DNA from: Syntrophus sp. PtaU1.Bin005
Lineage (GTDB): Bacteria > Desulfobacterota > Syntrophia > Syntrophales > Syntrophaceae
Reading direction: 5' to 3'
Length of the DNA: 64,000 nt
NCBI GenBank assembly: GCA_002067745.1
Contig: MVRU01000001.1
Span: 1-64,000, forward strand
A program made the translations under genes and the position numbers. Below, in pieces: positions 1-64,000 of this stretch. Every line of letters begins with the position of its first letter. Positions within the stretch are counted from its first letter, which is position 1. Below the pieces are notes generated by a model. That model was not told where the DNA came from. It did no database searches and saw nothing but the letters and a program-made list of their open reading frames with translations.

Positions 1-981
1 GAGCTCGCCGAGGAGGAGGCTGAAACGATCCTTCCCGGCTATACGCATCTGCAGAAGGCTCAGCCGGTCCTTCTTGCCCATTACCTCCTGGCTTACCGGG
101 AAATGTTCGACCGTGACGAGTCGCGTCTTCGGGACTGCCATCGCCGGGTCAATGTGATGCCTCTGGGGGCTGCCGCTCTGGCAGGCACCTCTCTTCCCAT
201 TGACCGGGCCTACGTCGCCCGTCTGCTCAGGTTTCCCGAAATATCCCACAACAGTATGGATACGGTTTCCGACAGGGATTTTATCGCGGAGTTCCTTTTT
301 GACGCCTCGTTGATCATGATGCACCTTAGCCGTTTCTGCGAAGATCTCATTCTCTGGTCCACCGGGGAGTTTCATTTTGTGGAAATTTCCGATGCCTTCA
401 CGACGGGCAGCAGCATCATGCCGCAGAAAAAGAACCCGGACGTGGCGGAGCTCATCAGGGGAAAGACGGGCCGGATTTACGGTAATCTTGTGGCTCTGCT
501 GACCCTGTTGAAGGGGCTTCCCATGACCTACAACCGGGATCTCCAGGAGGATAAGGAGCCCCTTTTCGATACCGTTGATACGGTCAAAGCCTGCCTGAAC
601 ATCCTGGGGGAAATGGTCCGGCATCTGAACTTCAACCGGGAAAAAATGGTTCAGGAGGCCCAGGGAGGCTTTTCGACGGCGACGGATCTGGCCGAGTATC
701 TCGTCATGAAAGGCGTCCCTTTTCGAGAGGCCCATGGAATCGTCGGAAGGCTGGTCCGTTTCTGCGTTGATTCTCAGAAGGATCTGGCCTCGTTGTCCAT
801 GGAGGAATTTGGCCGCTTCTGCCCACTGATCGGCGAGGATGTGTACGATCGCCTTTCCATCCGGAGTTCGGTGCAGAGCAGGACAAGTTATGGGGGGACG
901 GCAGGGATGCAGGTTCGGGAGCAGATCCGGCGCATTGAGGCCCAGGGCCGTTCTCGTCCCGGAAGAAGGAAGGCGCCATGA
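1..981 (+). CDS. argH: Argininosuccinate lyase, 5' end outside window
   Basis: Last step of arginine synthesis: cleaves argininosuccinate to arginine and fumarate in the cytoplasm. The reading frame is open from base 1, starting [18 protein letters not shown], a conserved internal segment of the family, so the N-terminal part of the gene lies before the window. The fumarase/aspartase-superfamily signature [12 protein letters not shown] is present at about 405-440, and the C-terminal domain is complete. The TGA stop overlaps an ATG (978-980), and the true start of the next gene is 39 bases downstream, so argH heads the visible part of the lysine/folate operon. Nothing odd apart from the window truncation. 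Confidence 0.96.
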
Positions 982-1019
982 CGCCTGTTCCGATGCATTC
1001 GCCGGGAAGGAGGCCGTCC

Positions 1020-1481
1020 ATGGGGCGTTTCCTTGCCGTTCTTCTGCTGGCCGGGGCCATTCTCGGATGGATTCCGGGCTGCGGGAAAAAGGCCGACCCT
1101 GTTCCGCTGAGGATGGTCGTACCTTCCGCCGTTTCCGATCTGCGGGCGGAAAGGAGTGGGCAGGGAATTGAGCTGCGCTGGAGTGCGGACATCCCCGAAG
1201 GACGCTTCAAAATTCTGCGCAGCGAGCAGTTCCCAGATGAAGACCTCTGCGAGGGCTGTCCGCGGAATTATGTGGTGATTCAGGAGTTGAATCCCGGGGA
1301 CCCGGGGCAGAAATACGAGGGAGCCGGACGCCGCTACTTATGGACCGATACCGACGTGAAGGTTGACAACAGCTATTTTTACCGGATTGTGGTATGCAAC
1401 GCCCTGGGATACTGCAGCGAGCCTTCCGGGAGCGTGGCATTGCAAACGATGCAGCAGGGTGATTTAAAAGAACATGAATGA
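1020..1481 (+). CDS. Small lipoprotein, fibronectin-III-like
   Basis: Predicted 153-residue exported lipoprotein of unknown function. ATG 1020 is chosen over the in-frame ATG 978 because GGAAGGAGG sits 7 bases upstream and because the protein then begins with a proper signal peptide (MGRFLAVLLLAGAILGW) ending at IPGC-GKK, a lipobox-like cleavage site. The rest reads like one beta-sandwich domain (ELRWSADIPEG, YLWTDTDVKVDNSYFYRIVV), typical of fibronectin type III folds. A CEGC motif lies in the middle. Small lipoproteins between argH and lysA are known in many proteobacteria (the LptM/YifL position), but this one is larger and its role is not known. It overlaps lysA by 8 bases, so it is translated with it. 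Confidence 0.8.
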   Translation: MGRFLAVLLLAGAILGWIPGCGKKADPVPLRMVVPSAVSDLRAERSGQGIELRWSADIPEGRFKILRSEQFPDEDLCEGCPRNYVVIQELNPGDPGQKYEGAGRRYLWTDTDVKVDNSYFYRIVVCNALGYCSEPSGSVALQTMQQGDLKEHE

Positions 1482-2742
1482 CTTTCTATATGACAATCAG
1501 CAGTTGATGTGCGAGAAGGTCCCGGTTTCCCGGATTGCGGAAGAGGTGGGCACCCCCTTCTATCTCTACAGCTACGCGACGTTAAGGAATCATTTCCGCG
1601 TCTTTAAAGAGGCGTTTGCCGACGTGCCCCACATGATCTGTTTCGCCGTGAAGGCCAATTCAAACCTGGCCGTCCTCAAGGTGTTCATCGATGAGGGGGG
1701 CGGAGTGGACATTGTTTCAGGGGGGGAATTGTTCCGTGCTCTCTCGGCTGGAGTAGATCCGGGGAAAGTCGTGTATTCGGGGGTAGGGAAGCGCGTGGAT
1801 GAGATTGAATACGCCCTGCGCTCGAACATCCTGATGTTCAACGTGGAATCCTGGCAGGAACTGGAGGTGATCAACCAATGCGCGCAGGGCCTCGGGCTCA
1901 GAGCGGGCATTGCTTTGAGGGTCAATCCGGATGTGGATCCAAAGACCCATCCCCATATCTCAACGGGACTCAAGGAAAACAAGTTCGGGATCGACATCGA
2001 ACGCTCTCTGGAGACGTACCGCCTGGCGAACTCTCTGAAGCATGTCGATATCAAGGGAGTGAGCTGCCATATCGGTTCCCAGGTGACCCGCCTGTCCCCG
2101 TTTGTCGAAGCCCTGGATCGTCTTTCCGGTCTGGTGCGCCAACTCAAGGAGGAGGGTTTCGACATCCGCTATATTGACCTGGGGGGAGGGCTTGGCATTA
2201 CCTACGATTCGGAGACGCCTCCTCACCCTTCGGAATACGCGGAAGCGGTTTTGTCGGCCGCCCGGGACCTGGATTGCACCTTCATCTTCGAACCGGGAAG
2301 AGTCATTGTCGGCAATGCGGGAATTCTCGTCACGAAAGTCCTCTACACGAAAAGTACGGACAATAAAAACTTCATCATCGTGGACGCAGGGATGAACGAT
2401 CTCGTCCGACCGAGCCTCTACAACTCGTTTCATGCAATCCGGCCGGTTGCCTTGGACAACAGGAAGGAAATTGTGGCCGATGTGGTCGGTCCCATCTGCG
2501 AATCCGGAGATTATCTTGCCAAGGCGAGAAAAATAGCCTCTTTCGAGAGAGGCGACCTGCTGGCTGTTTTCAGCGCCGGAGCCTACGGTTTCACCATGGC
2601 TTCCAATTACAATTCGCGGCCGAGAATTCCGGAGATCATGGTCCGGGAGGATCGGTATCATATCATTCGTAAGCGGGAGACTTATGCCGATTTGATATCC
2701 CATGAGGAAATCCCGCCGTTTCTGATCAAACAGCCAGGGTAA
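1474..2742 (+). CDS. lysA: Diaminopimelate decarboxylase
   Basis: PLP enzyme that makes L-lysine from meso-diaminopimelate, the last step of lysine synthesis. 422 residues, the usual length. The N-terminal alanine-racemase-like barrel carries the PLP lysine in CFAVKANSN (K60), followed by SGGELFRAL and the glycine-rich phosphate loop DLGGGLGI. The C-terminal beta domain has GPICESGDYLA, with the active-site cysteine, and GAYGFTMASNYNSRPR. It starts inside the end of the lipoprotein gene and is followed 33 bases later by dapA, so lysine synthesis is organised as one transcript here, with the last enzyme encoded first. Confidence 0.97.
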   Translation: MNDFLYDNQQLMCEKVPVSRIAEEVGTPFYLYSYATLRNHFRVFKEAFADVPHMICFAVKANSNLAVLKVFIDEGGGVDIVSGGELFRALSAGVDPGKVVYSGVGKRVDEIEYALRSNILMFNVESWQELEVINQCAQGLGLRAGIALRVNPDVDPKTHPHISTGLKENKFGIDIERSLETYRLANSLKHVDIKGVSCHIGSQVTRLSPFVEALDRLSGLVRQLKEEGFDIRYIDLGGGLGITYDSETPPHPSEYAEAVLSAARDLDCTFIFEPGRVIVGNAGILVTKVLYTKSTDNKNFIIVDAGMNDLVRPSLYNSFHAIRPVALDNRKEIVADVVGPICESGDYLAKARKIASFERGDLLAVFSAGAYGFTMASNYNSRPRIPEIMVREDRYHIIRKRETYADLISHEEIPPFLIKQPG

Positions 2743-2775
2743 TCCTGAAAAAAAAGGGAGGCGGACAGGAGGAAT

Positions 2776-3651
2776 ATGTTCAAAGGAGCGATTGTTGCGA
2801 TTGTGACGCCGTTCAAGAATGGCGAAGTTGATGAGCAAGCGTTGAGGGAGCTGATCGAGTTCCAGATCGAATCGGGAACGGATGGTATCGTCCCCTGCGG
2901 AACTACCGGGGAATCGGCGACACTTTCTCATGCCGAGCATGACCGGGTTATCGAGATCACCATTGACGCCGTGAAAAAGCGGGTTCCTGTCATTGCGGGA
3001 ACGGGCTCCAACAGCACGGCGGAGGCCATGAGATTGACCCGGCACGCCCACGAGGCCGGCGCCGACGGCGCACTGGTGGTGGCACCATACTATAACCGGC
3101 CGAGCCAGGAAGGGTTGTATCAGCATTATAAGACCCTGGCTGAGAGCGTCCCCATGCCCATCGTCCCCTATAACATTCCCAGCCGCACAGGAGTGAACAT
3201 TCTTCCGGAAACCGTGGCCCGGCTGGCGAAAATCGACAACATCGTGGGGGTCAAGGAAGCCTCGGGCTCTCTGAAGCAGATGAATGAAGTGATTCAGCTC
3301 TGCGACAGCACCTTTTCCGTTCTATCGGGAGACGATTTCTTTACGCTTCCCCTGTTGACGCTGGGAGGAAAGGGCGTCATCTCCGTGATTTCCAATGTCG
3401 CCCCGGCGGATATGGCAGGGCTCGTGGACGCCTTTGAAGCCGGAGACCTGAAAAAAGCCCGGGAGCTGCACGACCGGATGGTTTCCCTGATTGATGCCCT
3501 GTTCCTTGAGACCAATCCGGTCCCGGTCAAAGCGGCATTGGCAATGATGGGAAAAATGTCGGCTGACGTCCGTCTTCCTCTGTGCCGGATGTCGGAGGGG
3601 AATCTGGAAAGGCTGAGGCAGGCCATGCGCCATTATCGCCTCATTGCCTAG
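2776..3651 (+). CDS. dapA: 4-hydroxy-tetrahydrodipicolinate synthase
   Basis: Condenses pyruvate with aspartate semialdehyde, the committed step to diaminopimelate and lysine. 291 residues, full length, a TIM-barrel aldolase. Visible motifs are PCGTTGES (substrate loop), PYYNRPSQEGLYQH, PYNIPSRTGVN with the catalytic tyrosine, and the Schiff-base lysine in VGVKEASGS (K160). GACAGGAGG precedes the ATG at a good spacing. It lies between lysA and dapB in the same operon. No lysine riboswitch is visible in this window; regulation would act upstream of argH or through enzyme inhibition. Confidence 0.97.
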   Translation: MFKGAIVAIVTPFKNGEVDEQALRELIEFQIESGTDGIVPCGTTGESATLSHAEHDRVIEITIDAVKKRVPVIAGTGSNSTAEAMRLTRHAHEAGADGALVVAPYYNRPSQEGLYQHYKTLAESVPMPIVPYNIPSRTGVNILPETVARLAKIDNIVGVKEASGSLKQMNEVIQLCDSTFSVLSGDDFFTLPLLTLGGKGVISVISNVAPADMAGLVDAFEAGDLKKARELHDRMVSLIDALFLETNPVPVKAALAMMGKMSADVRLPLCRMSEGNLERLRQAMRHYRLIA

Positions 3652-3685
3652 CAGCACAAGCCGTTGGATACGTTAATGAAATTCG

Positions 3686-3711
3686 CGATTTCTGTCCCGT
3701 GACGGGAATCG
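3686..3711 (+). other. Hairpin in dapA-dapB gap
   Basis: Two nested perfect arms: outer CGATT/AATCG and inner CCCGT/ACGGG around a single G, with a 5-base bulge (TCTGT) on the 5' side. It lies in the 81-base gap between dapA and the chosen dapB start. No T-run follows, so it is not a standard terminator. It could be an mRNA processing or stability element. Function unproven. Confidence 0.35.
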
Positions 3712-3732
3712 GCATGGCAGGGAGTGGAATCC

Positions 3733-4539
3733 ATGGTGAAAGCCGTTGTGACCGGTGCCGGTGGACGAATGGGAGGCCGGATAATCAGTTTAATGGAGGC
3801 CGAGGAGGGGATCGATCTGGCGGCCGCCGTTGAAAGAGGGGATCATCCTGCAATCGGGCGGGATGTGAGTGAAATCCTGGGACTGGGAAAGCGGGGGGTG
3901 GCTATCGAGAGCGATTTTTCCGACTGCGTATCCCGGGGGGATGTCGCCATCGACTTTACGAGCCACGCGGCCTCGCTGCAGAATCTCCGAATCGCCGTAC
4001 AGCATGGGAAGCCCATGGTCATAGGCAGCACGGGTTTTTCCCCGGAGGAGATGGAGGAAATCCGGGATTTAACCGGGAACGTCCCCTGTGTCCTTGCCCC
4101 CAACATGAGTGTGGGCGTCAATGTCCTGTTCAAGGTGATCAGGACGGTGGCGGAAATACTCGGTGACGACTATGATGTGGAAATCCTGGAGGCCCATCAC
4201 CACTTGAAGAAAGATGCGCCCAGCGGGACAGCCATGAAAATGGCCCACATCATTGCAGAGGCGTTGGGCCGCGATCTGGACGAAGTGGGGATCTATGAGC
4301 GAAAAGGGCTCATCGGAGAGCGTCCGCGGAGGGAAATCGGGATCCAGACCCTGAGGGCCGGAGACATCGTGGGTGAACACACGGTCCTTTTCGGCGCCGT
4401 CGGTGAGAGGCTGGAATTGATCCATCGCGCCCACAGCAGGGACAACTTTGCCAAGGGGGCCATTCGGGCGGCGAAGTGGGTGGTTGAGCAGAAACCCGGG
4501 CTCTATGACATGCAGGATGTCCTCGGGCTCAGGACGTAG
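3733..4539 (+). CDS. dapB: 4-hydroxy-tetrahydrodipicolinate reductase
   Basis: NAD(P)H-dependent reductase, the second step of the diaminopimelate branch. 268 residues from ATG 3733, which has GGGAG 8 bases upstream; an in-frame GTG at 3724 would add three residues (V-E-S) and overlaps that site. The Rossmann motif GAGGRMGG is at the N-terminus, followed by the conserved catalytic stretch LEAHHHLKKDAPSGTA with the active-site histidine and lysine, and by the C-terminal segment LIHRAHSRDNFAKGA. Usual family length. It follows dapA in the operon. Confidence 0.96.
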   Translation: MVKAVVTGAGGRMGGRIISLMEAEEGIDLAAAVERGDHPAIGRDVSEILGLGKRGVAIESDFSDCVSRGDVAIDFTSHAASLQNLRIAVQHGKPMVIGSTGFSPEEMEEIRDLTGNVPCVLAPNMSVGVNVLFKVIRTVAEILGDDYDVEILEAHHHLKKDAPSGTAMKMAHIIAEALGRDLDEVGIYERKGLIGERPRREIGIQTLRAGDIVGEHTVLFGAVGERLELIHRAHSRDNFAKGAIRAAKWVVEQKPGLYDMQDVLGLRT

Positions 4540-4572
4540 AAAATCCGGGAAAACGAACTAAGTAGCGTAACC

Positions 4573-5103
4573 GTGGGGCAGGCGGAAGAGATTCTTTTGG
4601 AAGAGACCTCGGGGGTCATCTGTTATATCGGGATCGGCTCAAACCGGGAAGGGCCTGTGGGGCAGTGCCTGGAGGCCGTCAGGCGCATTGGTGACGTGAG
4701 CGGCGTTAAATATTTGCGCTGCTCATCGCTGTACAGGACCGAACCCGTCGGATTGAAAGACCAGGATGATTACGTCAACGCCGTTGTCGAGGTGAGGAGC
4801 GTCCTGAGCGCCAGGGAGCTTCTCAACGCCCTCTCGAAGATCGAGGCCGACATGGGGAGAATTCGAACGGCCCGCTGGGGACCACGGATCATTGATCTGG
4901 ACCTTCTTCTTTACGGACAGGAGGTCATTCAGGAAAGCGATCTCGTCATTCCCCACCCGGAACTTCATCGAAGACGGTTTGTTCTTGTTCCTCTCAACGA
5001 ACTGGCATCCTATGTCATCCATCCGGGCTTCGGGGTGTCCATCCGGGGATTGATGAAGAGGCTTCAGGACGAAAGCAGAGTGGAACGTATCGTACAGGGT
5101 TGA
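4573..5103 (+). CDS. folK: Dihydropteridine pyrophosphokinase
   Basis: 2-amino-4-hydroxy-6-hydroxymethyldihydropteridine pyrophosphokinase of folate synthesis; transfers pyrophosphate from ATP to the pterin. The body of the protein carries YIGIGSNREGP near the N-terminus, SSLYRTEPVG, and the family signature RWGPRIIDLDLLLYG, which holds the magnesium-binding aspartates. The start is uncertain: GTG 4573 gives 176 residues but has no good ribosome binding site, and the first 15 residues are not needed for the fold, so translation could start slightly later. Folate supply may link to the formate-tetrahydrofolate ligase at 22926, but that is only inference. Confidence 0.93.
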   Translation: MGQAEEILLEETSGVICYIGIGSNREGPVGQCLEAVRRIGDVSGVKYLRCSSLYRTEPVGLKDQDDYVNAVVEVRSVLSARELLNALSKIEADMGRIRTARWGPRIIDLDLLLYGQEVIQESDLVIPHPELHRRRFVLVPLNELASYVIHPGFGVSIRGLMKRLQDESRVERIVQG

Positions 5104-5112
5104 ATTGACAGC

Positions 5113-5388
5113 ATGATTTTTCGTTTTCTTTTTTTTGTCGTTGTCGCTTATCTTCTTTACCGGCTCACAAAGGGCCTGCTGGGCACTGCATCCAGAAAGA
5201 AGCCTCAGGTAAGCCACTCTCTCGACGGACGAATCATTCAAGGGGGGGATCTCGTTCAGGACCCTTACTGTAAAACGTACATCCCCGAAAAGGATGCCTA
5301 TAAAGGGACTCTCAACGGGGTCACCTTGAATTTTTGCAGTGAAGCCTGTTTCAAAAAATATGAAAGGATTCAGAAGAAAGAATCCTGA
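5113..5388 (+). CDS. Small membrane protein, YHS-like zinc motif
   Basis: 91-residue protein of unknown function. It begins with a single hydrophobic segment ([16 protein letters not shown], residues 3-18) and ends in a small domain with the cysteine pattern DPYCKTY ... [12 protein letters not shown] (CxnCxxxC), like the YHS/TRASH treble-clef metal-binding domains. It is probably anchored in the inner membrane with the metal-binding part in the cytoplasm; orientation is inferred from the basic residues after the helix. It lies 9 bases after folK and 11 before the transaldolase gene, so it belongs to the operon. Similar small proteins occur near folK in other deltaproteobacteria, as far as I recall; no function is established. 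Confidence 0.8.
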
Positions 5389-5399
5389 AAGGAAATGCC

Positions 5400-6053
5400 A
5401 TGAAATTTTTTATCGATACGGCGAACATCCGTGAAATTGAGGAAGGCCTGAGCCTGGGAATGGTGGATGGCGTAACCACCAATCCATCCCTGATCGCCAG
5501 GGAGAAAAAGCCTTTCAAAAACGTCGTCGCAGAAATTCTGGAGAGGGTCAGTGGACCGGTCAGCCTCGAAGTTGTGGGGCTGAAAGCGGAGGAGATGGTT
5601 GAAGAGGGGAAAAAGCTGGCCAAGCTGGGTGAGCAGGTGGTGATCAAAGTTCCTATGACCACGGAGGGGTTGAAGGCAACCAAGATCCTGTCGTCAGAGG
5701 GGATCTCCGTAAACCAGACCCTCGTCTTCTCGCCGGTTCAGGCCTTGATGGCGGCCAAGGCCGGCGCCTCCTATGTCAGCCCCTTTGTGGGCAGGCTCGA
5801 TGATGCAGCCCATAACGGCATGGATATTGTAGAACAGATTCTAGCCATCTATGATTGCTACGGGTTTGATACGGAAGTCATTGTGGCCAGCATCCGCCAT
5901 CCCCGCCATGTTCTTGAAGGGGCGCTTATGGGAGCCGATATTGCGACCATACCCTTCAAGGTCATCGAACAGCTTGCAAAGCATCCCTTGACGGACAAGG
6001 GCATCGAATTGTTTCTCGCGGATTGGAAAAAGGTTGTTAAACTTGAAAAATAG
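5400..6053 (+). CDS. Transaldolase-like / fructose-6-phosphate aldolase family
   Basis: 217-residue member of the short transaldolase family (TalC/FSA type), about two thirds the length of classical transaldolases. [13 protein letters not shown] at the start and [10 protein letters not shown] are typical; the Schiff-base lysine lies in VVIKVPMT (K83). The C-terminal segment [21 protein letters not shown] matches the family. It acts either as transaldolase, moving a dihydroxyacetone unit between sugar phosphates in the non-oxidative pentose phosphate pathway, or as fructose-6-phosphate aldolase. The sequence alone does not decide this; transaldolase activity is the more common finding for bacterial members of this length. 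It sits in an operon with amino-acid and lipid genes. Confidence 0.92.
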
Positions 6054-6080
6054 GAAAGCCCCGTTTTGCCAGAGCATTAG

Positions 6081-6686
6081 ATGACTATCTCGCAGAAAAA
6101 AATGAATCGACATCCACTGATTTCATCGGGGGAGAAAATCTTCAATCTGCCCAACATCATCACCATGGGGAGGATCGGTTTTATTCCGGTCCTCTTTTTC
6201 CTTCTGATGGACCCGGGTTTGACGTGGAGCCTGGTGATTGCATTCTGTTTTGTTGCCGCGGCGCTGACGGACCTCCTGGATGGCTATCTGGCGAGAAAGT
6301 ATGAAATTGTCACAAAAATGGGCCAGTTCCTGGATCCTATTGCAGACAAGCTTATCGTGAATACGGCCATGATTCTCATGATTCCCATCGGCCGCATCCC
6401 TGCGTGGGCTGTAGCGATTACGATCATTCGGGATATTGCCGTAGACGGCATGCGCAGCATAGCCTCCGGGGAGGGACTTGTGATTGACGCCAGCTCCCTG
6501 GGAAAGAAAAAGACCCTCTGCCAGACCGTGGCCGTAACCGCTTTGATTATTCACTATCCATTTCTGGGAATCGACGCCCATGCCGTGGGCATGGTAATCC
6601 TCTATATTGCCCTTTTCTTTACGGTATATTCCGGCTTGGATTACTTTATCAAGTTCTATCACAGTACCCTCATGGGCAGGGAATAG
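6081..6686 (+). CDS. pgsA: CDP-diacylglycerol-glycerol-3-phosphate phosphatidyltransferase
   Basis: Integral membrane enzyme that makes phosphatidylglycerol phosphate from CDP-diacylglycerol and glycerol-3-phosphate. 201 residues. The CDP-alcohol phosphotransferase signature D-x2-D-G-x2-A-R-x8-G-x3-D-x3-D is complete (from TDLLDGYLARKYE to GQFLDPIADK), and several hydrophobic helices surround it. An in-frame ATG at 6102 (MNRHPLIS) is an alternative start; neither has a clear ribosome binding site. It is the last gene of the operon that begins before the window; the tRNA transcription unit follows. Confidence 0.95.
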   Translation: MTISQKKMNRHPLISSGEKIFNLPNIITMGRIGFIPVLFFLLMDPGLTWSLVIAFCFVAAALTDLLDGYLARKYEIVTKMGQFLDPIADKLIVNTAMILMIPIGRIPAWAVAITIIRDIAVDGMRSIASGEGLVIDASSLGKKKTLCQTVAVTALIIHYPFLGIDAHAVGMVILYIALFFTVYSGLDYFIKFYHSTLMGRE

Positions 6687-6706
6687 GGGTGCCGGTAAGA
6701 TTTCTA

Positions 6707-6733
6707 TTGACAAAACAGGCCATCTATTATATT
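6707..6733 (+). promoter_or_regulatory. Sigma-70 promoter for tRNA unit
   Basis: TTGACA at 6707-6712 and TATATT at 6728-6733, separated by 15 bases, just upstream of the two tRNA genes. The -35 is a perfect consensus and the -10 matches at five of six positions. The spacing is two bases short of optimal. Confidence 0.6.
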
Positions 6734-6760
6734 CAGGCCACCATTGCTGGGATTGAGGAA

Positions 6761-6835
6761 GCGGGCGTAACTCAGCGGTAGAGTGCCACCTTGCCAAGGT
6801 GGACGTCGACGGTTCGAATCCGTTCGCCCGCTCCA
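6761..6835 (+). tRNA. tRNA-Gly (GCC)
   Basis: Cloverleaf is visible: acceptor GCGGGCG (6761-6767) pairs with CGCCCGC (6825-6831), the anticodon stem CCACC/GGTGG holds the loop TTGCCAA with anticodon GCC, and the T-loop reads GGTTCGAATCC. CCA is encoded (6833-6835). Confidence 0.97.
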
Positions 6836-6844
6836 TTTTTTTAC

Positions 6845-6919
6845 GGCGGCATAGCCAAGTGGTAAGGCAGCGGTCTGCAAAACCGTTATACTCCGGTTCA
6901 AATCCGGATGCCGCCTCCA
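6845..6919 (+). tRNA. tRNA-Cys (GCA)
   Basis: Acceptor GGCGGCA (6845-6851) pairs with TGCCGCC (6909-6915). Anticodon loop CTGCAAA gives anticodon GCA, cysteine. T-loop GGTTCAAATCC; CCA is encoded (6917-6919). It lies only 9 bases after tRNA-Gly, so both come from one transcript. Confidence 0.97.
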
Positions 6920-6935
6920 TTTTAAGGGAAAATCG

Positions 6936-6960
6936 GGCGTGTGTTTTCACACGCCTTTTT
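6936..6960 (+). terminator. Intrinsic terminator after tRNAs
   Basis: Perfect 8-bp stem GGCGTGTG / CACACGCC with a TTTT loop, followed directly by TTTTT. It closes the tRNA unit 17 bases after tRNA-Cys. Confidence 0.92.
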
Positions 6961-7307
6961 ATTTTCTTAAGAACGCCTTCCATTCCAGATGACGGGGATT
7001 TCCATGAAGCCCTCCAGGTCGTCCCCTCTTCGTCAACTTCCCACGATTGTCCTGAGCCCGGTTTCACGTTCCCGAAATCCATCGGTACCGTTCAACCGTT
7101 CCCAGGGGGAAGCATCCGCCCTGCAGGGCTCCGAGAGGATCCGCGGCCTTAGAATTTCCGGCACTGCCGCCGGGCGGACCGGAAAGTCCGGGAGCCATTC
7201 ATCAAGGAGAGACAATGCCGTTTGACAATCTCGAAAAGAGAAAGTAATTAGATGGCCTGTGACAGGCATGCAGGAATTCGGTTTGTCCCGGGGGAAAGGA
7301 GCAGACA
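6961..7307. other. Gap between tRNA unit and pepA
   Basis: About 350 bases without a recognisable gene; frames here are short and show no familiar motif. The only coding-like item is a 10-codon frame at 7215-7247 (MPFDNLEKRK, stop) with AAGGAG a few bases before its ATG. It could be a leader peptide or the remnant of a gene start. The pepA ribosome binding site (GGGGGAAAGGAG) ends the gap. Confidence 0.4.
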
Positions 7308-8825
7308 ATGGAGATTGTGGTCAAATCGGGCAAAATATCCGAGACGGGGAGCGAAGTATTCGTGCTGACTTTTTTTGACGGCGAGGAAGGGCTGAGCGGA
7401 GCGGCAAAACATCTCGATGAGATGTACGCCGGCAGGATCGATCGCATGATCCGGGAAGGAGATTTCCAGGGGCGTCTCCATCAGGTTTCCCTGCTGTATC
7501 CAGGCGGGGAACCGCCGATCCGGAGAATCCTTCTTCTGGGGTTGGGGGAGAAAAAGGCCTTTGATCTGGAAAGACTGCGCGGGGCCTTTGCCAAGGCGGC
7601 CCAGTATCTCCGCGGCATCAATATAAAAACGATGACGTCCTTTGTCGATTTTAAAAAATGGTCCGGTGAACGTTTCTCTTTTGAAGAGCTTACCGAGGCC
7701 ATTGTTGAAGGAGTTCTTCTGGGCCTGTATCAGTTTACGCCTTTCAAGACCCTGGAGCGGGATAAGATCAAGGAATTCGAAGCGTTCACGCTCGTAGAAG
7801 AGCAGAAGAAGAACCTTCCCGCCGTACGGAAAGCGGCCCGACAAGCCGAAAGGATTGCCGGGGCTGTCTCCTTTGCCCGCGATCTGGTTTCCGCTCCGGC
7901 AAACGAGATGACGCCGGGAATCCTGGCTGACAAAGCCGTTGAAATGGCCATGTCCCGTCCCAGGATCAAGGCGGAGGTCCTTGACGAACGGCAGATGGAG
8001 GAAGCGGGAATGCATGCGCATCTTGCCGTTGCCAGGGGCAGTCATGAGCCGCCCCGCTTCATCATCCTCACGTATAAAGGGGTGGAGGGTCTGAAGGAAA
8101 CGATCGTCCTGGTCGGCAAGGGAATCACCTTTGACAGCGGCGGCATCAGCCTGAAACCCGCTGAAAATATGGGTGAGATGAAATCGGACATGGCTGGAGC
8201 CGCCGCAGTGATCGCTGCCGTCCGGGCGGCGGCGGATCTGGAATTGCCGGTTCATATCGTCGCTCTCATCCCCGCCACCGAGAATCTTCCCGGCGGGCGG
8301 GCCTACCGGCCCGGTGATGTCCTGACATCCCTTTCGGGAAAAACGATAGAGGTGATCTCCACCGATGCGGAAGGGCGCTTGATCCTGGCCGATGCCCTTG
8401 CCTACGCCGGAAGGTATCAGCCCGGGGCGATCGTGGATTTGGCTACGCTGACGGGAGCCTGTGTCGTCGCCCTGGGAAAGGTCGCCATCGGAATGTTCGG
8501 GACGGATTTCGCCCTGAAGAAGGAACTGGCCGCTGCGGGAGAAGCCACGGGTGAGCGGGTATGGGAATTGCCGCTTTGGGATGACTACCTTGAACTGATC
8601 AAGAGCGACATTGCCGATTACAAAAATACGGGCGGACGCTATGGCGGCGCCATTACCGCGGCCATGTTCCTCAGCCGGTTCGCCGGGGATTACCCTTGGG
8701 TGCATCTTGATATCGCCGGCCCCGCCTGGCTGGACAAAGGCCGGCCCTACGTCCCGAAAGGGGCATCCGGCGTCGGCGTCCGTCTTCTGATTTCATGGCT
8801 GAGGAACCGGAAGGGAACCCGTTGA
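7308..8825 (+). CDS. pepA: Leucyl aminopeptidase (M17)
   Basis: Cytosolic hexameric metallo-aminopeptidase that removes N-terminal residues from peptides. 505 residues, full length, with an N-terminal macrodomain-like part (1-170) and the catalytic domain after it. The metal and catalytic residues are visible: GKGITFDSGGISLKP (K271, D276), the family signature STDAEGRL (D353, E355, R357), and DMAGAAAV between them. A strong AAAGGAG precedes the ATG. The next genes encode peptide-transporter ATPases, so a role in using imported peptides is plausible. The M17 family also includes DNA-binding members that help site-specific recombination; nothing here shows that role. Confidence 0.95.
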   Translation: MEIVVKSGKISETGSEVFVLTFFDGEEGLSGAAKHLDEMYAGRIDRMIREGDFQGRLHQVSLLYPGGEPPIRRILLLGLGEKKAFDLERLRGAFAKAAQYLRGINIKTMTSFVDFKKWSGERFSFEELTEAIVEGVLLGLYQFTPFKTLERDKIKEFEAFTLVEEQKKNLPAVRKAARQAERIAGAVSFARDLVSAPANEMTPGILADKAVEMAMSRPRIKAEVLDERQMEEAGMHAHLAVARGSHEPPRFIILTYKGVEGLKETIVLVGKGITFDSGGISLKPAENMGEMKSDMAGAAAVIAAVRAAADLELPVHIVALIPATENLPGGRAYRPGDVLTSLSGKTIEVISTDAEGRLILADALAYAGRYQPGAIVDLATLTGACVVALGKVAIGMFGTDFALKKELAAAGEATGERVWELPLWDDYLELIKSDIADYKNTGGRYGGAITAAMFLSRFAGDYPWVHLDIAGPAWLDKGRPYVPKGASGVGVRLLISWLRNRKGTR

Positions 8826-8909
8826 TGCTCCTTCTTCCGGAGAAGACAGACCGCCCTTCGGGGACGGTCCTTTAACGATGTGCGGGAAAGGAAGCGGCGG
8901 AGACAGGGC

Positions 8910-9971
8910 ATGCCCCAGCTTTTAAAGGTTGAACATCTGTCTGCAGTCTTTGAAACCTCCCAGGGGGTCATTCGAGCGGTCGATGGGGCGGACCTGGAGC
9001 TTCAAAAAGGGGAAACGCTCGGCATCGTAGGAGAATCGGGATGCGGCAAGAGCGCCCTGGCTCTGTCGATCATGCGTCTTCTTCCTTCCCCTCCCGGAAG
9101 AATCGTTTCCGGTTCCGTGTTTTTTGCAGGGCGCGACCTTCTGCTTCTTGGCAGCGAGGAAATGCGCCGGGTCCGTGGGCGGGACATCAGCATGATTTTC
9201 CAGGAGCCGATGACGTCGCTGAACCCCGTCCTCCGGGTTGGCGATCAGATTGCCGAAGTTACGCGCCTTCACCGTCAGGAGAGCAAAAGGGAGTCACGGG
9301 ATCACGCCGTGGAAATGCTGCACCTGGTGGGCATTCCCGATCCGGAAAAGCGCGTTCGGGACTATCCTCACCAATTGAGCGGGGGAATGCGGCAGAGGAT
9401 CATGATTGCCATGGCCATGGCCTGCAATCCCCGGCTGCTGATCGCCGATGAGCCGACAACGGCCCTGGATGTGACGATTCAGGCCCAGATTCTTGATCTT
9501 ATCGAACGCCTGAAATCGGAAAACGAAATGTCCGTTATTCTGATTACCCATAACCTGGGCATTGTCGCCGACACGGCACAGCAGGCTGTTGTCATGTATG
9601 CGGGATGGGTGGTTGAAAAGGCGCCGGTCAGGGAGCTGTTTTCTTCTCCCCTGCATCCCTACACGAAAGGGCTGATGCGCTCCCTGCCCAGGCCGGAAAG
9701 GGATTACGATCGATCCGCCTTACTCCCCGTCATTCCCGGGGGGGTCCCCGATCTCTACCTCCTTCCGCCGGGATGCCGCTTCCAGGATCGGTGCGGGCGG
9801 GTCATGAAGCTCTGCCGGCAGAGGGAACCGAGCCTGCTGGAGGTGAGCCACGGCCATGCCGTCCGCTGCTGGCTGTATCATCCGGAAACCCAGGCGGACC
9901 AGCCGGCGGGAGCTCCGGGAAGGGCTGAGAGAGGATACGAAGCAGGACTGAACGGCCATCATCATGGATAA
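8910..9971 (+). CDS. Oligo/dipeptide ABC transporter ATPase, DppD type
   Basis: ATP-binding subunit of a peptide or nickel-type ABC importer. 353 residues from ATG 8910, which has GGAG 7 bases upstream; an in-frame GTG at 8880 is less likely. Walker [12 protein letters not shown]-loop [14 protein letters not shown], signature [15 protein letters not shown], Walker [13 protein letters not shown] and H-loop ILITHNLG are all intact. The C-terminal oligopeptide/dipeptide domain has [19 protein letters not shown], whose four cysteines can hold an iron-sulfur cluster in relatives. The last 8 bases overlap the next ATPase gene. No substrate-binding protein or permease lies nearby, so the partners must be encoded elsewhere. 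Confidence 0.93.
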
Positions 9972-10980
9972 CAGAAATCCGTCTGGACATTCGAATAAAG
10001 GGGAGGCGCTGCTTGAAGTCATCGGGGCCAAGAAGATCTTTACCGTCCAGCGGGAGATTTTCAGCCGGGAACCGATCAGGATCCACGCCCTCAACGGGGT
10101 GAGCCTGACGCTCTTCAAGGGGGAGACGCTGGGGCTGGTTGGTGAAAGCGGCTGCGGCAAGTCAACCCTGGGACGCCTGATCATGCATCTGGAAAAGCCG
10201 ACCGAGGGCCGGATCTTGTTTGGCGGGCAGGACATCCTCGCCTATGGACGGCAGGAATTGAAGGGTTATTTTCGAAGGGTTCAGCTGATCTTTCAAGACC
10301 CTCAGGCCTCGCTCAATCCACGCAAAACCGCCGGGGACGCCATAGGGGAGCCGCTGATCATTCACCGCGTCATGCACGGGGAGGAAATCCGGGAGCGGGT
10401 TTCCGTACTGCTGGAAACGGTGGGGCTGGCGAAGGATTCCATAGACCGCTATCCGCATGAATTCAGCGGGGGGCAGCGTCAACGGATCGGCATAGCCAGG
10501 GCCCTTGCCCTGCAGCCGGAGTTGATCATCGCCGACGAACCCGTGTCAGCCCTTGATGTATCCGTGCAGGCCCAGATATTGAACCTTCTGAAGGAACTTC
10601 AGCAGTCCTTTGGCTTGACGTATCTCTTCATCACGCATGATCTCGCCGTCGTCCGGCACATGAGCGACAGGATTGCCGTCATGTACCTGGGGCGAATCGT
10701 CGAGCTGGCGGAAAACCGGGAACTTTACAGCCGTCCGCTCCATCCGTACACACGGGTCCTTTTTGCCGCCATTCCGGGACTGTATCCGGGCAAGCCGCAT
10801 CGGCGGATCCTTCGGGAGGACCCAGCGGCCCGGTTCACAACGTCCGCGGGCTGCCCCTTTTATCCGAGATGCCCTGAACGCATCGACCCCTGCAAGGATT
10901 CGAACCCGGAACTGCGTGAACGGCTTCCCGGGCATTTTGTGGCCTGTCATTTAGACATTGGACAGCACCCTGTTCAATGA
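9964..10980 (+). CDS. Oligo/dipeptide ABC transporter ATPase, DppF type
   Basis: Second ATPase of the same importer; DppD/DppF-type proteins work as a heterodimer under two permeases. 338 residues. Walker [13 protein letters not shown]-loop [15 protein letters not shown], signature [17 protein letters not shown], Walker [15 protein letters not shown] and H-loop [10 protein letters not shown] are intact. The C-terminal extension has [16 protein letters not shown]. It overlaps DppD by 8 bases and the upstream ATG of the hydrolase gene by 4, so translation is coupled. A complete ATPase pair without permeases is unusual. Confidence 0.93.
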
Positions 10981-11000
10981 GGAGGAAGAAGGAGCTTTTT

Positions 11001-11621
11001 ATGAAAGAGGACACCGTTTTTTTCCCTTCAGGGAATTTGCAGCTGGAAGGTTCCTATGCTGAAAATGCCGGAGACAGGGGGGGCGTGGTTTGTCATCCCC
11101 ACCCGCAGATGGGAGGTTCAATGGACAACAATGTTGTGGAATCCCTGGTTGCGGCCTTGTTCTTCAAGGGGTATTCGACTCTGAGATTCAATTTCCGCGG
11201 TGTGGGCCGCAGCGAAGGGGCTTACGGCAACGGGATCGGCGAACAGGAGGATATCGGGGGGGCCGTATCCTGGCTGAGGAACAAGGGGAAAGGCGATATT
11301 CTGCCTGCTGGATATTCCTTTGGCGCCTGGGTCGGAGCGAAATGGCTGGCCAATCATGACGGCGTGCGCCCCGCCGTGCTCATTGCACCCCCCATCAATC
11401 TGCTGGATTTTGATTTTTCCTCCCTTGCCGGCAAGATAGGACTTGTGGTCTGTGGCGGGAGGGACCCGTTCTGTGCCCATGAGCGGATGAGGGATATGGC
11501 GCGACAGATAAACTGTCGCTTTGAGCTTATTCATGACGCGGACCACTTCTTTTTTGGCGACGAATCGAAGCTGATCGCTGTTTTGGATGACTTTCTGAAC
11601 CACGAAGGACATGAAAAATAG
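11001..11621 (+). CDS. Alpha/beta hydrolase, dienelactone-hydrolase-like
   Basis: 206-residue cytoplasmic alpha/beta hydrolase. ATG 11001 is chosen over ATG 10977 because GAAGGAG lies upstream at workable spacing. The oxyanion region HPHPQMGGSMDN, the nucleophile elbow GYSFGAW, the acid in GGRDPFC and the histidine in DADHFFFG form a complete catalytic set. The short form with HPHPxxGG is common in proteobacteria and its substrate is unknown. It follows the peptide-transport ATPases closely and is probably co-transcribed; no clear terminator follows. Confidence 0.87.
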   Translation: MKEDTVFFPSGNLQLEGSYAENAGDRGGVVCHPHPQMGGSMDNNVVESLVAALFFKGYSTLRFNFRGVGRSEGAYGNGIGEQEDIGGAVSWLRNKGKGDILPAGYSFGAWVGAKWLANHDGVRPAVLIAPPINLLDFDFSSLAGKIGLVVCGGRDPFCAHERMRDMARQINCRFELIHDADHFFFGDESKLIAVLDDFLNHEGHEK

Positions 11622-11732
11622 CGAATTCGGAGAAATGCTTCATTTCACCGGACGGATCCGACCTCCCGCAAAGCGTAAAACCCCGCAAATCGTAACGTCC
11701 TGAATTGCCTTGATCCTCTCGTACCGCATGGA

Positions 11733-11759
11733 GCGGATTGATGCTTCGCATCGATCCGC
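11733..11759 (+). other. Hairpin upstream of PilZ gene
   Basis: 12-bp stem GCGGATTGATGC / GCATCGATCCGC with one G-T wobble and a TTC loop, in the 275-base gap between the hydrolase and PilZ genes. No T-run follows. It could be a Rho-dependent end or a regulatory stem. The remainder of the gap (11800-11890) is AT-rich and probably holds the promoter of the PilZ/kinase unit. Confidence 0.45.
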
Positions 11760-11896
11760 CTTTCAGGCCCGTCCTGGATCGGCGTCCCCCCAAAAATACT
11801 GGAATTATTATTGCAAGTCTTCCGTGGAATCACAACTATTCCGATCACCATTTTTACATATTAATGACAATCGCATTAAAAATTTGCCGGAGACAC

Positions 11897-13981
11897 ATGA
11901 ATATGACTGAAAGCGTTCGGGAGAGAAGTATCTGTAATAATAACGCCTTATGTGACAGTCGTTTGCAGGTGGAAGAAATGGGACCATCCTGGCTATTCAG
12001 ACATAACAACCTGATCCGGGACGTCATGTCCGGAGAATACATCAAAAAGCAGAAACTGACCAATATTATCAACCACATTCACTTCAAAGGGGATCCCCTT
12101 TATGCGCTCCTGAAGCATCCCCAGTACAATGAAGAAATTCTGGTCAAGGTTCATCCCGAGCCCTGCCTCGGTGACGAAGTGGTATGCCGCTGGGATTCGG
12201 AATACGAAGGATACCGGCTGGAGAGATATCATTTTGAATATCTGGTCATCAACCATGATCAGTCCATCATCCTTGCCAGACCGAGGAAACTTACCACCAA
12301 TGATGGCGGATTAACGATGCAGCTCCCCGACTCCAGCCCCATCACGAGCAAACGGCAGGTTCCGCGCTTTCAATGCCATCAGATCAAGGTCGAATTGATG
12401 CAAAACGGCTTTCAGGCCACGGGAGAACTGGTTGATTTCAGTGCCCATGCCTTTCGCCTCCGCCTCAAGACGGGACTGTCGGCCCTGTTTTACTGGTTCA
12501 AGAGCGATGTGCCGGCCAGCATCAGACTGTTCAACGAACACGGCGTCTTCTACTCGGCAACCTGCCGCCATATCTACCAGCAGCAAAGCGTTGCCGGTGT
12601 TGAAATTGTCGTCAGTCCCATCCAGGTTGAAGATGAACAGCATGAAGAGAGGGTGATCCGGAATCACCGCACGCAGAAATTACCATCGATTTCGGCCATC
12701 TTCGAGCATCCCTTCATGGGCAAAACCTTCCAGCGCAAAATTATCGATATTTCCACCTCGGGCTTCGCCATCAGCGACAAGTCCGATGCGGCCGTTCTGA
12801 TCCCGGGATTGATCATCCCGAAAATGACGATCAGTTACGCCGGGCTTTTGAAGATTCACTGCAAGGCGCAGGTCATTTACCGCAAGGACGAATCATCGGT
12901 CCGTTTCGGGGTAGCGATACTGGACATGGGGATTGAGGACTACAATAAATTGAATCAGCTGTTGAACAATTTCCCCACAGACGATGAAGACATGATCAAC
13001 GAGGTGGATACGGAACAGCTCTGGGATCTGCTGTTTGACAGCAATTTTATCTATCCGGCAAAATACCAGCATATCCAGGCGTTCCGAGAGAATTTTCAGG
13101 ATACTTACAGAAAGCTCTACAGTGACTGTCCTGCCATCGCCAAGCATTTCACCTATCAGAAGGATGGGCGGATCTACAGCCATATCTCTCTGCTTAGGGC
13201 CTATGAAAAAGCCTGGATGGTGCACCACCATGCCGCAAGGACGATGGACGGCAGCCCGACGGGCCTGATCGTTCTGAAGCAGATGATCTCCTACCTTTAC
13301 GATCTGAGGCGCTACCCGTCGGCCATGCTCGACTATTTCATCTGTTATTTCCGCCCTGGAAATAAGTTTACCGATAGGATATACACGGGTTTTGCAAAAG
13401 GAAAATTCAATCCGCGGGTCTGTTCCCTCGATCTTTTCTCCTACATCACTCATTCGGTCGGCGATGTGACGTTGCAGATGCCCGAGGGCTGGTCCGTGCG
13501 GGAATGCTGCAAGTCCGATCTGTGGGAACTTGAGCAGTTTTACATGCACCATTCCGGCGGAATGCTCTGCGATGTGCTGGACATGAAGAATCACAAGCAG
13601 CATTCCCTCGAAAACATCTATGCGCAGCAGGGTTTGCACCGCAAATGGCAGGCCATGGCATTGCATCATGCCGGTGAGCTCAAGGCTGTGATCATCAAGG
13701 AGGAGTCCGATGTGGCCATTAATCTGTCGGACCTTCTCAACGGCTTCAAAGTGTTTGTCATCGACCCTGAGACTCCGATGGATGCAATCCTCGCAGCCGT
13801 TGAGAACATTACCAGGGTGAAATCGGCGGAATCATATCCCTTGCTTATTTATCCGGCGGATTATACAAAGGACAAAGACGTGAATGCTGAGAAAGATTAC
13901 ATCATGTGGATCCTCAATGCACAGTATGCCAATGAATTTATCGAATATATCATGAAAAGATTCCGGATGATCATCACCTAG
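11897..13981 (+). CDS. Tandem PilZ protein with C-terminal acyltransferase-like part
   Basis: 694 residues from ATG 11897 (GGAG 5 bases upstream); ATG 11903 is also possible. Two PilZ-like regions are seen. The first has RQVPR (153-157) and then VDFSAHAF, where the last glycine of the usual D/NxSxxG is alanine. The second has RNHRTQK and a canonical DISTSG (284-289). PilZ domains bind cyclic di-GMP. The last 300 residues, including HHHAARTMDGSPTGL and the GNAT-like ELKAVIIKEESDVAINL, look like an acyltransferase fold but I cannot name the family. No membrane segment or signal peptide. It ends 6 bases before a hybrid kinase gene, so the two form one signalling unit. Confidence 0.75.
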   Translation: MNMTESVRERSICNNNALCDSRLQVEEMGPSWLFRHNNLIRDVMSGEYIKKQKLTNIINHIHFKGDPLYALLKHPQYNEEILVKVHPEPCLGDEVVCRWDSEYEGYRLERYHFEYLVINHDQSIILARPRKLTTNDGGLTMQLPDSSPITSKRQVPRFQCHQIKVELMQNGFQATGELVDFSAHAFRLRLKTGLSALFYWFKSDVPASIRLFNEHGVFYSATCRHIYQQQSVAGVEIVVSPIQVEDEQHEERVIRNHRTQKLPSISAIFEHPFMGKTFQRKIIDISTSGFAISDKSDAAVLIPGLIIPKMTISYAGLLKIHCKAQVIYRKDESSVRFGVAILDMGIEDYNKLNQLLNNFPTDDEDMINEVDTEQLWDLLFDSNFIYPAKYQHIQAFRENFQDTYRKLYSDCPAIAKHFTYQKDGRIYSHISLLRAYEKAWMVHHHAARTMDGSPTGLIVLKQMISYLYDLRRYPSAMLDYFICYFRPGNKFTDRIYTGFAKGKFNPRVCSLDLFSYITHSVGDVTLQMPEGWSVRECCKSDLWELEQFYMHHSGGMLCDVLDMKNHKQHSLENIYAQQGLHRKWQAMALHHAGELKAVIIKEESDVAINLSDLLNGFKVFVIDPETPMDAILAAVENITRVKSAESYPLLIYPADYTKDKDVNAEKDYIMWILNAQYANEFIEYIMKRFRMIIT

Positions 13982-13987
13982 AAACCG

Positions 13988-16858
13988 ATGGACGCAAACC
14001 TGTACAACAGTCGAGTCATTATTACCTTTCTCGAATATCTTCGGGAAAGGCGTCCCGATATTGACATCGAAGGCATTCTCAAGGATTCCGGGATCTCCTC
14101 TTACGAACTGGAGGATGAGGGGCACTGGCTGACGCAGAGGCAGGTGGATGGATTCCACGACGCCCTCATGGAAAGGACGCAGGACGCGACGATCTTTCGC
14201 GAAGCCGGGCGCTTCATGTCGGCCTCCAAGTCCGCCAAGGCGATCCGTCAGTTCATTCTGGCCTTTCTCTCACCCATCCAGGCCTATTTCATGCTCGGCA
14301 AAATCGCCTCCTATCTCAACCGCGGCACCACTTTTCATATCCGGAAGATCCGGCGGAACACCGTAGAAATCATCACGACGATCAATGAAGGCGTTCATGA
14401 ACGGCCTTACCAGTGTGAAAACCGCATGGGCAGCCTTGAAGCTGTCGCTGAGATATTTACGGGCAAACTGCCGATTCTTGAACATACGGAATGCCTGCAT
14501 CGAGGAAGCGGGCAGTGCCGTTACGTCGTAACCTGGCAGGAACCCAGGTACATGAAATGGTGGCGCTGGCGGAATTATCTCATGATCCTTTCCATCCTCG
14601 CCATTGCAGGGTGCTCGTTCCTTTTCCCCTCCCTGAAACTGGCCGCCTTCATCGCCCTGCCGGCGGTAACCGTGATTGTAGGCATCGCCTTCTATTCCCA
14701 GTATCTTGAGAAAAAAGACATCTATGAGAGGACGGAAAGGCAGGGTGATGCGGCAAACCGCCTGCTCGATCAGATCACCATCAGTTACAACAATGCGCTT
14801 CTGGTTCAGGAAATCGGCCAGGCCGTCTCAAACATCATGGATGTCGACAGCCTGTTGAAGTTTGTCATGGAGACGCTGCAGAAGAGGCTTAAGTTCGACC
14901 GCGGCATGATCATGCTTACCAGTCCGGACAGGACGAGGCTTATCTATGCAAGCGGATACGGTTACAGCTCAGAAATTGAAGCCGTGCTTCAGAAGACTCA
15001 GTTCCATCTGGACAAGCCGGATTCCAGGGGCCCATTCGTTGTTGCGTTCAGAGAGCAGCACCCCATCTTCGTAAATGATATCAAAGACATTAAAAATGAT
15101 ATCTCAGTGAGAAGCCGGGATTTTGTTGAAGCCTTGGCCGTCAACTCCTTCATTTGCGTTCCCATCATCTATGAGGGAAAATCGGAAGGCGTCCTGGCTG
15201 TTGACAATTACCGTTCCCACAGGCCTCACAATCAAAGCGAAGTGAACCTTCTCATGGGCATCGCGCCGCAGATAGGGATCAGCATCAACAACGCCAAATC
15301 TCTCCGCAAGATCAAGGAAAGTGAAGAGCGGTTTCGAAACCTCAGCGAAAACTCTCCGGACATCATCTACACTACAGACAACGGCGGATTCATTACCTAT
15401 ATTAACCCGGTGGCGGAAGAAATCCTGGGGTACGCGACGCAGGAAATGATGGGGCGCTTTTTTTCGGAATTTGCCATGGCCGACGGTGGGAAGACCTTCA
15501 ACCAGTTTTTTGACCGCGTGTGGCAGGGAAAAGAAACGATCAAGAACATGGAGGCCAAACTTCTGGCCAAAAATGGAAAAGAGCGGCTGTTTTACATGAG
15601 CGGCGCCCCAAACTTGAACGCCATGGGAGAGATGATGGGCGTCGTGGGGATTTTGAAGGATATTACCGAGCAGAGAAAGCTGGAACAGCAGCTTCACCAT
15701 GCTTCGAGAATGAACGCCATCGGTCGCTTGACAGGGGGCATCGCCCATGACTTCAACAATATCCTGCAGGCGATTAATGCATACAACGAACGGTTGACCA
15801 TGCGCAAAAGCGATGGCGATCCGGAGCTGAAGTATCTGATCAACATCAAGGAATTGATCAAGAGGGCAACGGACCTCGTCGGGCAGCTTCTCATTTTCAG
15901 CAGGAAGGCCGACAGCAAACTGGAGCCGATCGACATCAATGCGGAAATTCGAAAATTTTACGAGCTTCTCATAAACACGCTGCCGAAAAAGATTGATGTG
16001 GAGCTGGATCTGGACGAGCCTCTTCACACCATAAACGGGGATTCCGCTCAATTGGGCCAGGTGATCATGAATCTCACGGTCAATGCAAAAGATGCCATGC
16101 CTGACGGTGGAAGGATACGGATCAAAACAAAAAACATCGAATTTCCCACGGCGACCTATCGAAGCAGCGTCAAGATTGACCCCGGCCGATATGCCCTGTT
16201 CTCGATTTCCGATACGGGATGCGGAATTTCCAAGGAGAACCTCGATCACATCTTCGAGCCGTTTTTTACGACCAAGGAGGCGGGAAAGGGGGCGGGAATC
16301 GGGCTGTCCGTTGTTTACGGCATCGTTAAAAACCACAACGGGTTCATATTCTGCACGAGCGAACTTGGATTGGGGACAACTTACGAGATTTATTTTCCTG
16401 AGACCACCGCCACCGCCAGTGTGGAGGTGTTTGAGGAAAGGCGGGAACCCGTTAAAGCAACGGCGCTGTCCGAGGGTCAGGAAACGATCCTTCTGGTGGA
16501 CGACGAGCCGGCACTTCTTGATATCGGAAAAGAACTGCTTTCCCTGCTGGGTTATTCCGTTTTGACCGCCAATTCCGGAGAAAGCGCCTTGAGTGTGATT
16601 CATGAGCAGAAAGGGGGCATCGCCCTTGTCATCCTGGATCTCATGATGCCCGGTATGGGTGGCGAGAAATGCCTCTCTGAAATACTGAAAATCGACCCCG
16701 CTATGAAGGTGCTAATCGCCAGCGGCTTTGCGGCAAGCACGAGCCAGCAGGATCTCCTCCGTGCGGGCGCGGTGGATTTTATTCAAAAACCCTATCAAAT
16801 CGATTTCCTGAGCAGGAGAATCCGCTCCATTCTGGATCAGCCGGCGGCATCCTCATGA
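13988..16858 (+). CDS. Hybrid sensor histidine kinase (sensor-TM-GAF-PAS-HK-REC)
   Basis: 956 residues. Order: N-terminal sensor of about 180 residues ending in CLHRGSGQCRYVV, which recalls the V4R/HNOB-associated fold; two membrane helices (about 193-236); GAF (265-430); PAS (441-565); HisKA with the phosphoryl histidine in GGIAHDFNN (H587); HATPase with NLTVNAKDAMPDGG, DTGCGIS and GKGAGIGLS; and a C-terminal receiver whose phosphoacceptor lies in LVILDLMMPGMGG (D884), with FIQKPY near the end. The phosphorelay therefore needs a histidine phosphotransfer protein encoded elsewhere. It lies 6 bases after the PilZ gene, and its end overlaps the convergent methyltransferase gene by 22 bases. Ligand unknown. 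Confidence 0.9.
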   Translation: MDANLYNSRVIITFLEYLRERRPDIDIEGILKDSGISSYELEDEGHWLTQRQVDGFHDALMERTQDATIFREAGRFMSASKSAKAIRQFILAFLSPIQAYFMLGKIASYLNRGTTFHIRKIRRNTVEIITTINEGVHERPYQCENRMGSLEAVAEIFTGKLPILEHTECLHRGSGQCRYVVTWQEPRYMKWWRWRNYLMILSILAIAGCSFLFPSLKLAAFIALPAVTVIVGIAFYSQYLEKKDIYERTERQGDAANRLLDQITISYNNALLVQEIGQAVSNIMDVDSLLKFVMETLQKRLKFDRGMIMLTSPDRTRLIYASGYGYSSEIEAVLQKTQFHLDKPDSRGPFVVAFREQHPIFVNDIKDIKNDISVRSRDFVEALAVNSFICVPIIYEGKSEGVLAVDNYRSHRPHNQSEVNLLMGIAPQIGISINNAKSLRKIKESEERFRNLSENSPDIIYTTDNGGFITYINPVAEEILGYATQEMMGRFFSEFAMADGGKTFNQFFDRVWQGKETIKNMEAKLLAKNGKERLFYMSGAPNLNAMGEMMGVVGILKDITEQRKLEQQLHHASRMNAIGRLTGGIAHDFNNILQAINAYNERLTMRKSDGDPELKYLINIKELIKRATDLVGQLLIFSRKADSKLEPIDINAEIRKFYELLINTLPKKIDVELDLDEPLHTINGDSAQLGQVIMNLTVNAKDAMPDGGRIRIKTKNIEFPTATYRSSVKIDPGRYALFSISDTGCGISKENLDHIFEPFFTTKEAGKGAGIGLSVVYGIVKNHNGFIFCTSELGLGTTYEIYFPETTATASVEVFEERREPVKATALSEGQETILLVDDEPALLDIGKELLSLLGYSVLTANSGESALSVIHEQKGGIALVILDLMMPGMGGEKCLSEILKIDPAMKVLIASGFAASTSQQDLLRAGAVDFIQKPYQIDFLSRRIRSILDQPAASS

Positions 16859-17664
16859 GGCCGCATCCCCTTGCATAAAATGAGCGGGGTGTATGTGAAG
16901 CGGCGCGGATCCAGGAAAAACTTTCTGAAATCGGCAATAAAGGCCTCTGCCCCTCCCGGATAGTCCTTGAAGAAACACTGCATTTTTTCCGTTCCGATTT
17001 CCACCTTTTTCAGCCAGTTAAAAACATCCGCATGACGGGCCTCACCGTAGATGAGATGATGGGCCATCAATTCAACCTCGATATTCTGATATTTCTGATC
17101 ATAAAGATACGAATAGAGTTTCCGTCCGGCATACGTGTCAAAATTGAACTCGTCGTCCATGTAGGTCATGAGTTTCGGCAACAGGGCATTCATCGGTTCG
17201 GGCATTTCATAATGGCCGAGGCAGTTGTAGTCAAGGTCGATCAGGCAGAGATAGCCTTCCGGTTTGAGCAGACTCCGAAGCCGTTTGACAATTTCCGGGC
17301 TTTCCTTGCGGAAATACTCGAGGACAAACCTCACCCAGATCACATCGAACTGGCCCAGGTCATCAATCGGGGCGGTCAGATCGCATTGGACGAATTCAAT
17401 GCCCGGCCTACCAGCGTGATGTTCCCGTGCGTAGGCAAGCCGTTCAGCCGAAAAATCCGCTCCGACAACGCTCCCGGTCGGGGCGACCATGGAGTGCAGG
17501 ATTTCCGTGGTGATTCCCGGTCCGCATCCCAGATCCAGGACCCGCAGGCCGGCTTTTACACCACACCAAAGGGCCTGTTTCCGAACCGCATTCGCGTCGG
17601 TTTTCAGTTCCAGGCGATGGGCCTCTTCATCGTTTTCCATGAGATAAGCCTGCTTGTGCTTCAT
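16837..17664 (-). CDS. Class I SAM-dependent methyltransferase
   Basis: 275 residues from ATG 17664, which has GGAGGTGA upstream; an ATG 42 bases further upstream lacks such a site. Rossmann motif I is VLDLGCGPGITTEIL, motif II region GADFSAERLAYAREH, motif III QFDVIWVRFVLEYF and YLCLIDLDY. The substrate is not evident; the general layout resembles small-molecule or quinone-type methyltransferases. It shares strand with the upstream FadL gene, 104 bases away, and could be its operon partner. Its end overlaps the kinase gene on the other strand. Confidence 0.88.
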   Translation of the reverse strand: MKHKQAYLMENDEEAHRLELKTDANAVRKQALWCGVKAGLRVLDLGCGPGITTEILHSMVAPTGSVVGADFSAERLAYAREHHAGRPGIEFVQCDLTAPIDDLGQFDVIWVRFVLEYFRKESPEIVKRLRSLLKPEGYLCLIDLDYNCLGHYEMPEPMNALLPKLMTYMDDEFNFDTYAGRKLYSYLYDQKYQNIEVELMAHHLIYGEARHADVFNWLKKVEIGTEKMQCFFKDYPGGAEAFIADFRKFFLDPRRFTYTPLILCKGMRPHEDAAG

Positions 17665-17768
17665 GTTGTCACCTCCGAGTCCACACGGCAATGTCTGACC
17701 GCGCATCTTCTCCCTGTTGAGAGGGGAACAATCGTGTTCAATGAAAAAAAGGGGTCCTTCATGTTACA

Positions 17769-18971
17769 TTAAAACAAGTAACGAAGGCTCATGGCCAGCA
17801 GATGAATGTCCGAATCATATTCGCCATTGGCAAAGGCTCCGTAGTGGTTGGTCGATTTGGTCCTGTCTTCCTGAAGCTGGTAGGCATAAGCCATCGATAA
17901 ACCCACCTTGCCGAACCTGGCCTCGCCGCCCAGGCAGAACAGATGAACGTCGGAATCCGGGATGGACGGGTCGAAGGTCGTGTCGGGAACGGGATTTTGA
18001 CCGTACAAATAGCCTGCATGGATGGCATACCTGCTGTTGATCCGGTATTTTCCCCCTGCATTGAAGGCGAAGGTGCTGCGCCAATTTCTCGGCGAGACGG
18101 CAAGGGTCTGTCCTGCGCCTTCGATCTTCAATTGGTCGAAGGATGACCAGTCCTCCCAGCGCAGACCCACTTCCAGGATCAGCCTGTCCGTGGGCTTATA
18201 GGCAATGCCGACGGCTACCTGCTGGGGAAGGGTAAGCGTGGTTTCGCCACTGATATCCTCCGGCAGAATGCTCATCGAAAGAGTGCCGTCAACATCGATC
18301 GTCACCTTGCTGCGATACGATACGCCTATGGAAAGGGTGTCTGTAGCATGCAGCAGGAGGCCCAGGTTGTATCCAAGTCCGTTTCCCGACCCTTCAAATT
18401 TCTGGTCGACATCAAAAGCGATATTCCTGCTTTGAAGGGTGGAATCCAGCAGGACGAAATCCAAACCGGCTGCGATCGAAAGTTTGGGTGTGATCCGCCA
18501 GGATACAACGGGATTGATGTTAAACGTGGTAAGCTCGGATTTTGTGGCTACATACCGGCCTTCCCAGCTTTCAGGCCATGTCGTGGCCAGGCCGAAAGGG
18601 TTGAAAACGCCGACGCCGGCGCTGAACGTCTCATTGAACCGGTGCGAGAGATAGAAGGTGCTCGGATAGAATACATCGTCCTGGGTCTCGGATTTTTTCC
18701 CGGTTGCGGCGCTTGTGAACTCCCGATCGGCAAAAATCAGGGTCGTTCCGACCTCGACCTGTGTTCCCGGAAGATCGTTCAGGAGTGCCGGATTGTAGAA
18801 AATCGCTTCGGGAGAGTCGGAGTGGGCGATAACGGCGGCCCCCTGTCCAAGAGCGGACGCCCCCTGGGTAAAGATGCCGAAGCCTGAGCCGAACGATAAG
18901 GAAGGGAGGGACGTCAGCGCAGCAATCGCAAAATAGAGTATGACACGGAAGCTTAGTTTCGTATGTTTCAT
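17769..18971 (-). CDS. FadL/OmpP1/TodX-type outer membrane porin
   Basis: 400-residue outer-membrane beta-barrel that lets hydrophobic compounds such as long-chain fatty acids or aromatics across. N-terminal signal peptide (residues 1 to about 29, ending LSFGSGFG). The mature N-terminus has the family plug features SGFGIFTQGASALGQG and the NPA box EAIFYNPALLNDLPG. Alternating strands follow and the protein ends in a typical outer-membrane terminal strand, LLAMSLRYLF. Full length. In a fatty-acid or aromatic degrading anaerobe it would serve substrate uptake; that is inference. A methyltransferase gene follows on the same strand. Confidence 0.92.
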   Translation of the reverse strand: MKHTKLSFRVILYFAIAALTSLPSLSFGSGFGIFTQGASALGQGAAVIAHSDSPEAIFYNPALLNDLPGTQVEVGTTLIFADREFTSAATGKKSETQDDVFYPSTFYLSHRFNETFSAGVGVFNPFGLATTWPESWEGRYVATKSELTTFNINPVVSWRITPKLSIAAGLDFVLLDSTLQSRNIAFDVDQKFEGSGNGLGYNLGLLLHATDTLSIGVSYRSKVTIDVDGTLSMSILPEDISGETTLTLPQQVAVGIAYKPTDRLILEVGLRWEDWSSFDQLKIEGAGQTLAVSPRNWRSTFAFNAGGKYRINSRYAIHAGYLYGQNPVPDTTFDPSIPDSDVHLFCLGGEARFGKVGLSMAYAYQLQEDRTKSTNHYGAFANGEYDSDIHLLAMSLRYLF

Positions 18972-19098
18972 TCCCGGGCTCCTGGTTAATCAAGTTTCAA
19001 ATAATAATCAATAATTATGCCACTGAACAAAATAAATTCTTTCCGGAGCGCATTTTTCAGCAAATAATGTGTCAGGCCCGGGTTGTAAGAGGGGATAG

Positions 19099-19146
19099 AA
19101 AAGCAGGAGGGCTTATAGATCAAGGTCTATAAGCCCTCCTGCTTTT
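19099..19146 (-). terminator. Long perfect hairpin terminator after sucD-like gene
   Basis: 21-bp perfect inverted repeat: the arm 19099-19119 (starts AAAAGCAGGAGGG) is complementary to 19126-19146 (ends CCTGCTTTT), with a 6-base loop. The arms end in A-run and T-run, so it can terminate on both strands. It lies 97 bases after the sucD stop and upstream of the FadL gene. Confidence 0.85.
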
Positions 19147-19242
19147 CCCGATGCGCCGGCGGAATTCGAATCTGTGATGATTGGACGCACGGCGTTGTTG
19201 CCATCCGCTTTTCCCCCGCACCTGAAATGGTTTGGGCGGAGC

Positions 19243-20115
19243 CTAGCTCAGGTTGTGTTCTTTCGCCCATGCGAGAACATCAATGGGGCTGTCCAGGACT
19301 GTCACACCCGCGGCCTTGAGCGCTCCCTGCTTTCCAGAAACGGTTCCCGAGGCTCCCCGGACGATCGCGCCTGCGTGCCCCATCCTCTTCCCCTGAGGTG
19401 ACTGCCGCCCGGCGATGTAGGCTGCAACGGGCTTGGTCATCCTTCTCGCGATGAAACCGGCCGCTTTCTCTTCCTGCTCTCCGCCGACCTCGCCGACCAC
19501 GATCACGGCGTCTGTTCCTTCGTCCTCCTCGAAGAGTTCGAGGATATCGGCCAGGTTTCTCAGAACCACGGGATCTGCACCCATACCGACCACGGTGCTC
19601 TGTCCCACGTTTCCCTCCGAGAGGATGCCGGCGAACTCATAGGAAAGGGTCCCGCTTCGCGATATAATGCCGACCCTCCCCGGTGCGAACATGGAAGCCG
19701 GCATGATGCCCATTTTCCCCTTTCCGGGGACGAGAATTCCCGGGGTGGTCGGACCCAGTGCGAAGACGCCCCTGTCGAGGGCATAGCTTCGCATTTTCAT
19801 GACATCCCGGACAGGGATGTGTTCCGGGACAATAACGATGAGTTTGATCCCGGCATCGATGGTTTCCATGAAGGCGTCCAGGACAAAGGCGGCCGGGACG
19901 AAAAACACGGAGGCGTTGGCCCCGGTCTCCTTGACGGCCTCCTGCACGCTGTTGAAGACGGGAAGCCCCTCTACAATGGTGCCGCCCTTGCCGGGAGTAA
20001 CCCCGCCCACAACCTTTGTTCCGTATTCAAGCATCCAGTGAGCCTGTGCCTTGCCGATTCGTCCGGTAATGCCCTGCACAAGAACGCGTGTTGAATCGTT
20101 GATCAGTATGCTCAT
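19243..20115 (-). CDS. sucD: Acid-CoA ligase alpha subunit, SucD-like
   Basis: Alpha subunit of an ADP-forming succinyl-CoA synthetase type enzyme, with the CoA-binding domain and the phosphohistidine loop. 290 residues from ATG 20115, preceded at six bases by GAGAGG; a TTG at 20121 that overlaps the sucC stop is also possible. Motifs: VQGITGRIGKAQ, SRSGTLSYEF, GEVGGEQEEKAA and the phosphorylated histidine in MGHAGAIV (H247). Immediately follows the beta subunit. The real substrate (succinate, malate or another acid) cannot be read from sequence. The divergent GntR regulator suggests substrate-controlled use rather than a housekeeping citric-acid-cycle role. Confidence 0.9.
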   Translation of the reverse strand: MSILINDSTRVLVQGITGRIGKAQAHWMLEYGTKVVGGVTPGKGGTIVEGLPVFNSVQEAVKETGANASVFFVPAAFVLDAFMETIDAGIKLIVIVPEHIPVRDVMKMRSYALDRGVFALGPTTPGILVPGKGKMGIMPASMFAPGRVGIISRSGTLSYEFAGILSEGNVGQSTVVGMGADPVVLRNLADILELFEEDEGTDAVIVVGEVGGEQEEKAAGFIARRMTKPVAAYIAGRQSPQGKRMGHAGAIVRGASGTVSGKQGALKAAGVTVLDSPIDVLAWAKEHNLS

Positions 20116-20117
20116 TT

Positions 20118-21257
20118 TCAACCTCTCCCCACCAGTTCATACAAGCGATCAATCGCTTTTTCAGTTGCCGCCTCCGTCACCACGTGGATGCCTGCGGAGC
20201 GGAAGATCTCCCAGGTTTCTTCCTGGCGGTTGCCAAGCGCCTTGGCGACAATGGGGATCTTGACGTTATGCTCATTGATATAGCGAACGACCCCTTTGGC
20301 GCCTTCGTGGATCGGATTGATCCCGCCGTACACGTTGATGAAGACGGCCCGGATGCCCGGTTTCATCATGATGAGTTCCATGCAGCGATAGAGTAGATCG
20401 GCCGTAATGCCCCCGCCGGTTTCCAGGAAATTGGCGGGCTTCATCCTTTCGCCGATGATGTCCATGGAGGCCATTCCCAGTCCGGCGCCGGAAGAAATCA
20501 GTCCGATATCTCCGTCCAGGTCCACATAGGTGACGCCGATTTCTCTGCCGCGGCGTTCGAGGGGATTTTCGATCCGTTCGATGCGGTCGGGAAGGGGGAA
20601 TCGCACCCGTGACAGGGCCGAGTCGTCTATCTCCAGAACCGCATCCACGGCGATCAATCCGCCATTGGGGAGGACAACCAGTGGATTGATCTCGCAGATC
20701 AGGGACTCATGGCTCATGGCGATGTGGTACAGTTGCCCGATAACGTCCGTCCAGGAGGTGAGGAGCTGCTGGCTGACCCCGATTCTCGACAGGAGGGTGC
20801 GGGCCTGATAGGGATAAAATTCCAGGGAGGAGTCGACATGAAAGGAGGCGATCTTGTCCGGCGAGGACCTCGCCGTTTCTTCGATCCGCACACCGCCTTC
20901 CGTGCTCGCCACGATCACCGGCTTGCCGGAATACCCGTCAACGGTAATGCCCACATAGAGTTCCCTGGCGATCTCCACTTTCTCGCAGACGAGAAGTTTC
21001 AGGACGGGCAGCCCCTTCACATCGGAGGAAAGCAGGGACTCGGCGACCTCCTTGAGTTCATCCGGCGAAGAGGCGGTCCTGATGCCGCCTGCGAGACCGC
21101 GGCCTCCAACGAGAACCTGGGCCTTCAAAATAACGGGGTATCCTATCTCGCCTGCCACATGGAGCGCCTCGTGCATCGTGGAAGCAACGCCGCGGCGGGG
21201 AACGGGGATCCCGTTCTGCTCAAAAATATCCAAAGCCTCGTATTCATGTAGTCTCAT
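20118..21257 (-). CDS. sucC: Acid-CoA ligase beta subunit, SucC-like
   Basis: Beta subunit with ATP-grasp domain: binds the nucleotide and the acid and makes the acyl phosphate. 379 residues, near the usual 385-400. N-terminus MRLHEYEALDIFEQNGIPVP is typical, followed by KAQVLVGGRGLAGGI, CEINPLVVLPNG and the C-terminal ETGGGITADLLYRC and FINVYGGINPIHEGAKG. It is the first gene of a two-gene operon with the alpha subunit and is transcribed away from the GntR gene. Substrate uncertain: succinate is the default, but malate-CoA ligases share this architecture. Confidence 0.9.
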   Translation of the reverse strand: MRLHEYEALDIFEQNGIPVPRRGVASTMHEALHVAGEIGYPVILKAQVLVGGRGLAGGIRTASSPDELKEVAESLLSSDVKGLPVLKLLVCEKVEIARELYVGITVDGYSGKPVIVASTEGGVRIEETARSSPDKIASFHVDSSLEFYPYQARTLLSRIGVSQQLLTSWTDVIGQLYHIAMSHESLICEINPLVVLPNGGLIAVDAVLEIDDSALSRVRFPLPDRIERIENPLERRGREIGVTYVDLDGDIGLISSGAGLGMASMDIIGERMKPANFLETGGGITADLLYRCMELIMMKPGIRAVFINVYGGINPIHEGAKGVVRYINEHNVKIPIVAKALGNRQEETWEIFRSAGIHVVTEAATEKAIDRLYELVGRG

Positions 21258-21387
21258 AACGGTTTACATCCTTACGAAAATGAATGATTGCGGAAGGAGA
21301 TTCTCCCTTTCGCAGTGCGCAAACATAAAATCGATGCGCCAATATGTCAATCGAAATAACTTCACTTTAAATCACAATTTTGAATTA

Positions 21388-21409
21388 ATTTTTAATCCAT
21401 ATTAAAAAT
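21388..21409. promoter_or_regulatory. Candidate operator between sucC and gntR
   Basis: Perfect 9-bp inverted repeat ATTTTTAAT / ATTAAAAAT around CCAT, in the AT-rich 197-base divergent region. It lies 46 bases before the GntR start and 131 before the sucC start, a suitable place for a dimeric GntR protein to control both promoters. Binding is inference only. Confidence 0.45.
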
Positions 21410-21454
21410 AAAAATTTGATTGCATAATTGATTTGATTAAGCTAAATAAGCCGC

Positions 21455-22156
21455 ATGATCACCGATAAGAAAATAACGCGAAAAAAACAATCGGAAGACA
21501 GTGCCCAGATCGCCTATCAGGGGATCAGGCATATGTTGTACACCAAGGAACTCGTCCCCGGTCAGCGGATCCTGTACCGTGACCTTGCGGAAAAGCTGAA
21601 GCTGAGCCCGACGCCTGTCATTCAAGCTCTCAAGTGGCTGGAGCTGCAGGGATTCGTTCAGCATGAACCCCATCGCGGCTATTCCATGGCGCCCTTCAGC
21701 CTTAAGGAGATTGAAGAACTTTACGAGATTCGTGAATTGATCGAACCGTCCCTTGTCTCTGCGGCCATTGAACAGATCGACAAGAAGGGACTTGCCGAGC
21801 TGAAGGCGGCACTCGAAGCCCATCTTGCTGCGGAAAGGGAATCCTATCTCAAGGAAAGGCTTTTTAAAAACAGGGAGTTTCACATGACTCTCGCCTATCT
21901 TTCCGGAAAAACCACCCAGGTCCGCATCCTTCAAAACGTCTTTGATATGCTGTTCCTGAAATACGGCGGCAATTACTTCCCTATCTCTTCGCTGTCATCC
22001 AGCGACCAGGCCCACCAGGAAATTTATGACGCCGTGGCGCTGCGGAGCCTGGAGCGGGCGCAGTCCGTCCTCAAAAATCATCTGACCAATGTAAAAATTC
22101 AGGTCATGACGAGCATCCGGAAGATTCTGGAAGAGCAGGAGCGGACGGAATTCTGA
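21455..22156 (+). CDS. GntR/FadR-family (FCD) transcription regulator
   Basis: 233 residues. The N-terminal winged helix (about 20-85) has the pattern AYQGIRHMLYTKELVPGQ, YRDLAEKLKLSPTPV and ALKWLELQGFVQHEPHRGY. The C-terminal helical FCD domain has EIEELYEIRELIEPSLV and the metal-binding type histidines in FHMTLAYLSG and DQAHQEIYDA. FCD regulators respond to organic acids. It is divergent from the sucCD-like genes, which it probably controls together with itself. No Shine-Dalgarno sequence is seen before its ATG. Confidence 0.9.
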   Translation: MITDKKITRKKQSEDSAQIAYQGIRHMLYTKELVPGQRILYRDLAEKLKLSPTPVIQALKWLELQGFVQHEPHRGYSMAPFSLKEIEELYEIRELIEPSLVSAAIEQIDKKGLAELKAALEAHLAAERESYLKERLFKNREFHMTLAYLSGKTTQVRILQNVFDMLFLKYGGNYFPISSLSSSDQAHQEIYDAVALRSLERAQSVLKNHLTNVKIQVMTSIRKILEEQERTEF

Positions 22157-22182
22157 GTCCTCTCACCGTGAGCTGTACAAGA

Positions 22183-22218
22183 AAAAAAGGCAGGGTCCAA
22201 AAGGGCCCTGCCTTTTTT
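22183..22218 (+). terminator. Intrinsic terminator after gntR
   Basis: Stem GGCAGGGTCC / GGGCCCTGCC (one G-T wobble) with an AAAA loop, flanked by A6 and T6, 27 bases after the GntR stop. It can act in both directions. Confidence 0.92.
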
Positions 22219-22381
22219 GATCGGTGAATCGAACGGACCAGTGGTTCGGCATCGGATGAGCTTTTTCTTGACACGGCCCTGAAGGACGGCTAAAAAGGCC
22301 TTTGAGCTCTCGTTTTCCAGAAATTCGGCGCAGCAGCCGTTTCGGAAATGCTGGACCAGAGCAATCCTATGGAGGTAACCG

Positions 22382-22921
22382 ATGAGATCCTACGTTGTCT
22401 TTTCATTCATGGGCTCGGATCGTCAGGGGCTGGCACGGCAGATAGCGGAATTTTTCACGGCTCGGGGGATCAATATCGAGAGGTCCCGCGGCTGCGTTCT
22501 GGGAGGGGAGTTCGGCATGATCATCCTCACCTCGGGCAGCACCGATGCCATCGAGCGGCTTATCAAGGACCTGGACAGCCTGCGCGAGAAGACGGATCTG
22601 GATATCCATGTCCGGAAGACCAAGGCACCTCTCCACCGGGAGGTTACCCCGTTCATTCCCTACAGGCTTATTGCCACCTCCGTGGACCGGCCCGGGATCA
22701 TCAACCAGATCTGCAGAGTCCTTCAAGGTCGGGGAATCAATATTGACGATATTTCAACGAATGTTGACAACAACCCCGTTACGGGGGCCAACGTCTTTCA
22801 GATGGTATGCTTCTTCTCCCTGCCGCCTGCCGTGAAGATCCTGGATCTGAAGAACGACCTCAACCGCATCGGCGATGAATCCAATATTGATATCCGGTTC
22901 GAAGCGCTGATCTGCAGGTAA
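22382..22921 (+). CDS. Double ACT-domain protein, GcvR-like
   Basis: 179-residue cytoplasmic protein with two ACT domains: the first begins YVVFSFMGSDRQGLARQIAEFF, with the second at RLIATSVDRPGIINQI. This is the layout of the glycine-cleavage repressor GcvR, which binds small molecules and partner proteins rather than DNA. GGAGGTAACC precedes the ATG. It lies 4 bases before formate-tetrahydrofolate ligase, so it probably senses an amino acid (glycine or serine would fit) to tune one-carbon flow; that is inferred from context. It is not long enough to be an enzyme with a fused ACT domain. Confidence 0.82.
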   Translation: MRSYVVFSFMGSDRQGLARQIAEFFTARGINIERSRGCVLGGEFGMIILTSGSTDAIERLIKDLDSLREKTDLDIHVRKTKAPLHREVTPFIPYRLIATSVDRPGIINQICRVLQGRGINIDDISTNVDNNPVTGANVFQMVCFFSLPPAVKILDLKNDLNRIGDESNIDIRFEALICR

Positions 22922-22925
22922 ACCC

Positions 22926-24623
22926 ATGACCCGTTACAACATTCAAAAGGCGGCGCATGTAAAAAAACCCATTGCGGAGGTTGCCGCCTCTATCGGACTT
23001 GAAGAAGACGACCTGGAATACTACGGGCGGTACAAGGCGAAAGTAGGGCTGGAAGCGATTTCACGTTTTTCGCGGCGTTCTGAATCAGCCCTTGTTCTCG
23101 TGTCGGCCATGACGCCGACGCCGGCGGGCGAAGGGAAAACGACCGTGTCCATCGGGCTCGCCCAGGCGCTGGCCAGGCTTGGAAAATCGACCATTGCCGC
23201 GCTCCGGGAACCGTCGCTGGGGCCCGTTTTCGGCATGAAGGGTGGAGCGACGGGTGGAGGGCTCTCCCGAATCCATCCAGACGATGATATCAATCTCCAT
23301 TTCACCAATGACTTTCATGCGGTAGCGAGCGCACACAATCTGCTGTCCGCCCTGGTGGACAACTCCATCTACCATGACAACCCCCTGAACATCGATCCTC
23401 GGAAGATAACCTGGCGTCGTGTTCTCGACATGAACGACCGCTTTCTCAGGGATATCGTTGTCGGCCTTGGCGGTTCAATAAACGGCGTCCCACGGGAAAC
23501 GGGCTTTGACATCGTCCCCTCCAGTGAGATCATGGCGATTCTATGTCTTTCACGCTCCTATACGGAACTGAAGGAAAAAATCCGGAAGATCCTAGTCGGA
23601 TTCACCTATGACAACCAGCCGGTCATGACCGCCGATCTGAAAGTCGAGGGGGCCGTTACAGCGCTTCTGAAATATGCCCTCCTGCCGAACCTGGTCCAGA
23701 CAACGGAGAATGTCCCGGCCATCGTTCATGGCGGTCCTTTTGCCAACATCGCCCAGGGGACGAACAGCATCATCGGAACCGACCTGGCGCTCCGCCTGGC
23801 CGATTATGTCGTGACCGAGGCGGGCTTTGGCTTCGATCTGGGAGCGGAGAAGTTTTTTGATATCGTCGCCCCTTACGGGGGATTAAATCCGCGCATCGTC
23901 GTTCTCGTGGCAACGGTGCGGGCCTTGAAATACCACGCAGGCATCGCCAGAGAGGACCTCGATCGGCCCAATCCGCGGGCGGCCGTCCTGGGCATGGCGA
24001 ACCTCAGGAAGCATTATCAAAACATTGACAAGTTTCACGTCCCCTGCATTATCGCCCTGAACCGCTTTTCTACCGATGCGGACGAGGAAATCAGAGAGGT
24101 TCTCAAAGCGGCGGAGGACGAGGGGATGAACATCGCACCCTGCGACATCTTTCGCCTGGGAGGTGAGGGCGGTGTTGAACTCGCGGAAAAGACGGTGGCC
24201 CTTCTGGCGGGTTCCACCGGTCACTATCGTCCATTGTACAACTGGAACCTGCCCGTGGAAGACAAGATCTTCACCGTGGCCAGCGAGATCTACGGCGCCG
24301 TTTCGATCGATTACCAGCCCCTGGCCCGGCGCAACCTGGATCTGATCAACCGGTACGGCTTCGATAAGCTTCCCGTCTGCATCGCTAAAACCCAGCAGTC
24401 CCTCTCAGACAACCCGAATCTCCTGGGCCTTCCCCGTGACTTCATCGTGACGGTGCGAGAGATCAAGATCTCCTCCGGGGCCGGATTCCTCATTCCCATC
24501 ACCGGTGAAATTCTCCGAATGCCCGGCCTGTCCAAACACCCCGCCGCCTATTCGATTGATATCGACGACTCGGGCGTTATCAGCGGTGTCAGCAATCCCG
24601 GCGACATGGCACCTCTTCTCTGA
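22926..24623 (+). CDS. fhs: Formate-tetrahydrofolate ligase
   Basis: Makes 10-formyl-tetrahydrofolate from formate, tetrahydrofolate and ATP, the entry to the methyl branch of the Wood-Ljungdahl pathway and a source of one-carbon units. 565 residues, full length. P-loop TPTPAGEGKTTVSIGLAQAL, the family segment REPSLGPVFGMKGGATGGG, then NLHFTNDFHAV, GGPFANIAQGTNS and TEAGFGFDLGAEKFFDI are all present. Co-transcribed with the upstream ACT protein. A hairpin terminator follows about 175 bases later. In an anaerobe it could run towards formate oxidation or formation; direction is not decided here. Confidence 0.97.
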   Translation: MTRYNIQKAAHVKKPIAEVAASIGLEEDDLEYYGRYKAKVGLEAISRFSRRSESALVLVSAMTPTPAGEGKTTVSIGLAQALARLGKSTIAALREPSLGPVFGMKGGATGGGLSRIHPDDDINLHFTNDFHAVASAHNLLSALVDNSIYHDNPLNIDPRKITWRRVLDMNDRFLRDIVVGLGGSINGVPRETGFDIVPSSEIMAILCLSRSYTELKEKIRKILVGFTYDNQPVMTADLKVEGAVTALLKYALLPNLVQTTENVPAIVHGGPFANIAQGTNSIIGTDLALRLADYVVTEAGFGFDLGAEKFFDIVAPYGGLNPRIVVLVATVRALKYHAGIAREDLDRPNPRAAVLGMANLRKHYQNIDKFHVPCIIALNRFSTDADEEIREVLKAAEDEGMNIAPCDIFRLGGEGGVELAEKTVALLAGSTGHYRPLYNWNLPVEDKIFTVASEIYGAVSIDYQPLARRNLDLINRYGFDKLPVCIAKTQQSLSDNPNLLGLPRDFIVTVREIKISSGAGFLIPITGEILRMPGLSKHPAAYSIDIDDSGVISGVSNPGDMAPLL

Positions 24624-24797
24624 GACCTTTCCTTTGAGCGGTCGTGAAATAAGAAATGTCTTGAAAAAATTTTCATTAAATGTTAGTCGACTGACACCCG
24701 CTTTTTTATGAAGCAATCTCAAATGTTTTGTTTAACTCATCCGGGCGGGGCAGGCCAGAGTTGAATAAGAACGTATTGCTGCAGATTTGGTAAAGAG

Positions 24798-24844
24798 ACC
24801 ACCTTTGACTCCTGATGTCCTCAGGAAGCGGAGGTGGTTTTTTT
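24798..24844 (+). terminator. Hairpin with T-run between fhs and csp
   Basis: Outer arms ACCACCT (24798-24804) / AGGTGGT (24832-24838) and inner TCCTGA / TCAGGA, followed by T7. It reads as an intrinsic terminator ending fhs transcription. The 171 bases before it hold no gene. A short transcript from that gap that ends here, or attenuation upstream of the cold-shock gene, cannot be excluded. Confidence 0.75.
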
Positions 24845-24894
24845 GTTTGTCTGCTTCAATATGATTAGTGAAATAAAAAAAGGAGGGTACGGCT

Positions 24895-25095
24895 TTGGCA
24901 GAGGGAAAAGTGAAATGGTTCAATGACAAGAAGGGGTTTGGGTTTATTGAAAATGATGAGGGGGGCGACATATTCGTCCACTTCAGCGCAATCCAGGGAG
25001 GAGGCTGGAAGACGTTGACCGAAAGCCAGCGGGTCCGTTTTGAAATTCAGCAGGGCCAGAAGGGGCCCAGCGCAGTAAATGTGGAACTGATCTGA
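24895..25095 (+). CDS. Cold-shock domain protein
   Basis: 66-residue single-stranded nucleic-acid binding protein of the CspA family, an RNA chaperone. TTG 24895 is taken as start because AGGAGGG lies 7 bases upstream and the family N-terminus ([18 protein letters not shown]) follows at once. RNP1 is KGFGFIE and RNP2 is DIFVHFSAI. The chain is slightly unusual in the loop GGGWKTLTE, where most homologs have a shorter basic turn. Stands alone. Its 3' region contains overlapping inverted repeats, listed separately. Confidence 0.95.
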
Positions 25096-25120
25096 AAAAA
25101 ACAAGGTCAGGCACAAGGAG

Positions 25121-25167
25121 GCATTTTTATCAAGCATAACGTACCAAGGAAAGGTAAAAATGCTTGA
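25121..25167 (+). repeat. Overlapping, mutually exclusive inverted repeats after csp
   Basis: GCATTTTTA (25121-25129) is complementary to TAAAAATGC (25155-25163). TCAAGCAT (25130-25137) is complementary to ATGCTTGA (25160-25167). The two right arms share 25160-25163, so both stems cannot form together. This is the layout of a two-state RNA, but no function is shown. Confidence 0.45.
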
Positions 25168-25231
25168 CAAGTAAGTTCTGAAAAGATAAACGGAGAAGTC
25201 TTTTTTTTCAAATCAGCAGGGCATCTCACGG

Positions 25232-25275
25232 CTCCCTTATTTGAAACGTGCACAATTCAAATAAGGGGGTTTTTT
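25232..25275 (+). terminator. Intrinsic terminator upstream of EF-G gene
   Basis: 12-bp perfect stem CCCTTATTTGAA (25234-25245) / TTCAAATAAGGG (25256-25267), 10-base loop, then further G and T6. It ends the csp transcript. Confidence 0.92.
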
Positions 25276-25338
25276 GTTTTTATATGTCCCCACGTGTTAA
25301 AAAAACAGCAATAGAAAGCATCAAGAAGGATTTTCACA

Positions 25339-27426
25339 ATGAAGCATGACATCCGGCAAGTAAGGAACATCGGAATCAGCGCCCACATCGATTCCGGAAA
25401 AACAACCCTGACCGAGAGGATTCTCTTTTATACGAAACGCATTCATGCCATGCATGATGTGAAGGGGAAGGACGGCGTGGGAGCCACCATGGATTCCATG
25501 GAACTGGAGCGGGAGCGGGGAATTACCATCTCTTCCGCGGCAACGTTCTGCACCTGGAAAAATCATGAAATCAACATTATCGATACTCCGGGGCACGTGG
25601 ATTTCACCATCGAGGTGGAGCGGGCCCTGCGTGTCCTCGATGGGGCGATCCTGGTCCTGTGTGCCGTAGGCGGCGTCCAGTCCCAGTCCATTACCGTCGA
25701 TGCCCAGATGAAGCGCTATAACGTCCCCTGTGTGGCCTTCATTAACAAATGCGACCGGAGCGGCGCCAATCCGGCCCGCGTCGTGGAGCAATTGAGGACA
25801 CGCCTCGGGCACTCGGCCATCCTCATGCAGCTTCCTCTCGGTTTGGAAGCCAACTTCCAGGGTGTGGTCGACCTGGTCTCCATGAAGGCTTATTATTTTG
25901 ACGGACCCGGTGGTGAGATCGTTCGAGAGGAAGCGGTTCCCGATGCGATCCTGGCCGAGGCGACGGCCAGGAGGGAAGAACTTATTGACACCGTTTCGCT
26001 GTTTTCAGATGTCCTGACGGAAGCCGTTCTGGAGGGGAGGGACATCTCCCCGGAAATGATCCGGGAGGCCGTGCGCCAAGGAACGGTGAATCGCAAAATC
26101 ACGCCGGTCTTTTTGGGGTCGGCCTATAAGAACAAGGGGGTGCAGCTTCTTCTGGATGCGGTGACCCAGTACCTGCCCTGTCCGGAGGAAATCGAAAATA
26201 CGGCTCTGGATCTGGCGAACGGCGAAACGCCGGTCCGGCTGACGAGCAACCCTGAAGATCCCGTGGTGGCGCTGGCCTTCAAACTGGAGGACGGGCACTA
26301 CGGCCAGTTGACATACATCCGCGTCTATCAGGGAACGCTGACCCGTGGCGAGACGGTCGTCAACGCCCGGGACGGGAAAAAACTTCGGATCGGCCGACTG
26401 GTTCGCATGCATGCCGACCAGATGGAGGATATCGAGTGCATCCCTGCCGGTTATATCGGCGCCCTCTTCGGTCTGGAGTGCCAATCGGGGGACACCTTCG
26501 CCTCGCCGGGGCTGAATTGGGCCATGACGTCCATGTTCGTTCCCGAGCCGGTCATTTCACTGGCCATTGTTCCCAAAGACAAGAAGTCCATGGTGAACAT
26601 GTCCAAGGCCTTGAACCGGTTTACCAAGGAAGATCCGACCTTTCGAACCCATCTCGACGCGGAGACCTCCGAAACGATCATCGAGGGGATGGGAGAGCTG
26701 CACCTGGAGGTCTATGTGGAGAGAATCCGGCGCGAATACTCGGCGGAGGTCACCACGGGCAATCCCAGGGTGGCTTATCGGGAAACCATCACCCAGAAGG
26801 CTGCGTTCAATTACACCCACCGCAAGCAGACGGGGGGATCCGGTCAGTATGGCCGGGTAGCCGGGTATATCGAACCTCTGGCAGAAGAGGAATTCCTCTT
26901 TGAGAACAAAATAACCGGTGGCGCAATCCCGACTCAGTTCATCCCCGCCTGCGAAAAGGGCTTCCGGATGAGCATGGGCAAGGGGCCGAAAATGGAATTT
27001 CCCGTGACGGGCGTGAGGGTGGTGATCGATGACGGCGCGTTCCATGCCGTGGATTCCTCCGACATGGCCTTCCAGGCTGCCGCAAGAGGCGCTTTCCGGG
27101 AAGCCTATCTGCGGGCCAAGCCTGTCGTTCTCGAACCGATCATGAAGGTTGTCGTGGAAACTCCTCCGGAATACCAGGGCGCGGTCATGGGGCTTTTGAA
27201 CCAGCGCAGGGGAATGATCGTGGGCACACAGGATGAAGGATCGTCCTGCGTGATCGAGGCTCAGACGCCGCTGGCGGAAATGTTCGGTTTTGCGACGGTC
27301 ATACGCTCCGCCACCCAGGGCAAGGCCCAGTTCACCATGGAATTTTCCGCCTATAAGCAGGTGCCTCAGAGCATTGCCGAGAAGATTGCGGAAGAGGTGG
27401 CCAAGCGAAAGAAAAGTGCGGCGTAG
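25339..27426 (+). CDS. fusA: Elongation factor G (stand-alone copy)
   Basis: Translational GTPase of 695 residues. G1 [16 protein letters not shown]2 region [13 protein letters not shown]3 DTPGHVDF and G4 NKCDRSG are intact, and domains II-V are present (for example [14 protein letters not shown] and YEP-type C-terminal elements). AGGATT only weakly matches a ribosome binding site. It is not in a str operon (no rpsL, rpsG or tuf beside it), so it is probably a second EF-G. Relatives with [11 protein letters not shown] are often the EF-G2 or spd/mitochondrial-like group that specialise in translocation or ribosome recycling; which one applies here needs a tree. Confidence 0.9.
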
Positions 27427-27437
27427 GGTCGGAACTC

Positions 27438-28208
27438 ATGGTCATTGATTTGAAAAAGAGAAAGGAACTTCTTTTGAGCGAGAGGGTGATAAAATCGGAA
27501 TCGGAGTCCTGGCGGGAAGCCTGGGAAGAGGAAATCAGCAGCCGGCTTCCGGCGGGCGCATTCGGCGCCGTTCTGGCAAGGGCGGGAATGGGGAAGACCG
27601 CTTTTCTCGTTCAGATGGCACTCAGTTCGATGCTGGGTGGGGAAGGAGTTCTCCATGTCAGTCTTCATGAACCCATCTCCAAGGTCACCCTCTGGTACCG
27701 GGAACTCTTTGAAAAGAAGTTCATCCGGAAACCGCCGCGGAGTTCGCGGATGCTCTGGGAAACGATTCTGCCCCACCGGTTCATCATGACCTTCCGGGTG
27801 GATCGCTTCAGTATCCCGAACCTGGAAGAACGCCTGAACGATCTGATCGTCCAGGGAATTTTTTCCCCCCGGATTCTGCTCATCGACGGGTGGCAGACGA
27901 ACCACATCGGCGAAGCCGAGATTCTAGAGCTGAAAACCTTCGCCCGGGCCCACAACCTCCAGGTCTGGTTGTCGGTTCACGTGCATCGCCATGATGCCGA
28001 AGCGGGCGACCCCCTTCCGGCGTTTTTGAAAAAATCGGAAGAATTGTTTGACATTATTCTGCAAATGGAAGATCGTGGCCAGGAAATTCTGATCGATCCG
28101 CATAGAGACGCCACGGGCAGTCTGAAGTCCTGGCGAATGAAGATGGATCCGGTGACTCTGCTGATTACAGCCGGAAGGGAGCGGTATCCCGTCAAAAAGG
28201 TTGGTTAG
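27438..28208 (+). CDS. Unknown RecA/KaiC-like P-loop ATPase
   Basis: 256-residue cytoplasmic protein of no family I recognise. It has a P-loop in GAVLARAGMGKTAFL (Walker A AxxGMGKT), a HVSLHEPISKV element, and a Walker B strand PRILLIDGW, arranged like RecA, DnaB or KaiC cores. There is no DNA-binding or helicase extension. After the core comes an acidic segment with HVHRHDAE, then a C-terminal beta part. The gene begins 11 bases after EF-G stops, so it is very likely co-transcribed with it. Function is unknown; a ribosome-linked or stress role is only guesswork from position. Confidence 0.75.
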   Translation: MVIDLKKRKELLLSERVIKSESESWREAWEEEISSRLPAGAFGAVLARAGMGKTAFLVQMALSSMLGGEGVLHVSLHEPISKVTLWYRELFEKKFIRKPPRSSRMLWETILPHRFIMTFRVDRFSIPNLEERLNDLIVQGIFSPRILLIDGWQTNHIGEAEILELKTFARAHNLQVWLSVHVHRHDAEAGDPLPAFLKKSEELFDIILQMEDRGQEILIDPHRDATGSLKSWRMKMDPVTLLITAGRERYPVKKVG

Positions 28209-28271
28209 GGGTCTTTTGTTTCGGCAGCGGGTCGATTTCAGAGGCTATTTCTATTCACAGAGATTCAGGTT

Positions 28272-28577
28272 ATGATCGAAGTTACGGAAAAGGCAGCTGA
28301 GAAAATCAAGGAATTTATACAGAGCCAGAAAGGGCCCGGCACGATCCGAATTCTTCTGCAGGACGAGGGGAGTAAACGCCCCTTTCTTCGCATGTTTTAT
28401 GACCAGCCTGCAGAGGGCGATGCATTCATTACAGAGCAGGAGATCACCTTTGCCATAGAGAAAGATCTCCTTGAAATGGCCAAGCCGATCCGGATTGATT
28501 ACGCGGAAATTGACGAGAAGCAGGTGGGGTTTCAGATCGTCTCCCGTCTGCCCATGGTCGGCTACAGGAGGCGTTGA
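28272..28577 (+). CDS. IscA/HesB-fold protein lacking cysteines
   Basis: 101 residues. MIEVTEKAAEKIKEFIQSQ and TIRILLQDEG, EITFAIEKDLLEMAKPIRIDY and GFQIVSRLP follow the A-type iron-sulfur carrier pattern, in which one cysteine normally sits after the LRI strand and two near the C-terminus. None is present here; the whole protein has no cysteine at all. It therefore cannot bind an iron-sulfur cluster in the normal way and is either a structural or regulatory descendant. Fold assignment rests on the spacing of strands and is moderate. It follows the P-loop gene by 63 bases and meets the convergent amidohydrolase gene. Confidence 0.65.
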   Translation: MIEVTEKAAEKIKEFIQSQKGPGTIRILLQDEGSKRPFLRMFYDQPAEGDAFITEQEITFAIEKDLLEMAKPIRIDYAEIDEKQVGFQIVSRLPMVGYRRR

Positions 28578-28701
28578 AAAGGGGTTTCGCTGGCGGGGGG
28601 CCTTACGAACCCTTCTCCGGGTGGGAAGGATGGCAACGTGCACCCACGGTGAAGTCAGGAGGGGCTGTCCTGCAAAGGCGGCCGAAAATCGTCGGCTCCC
28701 A

Positions 28702-30051
28702 TTACGCCGGCTTTCTAAGGGACTTCCGGACCCGCTCCGCAATCCGGTGAACCTGCCGCATGATTTCCTCTTCATTCAGGGACAGGAGCTTTCGGTCTTT
28801 CATGACCATGTTCCCGGCAATGAAAACGGTCTTCACATCGGAGCCGTTGACGGCATAAACGAGATGTGAATAGGGATTGTACATGGGGGTCAGGTGTGGG
28901 CGGTTCAGGTCGATCAGAATAAGATCCGCTTTTTTCCCGGCTTTCAGGCAACCTGTGACATCTCCCATTCCCAGAACGCGCGCCCCCTGCCGGGTGGCCA
29001 TGGCCACAACGGTTTCCGCGGGCATCAGGGTCGGATCCAGGTGACGCACCTTTTCGAGCTTGGCCGCCGTATCCATCTCCTGGAACATGTCCAGGCTGTT
29101 GTTGCTGGCACATCCATCGGTACCCAGCCCAACACAGACGCCCTCCTGGATCATCCTGGCGACGGGGGCAAATCCGGAAGCGAGCTTCATGTTGCTTTCC
29201 GGATTATAGACGACTTTGCACCCGGAGTCTCTGAAGATCCGGATCTCCTTCTCCTCCAGACAGACGCAATGAAAGGCGATGAGCCGCTCGTTGAGGCAGC
29301 CGAGTTCCTCAAGGTACGAAACGGCTTCCTGCCCGAGCTGTTTTTGAAGCTGCTTCTTTTCGGAAAGATTCTCCAGAAGATGAAGGGCGAGGGGAACCTG
29401 AAACTCCTCGGCCAGGTCCCTGGCCTGGAGGAGAAGCGTCCGGGAGCAGGTGTACAGGGAATGAGGCTCCACGGCGACCCGGATCAGCGGATCGCCGGAC
29501 CATCGCTCCAGGAGCTTCCGTGTGTAGGCCAGGCCTTCCGAAGGCGTTTTGGCATTCGGGGAGGGAAAGTCAAAAAGGACCTCTCCCAGAAGACAGCGCA
29601 TTCCAGCCGTGCGCGCAGCCTTTGCCGTCTCCTCTTCGAAAATGTACATATCACAGAACGTAGTCGTTCCTGACTTGATCATTTCCGCACAGGCCAGCAG
29701 ACTACCCCACCAGGCCAGTTCCTCATCCACATTTCTGGACTCGGCAGGAAAAATATAGTTGGTAAGCCAGTCCATCAGGTGCATGTCGTCGGCAATGCCC
29801 CGGAAACAGGTCATGGCGGCGTGGGTGTGGCTGTTGATCAACCCCGGCATGATGAGGGTATCCGTTCCGTCGATCAGGTTGGGGCTGGTGAACTTCCGCC
29901 GGAAATCCTCCTCCGTTCCAATGGCGGTGATGGAGTCTCCGACAATGGCGAGCGCTCCGTTCTCGATCACGGTCATGGCTTCGTCCAGACAGAGAATCGT
30001 TCCGCCCAGGATCAGCCCATCCACCGTTTCAAGTCTCGCGCCGTCTTCCAT
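28702..30051 (-). CDS. mtaD: Amidohydrolase, MTA/SAH deaminase type
   Basis: 449 residues from ATG 30051 (AAGG six bases upstream); the in-frame TTG 30063 is too close to its own AGGAG. Metal-dependent amidohydrolase barrel: PGLINSHTHAAM (HxH ligands), VEPHSLYTCS, IAFHCVCLEE and the aspartate in LGTDGCASNNSLDMF. This pattern belongs to the 5'-methylthioadenosine/S-adenosylhomocysteine deaminase group, though the closely related chlorohydrolase/TrzN-type enzymes share it. The upstream beta-lactamase-fold gene ends 15 bases before this start, so the two are co-transcribed. The probable role is recycling of the adenine part of S-adenosylmethionine by-products. Confidence 0.85.
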   Translation of the reverse strand: MEDGARLETVDGLILGGTILCLDEAMTVIENGALAIVGDSITAIGTEEDFRRKFTSPNLIDGTDTLIMPGLINSHTHAAMTCFRGIADDMHLMDWLTNYIFPAESRNVDEELAWWGSLLACAEMIKSGTTTFCDMYIFEEETAKAARTAGMRCLLGEVLFDFPSPNAKTPSEGLAYTRKLLERWSGDPLIRVAVEPHSLYTCSRTLLLQARDLAEEFQVPLALHLLENLSEKKQLQKQLGQEAVSYLEELGCLNERLIAFHCVCLEEKEIRIFRDSGCKVVYNPESNMKLASGFAPVARMIQEGVCVGLGTDGCASNNSLDMFQEMDTAAKLEKVRHLDPTLMPAETVVAMATRQGARVLGMGDVTGCLKAGKKADLILIDLNRPHLTPMYNPYSHLVYAVNGSDVKTVFIAGNMVMKDRKLLSLNEEEIMRQVHRIAERVRKSLRKPA

Positions 30052-30066
30052 GGTGACCTTCAACTC

Positions 30067-31332
30067 CTATGGAGAGCAGGAGGGATCTTCAAGGGAGCAT
30101 GTTTCATTTGCAGCTGCCTCGAAAAGTTCCGTTCCCTGGAAAAAGTAATAGTCGTAAAGATAGCGGGCTATCTGGGCCATGGCCTGTTCCTGCTGGGTGA
30201 TGCTTCGATTGGATGTTTTGATGAAGATGGCCAGGGCGACATGGCCCGCTTCGCCGGGCAGGGTCAGAATGGCCGCATCGTTCACCATGGACGGGCCGAT
30301 CGTACCGGTCTTGTTGGCCACCTTCATTCCGGGAGGGATCAGGTCCTTGATCCTGGAATTTCCCGTCTGGCAGCGTTCCATGATCCCCAGAAGCACGGAG
30401 GTGGTTTCCGGCTGAAGGGCCGTTCCATCGTATACCATGGCCAGGAGGCTCGTCATGGCGTCGGGGGACGCCGTGTCCCGGCGGTCGGTGTGGAAGCGGC
30501 TCTGCGCCCTTTTCAGCGTATCCGCCGGGACGCTGTCCCGCAGCCTGTTGTATTTTTGAAGCTGGAAGGCCTCCGGTGAGGGGAGATCCGAAATGCCGCG
30601 CCAGTCGGCCAGCATATTGAGCGTGGGGCGGCTGACGTCCATTTCCTGTATGCCCAGGCTTTTCATGGCCGCGGTGACGGCTGCCGGTCCGCCGGCGAGC
30701 TTCAGTATGGCATCGCTCGCCGTATTGTCGCTGATCAGGAGCATCAGCTCCAGAAGTTCCCGAACCGAATAGGACTCATCCTTTTTTTTAAAGGTCTTGA
30801 TGAGCCTGCCGCTGCCCGGGTGAATATCGCCGCTGCGCAGGGTGACGGTTGAATTCAGGCGGACCTCACCGCGATCCACCCGGCGGAGCAGCTGAACGGC
30901 TATGGGGATCTTGTAAACGCTCGCCATGGGAAACCGCTCCCCCCCGTTGAAGGAAAACGATCGTCCCGATTCAATGTGGAGGGCGCTCACTCCTACGGTT
31001 CCTCCCGCCAGCGCGGCCAGGCGCTTCACCTCCTGCTCCAGGCGCAGTTGAGCCCGTTCCGGTTCAGGGCCGGGCCGAGGAGCCGCTGCCGATTTGGATC
31101 GTTCCTGGAGCTGAGGCTGCATGGCGGCCGCTGCCGGCGTATCGAGTTTTTCCCGCGTTTTCGCATCGCTTGCCGATGCCGGGACATGTCCGGCCTCCAA
31201 CGGGACGGTCCCGACTACCGGGGGACAGGCCTCGGAAGGCGGGCACTGCGTTTTGCAGACAGTGCAGGAAACCGTCGATACGGAAATAACAGCCAGAAAG
31301 ACAAAATATTTGAGGAAATGTAATGTGATCAT
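30067..31332 (-). CDS. Class A beta-lactamase-fold lipoprotein, Glu166 replaced
   Basis: 421 residues. N-terminal signal with a possible lipobox cysteine at residue 23 (VSTVSC), then a 90-residue proline- and alanine-rich linker, then a serine-hydrolase domain from about residue 100. Catalytic SVYK (S138, K141), SDN (201-203) and KTG (341-343) are present. The omega loop reads S-R-P-T-L-N (234-239), placing arginine where class A enzymes have the general base Glu166. True beta-lactam hydrolysis is therefore doubtful; it could bind penicillin or cleave peptidoglycan peptides or another ester. Followed by an amidohydrolase gene in the same operon. Probably periplasmic and membrane-anchored. Confidence 0.83.
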   Translation of the reverse strand: MITLHFLKYFVFLAVISVSTVSCTVCKTQCPPSEACPPVVGTVPLEAGHVPASASDAKTREKLDTPAAAAMQPQLQERSKSAAAPRPGPEPERAQLRLEQEVKRLAALAGGTVGVSALHIESGRSFSFNGGERFPMASVYKIPIAVQLLRRVDRGEVRLNSTVTLRSGDIHPGSGRLIKTFKKKDESYSVRELLELMLLISDNTASDAILKLAGGPAAVTAAMKSLGIQEMDVSRPTLNMLADWRGISDLPSPEAFQLQKYNRLRDSVPADTLKRAQSRFHTDRRDTASPDAMTSLLAMVYDGTALQPETTSVLLGIMERCQTGNSRIKDLIPPGMKVANKTGTIGPSMVNDAAILTLPGEAGHVALAIFIKTSNRSITQQEQAMAQIARYLYDYYFFQGTELFEAAANETCSLEDPSCSP

Positions 31333-31533
31333 TGTCCTAAACCTGCCAGGTGTGGATTGGCAACACCGGGATCCGGGTTCGTGCGGGATTGGATGCGTCC
31401 CTTGTGATGCGGCCGGCCACTGAAGGTGAAAAGGCCGCGGCCGGGAAGCCTGTCCCTTCCGGAAAAAAGAAAAACCCCCCTGTTGATGATGAGGTCGAAT
31501 GTTGAAGGCAGTTATTGCGAGATTCGAGACGGG

Positions 31534-31866
31534 TCAAACATCATGGATTTCACGAAACTGCGGGCAGATCTCCGATGATCCCGGCTGGTACTTCCGGCAC
31601 ACCGATGGTCTTGTTTCATAAATGGAGCAGGCATAGTGACTGCCGTCCCACATCAGAAAAGAGCATCCGTGCAGGTAATGTCCGTCCAGCGATGAAACCA
31701 GGTGATCCCCGACCCACATGGCGTGCTCATGCTCGATGATGTGAAGAACGTCATCCCTGCCTTCCCTCTTCCATCGCTCGAGATCCTCGTCCGTCACATA
31801 GCAGTTTACGTTGGCCAGGCAGCAGGTGCCGCACTGTTTGCAGATGATCTGCACTGTCGATTCCAT
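31534..31866 (-). CDS. YkgJ-family cysteine-cluster protein
   Basis: 110 residues from ATG 31866, which has AAGGAGAG upstream; an ATG 108 bases earlier gives an unlikely N-terminus. The family cysteine pattern is clear: CKQCGTCC near the N-terminus, HGCSFL in the middle, and ACSIYETRPSVCRKYQP near the C-terminus. Such proteins are thought to bind zinc or an iron-sulfur cluster; a role in metal chaperoning or protein modification has been suggested for some. It lies on the minus strand, 201 bases upstream of the beta-lactamase-fold gene, and may have its own promoter. Confidence 0.88.
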   Translation of the reverse strand: MESTVQIICKQCGTCCLANVNCYVTDEDLERWKREGRDDVLHIIEHEHAMWVGDHLVSSLDGHYLHGCSFLMWDGSHYACSIYETRPSVCRKYQPGSSEICPQFREIHDV

Positions 31867-32245
31867 AGTTCTCTCCTTGGATCCGTTTTCCCGGACAGGC
31901 GAGAACCGTGCAGAATTGCATTCCGAAACACGATGACGTTTTTTTGAGAACACCAGGGCATCACGGATGGCCAACGCCCATCCGGGGAGTTGATATGACA
32001 GGAACAGACAGAGCGCCTCCCAACATCTCTGACGTTTGATCTCCTTGTCTCACAAGTTTCCGGACTCGTCAAGCCCTATGGCAGATCTTTTTACACGGAA
32101 CAATCCGGCATGATCAGCAAACCAGGGAAGGGGATTCATCAGAGGTATTCCGGTCGGGATCATGCGCGGACCGGACCTTATAGCCGATTTCCGTCGCAGG
32201 ATCGAATCAGGATGTCACAGGATGACGCACAGGTTCAGGCCGTCA

Positions 32246-32274
32246 TTGACAAGACTTCTAAAAACAGGAATACT
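32246..32274 (+). promoter_or_regulatory. Candidate promoter of heavy-metal ATPase
   Basis: TTGACA at 32246-32251 and AATACT at 32269-32274 with a 17-base spacer. The start point would fall near 32281, at the inverted repeat GGCGCAT / ATGCGCC. Confidence 0.45.
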
Positions 32275-32282
32275 TCATAAAT

Positions 32283-32304
32283 GGCGCATCTCAGGACATG
32301 CGCC
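32283..32304. promoter_or_regulatory. Inverted repeat at probable start of ATPase transcript
   Basis: GGCGCAT (32283-32289) and ATGCGCC (32298-32304), 8-base spacer. It directly follows the candidate promoter, the usual place for a metal-sensing repressor (ArsR/SmtB type), although no such regulator lies in this window. It could also be a simple mRNA hairpin. Confidence 0.35.
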
Positions 32305-32402
32305 TCAGCTTCCCCAAAGGCCGTCTTCTATGGTGAAAGGATGAAGATACAGGGCTGCAGACGGCCGGAGAAAGAGATCTCCCTGGAGGGTACGCGGGAT
32401 TC

Positions 32403-34784
32403 ATGAGAGAGCGTTGCGAGGAAAAGAAGGAATGGGCGTCTTCCCGGACCTTTCAGGTCACGGGACTGGACTGCGCGGACTGCGCCGCCAAACTGGAGAA
32501 GGCGGTCAGGAGGGTCCCCGGAGTCGTTTCCGCTGCGGTCGCCTTTCCTCAGGGACGGCTCAGTGTGCACCTTGATGAGGCGGGTCTCGAGGATGAAATC
32601 ATCCTCCGGAAGGTAAGGGCGCTCGGGTACGATGCGACGGCAGAGGAGAGAGGCGCCTTTGAAGGGCGGGAATCCACCTTTCGAATCTTCGGATTGGACT
32701 GTGTGGACTGCGCCGCCAGGCTCGAAAAGGGAATCCGCGGGATCCCCGGCGTGGAAAGGGCGGATGTGGATTTCAGCTCTTCGAAGGCGCATGTGGTTCA
32801 TCGGGGGCCTGTTTCGGACATCCTGGCTACCCTGGAAAGGATGGGGTATCCCGGACGCATTGACCAGCCGTTGAAGAGCCGCGAGGCGTTGCCCTTCTGG
32901 AAAACCAACATCTATATCCTGCCGACGGCCGTTTCCCTCGTCATGCTGATGTCGGGTTTTATTTCGGGAATAGCAGGTGCGCCGGGCGGCACAGCCACGG
33001 CCTTCTTTGCAGCCGGAATCGCTCTGGGCGGTTTTCTGCCGCTGCGAAACGGGATATCGGTGCTGGTCAACGCCCGCGAACTGGACATGAACGTCCTGAT
33101 GATGACCGCTGTCATCGGCGCTGCGGCCCTTCGCCAGTTTGAGGAAGCGGCGACGGTGGTCTTTCTCTTCTCCCTGGGAAACGCCCTGCAGGGGTATACA
33201 CTGGACAAAACCAGGAACGCCATCCGCTCCCTGATGGACCTGTCCCCTGCTGAAGCCCTGATCCGCCGCAGGGGGGCCGAAACAACCCTCCCGCTGGAAG
33301 AGATCCGGATCGGTGATGTGATGATCATCCGCCCCGGGGAAAGGATCGCCATGGATGGGCTGGTGGCGGCAGGAGTCTCCACGGTGAACCAGGCGCCGAT
33401 TACCGGCGAATCTCTGCCCGTGGAAAAAGCCGTGGGCGACGAGGTCTTTGCCGGAACCATCAACGAGCGGGGGGCCCTGGAAGTCCATGTCACCCGATCG
33501 GCAGGGGACAACACCCTGTCGCGGATCATCGGGATGGTTGAAAGGGCGCAGGCGCGGCGGGCCCCTTCCCAGCAGTTGATCGAAAAGTTCGCCCGGTTTT
33601 ATACCCCTGCGGTTCTCGTTGGCGCTTTTCTCGTCGCAACTCTCCCGACCTTGGTTTTCGGGGAGCCCTTCTCCAAGTGGTTCTATGAGGCCATGGCGAT
33701 GCTGCTGGTCGCCTGCCCCTGCGCTCTGGTGATTTCCACCCCTGTTTCCGTCGTCTCCGCCATCGGCAGCGCTGCGAGAAGGGGCGTTCTGATCAAAGGG
33801 GGCGCTTATCTTGAAGAGATGGGGTCCCTGACCGTGATGGCCTTTGACAAGACGGGAACCCTGACCGCCGGAAAACCCCGGGTGACCGATGTCCTTCCGG
33901 CCGCCGGCCATTCCGAAGAGGAGATTCTGGCCATCGCGGCGGCCATTGAATGCCGTTCCGAACATCCCCTGGGCGAGGCGATTTACCGGAATGCCCGGGA
34001 AAAAGGCCTCAGCATACCGTCGATGACCGATTTTGATTCCGTTCCCGGCCGGGGCGCCGTGGGAACGGTGGATGGAACATCCTATTCCATCGGCAACGCC
34101 CGGTTTTTTCTGGAGAGAGGCTGGGATCTCGAAGAGATGGAAAAGGGTATCGCCGGGCTCCAGAACGAAGGAAAGACGGTTGTGATCCTTGGCGAAGGGG
34201 CCAGCATCCTGGGCCTGATCGCCGTGGCGGACGTATTGAGGGAGAACAGCCGACAGGCTCTGGAGGATCTTCGGAAGATCGGAATTCGAAAAACGATCAT
34301 GCTGACTGGAGACCATGAGAGCACGGCCAGGGTCGTGGCCGCCCAGGCGGGGGTGGATGAGTTCCGGGCCGATCTGCTTCCTGAGGACAAGATGGAGGCC
34401 ATGAACGATCTGCTGGCCCGATACCGGAAAGTGGCCATGGTGGGAGATGGAGTAAACGATGCGCCCGCCATGGCCGTCTCCACGGTGGGAATCGCCATGG
34501 GAACGGCCGGAACCGACGCCGCCCTTGAAACCGCGGATATCGCCCTGATGGCGGACGACCTGACGAAGCTATCCTACGCGGTGGAATTGAGCCGACGGAC
34601 CCTGCGCATCATAAAACAGAACATTTTTGCCGCACTGGTCATCAAAGGGGCGATCCTTCTCCTGGTTTTTCCCGGATGGCTGACCCTCTGGCTGGCGGTG
34701 GTGGGCGATATGGGAAGCTCCCTCCTGGTGACCCTCAACGCCATGAGGCTGCTTCGGGACGGGCGTCGGGAAGAAAGGCGCTGA
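32403..34784 (+). CDS. Zn/Cd/Pb-type P1B ATPase
   Basis: 793-residue inner-membrane metal exporter. Two N-terminal heavy-metal-associated domains, each with GLDCxDCAAxLE (about 17-80 and 88-150). Then membrane helices, actuator motif TGESLPV, the metal-site ACPCALVISTP (C438-P-C440), the phosphorylated aspartate in DKTGTLT (D482), HP motif SEHPLGE and hinge GDGVNDAP. The CPC with ISTPVSVVSAIGSAARRGVLIKGG is the CadA/ZntA pattern, so zinc, cadmium or lead is more likely than copper. The promoter and inverted repeat upstream are listed separately. It converges with the PII gene. Confidence 0.93.
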   Translation: MRERCEEKKEWASSRTFQVTGLDCADCAAKLEKAVRRVPGVVSAAVAFPQGRLSVHLDEAGLEDEIILRKVRALGYDATAEERGAFEGRESTFRIFGLDCVDCAARLEKGIRGIPGVERADVDFSSSKAHVVHRGPVSDILATLERMGYPGRIDQPLKSREALPFWKTNIYILPTAVSLVMLMSGFISGIAGAPGGTATAFFAAGIALGGFLPLRNGISVLVNARELDMNVLMMTAVIGAAALRQFEEAATVVFLFSLGNALQGYTLDKTRNAIRSLMDLSPAEALIRRRGAETTLPLEEIRIGDVMIIRPGERIAMDGLVAAGVSTVNQAPITGESLPVEKAVGDEVFAGTINERGALEVHVTRSAGDNTLSRIIGMVERAQARRAPSQQLIEKFARFYTPAVLVGAFLVATLPTLVFGEPFSKWFYEAMAMLLVACPCALVISTPVSVVSAIGSAARRGVLIKGGAYLEEMGSLTVMAFDKTGTLTAGKPRVTDVLPAAGHSEEEILAIAAAIECRSEHPLGEAIYRNAREKGLSIPSMTDFDSVPGRGAVGTVDGTSYSIGNARFFLERGWDLEEMEKGIAGLQNEGKTVVILGEGASILGLIAVADVLRENSRQALEDLRKIGIRKTIMLTGDHESTARVVAAQAGVDEFRADLLPEDKMEAMNDLLARYRKVAMVGDGVNDAPAMAVSTVGIAMGTAGTDAALETADIALMADDLTKLSYAVELSRRTLRIIKQNIFAALVIKGAILLLVFPGWLTLWLAVVGDMGSSLLVTLNAMRLLRDGRREERR

Positions 34785-34846
34785 AGAGCCATTCCACTCC
34801 GTTCCCCCCGCCGGGAGAAATTCAATCGATTGGAGAAGCTGATATC

Positions 34847-35233
34847 TCAGGCTTTTGCCTTCCCTTTTCTGGCATCGATGTCGCCGGGATAGACCATGGC
34901 ATCCTGGCCCCGCTCCCGGGTCCGGACACGAATCGCCTCGTCCACGGGATAGATAAAAATGAGGCCGTCTCCCGGCTCACCCGTATGAGCCGAATGGAGG
35001 ATGGCATCGATCGCCGCTTCCAGGTTACGGTCGCTTAAAACGATGTTGACCTGGATCTTGGGAAGCAAATTGACCTGATAAGTCCCTGCCCGGCCGACCA
35101 GCTTTATTCCCCCCTGGCGGCCCTGTCCCCGGACTTCGAACATGTTCAATCCAACGATGCCGATTTCGGACAGGGCCGCCTTGACGTCGTTTACTTTATC
35201 TTCACGGATAATGGCTTCGATTTTTCTCAGCAT
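34847..35233 (-). CDS. PII-family nitrogen regulator, atypical T-loop
   Basis: 128 residues, slightly longer than the usual 112. MLRKIEAIIREDKVNDVKAAL, TGEPGDGLIFIYPVDEAIRVRT and the B-loop are typical of PII proteins. The T-loop region reads GQGRQGGIKLVGRAGTYQV: glycine stands where classical GlnB/GlnK have Tyr51, so uridylylation at that site is impossible. It follows amtB by 60 bases on the same strand, so it should act as the AmtB gate, with ligand binding (ADP, ATP, 2-oxoglutarate) as its signal. The tail IDARKGKAKA is an extra basic end. Confidence 0.9.
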   Translation of the reverse strand: MLRKIEAIIREDKVNDVKAALSEIGIVGLNMFEVRGQGRQGGIKLVGRAGTYQVNLLPKIQVNIVLSDRNLEAAIDAILHSAHTGEPGDGLIFIYPVDEAIRVRTRERGQDAMVYPGDIDARKGKAKA

Positions 35234-35293
35234 GCTGATCTCTCCAGGTTCAAGAAATAGGGTTATGGATCTCCTCGAAGTGAAACATAGGCG

Positions 35294-36520
35294 TTACGAA
35301 TAGGAGCGTTCCCCGTGGGAACTGATGTCCAGGCCGACTTCTTCGGCCATGGGGGATACGCGCAGCCCGATGCTGGCGTGAAGGATCCTGGCCAGCAGGT
35401 AGGTCATTCCGAAGGAAAAGACGATGGTGACGACAACGGCCAGAAGCTGAACGCCGATCTGTTCCGGATTTCCGAAGAATAGGCCGTTCCGGCCGTCCAC
35501 GTTCACGGCAACGGTAGCGAACAGTCCGGTAGCGATCATCCCCCAGGTGCTGGCCATACCGTGGCAGGCCCACACATCCAGGGACTCGTCGAGTCTGCGC
35601 CGGTCCCGGAAGCGCATGGCGTAATAGGACAGGGGGGCGGCCACGGCCCCCACGGCGATGGAGGCCAGCGGTGTGATATAGCCGGAAGCCGGCGTAACCG
35701 CCGCAAGCCCGACGACCATCCCCGTTACGATTCCCAGGGTGCTTGGCCTCCCGTCCAGCCAAGAAAGAAACATCCAGACGAGACCGGCGGTTGCCGCCGA
35801 TGTGTTCGTCGTAAGCAGGGCGTTGACGGCCACACCATTGGCCGCCAGGGCGCTGCCGGCGTTGAAGCCGAACCACCCCACCCACAGCAGTCCAGCCCCC
35901 AGGACCGTCAGGGGAATATTGTTGGGTTCCAGGGAGCCGTTGCCGAATCCCTTGCGGGGTCCGATGACGATGGCAAAGGCCAGTGCCGAAAAGCCGGCGG
36001 CAATGTGAACCACCGTCCCTCCGGCGAAGTCCAGAACGCCCATGGTTTTCAGCCAGCCGCCCTGGCCCCAGACCCAGTGACACAGGGGGTCATAGATCAG
36101 AGTGGCCCACAGCAGGCTGAAGAGCAGAAAGCTCTTGAACTTGATCCGCTCCACGAAGGCGCCGGTAATCAGAGCCGGGGTAATGACGGCAAACATCATT
36201 TGAAAAGCGGCAAACAGCCCGTGGGGGATGGTTTTGCAGTAATCGTCGTTGGGCTGGGCGCCGACTCCCAGAAAGCCGACAAAATCAAGCCCCCCGATCA
36301 GCCCGTTGATATCCGGGCCAAAGGCGAGGGAATAGCCGAAAACGATCCACTGCAGACCGATGAGAGACAGAAATATGTAACTGAGGGTCAGCGTGGAAAG
36401 AACATTTTTTCTGCGGACCATCCCCCCGTAAAAAAAGGCGAGGGCCGGCGTCATCAACAGCACCAGGGAGCAACAAACCAGGATCCAGGCCGTATCGCCG
36501 GCATTGATCGTACTGAGCAT
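35294..36520 (-). CDS. amtB: Ammonium transporter
   Basis: 408 residues from ATG 36520; GGAGG lies six bases upstream, and the adjacent ATG 36523 is an equal-sense alternative. About eleven membrane helices. FFYGGMVRRKNVLS in helix 1, the family signature DFAGGTVVHIAAGFSAL with the pore histidine, and CHGMASTWGM with the second conserved histidine are visible. It imports ammonium or ammonia under nitrogen limitation and is paired with the PII gene downstream. A 17-bp palindrome lies 112 bases upstream of the start and could be the nitrogen-control site. No sigma-54 -24/-12 site was found by eye. Confidence 0.95.
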   Translation of the reverse strand: MLSTINAGDTAWILVCCSLVLLMTPALAFFYGGMVRRKNVLSTLTLSYIFLSLIGLQWIVFGYSLAFGPDINGLIGGLDFVGFLGVGAQPNDDYCKTIPHGLFAAFQMMFAVITPALITGAFVERIKFKSFLLFSLLWATLIYDPLCHWVWGQGGWLKTMGVLDFAGGTVVHIAAGFSALAFAIVIGPRKGFGNGSLEPNNIPLTVLGAGLLWVGWFGFNAGSALAANGVAVNALLTTNTSAATAGLVWMFLSWLDGRPSTLGIVTGMVVGLAAVTPASGYITPLASIAVGAVAAPLSYYAMRFRDRRRLDESLDVWACHGMASTWGMIATGLFATVAVNVDGRNGLFFGNPEQIGVQLLAVVVTIVFSFGMTYLLARILHASIGLRVSPMAEEVGLDISSHGERSYS

Positions 36521-36631
36521 CATAAACCTCCGTCTGTGTAAATGGCTCCCCATCATGGCAATAATCCTTCCACAGGAAAATATCCTGTAATATCGTTGGA
36601 ATGATCCATTGTGATCCCGGGAGAACGTAAC

Positions 36632-36648
36632 GGAATTGTGACAATTCC
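36632..36648. promoter_or_regulatory. Perfect palindrome upstream of amtB
   Basis: GGAATTGT, central G, ACAATTCC. Perfect 8-bp arms in the 345-base divergent region between amtB and the DUF2939 gene. A second, shorter inverted repeat (CAGGA/TCCTG) lies at 36575-36590. Good candidate operator; the regulator is unknown. Confidence 0.45.
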
Positions 36649-36865
36649 AGGAGCATTCAACATAATTGTCCCATTCGTAAGCGCTTTTTGTTGATCTGGG
36701 ACCGCGCAGCCCTGAATCCCGGGTGCGTTTAATCGTTGCATCCGAAGATCTTTACCCTTATGGTAAGGGATCTTTGTAAGAATGAGGCATGGTGAGGGGG
36801 AAATCATCCTTCCGGCGGCACATCATCCTTGGTCGTTCCGGCTGAAGGGAAGGAGAGCAGCAGAT

Positions 36866-37390
36866 ATGAAAAAAATCGCTGGTTGGATCCTGTTGATCGT
36901 TTTAGCGGCGGGACTTTATGCCGCGGTCGCTCCGTATCTTACGCTGTACATGATCAAGAGCGGCGTTGAGCAGTCCGATCCGGAGAAAATTTCAAAATAC
37001 GTGGATTTTCCGGCCTTGAGAGCAAACCTCAAGGCACAGCTCCATTCTCATATTCAAAGTGGAGAAACGCCCTCTTCAAGCGAAAACCCCGTCGCCAAAG
37101 CGGCGAACAGGCTGGTCTCCAAAATGGCGGATGACGCGGTTGACTCCCTGGTAACGCCCGCCGGCCTGAAAACGCTCGTTCAGGGGGAGCAGCGGAGAGA
37201 ACGTTCAACCCGGGATTCTTCTCCGGGGGCGGGGGAATCAAAGGGCGGAGTTCTAAAGAATGCCTCCTGCCGTTACGAGAACCTCGACACGTTTTCCGTG
37301 ACGACACAAGACGACAAAAACAGGGAAATCCGGTTGATCCTGTCGCGCAGCGGACTGTCGTGGAAGCTCAGCAATATCATCCTGCCTTGA
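36866..37390 (+). CDS. DUF2939 protein
   Basis: 174 residues from ATG 36866 (AAGGAGAG upstream); earlier in-frame ATG 36782 has no ribosome binding site. N-terminal hydrophobic helix MKKIAGWILLIVLAAGLYAA, then the family region YLTLYMIKSGVEQSDPEKISKYVDF, with a long serine-rich linker in the middle and a short beta end (EIRLILSRSGLSWKLSNIIL). It is probably anchored in the inner membrane with the domain outside. No function is known. It lies between the ammonium transporter and a GH13 enzyme and shares strand with the latter. Confidence 0.8.
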   Translation: MKKIAGWILLIVLAAGLYAAVAPYLTLYMIKSGVEQSDPEKISKYVDFPALRANLKAQLHSHIQSGETPSSSENPVAKAANRLVSKMADDAVDSLVTPAGLKTLVQGEQRRERSTRDSSPGAGESKGGVLKNASCRYENLDTFSVTTQDDKNREIRLILSRSGLSWKLSNIILP

Positions 37391-37478
37391 AACGGATGAG
37401 TTGCCCGGGATACGCAACAGAACCCTTTAATAAATTGACTCAGCCTGACGGGAGACATTTTTTGTTCGGGAGGAATTT

Positions 37479-38993
37479 GTGGCCATTAACCGTAAAGATG
37501 TCATCTATTTTGTTCTGACAGACCGGTTTCATGGGGTCGAGAACCCAAGGCCGGAGCTTCGGGAGAAGATCGACAAGTCCAATCCGCAGTTTTATCATGG
37601 CGGAAATTTTGACGGGATTGTTGAACAAATTCCCTACCTGAAGAAGCTGGGAATAACGGCTTTGTGGATCACGCCGGTTTACCGGCAGATTGATCTCGAA
37701 CATTCCCATGGGTATCACGGATATTGGGCGCTGGATTTCAACGCCGTCAACCCGTTCCTTTACATCGACAACGGCCGTTACCCCGAGGGGAGCAAGTGCT
37801 ATCTCAAGGATCTCGTCGACCGGCTTCACGCCAGCGGAATCAAGGTCATTCTGGATATCGTCGTCAATCATACGGGATATCGGCATCCCGGCATCAACGG
37901 CTCTTCCGGCAATCCCACCCCCATCGGACCCTCCTGGTTCAACAGGATGAACATCAGCCTGGAATCCAGCGTAACGGAGGGGCAGTTGTCGGGCCTTCCG
38001 GACATGGACCTGGATTCTCCCGATGTGTGCGATTATCATGCGCAGAGCATTCTTTCCTGGATACGGGAAACGGGAATCGACGGAATCCGCATGGACACGG
38101 TCAGGCATGTGGAGCGAAACTTCTGGACCTACTTCAAGACGCAGGTCAAGGGTCAGTTTCCCGAAGTGACCCTCCTGGGTGAAGTCCTCGTTTTTGATAT
38201 CGACGCCCTGTCCCAGTACCAGAAATTCGACGCCATCGACCAGCTCTTCGATTTTCCGCTGCAGCAGGCCATGACAAATGTCTTCGTCTACGATCATGCC
38301 ATGACCGATTTCGTTTCTCCCTACAATCTCGGTACAGGCATCCTGGAGCGCGACCTGTCCTACACCAACCACAACCAGCTTGTGACCCTTCTGGACAATC
38401 ATGACCTCAGCGCGAGGTTCATGACGAGCATCCTTGATGCTCAGATGGGCGACTATCGCAAGGCGACGGATGTCATGAAACTCTCCCTGACTTTTCTGTT
38501 CGCCATACGGGGCATCCCGCAGATTTACTACGGAACGGAATTGGGCCTTGAAGGCCGTTCAGATCCCGATAATCGGAGGGACTTCCCCTGGGGGAAACTG
38601 GATAAGGACTATGAGGTGAAGGAAGCCTATCCCTTCGAAAAGGAAATCTACGACCATACCCGGAACATGATCCGGATTCGACGGACAAACGACGCCCTCT
38701 CAGCCGGCCATTTCGTCTGCCTGTATGTGGACTATTTTCTGCTGGTTTTCCTGAGATACATCGGCGAAAACATCATCATCGCCGGATTTCACAACGGATG
38801 GCTGGACATGCCGTCGGATATCGCCGTCGATATCGGAAACAATCCGAATCTGCCTCGGAGAATCAAGGAGAAACTGGCGGATGCCCATTTGGTATCCCTG
38901 CTGGGCGGTCCTTCCTATTCCATCCGTGAGGGGCGGCTGAGCCTCCTGCTGGGCGGAAAGTCCGGGGTCATTCTGACGCCGGCTGAGGAGTAG
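37479..38993 (+). CDS. GH13 alpha-amylase-family enzyme
   Basis: 504 residues from GTG 37479 (GGGAGGAA five bases upstream). Alpha-amylase barrel with region I DIVVNHTG, region II GIRMDTVRH (nucleophile D206), region III LLGEV (acid/base E235) and region IV LLDNHD (D309). No signal peptide, so cytoplasmic, unlike secreted amylases. The middle domain is usual; the C-terminal part ends in a short beta segment. It probably acts on maltodextrin or stored glycogen, like the cytoplasmic amylases and trehalose-forming relatives. It is 5 kb upstream of the glycogen-degrading cluster. Confidence 0.9.
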   Translation: MAINRKDVIYFVLTDRFHGVENPRPELREKIDKSNPQFYHGGNFDGIVEQIPYLKKLGITALWITPVYRQIDLEHSHGYHGYWALDFNAVNPFLYIDNGRYPEGSKCYLKDLVDRLHASGIKVILDIVVNHTGYRHPGINGSSGNPTPIGPSWFNRMNISLESSVTEGQLSGLPDMDLDSPDVCDYHAQSILSWIRETGIDGIRMDTVRHVERNFWTYFKTQVKGQFPEVTLLGEVLVFDIDALSQYQKFDAIDQLFDFPLQQAMTNVFVYDHAMTDFVSPYNLGTGILERDLSYTNHNQLVTLLDNHDLSARFMTSILDAQMGDYRKATDVMKLSLTFLFAIRGIPQIYYGTELGLEGRSDPDNRRDFPWGKLDKDYEVKEAYPFEKEIYDHTRNMIRIRRTNDALSAGHFVCLYVDYFLLVFLRYIGENIIIAGFHNGWLDMPSDIAVDIGNNPNLPRRIKEKLADAHLVSLLGGPSYSIREGRLSLLLGGKSGVILTPAEE

Positions 38994-39346
38994 CCGGTTT
39001 CCTTTCCCGTGGCCAGAGGGGGCCGGACTTCGATAGATGTCCGGAGCCAGCGGCAGACATGCCGCCGGGCATGCAGGCTCCGTAAAGGGACGGCGGAGAC
39101 AGTCCGTTGCAGCCCGGGCGGCTGCGGAACCAGAAATGCTCTATTGACACTTCAACGTGAACCCGATAAGTTGCAGGGCAATGACCAACGGTCGGAATGT
39201 CCCTCGGGTGTTGCCTCCAGCCGGAGAAAGGAAGAGAGCGCTTTCCGGTCTCAAAAGCCGAGTGAGGGAGAGAAGCCGGGAGAATCCAGGAGATCGGAAG
39301 GATCGCGAAACGCCGTGGCATTGGTGCGGAGACCGGCGGCTCCAGA
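38994..39346. other. Structured gap between GH13 and radical SAM genes
   Basis: 353 bases with no recognisable gene. It contains stems CCGGAC/GTCCGG (39023-39044) and the nested pair CGGAGCC/GGCTCCG (39042-39082) enclosing CATGCC/GGCATG (39058-39073). No T-run follows. A promoter-like pair TTGACA (39144) and TAAGTT (39167) lies downstream and could drive the radical SAM gene. I compared the region with common riboswitch consensus features by memory and found no match. Confidence 0.4.
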
Positions 39347-40372
39347 GTGGATCTCATCGGGGATATTCAGAAAAAAACACCATTCTTTGAACGAATGAAC
39401 AGAGGTTCTACCAAGTTTTCGGACGTCCGGATGTCGCAGCCCCCGTGGGGAAGTTCTTTCGGGACGATTTTGCGCCGTACGGTTCCTTTCCCCCTTTTTT
39501 TCCTTCGGCGCAGACTCTTCGGCCAGAGGATTCCCCTTCTGGCCAGCTTCAAAGTAACCTATCGCTGCAATCTCTCCTGTCTTGCCTGTCCGTTTCATCG
39601 CAGGGCCGAAGAAGAGCGGGCCAGCATGAGCCGGGAGACGGCCTTGGCCTGCCTGGATTCCCTGAAGCGTTTCGGGGCACTGATCGTCGTCTTTGAAGGA
39701 GGGGAGCCGCTCCTGTGGCGGGATGGCAGCTACAGCTTCCATGACCTGGTGGAATACGCCCGGCGGCTCTTTGCCCGTGTCGCCGTAACCACCAACGGGA
39801 CCGTTGCGCTGGATGTTCCAGCGGACGTTCTGTGGGTCAGCGTGGACGGCTTGAAGGAAGCCCATGACCGCCTCCGTTCCGGCTCTTTCGACAGAGTCTG
39901 GTCGAATCTTCGCGCCTCGCGACATCCGCGCCTCTTCGTCCATTTCACGATCAACCGCGAGAACCGGAATGATATCCGGCCGCTGCTGAATCAATTGAGG
40001 GAGATACCGGCCTTCCGCGGCATGACGCTGCAGCTCTTCTACCCTTACGGCCAGGGAGAAGCGCCCCTGGCCTTGTCCGACAAAGAGCGGAAGGAAACCC
40101 TGGAGGAGGTGATCGCACTGAAGAGGCAGGGATTTCCCATCCTCAACTCCCCCGGCCGCCTGAGGGCCATGATCCGGAACAGCTGGCGCTGCCACGATGA
40201 TATCCTCATCAATGTCGATCCCGACGGCACCATTACAAAGGGCTGCTATGTCAAGAGCCGGGGTCGGATCAATTGTCGAGAGTGCGGTTTTTCTCCCGTC
40301 TCGGAAGCGTCCGGCGCCCTGGACCTTCACCCGGGATCGCTGAAGGCGGGATGGTCGATTTTTCTGAAATGA
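39347..40372 (+). CDS. Radical SAM enzyme with SPASM-like C-terminal cysteines
   Basis: 341 residues from GTG 39347. The start is uncertain: ATG 39395 or 39431 are alternatives and none has a strong ribosome binding site. The radical SAM CxxxCxxC is CNLSCLAC at about residue 75, and FEGGEPLLW gives the GGE motif. The C-terminal part has CHDDILINVDPDGTITKGC and NCRECGF, which can bind an extra iron-sulfur cluster (SPASM or twitch type). Such enzymes modify peptides or hopanoid-like and sugar substrates; the substrate here is unknown. A 66-residue gene follows 25 bases later. Confidence 0.83.
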   Translation: MDLIGDIQKKTPFFERMNRGSTKFSDVRMSQPPWGSSFGTILRRTVPFPLFFLRRRLFGQRIPLLASFKVTYRCNLSCLACPFHRRAEEERASMSRETALACLDSLKRFGALIVVFEGGEPLLWRDGSYSFHDLVEYARRLFARVAVTTNGTVALDVPADVLWVSVDGLKEAHDRLRSGSFDRVWSNLRASRHPRLFVHFTINRENRNDIRPLLNQLREIPAFRGMTLQLFYPYGQGEAPLALSDKERKETLEEVIALKRQGFPILNSPGRLRAMIRNSWRCHDDILINVDPDGTITKGCYVKSRGRINCRECGFSPVSEASGALDLHPGSLKAGWSIFLK

Positions 40373-40397
40373 GCCGCGTCCACCAGGAGGAAAATCC

Positions 40398-40598
40398 ATG
40401 GCTGAACATTCCAACCCCCCGAAAAAGAACGGCAAGGCCCCGGAAGAGGGATTTCCCCACACCCTCTATGTTCCAGAGGAACAGTTGTTCGAGCGCATTC
40501 CCCTGTGCCGATATCTCGGGGATCTGTCCGAACTCTTCGAAACGGATGAACCGGAGGACAGGGCCGTGAACGATGAGGAAAAAGGGGAGGGATCTTGA
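40398..40598 (+). CDS. Small acidic protein next to radical SAM enzyme
   Basis: 66 residues. ATG 40398 has GGAGG nine bases upstream, and the gene follows the radical SAM gene by 25 bases, so it is likely real and co-expressed. No motif is known. It has a lysine-rich start (AEHSNPPKKNGK), a central LYVPEEQLFERIPLCRYLGDL with one cysteine, and an acidic tail (FETDEPEDRAVNDEEK). It could be a partner or peptide substrate of the radical SAM enzyme. That is speculation: it lacks the cysteine-rich or GG-leader look of most modified peptides. Confidence 0.6.
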   Translation: MAEHSNPPKKNGKAPEEGFPHTLYVPEEQLFERIPLCRYLGDLSELFETDEPEDRAVNDEEKGEGS

Positions 40599-40614
40599 AG
40601 GGGGAGCAGCGTCC

Positions 40615-40989
40615 ATGCGCGGCCTGAATCTCTATGTAAGCAACCGCATGGAAATCCTCGCGGAAAAGCTGGCCGACGTGGTGGACAGGCCGCTTGTCTC
40701 GCCGCTGACGCCGGAGATCATTGTCGTTGAGAGCAGGGGAATGGAGCGGTTGCTTTCCATGTAGCTGGCCACTTACCATGGGATCTGCGCCGATGTCCTT
40801 TTTTCCTTCCCAAGACATAGCATTGCCCAGTTATTTAAAGCGGTCCTGCCGGAAAGGAAAGCGAAGACTTTTTTTGATCCGGAGACGGCTGCCTGAAGGA
40901 TTTTCCATCTGCTGCCTTCCTCTTCTTCACTGCCCCGTTTCGAGCTCCAATCGCTGGGTACAGCGAACACAAATTGGATTCTTGCTTAA
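40615..40989 (+). pseudogene. recC: Decayed recC fragment
   Basis: From ATG 40615 (GGGGGAG 8 bases upstream) one frame spells the N-terminus of the exonuclease V gamma subunit: LNLYVSNRMEILAEKLADVV, then TPEIIVVESRGMERLL. The frame has an internal TAG at 40762 (CAG expected, in the QLA segment) and continues LATYHGICADVLFSFPRHS and QLFKAVLPE. A second stop, TGA at 40894, falls where tryptophan is expected before RIFHLLP, and TAA at 40987 ends the similarity. Only about 120 of more than 1000 codons remain; no recB or recD is present here. The gene is clearly dead, though the start region still looks translatable. Confidence 0.8.
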
Positions 40990-41045
40990 CACATCAAAAA
41001 CGATATAATAATCCTTGTCAATTAACCGGTATATTCCGGGATCGT

Positions 41046-41068
41046 TTCCTCGAAGAAAGAACGAGGAA
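41046..41068. repeat. Inverted repeat before sigma-54 activator gene
   Basis: TTCCTCG (41046-41052) and CGAGGAA (41062-41068), 9-base spacer. It lies in the 248-base gap between the recC fragment and the activator gene. The gap is AT-rich, has no gene, and probably holds the scar of the recC deletion and the activator promoter. Confidence 0.35.
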
Positions 41069-41237
41069 TGATTCCTCCGGCTATAAAGCCATATTTTTCC
41101 GAACCAAAACAGCCATTCCCCGCCCAGGGATGGCTGGATTCCATTTCTTATTGCTCAATTAAAAACTTGGGTGTCTTTGGAGACCCCTGGAAGGGCAGGA
41201 AAGCCCCAATAAGCAAAAGCAGGAGCTCAAGATACAG

Positions 41238-43616
41238 ATGCTTGCAGACGCCAGCGCAAGACTGAACACTGAGATCAAGAAGAGGAAACAGGCTGAGCGA
41301 AGCCTGAGAGAACGGTTGCTTTTTGAAGAGCTGCTCTCTTCACTTTCAGCGCGATTCATTTATCCGCCCATCGAACGGGTCGATGAGGAAATCCATGAGG
41401 CCATGACGGAAGTTCTGGAATTCTTCAAGGTGGACCGTTTTGCCCTGCTTCAAACGCTTCCGGACAAGAAATCGTGGAGGATCACCCATTCGGTTGCCGT
41501 TGCGGGTGTGCCTTCCGTTCCTCTTGGTTCGGAACTCCCTATCGCAATCAATCCATGGGCTTATGAAAAGCTGGTTTTTAAGCGAGAAGTCCTTTCTTTT
41601 TCAAAGATAGAGGATTTGCCGGTTGAAGCCGAGATTGACAAAAAGACCTGGATGAGTTGGGGTATCCGATCCAATCTGAACATTCCCATTATGTTCGGTG
41701 AACCCATTAATCACATTCTCGCCATTAACTCGGTGAAGCGTGAGCGAGTCTGGCCGGAGGAATTGGTCCCGAGGCTTAGGCTGCTGGGAGAAATATTCGT
41801 CAATGCCCTGGAACGGAATAAAGCCCAGAAAGCCCTGCAGGAAAGTGAAGAGCGTCTGAATCTTGCGACCTCGGCGGCGGAAGCAGGCCTCTGGATGCTG
41901 GACAAGGATACAGGTTCCGTATGGGCGACGCTCATTCTCAGAAATTTGTTCGGATTTACCCCTGACGAGGAGCTGAATTTAGCGCGATTCAGGCAGGCCC
42001 TTCATCCTGGCGACCGCGACAGGGTTCTTGAGCTGGCCCATCAAAGTATGGAAAAGCATAAATTCCTGCACGTCGAATATCGTGTCCAAAAACCCGATGG
42101 AAAGGTCCGCTGGATCGTGACACGCGGACGACCTTACGGCGGCACACAAGAACATCCCTTGCGTCTGATGGGCGTGTCCATGGACATCACCGAGAGAAAG
42201 CAGGCAGAGTTGCAGCTGAACTGGTCAGAGGCTTTGCACGATACTTTGATCAACAGTACATCCGACATGATCTGGTCGGTCGATTCGGAGCGCTTTGGCC
42301 TTCTGACCTTCAATCGGGCGCTTTCTGAATATTTCCTCCATAAGCGCGGATTTCCCATTGAAATGGGCATGAGTCCTGAAGATCTCTTTCCGGACGAGGA
42401 AGTTTTACAACAGAAATGGCATTCATTCTATTTGCGGGTGCTGGAGGAAGGATCTTTCACGATAGAATATCCGGTTTCCGCGGACGATCGGATTCTTCGA
42501 TTGAATTTCAACATCCTCAGCAACGAGGGCAGAGTGTTTGGAATATCGGTGTTCGGTCAGGACATTACGGAACGGAAGTCAATGGAAAACAAACTCCGGG
42601 AGCAGCTGGCGGAGATTGAGAAACTGAGGATTCGACTGGAGAAGGAGAACATCTATCTCCGAGAGGAGAGAATTACGGAACTGGGCTTCTGCAAGATGAT
42701 CGGAAGCAGTTCCACCCTTCAGTATGTCCTCTTTCGGGCCAATCAGGTCGCCCCAACCGACGCCACCGTTCTGATCCTCGGTGAGACCGGCGTCGGCAAG
42801 GGCATGGTCGCCAATGCCATCCATGAAATGAGTGTCCGCAGGGATAAACCGATGGTTACGGTAAACTGTGCCGCCCTCCCGGCAAACCTCATCGAGAGCG
42901 AGCTCTTTGGACGGGAGAAGGGCGCCTTTACGGGCGCTCATGCCAGACAGATCGGCCGCTTCGAGGTGGCGGACGGTGGAACGATCTTCCTCGACGAAAT
43001 CGGCGAGCTGCCTCTCGAACTCCAGGCAAAGCTCCTGAGGGTGCTGCAGGATGGGGAGTTCGAACGCCTTGGTTCACCAAGGACGGTCAAGGTGGATGTG
43101 AGGGTCATCGCCTCGACAAGCCGGGATCTGAAGCAAGAAATGCGAAACAGGCGGTTTCGCGAGGATCTCTATTATCGGCTGAACACCTTTCCCGTCACGC
43201 TTCCGCCCCTGAGGATGCGGATCGAGGATATTCCGGAGCTTGCCCGGTATTTTATCGACAAGTACTCCCGTAAACTGGGCAAACGATTTGATACGATTTC
43301 AAAGGGTGTCATTGACAGACTCTCAGAGTACTCCTGGCCCGGAAATGTGAGGGAGTTGGAGCATGTCATAGAAAGGGCCCTCATCACCAGCATGGAACCT
43401 GACTTTCAACTGACCGATCCGTTCGAGCCTGCCTCCGTGAAAAGGGAGGAAGAGGTGCTCAAAGAGTTTGACGCAATGGCCCGGGAGCATATTCAAAAAG
43501 TCTTAAAAGAAACGAGGTGGAAAATCGAAGGGAAGGGGGGAGCCGCTGCATTCCTTGGACTTCATCCAAGTACCCTTCGATTCCGGATCAAGAAGCTCGG
43601 CCTCAAGCGACCCTGA
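41238..43616 (+). CDS. GAF-PAS-PAS sigma-54-dependent activator
   Basis: 792 residues. Order: short coiled coil (1-30), GAF (30-195), PAS (205-320), PAS (330-450), sigma-54 AAA+ domain (480-700) with Walker A GETGVGKG (515-522), the sigma-54-contacting GAFTGA (562-567) and Walker [13 protein letters not shown], then a Fis-type helix-turn-helix ([18 protein letters not shown]). No receiver domain, so it is controlled by ligands bound to GAF/PAS, not by phosphorylation. ATG 41238 has only a distant GGAG; the frame is open for about 75 more bases upstream, so the present start may be the result of the rearrangement that removed recC. Targets unknown. Confidence 0.9.
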
Positions 43617-43627
43617 TGATCGAATCC

Positions 43628-43678
43628 CCACAATAAAAGCCCTCAATATCCTGCAGATCCGCAAAATATTGAGGGAAT
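43628..43678 (+). repeat. Direct repeat, copy 1 (upstream of glycogen cluster)
   Basis: 51-bp element with a 38-bp core (43641-43678) that begins CCTCAATATC and contains CAGATCCGCAAAAT, with arms CCTCAATAT / ATATTGAGG able to form a hairpin. It matches 55028-55078 in the same orientation, differing at five core positions. The frame reads LNILQIRKILRE, which vaguely resembles the N-terminus of IS21-type transposases. The rest of this 357-base gap has an inverted repeat GGTCGTCTT / AAGACGACC (43762-43825) and no gene. Confidence 0.7.
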
Positions 43679-43973
43679 GTCATCATCCATAGCAGCCAAA
43701 ATTCCACGATAAACACAATATTATAACGTAATATCAGGTTGTTGTCCTCATATGACCAACCGGTCGTCTTCAGGAATGCTTTTTGGACTGAGTGAAACGT
43801 AGAAACCGAAAATCTAAAGACGACCATGCGGCCCGAACTCCTGAAATAACAAGTTTCTTAATGGGGTACAACACCGCCATCGAAATCGGCCATCGAACTA
43901 TGATCCGTTCCAACCCGCGGTCCGATCATGCAATCGCAGGTCAAGGGGAAAAACATCTTCTGGAGAGATCAGG

Positions 43974-46520
43974 ATGAGTACAGACAAAAAGGATGAGTCA
44001 AAAAACGGCAGAAAAAGTGAACCTGCCCGGGAAACGGAAGAATCCGGAAGTCTTGCCGATCTCCTGAGACAGTACGGCTGCGGCCCGATTCCGTTCACCA
44101 GTGAAGACGGGCTTTACGAACGACACCTCATTTTCGATAACGTGTCTTCTCTCAAATCCGCTGGTTCCCGCGAACGTTTTGAGGCCGCTGCCCGGTCGGT
44201 GCGGGATGTCCTCTCCCAGCGTTGGGTGGAGACAGAAGCGACGTACGAGCGGAAAAATCCAAAAAGAGTCTATTATTTGTCCATGGAGTTCCTCATAGGC
44301 CGCTCCCTGTCCAATAACCTAACCAATCTCTTACTGAATCCTATTGTGAAGCAACTCGTTGAAAAGAAGAAAATCGACCCCATCGAATTTCTCGAACAGG
44401 AGCCCGATGCCGGTCTCGGCAATGGGGGACTCGGGCGCCTGGCGGCTTGCTTTCTCGACTCTCTGGCCACGATGCAGCTCCCCGCCATGGGCTACGGTCT
44501 TCGTTATGAATACGGCATTTTCCGTCAGTCCATCAAGGATGGCTGGCAGGAGGAGCAACCGGACAACTGGCTCCGGAGACCTGATCCCTGGGAGGTCGAA
44601 CGGCTCTACGAGGCCGTGGAGGTGAAGCTCAACGCTTCCTTCGAGCTGTCCGGCGGAAGCCTGCGTGTGATCCCCGGCCAACCGTCCAGCCTGCTGGGTA
44701 TCCCCTTTGACCGCCCCATCGTGGGATTCGGCGGCAAGACCATCAATACACTCCGTCTCTGGTCGACGGCTGTACCCAATTACTTCGATTTTGCGGAGTT
44801 CAGCGGCGGTGATTTCGTTGCGGCCCTTGCGGGAACATTGGCAGGCGAATCCCTGACCCGGGTGCTTTATCCCGATGACTCCACGAGCTTGGGACAGGGG
44901 CTGCGTTTCATGCAGGAATACTTTCTCGTCGCCTGCTCACTGGCTGACCTCGTGAGGTGCTTCCGGCGCGGAAATGCCGATTGGAACCAACTCCCCGCGA
45001 AGGTTGCCATTCAAATGAACGACACGCATCCCTCGCTCGCCGTGCCCGAGCTGATGCGGATCCTCCTTGATGAAGAACAATTGGAATGGGAACAGGCCTG
45101 GGACCTTACCCAAAGGACGCTTGCCTACACCAACCACACCCTTCTGCCTGAAGCATTGGAAAAATGGCCGGTCGCCTGGTTCGAGATTTTGCAGCCCCGC
45201 CTTCTGGAGATCATCTACGAGATCAACCGCCGGTTTCTTGATGAGGTTCGAAGGCGCTTTCCCGGCGACGAGGAACGGATTGCCCGGGTGAGCCTCGTCG
45301 AAGAAGGGGCGGGGCGGAAAATCCGCATGGCCAACCTGGCCATCGTCGGCTCCCACAGCACCAATGGGGTCGCCGCTATCCACTCGAACCTGCTGCGCAC
45401 AATCACCGTTCGGGATCTGGCTGAGATGTTTCCCGAGCGTTTCAACAACAAGACCAACGGGGTGACGCCGCGACGCTGGCTGCACCTGGCGAACCCCGCC
45501 CTTTCCCGGATCATTACAGAGGCCATCGGCGATGGCTGGATCACCGACCTTGGTCAACTGAGGAAGCTTCAGCCCATGGCTGAAAACCGGGGCTTTCAGG
45601 AGGCTTTCCTGAGGGCCAAGGGCGAGGCCAAGTCGGCCTTTGCCGATTGGCTCAAGGCCACGACGGGCCAGACAGTGGACCCGGAGACCCTCTTTGATTG
45701 CCAGGTCAAGCGCATCCACGAGTATAAGCGGCAACTGCTCAATGTCCTGCGGATCATCGTGCTTTACAACCGTTTGCGGGACGACCCCGGCCTCGATGTG
45801 CTGCCCCGGACGTTCTTCTTTGCCGGCAAGGCGGCGCCGGCCTACCGCCTGGCCAAGGTGATTATCAAGTTGATCAACAATCTCGCCGGAACGATCGACG
45901 GCGATCCGGCCGTGGCGGGACGACTCAAGGTGGTGTTCCTGCCCGATTACTGTGTTTCTCTCGCAGAGCGGTTGATTCCCGCCAGTGATGTTTCCAACCA
46001 GATATCGACGGCCGGCTATGAAGCCAGCGGGACGAGCAACATGAAATTCATGATGAACGGCGCCCTGACCCTGGGGACACGCGACGGTGCAACGATCGAA
46101 ATGGCCGAGGAGGCAGGCGAGGAGAACTTCTTCCTATTCGGCCTGACGGCGGACCAGGTCGTCGGCGGCAGCGGCTGGTATGATCCCTGGTGGCACTACG
46201 AAAACGAACCGGAAACCCGTGCGGCCCTGGACAGGATTGCTTCGGACGCCTTCAGCCGATATGAACCGGGGGTCTTCAGGCCGATTGGCGAGGCACTGCT
46301 GAAAAACGGGGATTTCTATCGGCACCTGGCCGACCTTGCCTCCTACCTCGAAGCAGACCGGCGGCTCTGTGAACTGTACAGGAATCCGCAGGGATGGGCA
46401 CGCATGGCCATCCTGAACATTGCCGGCTCCGGGAAGTTCTCAAGCGATCGGACGATTGCAGAATATGCGGCGGACATCTGGGGAGTAAAACCGTGCCCGG
46501 TGTCTATACCGAAAAAGTAA
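43974..46520 (+). CDS. glgP: Glycogen phosphorylase
   Basis: 848 residues, full length. Releases glucose-1-phosphate from glycogen or maltodextrin ends. VYYLSMEFLIGRSLSNNL and the GNGGLGRLAACF phosphate-site loop are typical. The PLP lysine is in EASGTSNMKFMMNGALTLGT (K691). No N-terminal regulatory extension like that of animal enzymes. GGAGAG lies about 8 bases before the ATG. It is the first gene of the cluster, after the direct repeat and about 350 bases without a gene. The next gene (debranching enzyme) removes the branch stubs it cannot attack. Confidence 0.97.
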   Translation: MSTDKKDESKNGRKSEPARETEESGSLADLLRQYGCGPIPFTSEDGLYERHLIFDNVSSLKSAGSRERFEAAARSVRDVLSQRWVETEATYERKNPKRVYYLSMEFLIGRSLSNNLTNLLLNPIVKQLVEKKKIDPIEFLEQEPDAGLGNGGLGRLAACFLDSLATMQLPAMGYGLRYEYGIFRQSIKDGWQEEQPDNWLRRPDPWEVERLYEAVEVKLNASFELSGGSLRVIPGQPSSLLGIPFDRPIVGFGGKTINTLRLWSTAVPNYFDFAEFSGGDFVAALAGTLAGESLTRVLYPDDSTSLGQGLRFMQEYFLVACSLADLVRCFRRGNADWNQLPAKVAIQMNDTHPSLAVPELMRILLDEEQLEWEQAWDLTQRTLAYTNHTLLPEALEKWPVAWFEILQPRLLEIIYEINRRFLDEVRRRFPGDEERIARVSLVEEGAGRKIRMANLAIVGSHSTNGVAAIHSNLLRTITVRDLAEMFPERFNNKTNGVTPRRWLHLANPALSRIITEAIGDGWITDLGQLRKLQPMAENRGFQEAFLRAKGEAKSAFADWLKATTGQTVDPETLFDCQVKRIHEYKRQLLNVLRIIVLYNRLRDDPGLDVLPRTFFFAGKAAPAYRLAKVIIKLINNLAGTIDGDPAVAGRLKVVFLPDYCVSLAERLIPASDVSNQISTAGYEASGTSNMKFMMNGALTLGTRDGATIEMAEEAGEENFFLFGLTADQVVGGSGWYDPWWHYENEPETRAALDRIASDAFSRYEPGVFRPIGEALLKNGDFYRHLADLASYLEADRRLCELYRNPQGWARMAILNIAGSGKFSSDRTIAEYAADIWGVKPCPVSIPKK

Positions 46521-46574
46521 TAAGAAAAAGCTGAAACGCCCTATCAGAAATATTCAAGGAAAAGGAGAGACCAG

Positions 46575-48680
46575 ATGAGCCGTACGAAGAAAGAACCGCC
46601 CCCCGGCTGCGGCAGGAGCTATCCCCTCGGCGCCACGGTCTTTCGGGACGGCGTGAACTTCAGCGTCTTTTCCAAAGGGAGTGAGGCGGTACAGTTGCTT
46701 CTCTTCGATTCTGTCGATGCCCCGAAACCATCCCGGGTTATCGAACTGGATCGACGGGCCAATCGCACCTACCACTACTGGCATGTCCTTGTGCCCGGGA
46801 TCTCCGCGGGACAGCTTTATGCCTATCGAGTGACCGGTCCGTTCAACCCGGAGCGGGGGCTTCGCTTTGACCCGGATAAGGTACTGCTCGACCCTTACGG
46901 CAGGTGCATTGACCTTCCAGCCGGTTACAGCCGCACTGCCGCGTGCAAACCTGGGGACAATGCAGCAACGGCCATAAAAAGCGTCGTTGCAGACATCCGT
47001 TCCTATGACTGGGAGGGCGATGCCCCTTTGAGGACACCATTCGCCAAGACGATCATCTACGAGCTGCATGTCGGGGGATTTACAAAGCATCCCAGTTCAG
47101 GGATCGCTTCCGCCAGAAGCGGCACCTACGCGGGACTGGTAGAAAAAATTCCCTATCTGTGTGACCTCGGGGTCTCTGCCGTTGAACTGCTGCCCGTATT
47201 CGCCTTTGACGAGCAGGATGGTCCCCCTGGCTTGTGCAATTACTGGGGTTATTCTCCGATCTCCTTTTTCGCCCCTCATCCTGGTTACAGCTCGCGCCTG
47301 GATCCGTTGGGCGCACTGGACGAGTTCCGGGACATGGTAAAGGCCCTTCACCGCGCCGGGATCGAGGTCCTTCTGGATGTCGTCTACAATCATACCGCCG
47401 AGATTGGAGCCGACGGCCCGACCTTCTGTTTTCGAGGTCTGTCCAACGAAGAGTATTACATCCTTGAATCGGACAAATCCAGGTACAGCGATTATACCGG
47501 TTGCGGCAACACCATGAATACGAATGAGCCTATCTGCCGGCGATTGATTCTAGACAGTCTCCATTACTGGGTTCGCGAGATGCATATCGACGGTTTTCGC
47601 TTCGATCTGGCCTCCATCCTTTCCCGGGACAAAAGCGGCCATCCCATGCCTTCCCCGCCCATTCTCTGGGACATTGAATCCGATCCGATCCTGGCGAATG
47701 TCAAAATGATCGCCGAGGCCTGGGATGCGGCAGGCCTCTATCAGGTGGGCACCTTTATCGGCGACAGTTGGAAAGAGTGGAACGGACGGTTTCGCGACGA
47801 TATTCGGGCCTTCCTGAAGGGCGATAATGGCAGGGTATGGGCTGTCGCACAACGGCTGCTCGGCAGTCCGGATATGTACGGCCACGAAGAACGGGAGCCG
47901 GAACAGAGCATTAATTTCGTCACCTGCCATGACGGCTTTACCCTGAATGATCTCGTTTCCTACAATACCAAGCATAATGAAGGAAACAACCAGCAAAACC
48001 GTGACGGATCGGATGACAACCTCAGCTGGAACTGCGGAGTTGAAGGACCCACCGATGACCCGGAGATTGAACGCCTGAGAAACCGCCAGGTGAAAAATTT
48101 TCTCACCCTTGCCCTCCTGTCGGTCGGTACGCCCATGCTGCTCATGGGCGACGAGATGCGGCGCAGTCAAAACGGAAACAACAATGCCTTCTGTCAGGAC
48201 AACGAAATCAGTTGGATGAACTGGGAACTGGCCATCAAGCATGCAGATATCCATCGTTTTGCGAAAATGCTGATTAACGTGCGCAGGAATCGGGAATTTC
48301 CTACGGAACGGCTGAATATCACGCTGAACGAACTGCTTCACAACCAGCCTGTTTTCTGGCACGGGGTCGGGCTCAATGCGCCGGACTGGGGTTATGAGTC
48401 CCATGCCATCGCGGCAACGGTTACTGTTCCGGGAAACATTCTTTTGCTTTCCATCATGATCAATGCCTATTGGGAAACCCTTTCCTTTGAGATCCCATTC
48501 AGGGGAGATGCTTACGAGCCCTGGAGACGGTGCATCGATACCTATCTGGACGGTCCCGATGATATCCTCACCTGGCCGCAGGCCCTCCCTGTCGAAGGTC
48601 ATACCTATGAAGTGCGGCCCAGGTCGATCGTGCTTCTGATAACCAGAGCCCTTAATCCTGAAACCACCATGACAACATAG
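46575..48680 (+). CDS. glgX: Glycogen debranching enzyme
   Basis: GH13_11 isoamylase-type enzyme, 701 residues, that hydrolyses alpha-1,6 branches of phosphorylase-limited glycogen. N-terminal CBM48-like beta domain (YPLGATVFRDGVNFSVFS), then the barrel with DVVYNHTAE, nucleophile in GFRFDLAS (D344), acid/base in IAEAWDAAGLYQVG (E381) and the third aspartate in CHDGFTL (D453). The family segment DLVSYNTKHNEGN is present. AAGGAGAG precedes the ATG. Next to glgP, 55 bases apart, as in E. coli-type glycogen loci but without the synthesis genes. Confidence 0.96.
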   Translation: MSRTKKEPPPGCGRSYPLGATVFRDGVNFSVFSKGSEAVQLLLFDSVDAPKPSRVIELDRRANRTYHYWHVLVPGISAGQLYAYRVTGPFNPERGLRFDPDKVLLDPYGRCIDLPAGYSRTAACKPGDNAATAIKSVVADIRSYDWEGDAPLRTPFAKTIIYELHVGGFTKHPSSGIASARSGTYAGLVEKIPYLCDLGVSAVELLPVFAFDEQDGPPGLCNYWGYSPISFFAPHPGYSSRLDPLGALDEFRDMVKALHRAGIEVLLDVVYNHTAEIGADGPTFCFRGLSNEEYYILESDKSRYSDYTGCGNTMNTNEPICRRLILDSLHYWVREMHIDGFRFDLASILSRDKSGHPMPSPPILWDIESDPILANVKMIAEAWDAAGLYQVGTFIGDSWKEWNGRFRDDIRAFLKGDNGRVWAVAQRLLGSPDMYGHEEREPEQSINFVTCHDGFTLNDLVSYNTKHNEGNNQQNRDGSDDNLSWNCGVEGPTDDPEIERLRNRQVKNFLTLALLSVGTPMLLMGDEMRRSQNGNNNAFCQDNEISWMNWELAIKHADIHRFAKMLINVRRNREFPTERLNITLNELLHNQPVFWHGVGLNAPDWGYESHAIAATVTVPGNILLLSIMINAYWETLSFEIPFRGDAYEPWRRCIDTYLDGPDDILTWPQALPVEGHTYEVRPRSIVLLITRALNPETTMTT

Positions 48681-48695
48681 AAAAAGAGGGAGTTT

Positions 48696-49739
48696 ATGCC
48701 AGTAGCCAGCTATGAGATTTTTTGTGAAATGCTCGAAAGGGCCCGGAAGAATTCCTTCGCTTATCCCGCCATCAACGTGACCTCGCTGACCACGGCCAAT
48801 GCGGTTCTGAAAGGCCTTGCCGAGTGCGGAAGTGACGGAATCATCCAGGTTTCCACGGGCGGAGCCGCCTTTGCCTCGGGTTCCGCTGTGAAGGACATGG
48901 CCCTCGGTGCCATCTCGATTGCCGAACATGTGCACCGAGTCGCGGATCGCTATCCCATTTATGTGGCCTTGAATACGGACCACTGCACGGCGGGCAATCT
49001 CGATAAATTCGTGATCCCCCTGGTAGAGGAGACCGAAAAAAGGCGTGCAGCGGGAAAACCCAATCTCTTCACCGCTCATATGTTCGATGGAAGCGCCCTT
49101 CCTCTGAAAGAAAATCTGGATATTGCGGTGAAACTCCTCGACCGTTTCCGGAAGAGTGACCTGGTTCTCGAAATCGAAGCGGGGGTCGTGGGCGGAGAGG
49201 AGGATGGAATCAAGGCCAGCGCCGATGCCAAGCTGTATACCACTCCGGAGGACACCCTCGAGGTCGCCCGCCGGTTGAATGCGATTACCGGTGCACGGTA
49301 CCTGCTCGCGGCAACCTTCGGCAATGTTCACGGCGTCTATAAGCCGGGACATGTTCAATTGAAACCTTCCATTCTGAAGGATTGCCAGGACGCGGTTGTA
49401 AAGGCCTACGGCGAGGAGGCCCGTTTCTATCTGGTCTTCCACGGCGGCTCGGGATCGACGATCGAGGATATTCATGCCGCCCTCAATTACGGGGTCGTCA
49501 AGATGAACATCGATACGGACACGCAGTATGCCTATACGCGCGCCATCGCCGATCACCTGTTCCGGAATTACAGCGGCGCCCTGAAAGTGGACGGCGAGGT
49601 GGGCGATAAGAAAGTCTACGACCCGCGGGCCTACCTGGCCATGGCCGAAGACGCCATGGCGAAGCGGGTCAAGGAGGCGGTTACGCAACTTCGGAGTGTC
49701 GGTACGACGCTGATGAAAAAAGACCCTTCCCAGGGTTGA
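48696..49739 (+). CDS. fba: Class II fructose-bisphosphate aldolase
   Basis: 347 residues, zinc-dependent class II aldolase. Splits fructose-1,6-bisphosphate into the two triose phosphates. Metal and catalytic elements: ALNTDHCTAG, AHMFDGSALPLKEN, LEIEAGVVGGEEDG, AATFGNVHGVYKPG, FHGGSGSTIEDI and the nucleotide-like NIDTDTQYAYT. This is the IIA/long-form pattern. It starts 16 bases after glgX. Many deltaproteobacteria run gluconeogenesis with a different aldolase, so this copy may serve breakdown; that needs the rest of the genome. Confidence 0.95.
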   Translation: MPVASYEIFCEMLERARKNSFAYPAINVTSLTTANAVLKGLAECGSDGIIQVSTGGAAFASGSAVKDMALGAISIAEHVHRVADRYPIYVALNTDHCTAGNLDKFVIPLVEETEKRRAAGKPNLFTAHMFDGSALPLKENLDIAVKLLDRFRKSDLVLEIEAGVVGGEEDGIKASADAKLYTTPEDTLEVARRLNAITGARYLLAATFGNVHGVYKPGHVQLKPSILKDCQDAVVKAYGEEARFYLVFHGGSGSTIEDIHAALNYGVVKMNIDTDTQYAYTRAIADHLFRNYSGALKVDGEVGDKKVYDPRAYLAMAEDAMAKRVKEAVTQLRSVGTTLMKKDPSQG

Positions 49740-49760
49740 AAGTGACGACAGGAGGTCCGG

Positions 49761-51047
49761 ATGGAGAATTATGAGCTCGATTTTTCGATAGAGCGGCTGG
49801 GAGAGTGCCGCATCCCTTCCCCGGTGCGGGGAATCCGATTTATGGACGATGATGGGCATGTCCTTTATTTTTCGCGTTTTGAAGAGATGAACCCATGGCT
49901 TGAAAAAGGAATCCGTCCGCCCGCGATGGAAACCGCCGGGCCAAGGGAAAAGATCTTTTTCGACCCGTCGCAAATTGCCTGCGGCATTGTGACCTGCGGC
50001 GGGGTATGTCCCGGTCTCAACGACGTGATCCGTTCGATTGTGCTGAGTCTTCATCATCATTACGGTGTGCGGAAAGTATACGGGTTCCGGTACGGGTACG
50101 AAGGCCTCGTGAGTCGGCATGGGCACGCGCCGCTCGAACTGACATCGGATTCGGTCGCCAGGATCCATGAAATCGGCGGAACGATCCTGGGTACGTCCCG
50201 GGGGCCGCAGGACGCCTCCGAGATGGTTTCCACCCTTGAGGACCTCAAAATCGGCATTCTCTTTACCGTCGGAGGAGACGGGACGCAGCGGGGGGCACAG
50301 AAGATCTCCGAAGAAGCGGCCCGGCGGGGTCTTCCGATCAGCGTCATCGGCATTCCAAAGACGATCGACAACGATATTTCCTATATCCAGACGACCTTCG
50401 GGTTCGAAACGGCGGTTGCCGAGGCGCGCCGGGCAACCTACGCCGCCACCACCGAAGCGGATGCGGCGCGGAACAGCATCGGCCTTGTAAAGCTCATGGG
50501 CCGCGATTCTGGGTTTATCGCCGCGTATTCAGTCCTTGTGAACAGTCACGTGAACTTCTGCCTTGTGCCGGAAGTGCCCTTTTCTCTCGAGGGTTTTTGC
50601 GAAGCCCTGAGACAGCGCCTGGAACGGAAGGGCCATGCCGTGATCGTTGTTGCCGAGGGGGCCGGTCAGGGCCTGATGGAGAAGACGGCGGAGCGGGACG
50701 CCTCGGGAAACGTCAAATACGGGGACATCGGCGTTTTTCTCCGGGATGCCATCAAGGGCTATTTCAAGCAATCCAACCTGGAGGTCAATCTCAAGTACAT
50801 CGATCCCAGTTACATCATCCGGAGTATGCCGGCAAATCCCCGTGATGCGGCTTTCTGCCTTCTCCTCGGTCAGAGTGCCGTCCATGCCGGAATGAGCGGG
50901 CGGACCAACATGGTGGTGAGCTACTGGAACCAGCAGTTCACCCATGTGCCCATCAAACTGGCCGTGTCGCAGCGCAAGAAGATAGACACGCGGGGCATGC
51001 TTTGGAACAGTGTGATGGCCGTGACTCGACAGCCCGACATGATGTGA
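49761..51047 (+). CDS. pfk: 6-phosphofructokinase
   Basis: 428 residues, longer than the 320-residue E. coli enzyme and like the TP0108/plant-type group. GGVCPGLNDVIR near the start, then GGDGTQRGAQK (G171-T175) and the catalytic PKTIDNDI (K200-D203), and AEGAGQGLM late. Glycine rather than aspartate at the third motif position (GGDG) argues for ATP as donor; the lysine at 200 is seen in plant-like ATP enzymes. Pyrophosphate use cannot be fully excluded from sequence. It lies 22 bases after fba and is part of the same transcript. Confidence 0.93.
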   Translation: MENYELDFSIERLGECRIPSPVRGIRFMDDDGHVLYFSRFEEMNPWLEKGIRPPAMETAGPREKIFFDPSQIACGIVTCGGVCPGLNDVIRSIVLSLHHHYGVRKVYGFRYGYEGLVSRHGHAPLELTSDSVARIHEIGGTILGTSRGPQDASEMVSTLEDLKIGILFTVGGDGTQRGAQKISEEAARRGLPISVIGIPKTIDNDISYIQTTFGFETAVAEARRATYAATTEADAARNSIGLVKLMGRDSGFIAAYSVLVNSHVNFCLVPEVPFSLEGFCEALRQRLERKGHAVIVVAEGAGQGLMEKTAERDASGNVKYGDIGVFLRDAIKGYFKQSNLEVNLKYIDPSYIIRSMPANPRDAAFCLLLGQSAVHAGMSGRTNMVVSYWNQQFTHVPIKLAVSQRKKIDTRGMLWNSVMAVTRQPDMM

Positions 51048-51132
51048 GGAAGGGAGAAGAAGACCCGCCGAGAGGGTGGAAGGGCCGTACGGCTTTGAAC
51101 AGGAAGATCCTTACCGGAAAAGGAGAAAAAAG

Positions 51133-52335
51133 ATGAAAGACAAGAGGTTCATACAACAGGTCGTTTGGCTGCTTGTACTCCTGCTGACATGGCCGGTCAG
51201 CGGATGGGCTCAGGCATCCGGAGCTTCGCCGGGATACAAGCAGGGAGAGCTGGAGCAGATCCTGGCGCCCATTGCCCTCCATCCCGATTCGCTCCTCACT
51301 CAGATCCTCATGGCCTCTACATACCCCCTTGAAATCGTCGAGGCGGACCGGTTCGCAAAGGCAAATGCAACTCTGAAAGGCGACTCCCTGACCCGTGCCC
51401 TGGAACAGAAAAACTGGGACCCCAGTGTGAAGTCCCTGGTCAACTTTCCCCAGGTTCTGTCGATGATGAGTGAGAAGCTCGAGTGGACGCAGAAACTGGG
51501 CGACGCCTTCCTTTCCCAGCAGAAGGATGTGATGGCGACGATCCAGAAACTTCGAGCGCAGGCACAGGCGTCGGGCAATCTCAAAACGACCGGTGAGCAG
51601 GTCGTCAAGACCCAGCAGGAAGTCATCATCATAGAGCCTGCCAGCCCGCAGGTCGTCTATGTGCCGGCTTATAACCCGACCGTCGTGTATGGAACCTGGG
51701 CGTACCCGTCCTACCCGCCATACCCCGTCTATCCCCCGGGATATGTTGCCACAACGGCCGCCTTTTCCTTCATGGCCGGCGCTGCCGTCGGCGCTGCCTG
51801 GGGTTATGCGTGGGGCCATTCAGACTGGCACGGGGGAGATGTGGATATCGACGTCAATCGGAATGCCAACATCAACCGCAACATTGATCGAAGCAAATAT
51901 CAGAACCAGATGACGGGCGGCAAGGGGAGCCAGGGAAAATGGCAGCATAACCCGGCCCATCGCAAGGGGGTTTCTTATCGAGACCAGAACACGAGGCAGA
52001 AATACGGTCAATCAAGGCCGGGTGTCGACAGCAGGCAAGATTTCAGAGGGCGGACGCCCGATACAAGCGGCAGATCAGGTGCAGCCAGACAGGACCTCTC
52101 AGGCAAGGGCTCCGGTGGGCGGGGAGCCCAGCCAACGCAGCAGCCCAGGTCTTCGAACGCCTTTGAAGGGGTGAATCGGGGTGGAAGCGAGGCCAGAGCG
52201 GACAGTGCTCGTGGAAGCTCCAGTCGTCAGAGTATGTCCGCCTCTCGAAGCGGCGGTGGAGGGGGATTCTCCGGTGGGCGCAGCGGCGGGGGTTTCTCCG
52301 GTGGCCGCGGTGGCGGTCGTGGCGGTCGAAGGTAA
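51133..52335 (+). CDS. DUF3300 exported protein
   Basis: 400 residues from ATG 51133 (AGGAG upstream). Signal peptide 1 to about 26 (VVWLLVLLLTWPVSGWAQA). The DUF3300 body is clear: LEQILAPIALHPDSLLTQILMASTYPLEIVEADRF, NWDPSVKSLVNFPQVLSMM and QVVYVPAYNPTVVYGTWAYP. A tyrosine/proline-rich stretch, a glycine-rich hydrophobic segment, and a long arginine/glycine/serine tail (RSGGGFSGGRGGGRGGRR) follow. Function unknown; usually envelope-associated and often next to DUF2950, as here. Its place between phosphofructokinase and pyruvate kinase is unexpected. Confidence 0.9.
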   Translation: MKDKRFIQQVVWLLVLLLTWPVSGWAQASGASPGYKQGELEQILAPIALHPDSLLTQILMASTYPLEIVEADRFAKANATLKGDSLTRALEQKNWDPSVKSLVNFPQVLSMMSEKLEWTQKLGDAFLSQQKDVMATIQKLRAQAQASGNLKTTGEQVVKTQQEVIIIEPASPQVVYVPAYNPTVVYGTWAYPSYPPYPVYPPGYVATTAAFSFMAGAAVGAAWGYAWGHSDWHGGDVDIDVNRNANINRNIDRSKYQNQMTGGKGSQGKWQHNPAHRKGVSYRDQNTRQKYGQSRPGVDSRQDFRGRTPDTSGRSGAARQDLSGKGSGGRGAQPTQQPRSSNAFEGVNRGGSEARADSARGSSSRQSMSASRSGGGGGFSGGRSGGGFSGGRGGGRGGRR

Positions 52336-52367
52336 GAAAAACCCACGATGAGAAGGAGGAAAAGAGT

Positions 52368-53402
52368 ATGTTGAATACTTTCTCGAAAATAAGAAGTTCT
52401 TTCTGCCGGTATTTTGTTGTGGCGGTCCTCACGGTTCTGCTGGCGCTCTCTGCGGGTTTTTCATCTGCGGATGCAGCCGTTAAAGGGGGTCAGAAAAGGA
52501 CCTATCCTTCGCCGGAGGCTGCAGTCAAGGCGCTGGTCGATGCCGTAAAATCTCAGGATAGAAAGCAAATGACCCTGGTTCTTGGTCCGGAGGCCCACGC
52601 GATCCTCTTGTCCGGGGATGAAATCGCGGACAGGGAGGCCCTCGAAAACTTTGCCCAAAGATATGAAGAGAAGAACAGGATCGAGAGGGAGGGGGAATTC
52701 AAAGCCGTTCTCCTGGTGGGCCAAAAGGATTGGCCTTTGCCGATCCCGATTGTGAAGAAGGGGCAGGGATGGCTGTTCGATACGAAAAAAGGAAAAGAGG
52801 AGGTCCTGAACCGGAGGATCGGCAGAAATGAACTGGCGGTCATCAAGGTCTGCGAAGCCTATGTCGATGCCCAGCAGGAATATGCAGATATGCAAAGTGA
52901 AGAAGGGGGACTGGCAAGGTATGCCCGGAAGTTCTGGAGCACCCCCGGGAAGAGGGACGGCCTGTACTGGGAAACAAAGGAAGGCGAAAAGCCGAGCCCC
53001 TTCGGTCCCTTTGCCGCGAAGGCAAAGACAGAGGGCTACGTGAAAAAGTCCTCTTCCGATCATCCCCAGCCCTACTACGGTTATTTCTACAGGATACTGC
53101 AGGGGCAGGGATCGTCTGCGAAGGGGGGGGCATTCGATTATGTGGTCAATGGAGACATGATCGGGGGATTTGCCCTGGTTGCCTATCCCGCGCGGTATGG
53201 AAATTCCGGGATCATGACCTTTATCGTGAACCAGGATGGGGTTGTGTATCAGAAGAACCTTGGGAAAGACACGGCGAAAAGAGCCCGCGCGATGAATCTT
53301 TTCAATCCGGATAAGACCTGGAAGAAGGTGGAAACGGACGGAGAGGGAAGCCCGGCAGGAACGGATTCCGGCTGTCCCGGTGAACAGGGGGGAAAAGAAT
53401 GA
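52368..53402 (+). CDS. DUF2950 exported protein
   Basis: 344 residues with a signal peptide (about 1-36, LTVLLALSAGFSSADA). DUF2950 features: FPSPEAAVKALVDAVKSQD-like start (YPSPEAAVKALVDAV), GWLFDTKKGKEEVLNRRIGRNEL, an ARKFWSTPGKRDGLYW segment, the conserved QPYYGYFYRILQGQG, and GGFALVAYPARYGNSGIMTFIVN. It is periplasmic and of unknown function; the last 20 residues are poorly ordered. It follows DUF3300 by 33 bases, the usual pairing, and overlaps pyk by 4 bases. Confidence 0.9.
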   Translation: MLNTFSKIRSSFCRYFVVAVLTVLLALSAGFSSADAAVKGGQKRTYPSPEAAVKALVDAVKSQDRKQMTLVLGPEAHAILLSGDEIADREALENFAQRYEEKNRIEREGEFKAVLLVGQKDWPLPIPIVKKGQGWLFDTKKGKEEVLNRRIGRNELAVIKVCEAYVDAQQEYADMQSEEGGLARYARKFWSTPGKRDGLYWETKEGEKPSPFGPFAAKAKTEGYVKKSSSDHPQPYYGYFYRILQGQGSSAKGGAFDYVVNGDMIGGFALVAYPARYGNSGIMTFIVNQDGVVYQKNLGKDTAKRARAMNLFNPDKTWKKVETDGEGSPAGTDSGCPGEQGGKE

Positions 53403-54826
53403 ACATGGCTTTCCCCAAGACGAAGATCGTCTGCACCATCGGGCCTGCATCTGAGGCGCCCGAAGTGATGAAAGAGATGATCCTGGCGGGAATGAACGTC
53501 GCCCGGCTCAACTTTTCCCATGGCGACTTCGAGGCGCACAAGAAGGTCATTGAGAATCTGCGGACCGTGTCGGCATCGCTGGGATGCAGGATCGCCATTC
53601 TGGCCGACCTCTCCGGCCCGAAGATGAGAATCGGAAAATTCGCGTCCGAGCCGGTCGATCTCAATGCGGGCGATCCGTTCACGCTGACTGTCGACGACAT
53701 TCCCGGCGACAAAAGCCGTGTGTCCGTATCCTTTACCGGTCTGCCGAAGTCCGTGAAGGCAGGAGACATGCTCTTCCTCAATGACGGATACATCCAGCTC
53801 AAAGTTGTCGAATCAAGGGGGAACGATGTCGTCTGCACGGTCATGGTGGGTGGGGAACTCCGCTCCCGCAAGGGGCTCAACCTGCCGGGCATCGATCTCG
53901 GCATCAGCGCGTTCACCGAAAATGATTCCCGGTGTCTGCGCTTTGCCCTCGAAAATGGCGTGGATGCCGTAAGCCAGTCCTTCGTCGAAGGGCCGGCAGA
54001 TGTCGAAGCCGTGCGCCAGGCGGCTGCAGATTTGGGATATGCCCCTTTCATCATCGCAAAGATCGAACGGTCCGGGGCGCTCGACCGCATCGAAGAGATC
54101 ATCGCCGCGTCTGATGGCATCATGATCGCCCGCGGCGACCTGGGGGTTGAAGTCCCGATCGAGCAGATCGCCATCATCCAGAAGCGAATCACGCGTCTTG
54201 CGAACATGCGCGCGAAACCCGTGATCACAGCGACACAGATGCTCGAATCGATGACGGACTACCGTCGCCCTACACGGGCGGAGGCAACGGACGTGGCAAA
54301 CGCAATCCTCGACGGCACGGACTGTGTCATGCTCTCCGGAGAATCCGCCATGGGCAAATATCCTGTGGAAGCCGTCGAGATGCTGGCAAAAATAGCCCTT
54401 TCGGCGGAAGCGCAGCGCCCGATGACCGCGGTCAAAGAGCTGTTCAAAGGCATAGACTTGCGGGAGAGGATTCGCCCGGAGCATCTTATCGCCATCGGCG
54501 TGGAAGCATGCTTCGAATATGTGACGCCGGCGGCCGTCTTTGTCCCGACGAGAAGCGGCGCGACGGCGCGAAGCATCGCCAGATTCCGCCTTCCCGTCTG
54601 GACAGTGGCCGTAAGCTCCGAGGCGTCAACCTGTCAGCAGCTCCTGTTCTCTTCGGGCATCTATCCCGTGTGCGAGGCTCCTCTACCGGAAAACTGGTAC
54701 GCTTATGTTCGAAGACAGACATCCTCACTCGGCCTCAAGGGGAACATCGCCATTCTGACCCAGGGTCCATCCCGGGAGAATGCCGAAGCGAACCACAGCC
54801 TGGAAATTCTTGACCTGACCCTTTGA
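53399..54826 (+). CDS. pyk: Pyruvate kinase
   Basis: 475 residues, the last enzyme of glycolysis. FPKTKIVCTIGPASEAPEVM at the start, ARLNFSHGDFEAHKK (potassium and phosphate site), LADLSGPKMRIG, the signature IIAKIERSGALDRIEEII with the catalytic lysine, MIARGDLGVEV, and TATQMLESM. The C-terminal allosteric domain is complete (TRSGATARSIARFRLPVW). Overlaps DUF2950 by 4 bases and closes the cluster. A stem TTTGAAAG/CTTTCAAA (54822-54852) without a T-run begins at the stop codon. Confidence 0.96.
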   Translation: MNMAFPKTKIVCTIGPASEAPEVMKEMILAGMNVARLNFSHGDFEAHKKVIENLRTVSASLGCRIAILADLSGPKMRIGKFASEPVDLNAGDPFTLTVDDIPGDKSRVSVSFTGLPKSVKAGDMLFLNDGYIQLKVVESRGNDVVCTVMVGGELRSRKGLNLPGIDLGISAFTENDSRCLRFALENGVDAVSQSFVEGPADVEAVRQAAADLGYAPFIIAKIERSGALDRIEEIIAASDGIMIARGDLGVEVPIEQIAIIQKRITRLANMRAKPVITATQMLESMTDYRRPTRAEATDVANAILDGTDCVMLSGESAMGKYPVEAVEMLAKIALSAEAQRPMTAVKELFKGIDLRERIRPEHLIAIGVEACFEYVTPAAVFVPTRSGATARSIARFRLPVWTVAVSSEASTCQQLLFSSGIYPVCEAPLPENWYAYVRRQTSSLGLKGNIAILTQGPSRENAEANHSLEILDLTL

Positions 54827-54958
54827 AAGCCGAAGGAAAAGGGCCTTTCAAAGATTAACGCTTCGTCAGTAAGGGGAGGACCTTCCCATGGGTGGATCCC
54901 TCTCTTGAAAAAAAAACGGGTGGCCGCAGGACCATCAAGACCCAAGGAGGCACACCGT

Positions 54959-55021
54959 ATGATGAACTCATCGCCACGGCTCTTCTCCAACAAGCTGTCC
55001 CCCATGCAATTCAGGCGCTAG
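54959..55021 (+). pseudogene. Truncated reading frame with strong ribosome site
   Basis: 20 codons from ATG 54959 (MMNSSPRLFSNKLSPMQFRR, stop). AAGGAGG lies 8 bases upstream, better than many real genes here. It ends 6 bases before repeat copy 2. It looks like the beginning of a longer gene cut off at the repeat, or a true short peptide. No family recognised. Confidence 0.4.
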
Positions 55022-55027
55022 TCAAAA

Positions 55028-55078
55028 CCTCAATAAGAGGCCTCAATATATTACAGATCCGCAAAATGTTGAGGGAAT
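55028..55078 (+). repeat. Direct repeat, copy 2 (downstream of glycogen cluster)
   Basis: Same element as 43628-43678, 11,400 bases away in the same orientation: core 55041-55078 begins CCTCAATATA and contains CAGATCCGCAAAAT, arms CCTCAA / TTGAGG. The frame reads LNILQIRKMLREFF. Flanks before and after the element are not alike. The 226 bases after it (to the efflux gene start) hold no gene and contain the probable efflux promoter. Confidence 0.7.
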
Positions 55079-55304
55079 TTTTCTGCCACAAGAGAGAAAC
55101 GCTTTTTTACCGTTAAATAAGTTGTTATTTATCAAATACTTACAATTGTTCGACCCTGCTCGATTTCAGGTACGTATTTTGGACTTTATTCCACAGGCGG
55201 GCTGAAAAATTTTAGACCCCTGAGGAAATTGGAACATCGGAACAGAGGTCATATTTGAACACGATAATAAAGGCTATGTCCAGAAGATGAGGAGGAGACC
55301 GGGC

Positions 55305-56582
55305 ATGCAGAACTTCATGTTAGATCGTTATCCCGAAAGCCGTCGTTGGAAAATTTTCCAGAGCATCCTTTCCATTGCGGGCATCACCCTGCTGATGGTC
55401 CTTCTGCTGATGGTCCTTGCGGCGGGATGCTCGAAAGGACCGAAGGAGGCGCCGAAGCCGCCTGTCGTTGAAGTGATGACGGTGATTCAGAAGGATGTTC
55501 CTGTCTACAAGGAGTGGATCGGGACCCTCGACGGGATGGTCAATGCCACGATCCGGGCTCAGGTCCAGGGGTATCTCATCAAGCAGAATTACCGCGATGG
55601 TGAACTCGTGAAGAAAGGCCAGATCCTCTTTGAAATTGACCCACGCACATTCCAGGCATCACTGGATCAGGCAAGAGGGCAACTGGAAGCCCAGCAGGCG
55701 CGCTGGAATACAGCCAAGGCGAATCTGGCACGGATCAAACCCCTTGCCGAGGTCAATGCCGTCAGCAAGAAGGATCTCGATGACGCCGTCGGGGCGGAAC
55801 AGGCAGCCCGCGCGGCGGTTTTCGCCGCCCAGGCCAGTTTCGACAAGGCCAAATTTGATCTGGGCTTCACAAAAATCACTTCCCCTGTAGACGGCATCTC
55901 CGGCCTTGCCAAGGCCCAGATAGGAAATCTCGTGGGTCCGGGAGCTGTGGAGGAGCTGACCACGGTCTCAACGGTCAACCCGATCAAGGTCTACTTCCAG
56001 ATAAGCGAACAGGAGTATCTCCAGACGGCAAAATATTCGGTCACGGTGAGAGAGAAAAAAGTAGGGGAACTGATCCTTGCGGATGGCAGCGTCTATCCGG
56101 AAAAGGGATATTTCGCCTTTGCCGATCGGCAGGTGGATATCCGGACGGGGACCATAAAAGTCGCTACGGTATTTCCCAATCCGGGCAATTTCCTGCGGCC
56201 CGGGCAGTATGGGAGGGTCCGGGTTGCCGCGTCTGTCCGCAAGGATGCCTTGCTTGTACCTCAGCGGTCCGTATCAGAAGTCCAGGGGAAATACATGGTG
56301 GCCGTGATCGGGGCGGACAACAAGGCGGACATCCGGCCGGTGAAAGTCGCCGAGCGTGTTGACAATCTGTGGGTCATTATGGAGGGCCTCAGGCCCGGAG
56401 AGAGCGTCGTCGTCGAGGGGATACAGAAGGTCCGTCCCGGAATGCCGGTTACGCCGAAGACCTTTGTGGAAACACCAGTGAAGACCGAAGCCAAGCCGGG
56501 ACCATCCCTGGAAGCGAAATCACAGGAAAATGCCCTGACCTCCTCAAAACCCGTCGAGACTGCGAAGACTGAAAAGAGGTGA
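55305..56582 (+). CDS. RND efflux periplasmic adaptor lipoprotein
   Basis: AcrA/MexA-type membrane-fusion protein, 425 residues from ATG 55305 (GAGGAGGAG about 8 bases upstream); ATG 55287 is less likely. N-terminal hydrophobic stretch ending VLAAGCSKG, a lipobox cysteine. Then the barrel-sandwich motif RAQVQGYLIKQNYRDGELVKKGQILFEID, a coiled-coil hairpin (LDQARGQLEAQQARWNTAKANL) and the C-terminal beta-barrel. It bridges the inner-membrane pump and outer-membrane channel encoded by the next two genes. No dedicated repressor gene lies beside it. Confidence 0.94.
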   Translation: MQNFMLDRYPESRRWKIFQSILSIAGITLLMVLLLMVLAAGCSKGPKEAPKPPVVEVMTVIQKDVPVYKEWIGTLDGMVNATIRAQVQGYLIKQNYRDGELVKKGQILFEIDPRTFQASLDQARGQLEAQQARWNTAKANLARIKPLAEVNAVSKKDLDDAVGAEQAARAAVFAAQASFDKAKFDLGFTKITSPVDGISGLAKAQIGNLVGPGAVEELTTVSTVNPIKVYFQISEQEYLQTAKYSVTVREKKVGELILADGSVYPEKGYFAFADRQVDIRTGTIKVATVFPNPGNFLRPGQYGRVRVAASVRKDALLVPQRSVSEVQGKYMVAVIGADNKADIRPVKVAERVDNLWVIMEGLRPGESVVVEGIQKVRPGMPVTPKTFVETPVKTEAKPGPSLEAKSQENALTSSKPVETAKTEKR

Positions 56583-56588
56583 TCCGCC

Positions 56589-59500
56589 ATGTCCAAGTTC
56601 TTCATCAATCGTCCCATCGTGGCCATGGTAATCGCCATCCTCATGGTCATCGTCGGTCTCGTGGCCATGTCGGGTCTGCCCACGGCGCAGTTCCCCAACA
56701 TTGTCCCGCCGGAAATGAAGGTCACCGGCACCTACCCCGGCGCCGATGCCCAGACCATGGAGTCGTCGGTGGCCACCCCCATCGAGCAGCAGATGTCCGG
56801 TGTGGACAACATGAACTACATGTACTCCCTGAACTCCAACGACGGCAAGATGGTCCTGACGGTGAACTTCGACATCAAGACGGACCCCAGCACCGACCAG
56901 ATCCTTGCCCAGATGAGGACCAACCAGGCCAACTCGCAGTTGCCCACCGATGTGATCAACCAGGGGGTCACGGTGCAGAAATCGACATCGGCGCCCCTGA
57001 TCGTGTTCGCCCTCTTTTCCCCCAAGGGGACCTATGACAACGTCTTTCTGGCGAATTACTGCTATATCAACATCAACGACCAGATGACCCGCGTTCCCGG
57101 CATCGCCAGCGTCACGATTTTCGGGGCAGGGCAGTACGCCATGCGCCTCTGGGTGAAGCCTGACCAGCTCGCGAAGCTGGGGATCACCATCCCCGAGATC
57201 ACCAACGCCGTCCAGCAGCAGAATACGGTGAACCCCGCCGGCCAGATCGGCGGCGAACCGGTGCCGCCTGGACAGGAATTCACCTATGCCGTTCGCTCTC
57301 AGGGCCGCCTCCAGAACGAGGAGGAGTTCGGCAACATCGTGATCCGGGCAAATCCTGACGGCTCCCTGGTTCATCTCAAGGATGTGGGACGGATCGAGCT
57401 GGGGGCCCAGTCGTACAACATGATCGGCCGCCTCAATGGCAAGCCCGCCGCCATCATTGCCCTCTACCAGCTGCCGGGAACCAACGCAATCGAAGCAGCG
57501 GAAGGGTCCAAGAAGCTGATGGCGCAACTCAAGGAGCGATTCCCTGCCGATCTGGATTACGTGGTGGCCCTGGACACGACGCTTGCCGTCACGGAGGGGA
57601 TCAATGAGATCGTCCATACCCTCTTCGAAGCCCTCGTTCTCGTCATCATCGTCGTCTTCATCTTCCTGCAGGGATGGCGGGCAACCCTCATCCCCCTGCT
57701 GGCCGTGCCGGTCTCCCTGGTGGGAACCTTCATGCTCTTTCCGCTCTTCGGGTTTTCCATCAACACGCTCTCGCTCTTCGGGCTGGTGCTCGCCATCGGT
57801 CTTGTCGTCGACGACGCCATCGTCGTCGTCGAGGCCGTGGAGCACCACATCGAGCAGGGGATGACGCCCAAGGAGGCAACCCTCAAGGCCATGGAGGAGG
57901 TCTCGGGCCCGGTCATCGCCATCGCCGTCATCCTGGCTGCCGTCTTCGTCCCCACGGCCTTCATCCCGGGGATCACGGGCCGCCTGTACCAGCAATTCGC
58001 CGTGACCATCGCCGTCTCCGTCATCATCTCGGCCTTCAACGCCTTGACCCTGTCACCGGCCCTGTCGGCCCTCCTGCTGCGGCCAAAGAAGAAATCCTGG
58101 GGGCCGCTGCAGAAATTCTACGATGGGTTCAACCGCATCTTCGGCCGTTCAACGGACGGGTACGTGAACTGGTGCGATCACTTTATCCGTAAGAGTAAGA
58201 TCAGCCTCCTCTTCCTCCTCGGGACAGCCGTCCTGGCGGGCTTTTTCGGAAAAAACCTGCCAACCTCCTTCCTCCCCGATGAAGACCAGGGGTACGTCTA
58301 TGCGGGGGTTCAGCTTCCCGACGCTGCCTCGCTGCAGCGGACCGACGATGTGACGAAAAAAGCCGAGGAGATCATCTCAAAGACGCCCGGCGTTAAGTAC
58401 TGCACCTCCGTGGTCGGCTACAGCATGCTCAGCGGCGTGGCCAACACCTACAGCTCCTTTTTCTTCATTACGCTGAAGGACTGGGGCGAACGGAAGACGC
58501 CGGAGGAGAAGTACGAGGCCATCAAGGCCCACCTGAGCAAGGGATTGGGGTCCCTGCCGGAGGCCATCGGTTTTGCCTTTCCACCCCCGGCCATCCCGGG
58601 AATCGGGACCTCGGGCGGTTTCACCTTCATCCTGGAAGACCGGGCCGGGAAGGACATCGCCTTCCTGGCCGATCAGACCAGCAAATTTATCGAGGCGGCA
58701 CGGAAGCGGCCGGAACTGGCCGGCATCAGCACGACCTTCCGCCCCAATGTGCCTCAGGTCTTCGTGGACGTGGACCGCGACAAGGTTCTCAAGCAGGGGG
58801 TGAACATCTCGGATGTCTACAAGACCCTCCAGTGCTTCATGGGGGGCACCTTCGTGAACTACTTCAACCGGTTCGGCCGCCAGTGGCAGATCTATGTCCA
58901 GGCTGAAGGGGAATACAGGACGAAGGCCGAGAACTTCGGGCAGTTTCATGTGCGAAACAGCGAGGGCGTGATGGTTCCCCTCTCCGCCGTGACCAATATC
59001 CGCTCTACTGCGGGGCCCGAGTTCACCATGCGCTACAATCTCTACCGCAGCGCTCAGATCAACGGCTCGGCGGCGCCGGGCTACAGTTCGGCCCAAGCCA
59101 TGGCCGCCCTCGAAGAGGTCTTTGCCCAGACGATGCCCCGGGAAATGGGCTATGATTACCTCGGGATGAGCTACCAGGAAAAGAAGGCCCAGGAAGGGGT
59201 TTCACCCGCCGTCATCTTCGGCTTCTCGCTTTTGTGCGTTTTCCTGATCCTGGCCGCTCAGTACGAAAGCTGGTCCCTCCCCTTCAGCGTGCTGCTGGGA
59301 ACACCCGTGGCCGTCATGGGGGCCTTCGGCGCCCTGTGGGCGTTAAGGTTCGAGAACAACGTCTACGCGCAGATCGGCCTCGTCATGCTCATCGGGCTGG
59401 CAGCGAAAAACGCGATCCTCATCGTCGAGTTCGCCAAGATGGAATACGACAAGGGAAAACCCGTCGTCGAGGCGGCCCTGACCGGGGCAAAGCTTCGGCT

Positions 59501-59750
59501 GCGGCCGATCCTGATGACCTCCTTTGCCTTTATCCTGGGATGCGTGCCGCTGGCCATGGCCAGCGGAGCAGGGGCCATCTCGCGGCGCGTCATGGGATGG
59601 GCCGTCATCGGCGGGATGCTGGCGGCGAGCTTTATTGCCATATTCCTCATTCCCGTTACGTTCTTCGTTGTGGAGAAGCTGTCTCACAGGGGGGTAAAGG
59701 AAGCAGAGGCTCCTGCAGGGGAGACCGGGAAGGAGGAAGGCCATGAATAG
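56589..59750 (+). CDS. RND multidrug efflux permease, HAE1 type
   Basis: 1053 residues, AcrB/MexB class proton-drug antiporter of the inner membrane. MSKFFINRPIVAMVIAILM is the family start. The proton-relay aspartate pair is in GLVLAIGLVVDDAIVVVEAV. Two large periplasmic loops and twelve helices are present; LPTSFLPDEDQGYVYAGVQLP starts the second loop and GLAAKNAILIVEFAK is in the second half. The substrate is not readable. Located 6 bases after the adaptor gene and overlapping the outer-membrane gene by 8. Confidence 0.96.
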   Translation: MSKFFINRPIVAMVIAILMVIVGLVAMSGLPTAQFPNIVPPEMKVTGTYPGADAQTMESSVATPIEQQMSGVDNMNYMYSLNSNDGKMVLTVNFDIKTDPSTDQILAQMRTNQANSQLPTDVINQGVTVQKSTSAPLIVFALFSPKGTYDNVFLANYCYININDQMTRVPGIASVTIFGAGQYAMRLWVKPDQLAKLGITIPEITNAVQQQNTVNPAGQIGGEPVPPGQEFTYAVRSQGRLQNEEEFGNIVIRANPDGSLVHLKDVGRIELGAQSYNMIGRLNGKPAAIIALYQLPGTNAIEAAEGSKKLMAQLKERFPADLDYVVALDTTLAVTEGINEIVHTLFEALVLVIIVVFIFLQGWRATLIPLLAVPVSLVGTFMLFPLFGFSINTLSLFGLVLAIGLVVDDAIVVVEAVEHHIEQGMTPKEATLKAMEEVSGPVIAIAVILAAVFVPTAFIPGITGRLYQQFAVTIAVSVIISAFNALTLSPALSALLLRPKKKSWGPLQKFYDGFNRIFGRSTDGYVNWCDHFIRKSKISLLFLLGTAVLAGFFGKNLPTSFLPDEDQGYVYAGVQLPDAASLQRTDDVTKKAEEIISKTPGVKYCTSVVGYSMLSGVANTYSSFFFITLKDWGERKTPEEKYEAIKAHLSKGLGSLPEAIGFAFPPPAIPGIGTSGGFTFILEDRAGKDIAFLADQTSKFIEAARKRPELAGISTTFRPNVPQVFVDVDRDKVLKQGVNISDVYKTLQCFMGGTFVNYFNRFGRQWQIYVQAEGEYRTKAENFGQFHVRNSEGVMVPLSAVTNIRSTAGPEFTMRYNLYRSAQINGSAAPGYSSAQAMAALEEVFAQTMPREMGYDYLGMSYQEKKAQEGVSPAVIFGFSLLCVFLILAAQYESWSLPFSVLLGTPVAVMGAFGALWALRFENNVYAQIGLVMLIGLAAKNAILIVEFAKMEYDKGKPVVEAALTGAKLRLRPILMTSFAFILGCVPLAMASGAGAISRRVMGWAVIGGMLAASFIAIFLIPVTFFVVEKLSHRGVKEAEAPAGETGKEEGHE

Positions 59751-61173
59751 AGGGATCTTCTCCGTCATCATTGCACTGATTCTTGCCGGCTGTGCCGTCG
59801 GCCCGGACTACAGGCGTCCAGCCATGGAAAGCCCGTCGGCCTGGCGAATCGAGGAAAAGGCTGCGCAGGAAACGGCCAATTCGGCCTGGTGGTCCCAGTT
59901 TAATGATCCGGTTCTTAACGCGCTGATCGATGAAGCCTTGAGGTCGAATTTCGATCTCCGGATCGCCACTGCGCGAGTCAACGAGTATGTCGGAAGGTAC
60001 TGGGTGTGGCGTTCCGGCCTGTTCCCGCAGATCTGGGGAAATGCCGATGCCGGGCGAAGCCGTGCCTCAGAGGAGGGAGCGGCCCCTCTGTCGTCACAGG
60101 TCGAAAATCCGGCGGATTTCTACCAGGGCGTCTTTAACGGAAACTGGGAGATTGATCTCTGGGGAAAATTGAGAAGGGCCACCGAAGCCGGGCGGGCGGA
60201 CCTGCTTGCCACCGAAGAGGCACGGCGGGGAGTGATCCTGTCACTGGTGAGCGCCGTGGCGAACGGGTACGTTTCCTTGCGCGATCTGGACATGCAGAGG
60301 GAAATCGCCATCCGGACGGCGAAAACAAGGGAGGATGCCTACAAACTCTTCAAGCAGCGATTTGAAGGCGGGGTTCTTTCTGAGCTTGAACTCAACCAGG
60401 TCAAATCGGAATACGAACAGGCCCTGGCTACGATACCTCAGATAGAGAAACAGGTTGCCTTCCAGGAAAACGCATTGAATCTCCTGCTCGGCAGAAATCC
60501 AGGGCCCATACCCAGGGGCAGAACGATGAACGAACTGGTCCTGCCGGTTGTTCCTGCCGGTCTCCCTTCGGATCTGTTGGAAAAGCGGCCGGATATCCGT
60601 CAGGCCGAGCAGGCGCTCATCGCAGCCAATGCCCGCATTGGCGTAGCAAGGGCTCGGTATTTCCCCACTCTTTCGCTGACTGGATTCTTTGGCTGGGCAA
60701 GTGCGGATCTTTCCAATCTGTTTAGCGGTCCGGCACGTGTGTGGAGCTGGAGTGGAAGTCTGACGGCGCCGATCTTCACGGGGGGCGCCATCTATGGACA
60801 GGTCAAGATGGCTGAGGCGATTCAGCAGCAGACCCTGTTCAGCTATCAGAAAACCATTCAGACGGCTTTCCAGGAGGTGGAGGACGCCCTTGTCGATCAG
60901 AAGCGCACCCGCGAGCAGCTTGAGGCGCAAAAGAGGCAGATGGATGCCCTGCGGGAATACACCCGCTTCGCCCGGCTGCGCTATGAGAACGGCTTGACGA
61001 GCTACATCGAAGTCCTCGATGCCGAGCGGAGTCTCTTTTCCACGGAGTTGAGCTACGCCCAGACCCAGGGGATTCTCTTCGGGGCGCTGGTGAACCTTTA
61101 CAAGGCCATGGGCGGAGGATGGGTCGTAGAAGCGGACGAACGGACCGTGTTGTCAGCGGACGGGAAACAATAG
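59743..61173 (+). CDS. Outer-membrane efflux channel, NodT/OprM type
   Basis: 476 residues, lipoprotein of the TolC-like family. Signal with lipobox VIIALILAGCAVGPDYRRP (cysteine about residue 17). Two repeated halves of coiled-coil and barrel; characteristic WWSQFNDPVLNALIDEAL, RPDIRQAEQALIAANARIGVARA and GLTSYIEVLDAERSL. It completes the tripartite export system with the preceding two genes. Intact. About 36 bases later the channel gene begins; it may be in the same transcript. Confidence 0.95.
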   Translation: MNRGIFSVIIALILAGCAVGPDYRRPAMESPSAWRIEEKAAQETANSAWWSQFNDPVLNALIDEALRSNFDLRIATARVNEYVGRYWVWRSGLFPQIWGNADAGRSRASEEGAAPLSSQVENPADFYQGVFNGNWEIDLWGKLRRATEAGRADLLATEEARRGVILSLVSAVANGYVSLRDLDMQREIAIRTAKTREDAYKLFKQRFEGGVLSELELNQVKSEYEQALATIPQIEKQVAFQENALNLLLGRNPGPIPRGRTMNELVLPVVPAGLPSDLLEKRPDIRQAEQALIAANARIGVARARYFPTLSLTGFFGWASADLSNLFSGPARVWSWSGSLTAPIFTGGAIYGQVKMAEAIQQQTLFSYQKTIQTAFQEVEDALVDQKRTREQLEAQKRQMDALREYTRFARLRYENGLTSYIEVLDAERSLFSTELSYAQTQGILFGALVNLYKAMGGGWVVEADERTVLSADGKQ

Positions 61174-61209
61174 GCTGAGTTCCAAGGGTGTGTCTGGTGA
61201 GGAATACCC

Positions 61210-61884
61210 ATGCGTCGACCCATTAAAGGCATGATCGATGTCATTCTGAAAGCACGATTCTCCTATTTGTTTTTTACGATCATCCTGCTTTTTCTCCTGC
61301 GGCCCTTTATCGCAGGTGCGGTGGCCGTAACGTTCGTAACCGACATCTTCCTCTGGTTCATTATCATTTCCTGTGTCTGGGCCGTTTATGAAAAACGGAA
61401 AAATCAGTGGGTCGTCATCGCCATAGCGGCTACCGTCATCCTGGCCGACCTTTTCGGCTTCCTTTTTCCAAGCGCGGTGACTTCGTGGGCGAGTCAAATA
61501 GCGGTCTTTTTTTTCCTTGGATATGCCGTCATCAATATTCTGTTCTACCTGGCTCGACAGGAGAACGTGACTGCGGACATGATCATGGCGGGAGCCAGCG
61601 AATACGTGCTTATGGGGCTTCTATGGGCGTCCCTCTACAGTCTCATTGAGACAATCTATCCGGGCTCGTTCAACTTTGCGGGAGCGAAGAACCGAGCCGG
61701 GTTCATCTATTTCAGTTTTGTGACACTGACGACGACGGGTTACGGGGATGTCCTGCCGGTAACGGAACAGGCCCGTTCCCTGGCCATTCTGGAAACGCTG
61801 ATCGGTCAGCTTTTTATCGCCATTACCGTGGCGCGGCTCGTGAGCCTCTATACGGTATCCGGTAATAAGCAGGAAACTGTATGA
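61210..61884 (+). CDS. Potassium-channel-like membrane protein
   Basis: 224 residues with a selectivity filter TLTTTGYGDVLPVT, the signature of potassium-type ion channels, followed by a pore-lining helix (LAILETLIGQLFIAITVARLVSLY). There are about four hydrophobic helices before it, so the layout is a small voltage-sensor-like or simple pore protein without a cytoplasmic RCK domain. It follows the efflux system by 36 bases. Ion selectivity and gating are not shown by sequence alone. Confidence 0.85.
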   Translation: MRRPIKGMIDVILKARFSYLFFTIILLFLLRPFIAGAVAVTFVTDIFLWFIIISCVWAVYEKRKNQWVVIAIAATVILADLFGFLFPSAVTSWASQIAVFFFLGYAVINILFYLARQENVTADMIMAGASEYVLMGLLWASLYSLIETIYPGSFNFAGAKNRAGFIYFSFVTLTTTGYGDVLPVTEQARSLAILETLIGQLFIAITVARLVSLYTVSGNKQETV

Positions 61885-61933
61885 GAAACTGTGCGTTGCT
61901 GTTTCTCTTCAACTCCGATTTAAGGAGAGTTCA

Positions 61934-62257
61934 ATGAATCTCACTCTTGAATTCCGGGCCAAAGCGGAAAAGTTTCAGGAACTCTATCAGTCACTGCAGG
62001 CGCTTCTGCCCACGATGCGAAGGGAAGAAGGATGCCTTGAATCCCATATATACCGGGATATGGAGGATGGAGAGGTCTTCTTCCTTTCAATTGCCTGGGA
62101 GGATGAAAGGAAATTTGAGAGCTATATGCGATCGACAAGCGGGAGCGCGCTTCTCGGGGCGGTCGATCTGCTGAGTAAGGCGGTGAGAGTTCGAGTGGGG
62201 GACAATACTCCCTGGGAAGGGATTAACATCCTGAAGAGGATGAGGAAGGGAATCTGA
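61934..62257 (+). CDS. Putative quinol monooxygenase (ABM domain)
   Basis: 107-residue protein of the antibiotic-biosynthesis-monooxygenase fold: LEFRAKAEKFQELYQSLQALLPTMRREEGCLESHIYRDMEDGEVFFLSIAWEDERKFESYMRS is interrupted only by usual variation. Dimeric alpha-beta proteins of this type act as quinol oxygenases, aldehyde stress or heme-related enzymes, or have no known reaction. TAAGGAGAG precedes the ATG. It stands between the channel gene and a secreted protein, possibly alone. An oxygen-using role would be odd in a strict anaerobe. Confidence 0.8.
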   Translation: MNLTLEFRAKAEKFQELYQSLQALLPTMRREEGCLESHIYRDMEDGEVFFLSIAWEDERKFESYMRSTSGSALLGAVDLLSKAVRVRVGDNTPWEGINILKRMRKGI

Positions 62258-62345
62258 ATCGGAGGAATATAAACGGTAGAGGCTAAAGGTGGATCTTCTC
62301 CAAGGTCCTTAAGATAAAACAATAAAACGATGTCAGGAGGTATTT

Positions 62346-63035
62346 ATGAAAGCATTGGCAAAATTACTGTTGGTCATTGGAATCGGTCTTGTGTTCAGCG
62401 CATCCGTAGCATTTGCCGGAGATCCGCCTTTTTCCGGTTTTCTGGGTAGTCCCGATGTATACAAGCAATTGAAGCCGGGACCGGAAGGGGGCGCCAAACT
62501 GCGGTGGGTGAAGGATGGGTTGGATTTCAGCAAGTACAACCGTTTCATGGTGGACAGCGTTATCTTCTACCTCGCCGACGAGTCTGAATACAAGGGCATT
62601 GATCCCCAGGTGCTGAAAGACCTTGCCGACACCTTCAACAAAGAACTGGTTGCGGCCTTCAAGGACAAGTACCCGATCGTAGTCGATCCCGGTCCCGATG
62701 TGGCGCGGATCAAAATTGCCATAACCAATATCGAGCGGAGTAACCCCGGTGTCAGTGCCGTCACCTCGATTATTCCCGTCGGAATTGCCATCAGTGTCGT
62801 TAAGAGGGGTGCAACGGGGGGCTGGGCAGGAAGCGGCGAGACGTGCGCCGAGCTGATGATGATCGACTCCGAGAGCAATGAGCCGCTTGTCATGGCGGTG
62901 GATCAGCAACAGGCGGCCTTCGCTTCGCGCTTTTCCAGTTATGGATCAGCCGAGGACGCCTTCAAGTTCTGGTCGGAGAGGATCGTGAAGGTTCTGGATG
63001 AAGCCAGGGGCATCAAAAGGGAACCGGCAAAATAG
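62346..63035 (+). CDS. DUF3313 exported protein
   Basis: 229 residues, signal peptide 1-24 (LLLVIGIGLVFSASVAFAGD). The DUF3313 pattern is visible: FSGFLGSPDVYKQLKPGPEGGAKLRWVKDG, YNRFMVDSVIFYL, ADTFNKELVAAFKDKYPIV, and the C-terminal FKFWSERIVKVLDEA. No lipobox cysteine, unlike many relatives, so it is probably free in the periplasm. CAGGAGG lies a few bases before the ATG. Function unknown. Confidence 0.85.
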   Translation: MKALAKLLLVIGIGLVFSASVAFAGDPPFSGFLGSPDVYKQLKPGPEGGAKLRWVKDGLDFSKYNRFMVDSVIFYLADESEYKGIDPQVLKDLADTFNKELVAAFKDKYPIVVDPGPDVARIKIAITNIERSNPGVSAVTSIIPVGIAISVVKRGATGGWAGSGETCAELMMIDSESNEPLVMAVDQQQAAFASRFSSYGSAEDAFKFWSERIVKVLDEARGIKREPAK

Positions 63036-63072
63036 TGGGCTTATGCCCTGGATTATAGAGGAATACTCGATA

Positions 63073-63121
63073 TCGGACATCCGTCATCAGTAAAATGCTT
63101 TTGCCGATGACGGATGTCCGA
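63073..63121. repeat. Perfect 16-bp inverted repeat
   Basis: TCGGACATCCGTCATC (63073-63088) and its exact complement GATGACGGATGTCCGA (63106-63121), loop of 17 bases. Lies 38 bases after the DUF3313 stop. The stem is strong but no T-run follows, so it is either a Rho-type end, a stabilising 3' stem or a repeat-family member. Confidence 0.6.
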
Positions 63122-63176
63122 CTTCTCATGCCATGCGGCTAAGGAAAAGAAAGTATAAACAATGAGGAGGATTCTC

Positions 63177-63674
63177 ATGACAAAAAAAAGAGGGACACTA
63201 TTTTTGACTTTGGTACTGTCCATATTGTTTCTGGGTATTGGAATTACCGGAATGGCTGATGAACCATCCGGCAACAACATGCAGATCCTGCAGGAGAAGA
63301 TCAAGGCAGACAAAAAGTTGCTCGTAGCTGAAAACATGCAGCTTACCGAGAAGGAGGCCAAAGCCTTCTGGCCCGTCTACGAAAATTATCAAAATGAGCA
63401 GTTTCTGCTTCGCATGCGTGTCGTTAAATTAATCAAGGATTATGGAGATGCCTATGGAACGATGACCGATAAAATCGCAAAGAAGCTGCTTGATGAATTG
63501 ATGACCATTGAGACGGTGGGGCTTGAATTGCGCAGAGCATATCTGCCGAAATTCCGGAAAGTCCTGCCCGAAATGAAGGTGGTGCGCTATTATCAGATTG
63601 AGAACAAGATAAAAGCGGTAATCGATTATGAACTGGCTGCCAGGATACCTCTGATCAAAGCAGAAAAGAAGTAA
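63177..63674 (+). CDS. Exported protein of unknown function
   Basis: 165 residues from ATG 63177 (GAGGAGG six bases upstream). Signal peptide 1 to about 26 (LFLTLVLSILFLGIGITGMADE). The mature part is mainly helical and charged: ILQEKIKADKKLLVAENMQLTEKEAKAFWPVYENYQ, LLDELMTIETVGLELRR, KFRKVLPEMKVVRYYQIE. This resembles the helical periplasmic stress-sensor style proteins (CpxP/Spy-like length), but I do not recognise a family. It is followed 25 bases later by a SYLF-domain gene. Confidence 0.75.
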   Translation: MTKKRGTLFLTLVLSILFLGIGITGMADEPSGNNMQILQEKIKADKKLLVAENMQLTEKEAKAFWPVYENYQNEQFLLRMRVVKLIKDYGDAYGTMTDKIAKKLLDELMTIETVGLELRRAYLPKFRKVLPEMKVVRYYQIENKIKAVIDYELAARIPLIKAEKK

Positions 63675-63699
63675 GACCCTAAGAAAAAAGGAGGTAAGA

Positions 63700-64000
63700 A
63701 TGAAAGGCTTACATTTTAAAATTTTTCTCTGTGTCCTTGTCCTGTTCGTCGTGATCTCCGTGCCCACGGGACGGGTCGTGGCGGCGTCCGCAGAAGAAAT
63801 CAACCGCAATGTCCAGATCGCTCTGCTGAAGCTGTATGAAAAATCAACTCCTGCGCGAGAAATGGGGCAGAAGGCGAAGGCCATCCTTGTCTTTCCCGAT
63901 ATCGTGAAAGGTGGATTCATCGTGGGGGGGCAATACGGTGAGGGCGCCCTGATAAAGGATGGGAAGGTTGCGGGTTTCTACAGTACCATTTCGGCATCGT
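63700..64000 (+). CDS. SYLF-domain (YSC84-like) exported protein, cut by window end
   Basis: First 100 codons only. AGGAGG precedes the ATG. Signal peptide (FKIFLCVLVLFVVISVPTGRVVAAS), then the start of a SYLF domain: NVQIALLKLYEKSTPAREMGQKAKAILVFPDIVKGGFIVGGQYGEGALIKDGKVAGFYSTISA. SYLF domains bind phospholipids in eukaryotic homologs; the bacterial proteins are periplasmic and of unknown role. The remainder lies past base 64000. Confidence 0.85.
   Translation, partial: MKGLHFKIFLCVLVLFVVISVPTGRVVAASAEEINRNVQIALLKLYEKSTPAREMGQKAKAILVFPDIVKGGFIVGGQYGEGALIKDGKVAGFYSTISAS

Follow-up and report, generated by a model that had tools for sequence, protein, structure and literature searches.

A PilZ-GNAT gene, its conserved sensor partner and a methyltransferase in Syntrophus suggest a metabolic feedback circuit

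Why should a gene for a protein that joins PilZ domains to an acyltransferase-like end lie directly ahead of a gene for a sensor kinase? The question is raised by a locus of Syntrophus sp. PtaU1.Bin005 within the first 64,000 nucleotides of contig MVRU01000001.1, the stretch of DNA analysed here (the window). The preliminary description saw in it an enzyme switched by cyclic di-GMP (c-di-GMP) under the control of a multi-input kinase, and took this for a new signalling arrangement; to our knowledge, few enzymes are directly switched by c-di-GMP. The two genes adjoin as described, and their coordinates and reading frames hold: the first (P) opens with an ATG at position 11,897 that has a GGAG upstream, its stop codon ends at 13,981, and the kinase gene, whose product begins with a sensor domain (S), starts 6 bases further on at 13,988. 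The third member of the module is a methyltransferase gene (MT) antiparallel to the kinase gene (Table 1), and the conserved gene set points to metabolic feedback through a circuit of a new type. We see an even chance that these are three parts of one module, in which P would be a c-di-GMP-gated N-acyltransferase, S a dedicated small-molecule sensor and MT a SAM methyltransferase in the same pathway.

Table 1. Positions of the features of the locus within the window.
Feature	Position	Strand	Basis or remark
P: PilZ-PilZ-tandem GNAT protein, 694 aa	11897..13981	+	ORF, Pfam, AlphaFold model, structure comparison
P residues ~46-145, YcgR-N-like region 5' of PilZ1	12032..12331	+	structure alignment
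PilZ1 of P, residues ~146-243; RxxxR 153-157, D180, S182, A185 replacing G	12332..12625	+	
PilZ2 of P, residues 252-362; R255xxR258; DISTSG 284-289	12650..12982	+	Pfam PF07238 264-356, structure
Tandem GNAT domain of P (CT), residues 364-694	12986..13978	+	model, structure comparison
Hybrid histidine kinase, 956 aa	13988..16858	+	Pfam GAF, PAS, HisKA, HATPase, receiver
Sensor domain (S), kinase residues 1-187; C143, H166, C169, H171, C177	13988..14548	+	H-NOX/V4R-type fold (model)
Two predicted membrane spans, kinase residues ~193-240	14564..14707	+	hydropathy
GAF domain, kinase residues 285-433	14840..15286	+	Pfam
PAS domain, kinase residues 447-563	15326..15676	+	Pfam
HisKA (H587) and HATPase, kinase residues 579-806	15722..16405	+	Pfam, motifs
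Receiver domain, kinase residues 834-945	16487..16822	+	Pfam, motifs
MT: class I SAM methyltransferase, 289 aa	16837..17706	-	convergent with kinase gene, 22-base overlap

That P carries two PilZ barrels, as first described, is evident alike from Pfam, where two stretches are matched (E 7.8e-9 for the protein), from an AlphaFold model built on a 78-row alignment (mean pLDDT 80), in which the barrels precede a GNAT-like C-terminal half, and from structure comparison. The second barrel resembles 4xrn_C (VIA Z 14.9, 105 residues, 2.6 Å) and MrkH (Z 14.3). YcgR-type structures align with the model over residues 47-360 (5y6f), 42-361 (3kyf) and 46-280 (2rde_A), at an rmsd of 6.5 Å for 2rde_A and of 13-14 Å for the other two, which indicates that the domains are differently placed; residues ~46-145 have no Pfam match. 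The earlier reading of one degenerate and one canonical PilZ region is right in that the motifs are incomplete, but each domain is half canonical: the complete pair of RxxxR and [D/N]xSxxG occurs in neither PilZ domain of the window protein, the first lacking the G and the second, whose arginines are spaced RxxR, lacking RxxxR. Across the 78 rows, PilZ1 conserves R153 (78), R157 (77), D180 (74) and S182 (64), and its position 185 is occupied by A in 40, by S in 11, by T in 1 and by the G of the motif in 26. PilZ2 conserves R255 (75), R258 (71), D284 (64, with N in 11), S286 (70) and G289 (78). Both barrels may bind c-di-GMP, judging by fold and retained motif residues. The messenger is probably made or available in the host, since seven GGDEF matches occur in the same genome, which also has seven PilZ matches, P included.

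The remainder of P, read from the outset as an acyltransferase-type fold, is modelled as a tandem GNAT domain (CT). Its residues 364-680 match the histidine acetyltransferase 9emd (Z 13.5, 256 residues, 4.2 Å), and further matches at a Z of about 10-11 are VipF, a glucosamine N-acetyltransferase and an N-myristoyltransferase. A FemX-type chain is not among the 50 matches listed in each of the two structure lists, which rules nothing out. Neither Pfam (searched with P and 27 relatives) nor NCBIfam (with P) gives the ~330 residues of CT a match above the curated cut-off; in distant CT relatives, three in Pfam and two in NCBIfam, PilZ alone lies above it, and a PDB sequence search with a 28-row profile of P gave no significant match (one row, E 1.6). 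Weak Pfam and NCBIfam rows such as PilB3_C and DUF934, all below the curated cut-off, were set aside. As to a transferase active site, the answer is divided. The GNAT fold is there, and eight residues (F384, Y386, K389, W440, H444, R582, S611 and Y668) do not vary across the 35 rows of an alignment that joins 32 CT domains to those of three distant relatives (L155, L156, L157), one of them PilZ-free, whereas no single position shows the standard RxxGxG/A acetyl-CoA motif in more than 3 of 78 rows. Since that motif is absent in nearly all members, the acyl donor and catalysis are putative; other tandem GNATs also lack the motif in one half.

CT might instead have a GNAT fold without catalytic activity that serves for binding or as a scaffold, in which case P would be a non-enzymatic c-di-GMP receptor and MT the sole enzyme. 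This would agree with the missing motif and with the failure to match any curated acyltransferase model. However, the eight invariant residues, which extend to the PilZ-free member, include catalytic types (among K389, H444, R582, S611, Y386 and Y668), and we hold a dead CT to be highly doubtful. P is more plausibly an N-acyltransferase-like tandem-GNAT protein. The PilZ-free relative (L155) consists of CT alone (331 aa), and an MT gene starts 3 bases past it; since it keeps the invariant residues beside MT, the GNAT and MT look like the catalytic core, to which PilZ seems to have been added for regulation. In L156 and L157, PilZ matches precede CT and MT is in the cluster. Their radical SAM proteins (of the two in L156, one was scanned against NCBIfam) match the PhpK family best, at 235 and 266 bits and thus below its cut-off of 600, and L157 encodes a diverged sensor kinase of the S type as well (E 4e-4 for S).

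Novelty of the fusion of PilZ with an enzyme is not supported: a PilZ-GNAT fusion is of a kind already known, since PixB (MXAN_2604), from Myxococcus xanthus, carries a GNAT domain after two PilZ domains. According to its description, PixB binds c-di-GMP despite incomplete motifs, requires its acetyltransferase domain for motility and all its domains for development, may share an operon with two downstream genes and has no identified substrate (PMC8316039). P resembles it, by description, in the PilZ-PilZ-GNAT order and in the incomplete PilZ motifs, but the arginine motifs lie 210 residues apart in PixB (R121, R331) and 102 in P (R153, R255), and those passages, unlike the P loci, mention no sensor or methyltransferase partner (PMC8316039). 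HfsK of Caulobacter crescentus is likewise a tandem GNAT that binds c-di-GMP; in the passages seen, its authors call it FemX-like and name no PilZ domain, whereas P has two, and they tentatively locate the c-di-GMP contacts on the GNAT surface and at the C-terminus (PMC5362036). Beyond PixB and HfsK, the literature listings searched, mostly without subscription papers, gave no account of the combination, nor of sensor and methyltransferase partners, of output exchange or of congruence between S and CT.

If the fusion is known, is its pairing with a sensor conserved? A scan of genome contigs with the single P sequence gave no match; the alignment query gave 128, of which the best 80 were kept, some from the same genome or nearly identical. 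These best 80 of 128 come from Syntrophus, Smithella, other Syntrophaceae and desulfobacterial metagenome bins, and Syntrophus sp. PtaB.Bin001 has two loci, each 71% identical to P. At least 600 bases past P are available in 69 of the 80 loci, and a same-strand S match follows within ~1.5 kb in 55 of these 69; in 41 the sensor gene lies no more than 100 bases from the end of P. The 14 loci without a nearby S include five with S elsewhere in the locus (L046, L048, L051, L109 and, in part, L121) and five with less than 1.5 kb of room past P; L068, L077, L083 and L086 extend more than 4 kb past P with no sensor gene there. In two of the 55 (L105, L112) the S match is a mere stub (54 and 70 residues), and the complete sensor gene lies beyond it. 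When neighbours were clustered over 81 loci, window included and flanks often contig-cut, the sensor-gene family, which may include other kinases, appeared in 64, with an S match of at least 120 residues in 61, and MT in 32, antiparallel in 30 of them. The MT partner is absent from the preliminary description. An acyl-CoA dehydrogenase (17 loci; named from its sequence), an enolase-hydrolase fusion (16) and a B12 radical SAM protein (11) were not adopted as core members, being found in a minority of the 81 loci.

The same association holds across genomes. In a sample of 60, the window's genome and 59 relatives of its order, P is present in 30 (in two or three as fragments). S occurs in 33, comprising all 30 genomes with P and 3 of the 30 without, and MT (E up to 1e-30) in 23, all among the genomes with P; no MT match at this cut-off was found in the other 7 of these 30. 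The match lists place 20 of the 23 MT genes within about 8 kb of P on its contig. Fisher's test, with kinship ignored, gives 9e-14 for S with P and 2e-10 for MT with P. None of P, MT and S is matched in one genome of the same genus, a single contig of 3.2 Mb. The pair of P and sensor, whose conservation the first reading had left to be checked, is thus conserved well beyond chance, and the sensor appears dedicated to the P pathway since S is nearly confined to P genomes in the sampled order. The three genomes with S and no P hold a frame of just 187 residues (L181), a kinase (L180) and an S-HD-GYP gene (L179). In the phylum at large, CT was found in 44 of 395 sampled genomes; in 17 of 20 stretches from CT genomes (L155-L157 aside), S occurs in 15, MT in 12, with one more weak partial match, and HD-GYP after S in 10.

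These distributions bear on another scenario, in which P is a PixB-style c-di-GMP effector that acetylates a protein, for example in motility or the envelope, and the sensor is only one of many c-di-GMP inputs, co-regulated by chance, with no self-made ligand. PixB, with the same domain order, c-di-GMP binding and action in motility and development, speaks in favour of it (PMC8316039). However, among the 60 genomes S is almost confined, and MT confined, to those with P, and GNAT and MT stand together without PilZ in L155, and we judge this scenario to be rather unlikely.

What might such a sensor perceive? The reading of the second gene as a hybrid kinase with GAF, PAS and a distinct N-terminal sensor is borne out by Pfam, by intact H, N, G and receiver D motifs (HDFNN 587, NLTVNA 695, DTGCGI 742, GAGIGL 768, LDLMMP 883) and by a model of S (kinase residues 1-195; pLDDT 89, 60 sequences). 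Hydropathy places the hydrophobic spans at ~195-240 (start about 193-195), and such a membrane hairpin would leave sensor and kinase both facing the cytoplasm. Across nearly all of S the best fold match is the H-NOX structure 3tfd_B (Z 16.1, 171 residues, 2.9 Å); VirS is matched at Z 14.6, the V4R domains of DmpR, MopR and PoxR at Z 9.7-10.2 (6iy8_C at 10.2 over 127 residues with 2.6 Å, 5kbi_A at 10.0) and Bet3 at about 10. With E values of up to 1 allowed, Pfam V4R is found in 51 of 60 S members (mostly weak, 2e-7 at best) and on the window's S at 0.003, below the curated cut-off, and Arabinose_bd in 49 of 60, mostly with weak scores. Although H-NOX is the best whole-domain match, S lacks a conserved histidine in 60 rows at positions 100-116, where the H-NOX proximal heme histidine would presumably fall, so heme is not expected and a role as an H-NOX heme or gas sensor was rejected.

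The likeness to V4R goes further. C143 and C169 are conserved in 60 of 60 rows and C177 in 59, and H166 and H171 are invariant. The cysteine spacing of 26 and 8 is also that of the DmpR zinc ligands C151, C177 and C185, the fourth ligand being Glu172 (PMC7264223), and a zinc site of three Cys and one Glu likewise appears in passages of PMC10715001. In place of a Glu as fourth ligand, S offers the invariant H166, three residues ahead of C169. C143-C169-C177 may form a zinc site, a putative structural metal site. S also differs from the DmpR type in what follows it, which is a histidine kinase, an HD-GYP domain or a cyclase and not a sigma-54 AAA+ domain.

Indeed, kinase control of P, as first proposed, is not supported as a general rule, because HD-GYP proteins and kinases are about equally frequent as the partner. 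Among 62 sensor genes from 61 loci, the outputs are 27 histidine kinases (26 by script and L106 by eye; three run off the contig), 25 HD-GYP domains (one frame running off the contig), three class III cyclases (two were scanned, with Guanylate_cyc at E 2e-19 and 3e-20), one other (L051, a masked, chimeric-looking frame) and six genes that a contig end cuts ahead of any output. The constant partner of P is therefore the sensor domain and not the kinase. All but one of the 25 HD-GYP proteins have the catalytic motifs HDxGK and HHExxDGSGYP intact. For the kinase boxes of the 27 relatives, a strict pattern fits 9, a looser one 12 and the H-box alone all 27; the looser pattern fails at the N or G box, in some cases in contig-cut frames, and as both patterns are too narrow only the H-box was used.

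On a tree built from sensor, membrane and GAF parts alone (56 rows, a few of them near-copies), the output labels change 10 times, against a possible minimum of 3 and a shuffled mean of 21.4. Output exchange is thus repeated but not free, because the labels are clustered. The HD-GYP label alone changes 8 times, at least 7 of them forced by well supported branches. The window kinase falls into a supported group of four with L047 and L082 (both kinases) and L070 (HD-GYP). Per 60 residues, its identity to L082 is 37-83% throughout, and that to L070 is 52-83% up to residue 480 and 18-36% beyond; as this drop lies inside PAS, the swap took in the output and part of PAS but spared sensor and GAF. 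Exchange with an HD-GYP output would also fit a general c-di-GMP regulon as in the PixB-style scenario. That a kinase and a c-di-GMP phosphodiesterase have repeatedly replaced each other after the same sensor, at a single locus, amounts to a natural experiment on output swapping.

If outputs come and go, with what has S kept pace? In 48 loci with adjacent P and sensor genes (50 minus two near-copies), the divergence of S tracks the CT of the other protein better than the GAF domain of its own: distances correlate at 0.69 for S-CT, 0.59 for S-PilZ and 0.43 for S-GAF. Noise is equal for GAF and S (split-half 0.68 and 0.67), and corrected values are 0.91 for S-CT, 0.85 for CT-PilZ, 0.78 for S-PilZ, 0.69 for GAF-PilZ, 0.64 for S-GAF and 0.58 for GAF-CT. 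The partial correlation of S and CT given GAF and PilZ is 0.46, reached in 0 of 500 shuffles (phylogeny ignored), and that of S and PilZ given GAF and CT is 0.12 (23 of 500); GAF-CT given S and PilZ drops to 0.02 (206 of 500), and GAF-PilZ given S and CT stands, without explanation, at 0.31 (0 of 500). With taxa resampled, r(S,CT) exceeds r(S,GAF) by 0.16 to 0.34 and r(S,PilZ) by 0.01 to 0.18. That S tracks CT over GAF, and less clearly over PilZ, also speaks against a PixB-style effector.

Recombination could also link the histories of S and CT, since the two adjoin in the DNA. The correlation and the gene order may then reflect joint inheritance as a single block of DNA that recombines within the sensor gene, with no functional fit between synthase and receptor. 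The sensor gene does lie within 100 bases of P in those 41 of 69 loci, and the exchange of PAS and output is real; however, adjacency alone would make PilZ-GAF the weakest pair, yet its corrected value (0.69) is above those of CT-GAF (0.58) and S-GAF (0.64). We consider such a block possible, at somewhat less than an even chance. The congruence of S and CT is the pattern expected of a synthase-receptor pair, and we count it as support for one, not as proof. In LuxI-type and other synthase-receptor pairs, a GNAT-type synthase is encoded beside a dedicated ligand sensor; P differs from LuxI-type synthases by its putative PilZ control, and the likeness is again one of description.

Fold types, intact kinase and HD-GYP motifs, conservation, co-occurrence and output exchange were computed directly. 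A bolder, tentative scenario is that of a self-contained metabolite circuit: P and MT would make an acylated, methylated small molecule whose dedicated intracellular receptor is the sensor, and this receptor would set c-di-GMP via HD-GYP, or a phosphorelay or cyclase elsewhere, with synthase and receptor kept matched and the output swapped repeatedly. Taken as a whole, we regard this circuit as rather unlikely; c-di-GMP binding, catalysis, the identity of the ligand, the feedback and the zinc site are all conjectural. In the three-part module itself, to which we give the even chance named at the outset, c-di-GMP would gate the tandem-GNAT activity of P via the two PilZ barrels, and MT would act in the same pathway as a second enzyme. 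The membrane-anchored sensor would bind a small molecule, probably an acyl compound or another hydrophobic one, in a pocket of the H-NOX/V4R type that the structural metal site might stiffen; most likely it would read the product or substrate of the pathway and adjust signalling. The signal would run from S through GAF and PAS to the exchangeable output, a phosphorelay in the window and c-di-GMP hydrolysis or cyclase activity in relatives, and in the HD-GYP versions the sensor would directly lower the messenger that gates P. Catalytic core and ligand sensor would be constant, while PilZ gating and output domain vary. With a PilZ-free relative, a recurrent MT partner and a possibly product-binding sensor, the family makes this chemistry testable. 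The neighbours of the S-HD-GYP gene in L179, one of the genomes with S and no P, read by eye from their translations as ketoacyl synthase, ketoreductase, dehydratase and ligase, and hint that S senses an acyl compound.

Across 48 loci in which the gene for the PilZ-PilZ-tandem GNAT protein (P) adjoins the sensor gene, GAF distances show a partial correlation of 0.31 with the distances of the PilZ region of P, a value that 0 of 500 shuffles reached. By contrast, they do not track the distances of the tandem GNAT domain of P. Perhaps the GAF domain and the PilZ part of P read the same messenger.

L095 carries two sensor genes in one locus, one with a kinase and one with an HD-GYP output. The tree places them as a weakly supported sister pair, and it is possible that a duplication preceded the exchange of outputs. 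In L105 and L112, the end of the P gene is overlapped by a short stub corresponding to the sensor gene's start. Beyond the stub come genes for an enolase-hydrolase fusion and a B12 radical SAM protein, and then the full sensor gene; this arrangement looks like an insertion with a duplicated sensor start. Among 25 HD-GYP sensor proteins, only that of L109 lacks a match to the pattern HHExxDGSGYP. In L179, a genome without P, a sensor-HD-GYP gene adjoins, as judged by eye, a putative cluster for the synthesis of type II fatty acids or polyenes, which includes an outer-membrane lipoprotein carrier-like gene.

Coordinates of the features discussed
Feature	Sequence	Position	Strand	Pfam E
FadL/TodX-type outer-membrane transporter	window	17769-18971	-	2e-65
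Sensor genes	L095	9052; 13636
Sensor stub	L105	about 5450-5615
Sensor stub	L112	about 9046-9260
HD-GYP sensor without motif match	L109	7098
Sensor-HD-GYP gene and cluster	L179	1447-11984
PhpK-like region	L156	10208-15607
PhpK-like region	L157	2842-5392

In the distant relatives L156 and L157, radical SAM proteins resembling PhpK are encoded between the PilZ-GNAT and methyltransferase genes; L156 has two, of which one was scanned. These proteins may carry out additional tailoring steps in the same pathway. In the window, the methyltransferase gene is followed by the transporter gene, a family absent from the 30 most frequent neighbour families listed for P loci. Finally, P occurs at 43% identity on a contig (L064) from a bin labelled as a Thermoprotei archaeon, a label that probably reflects a binning error.
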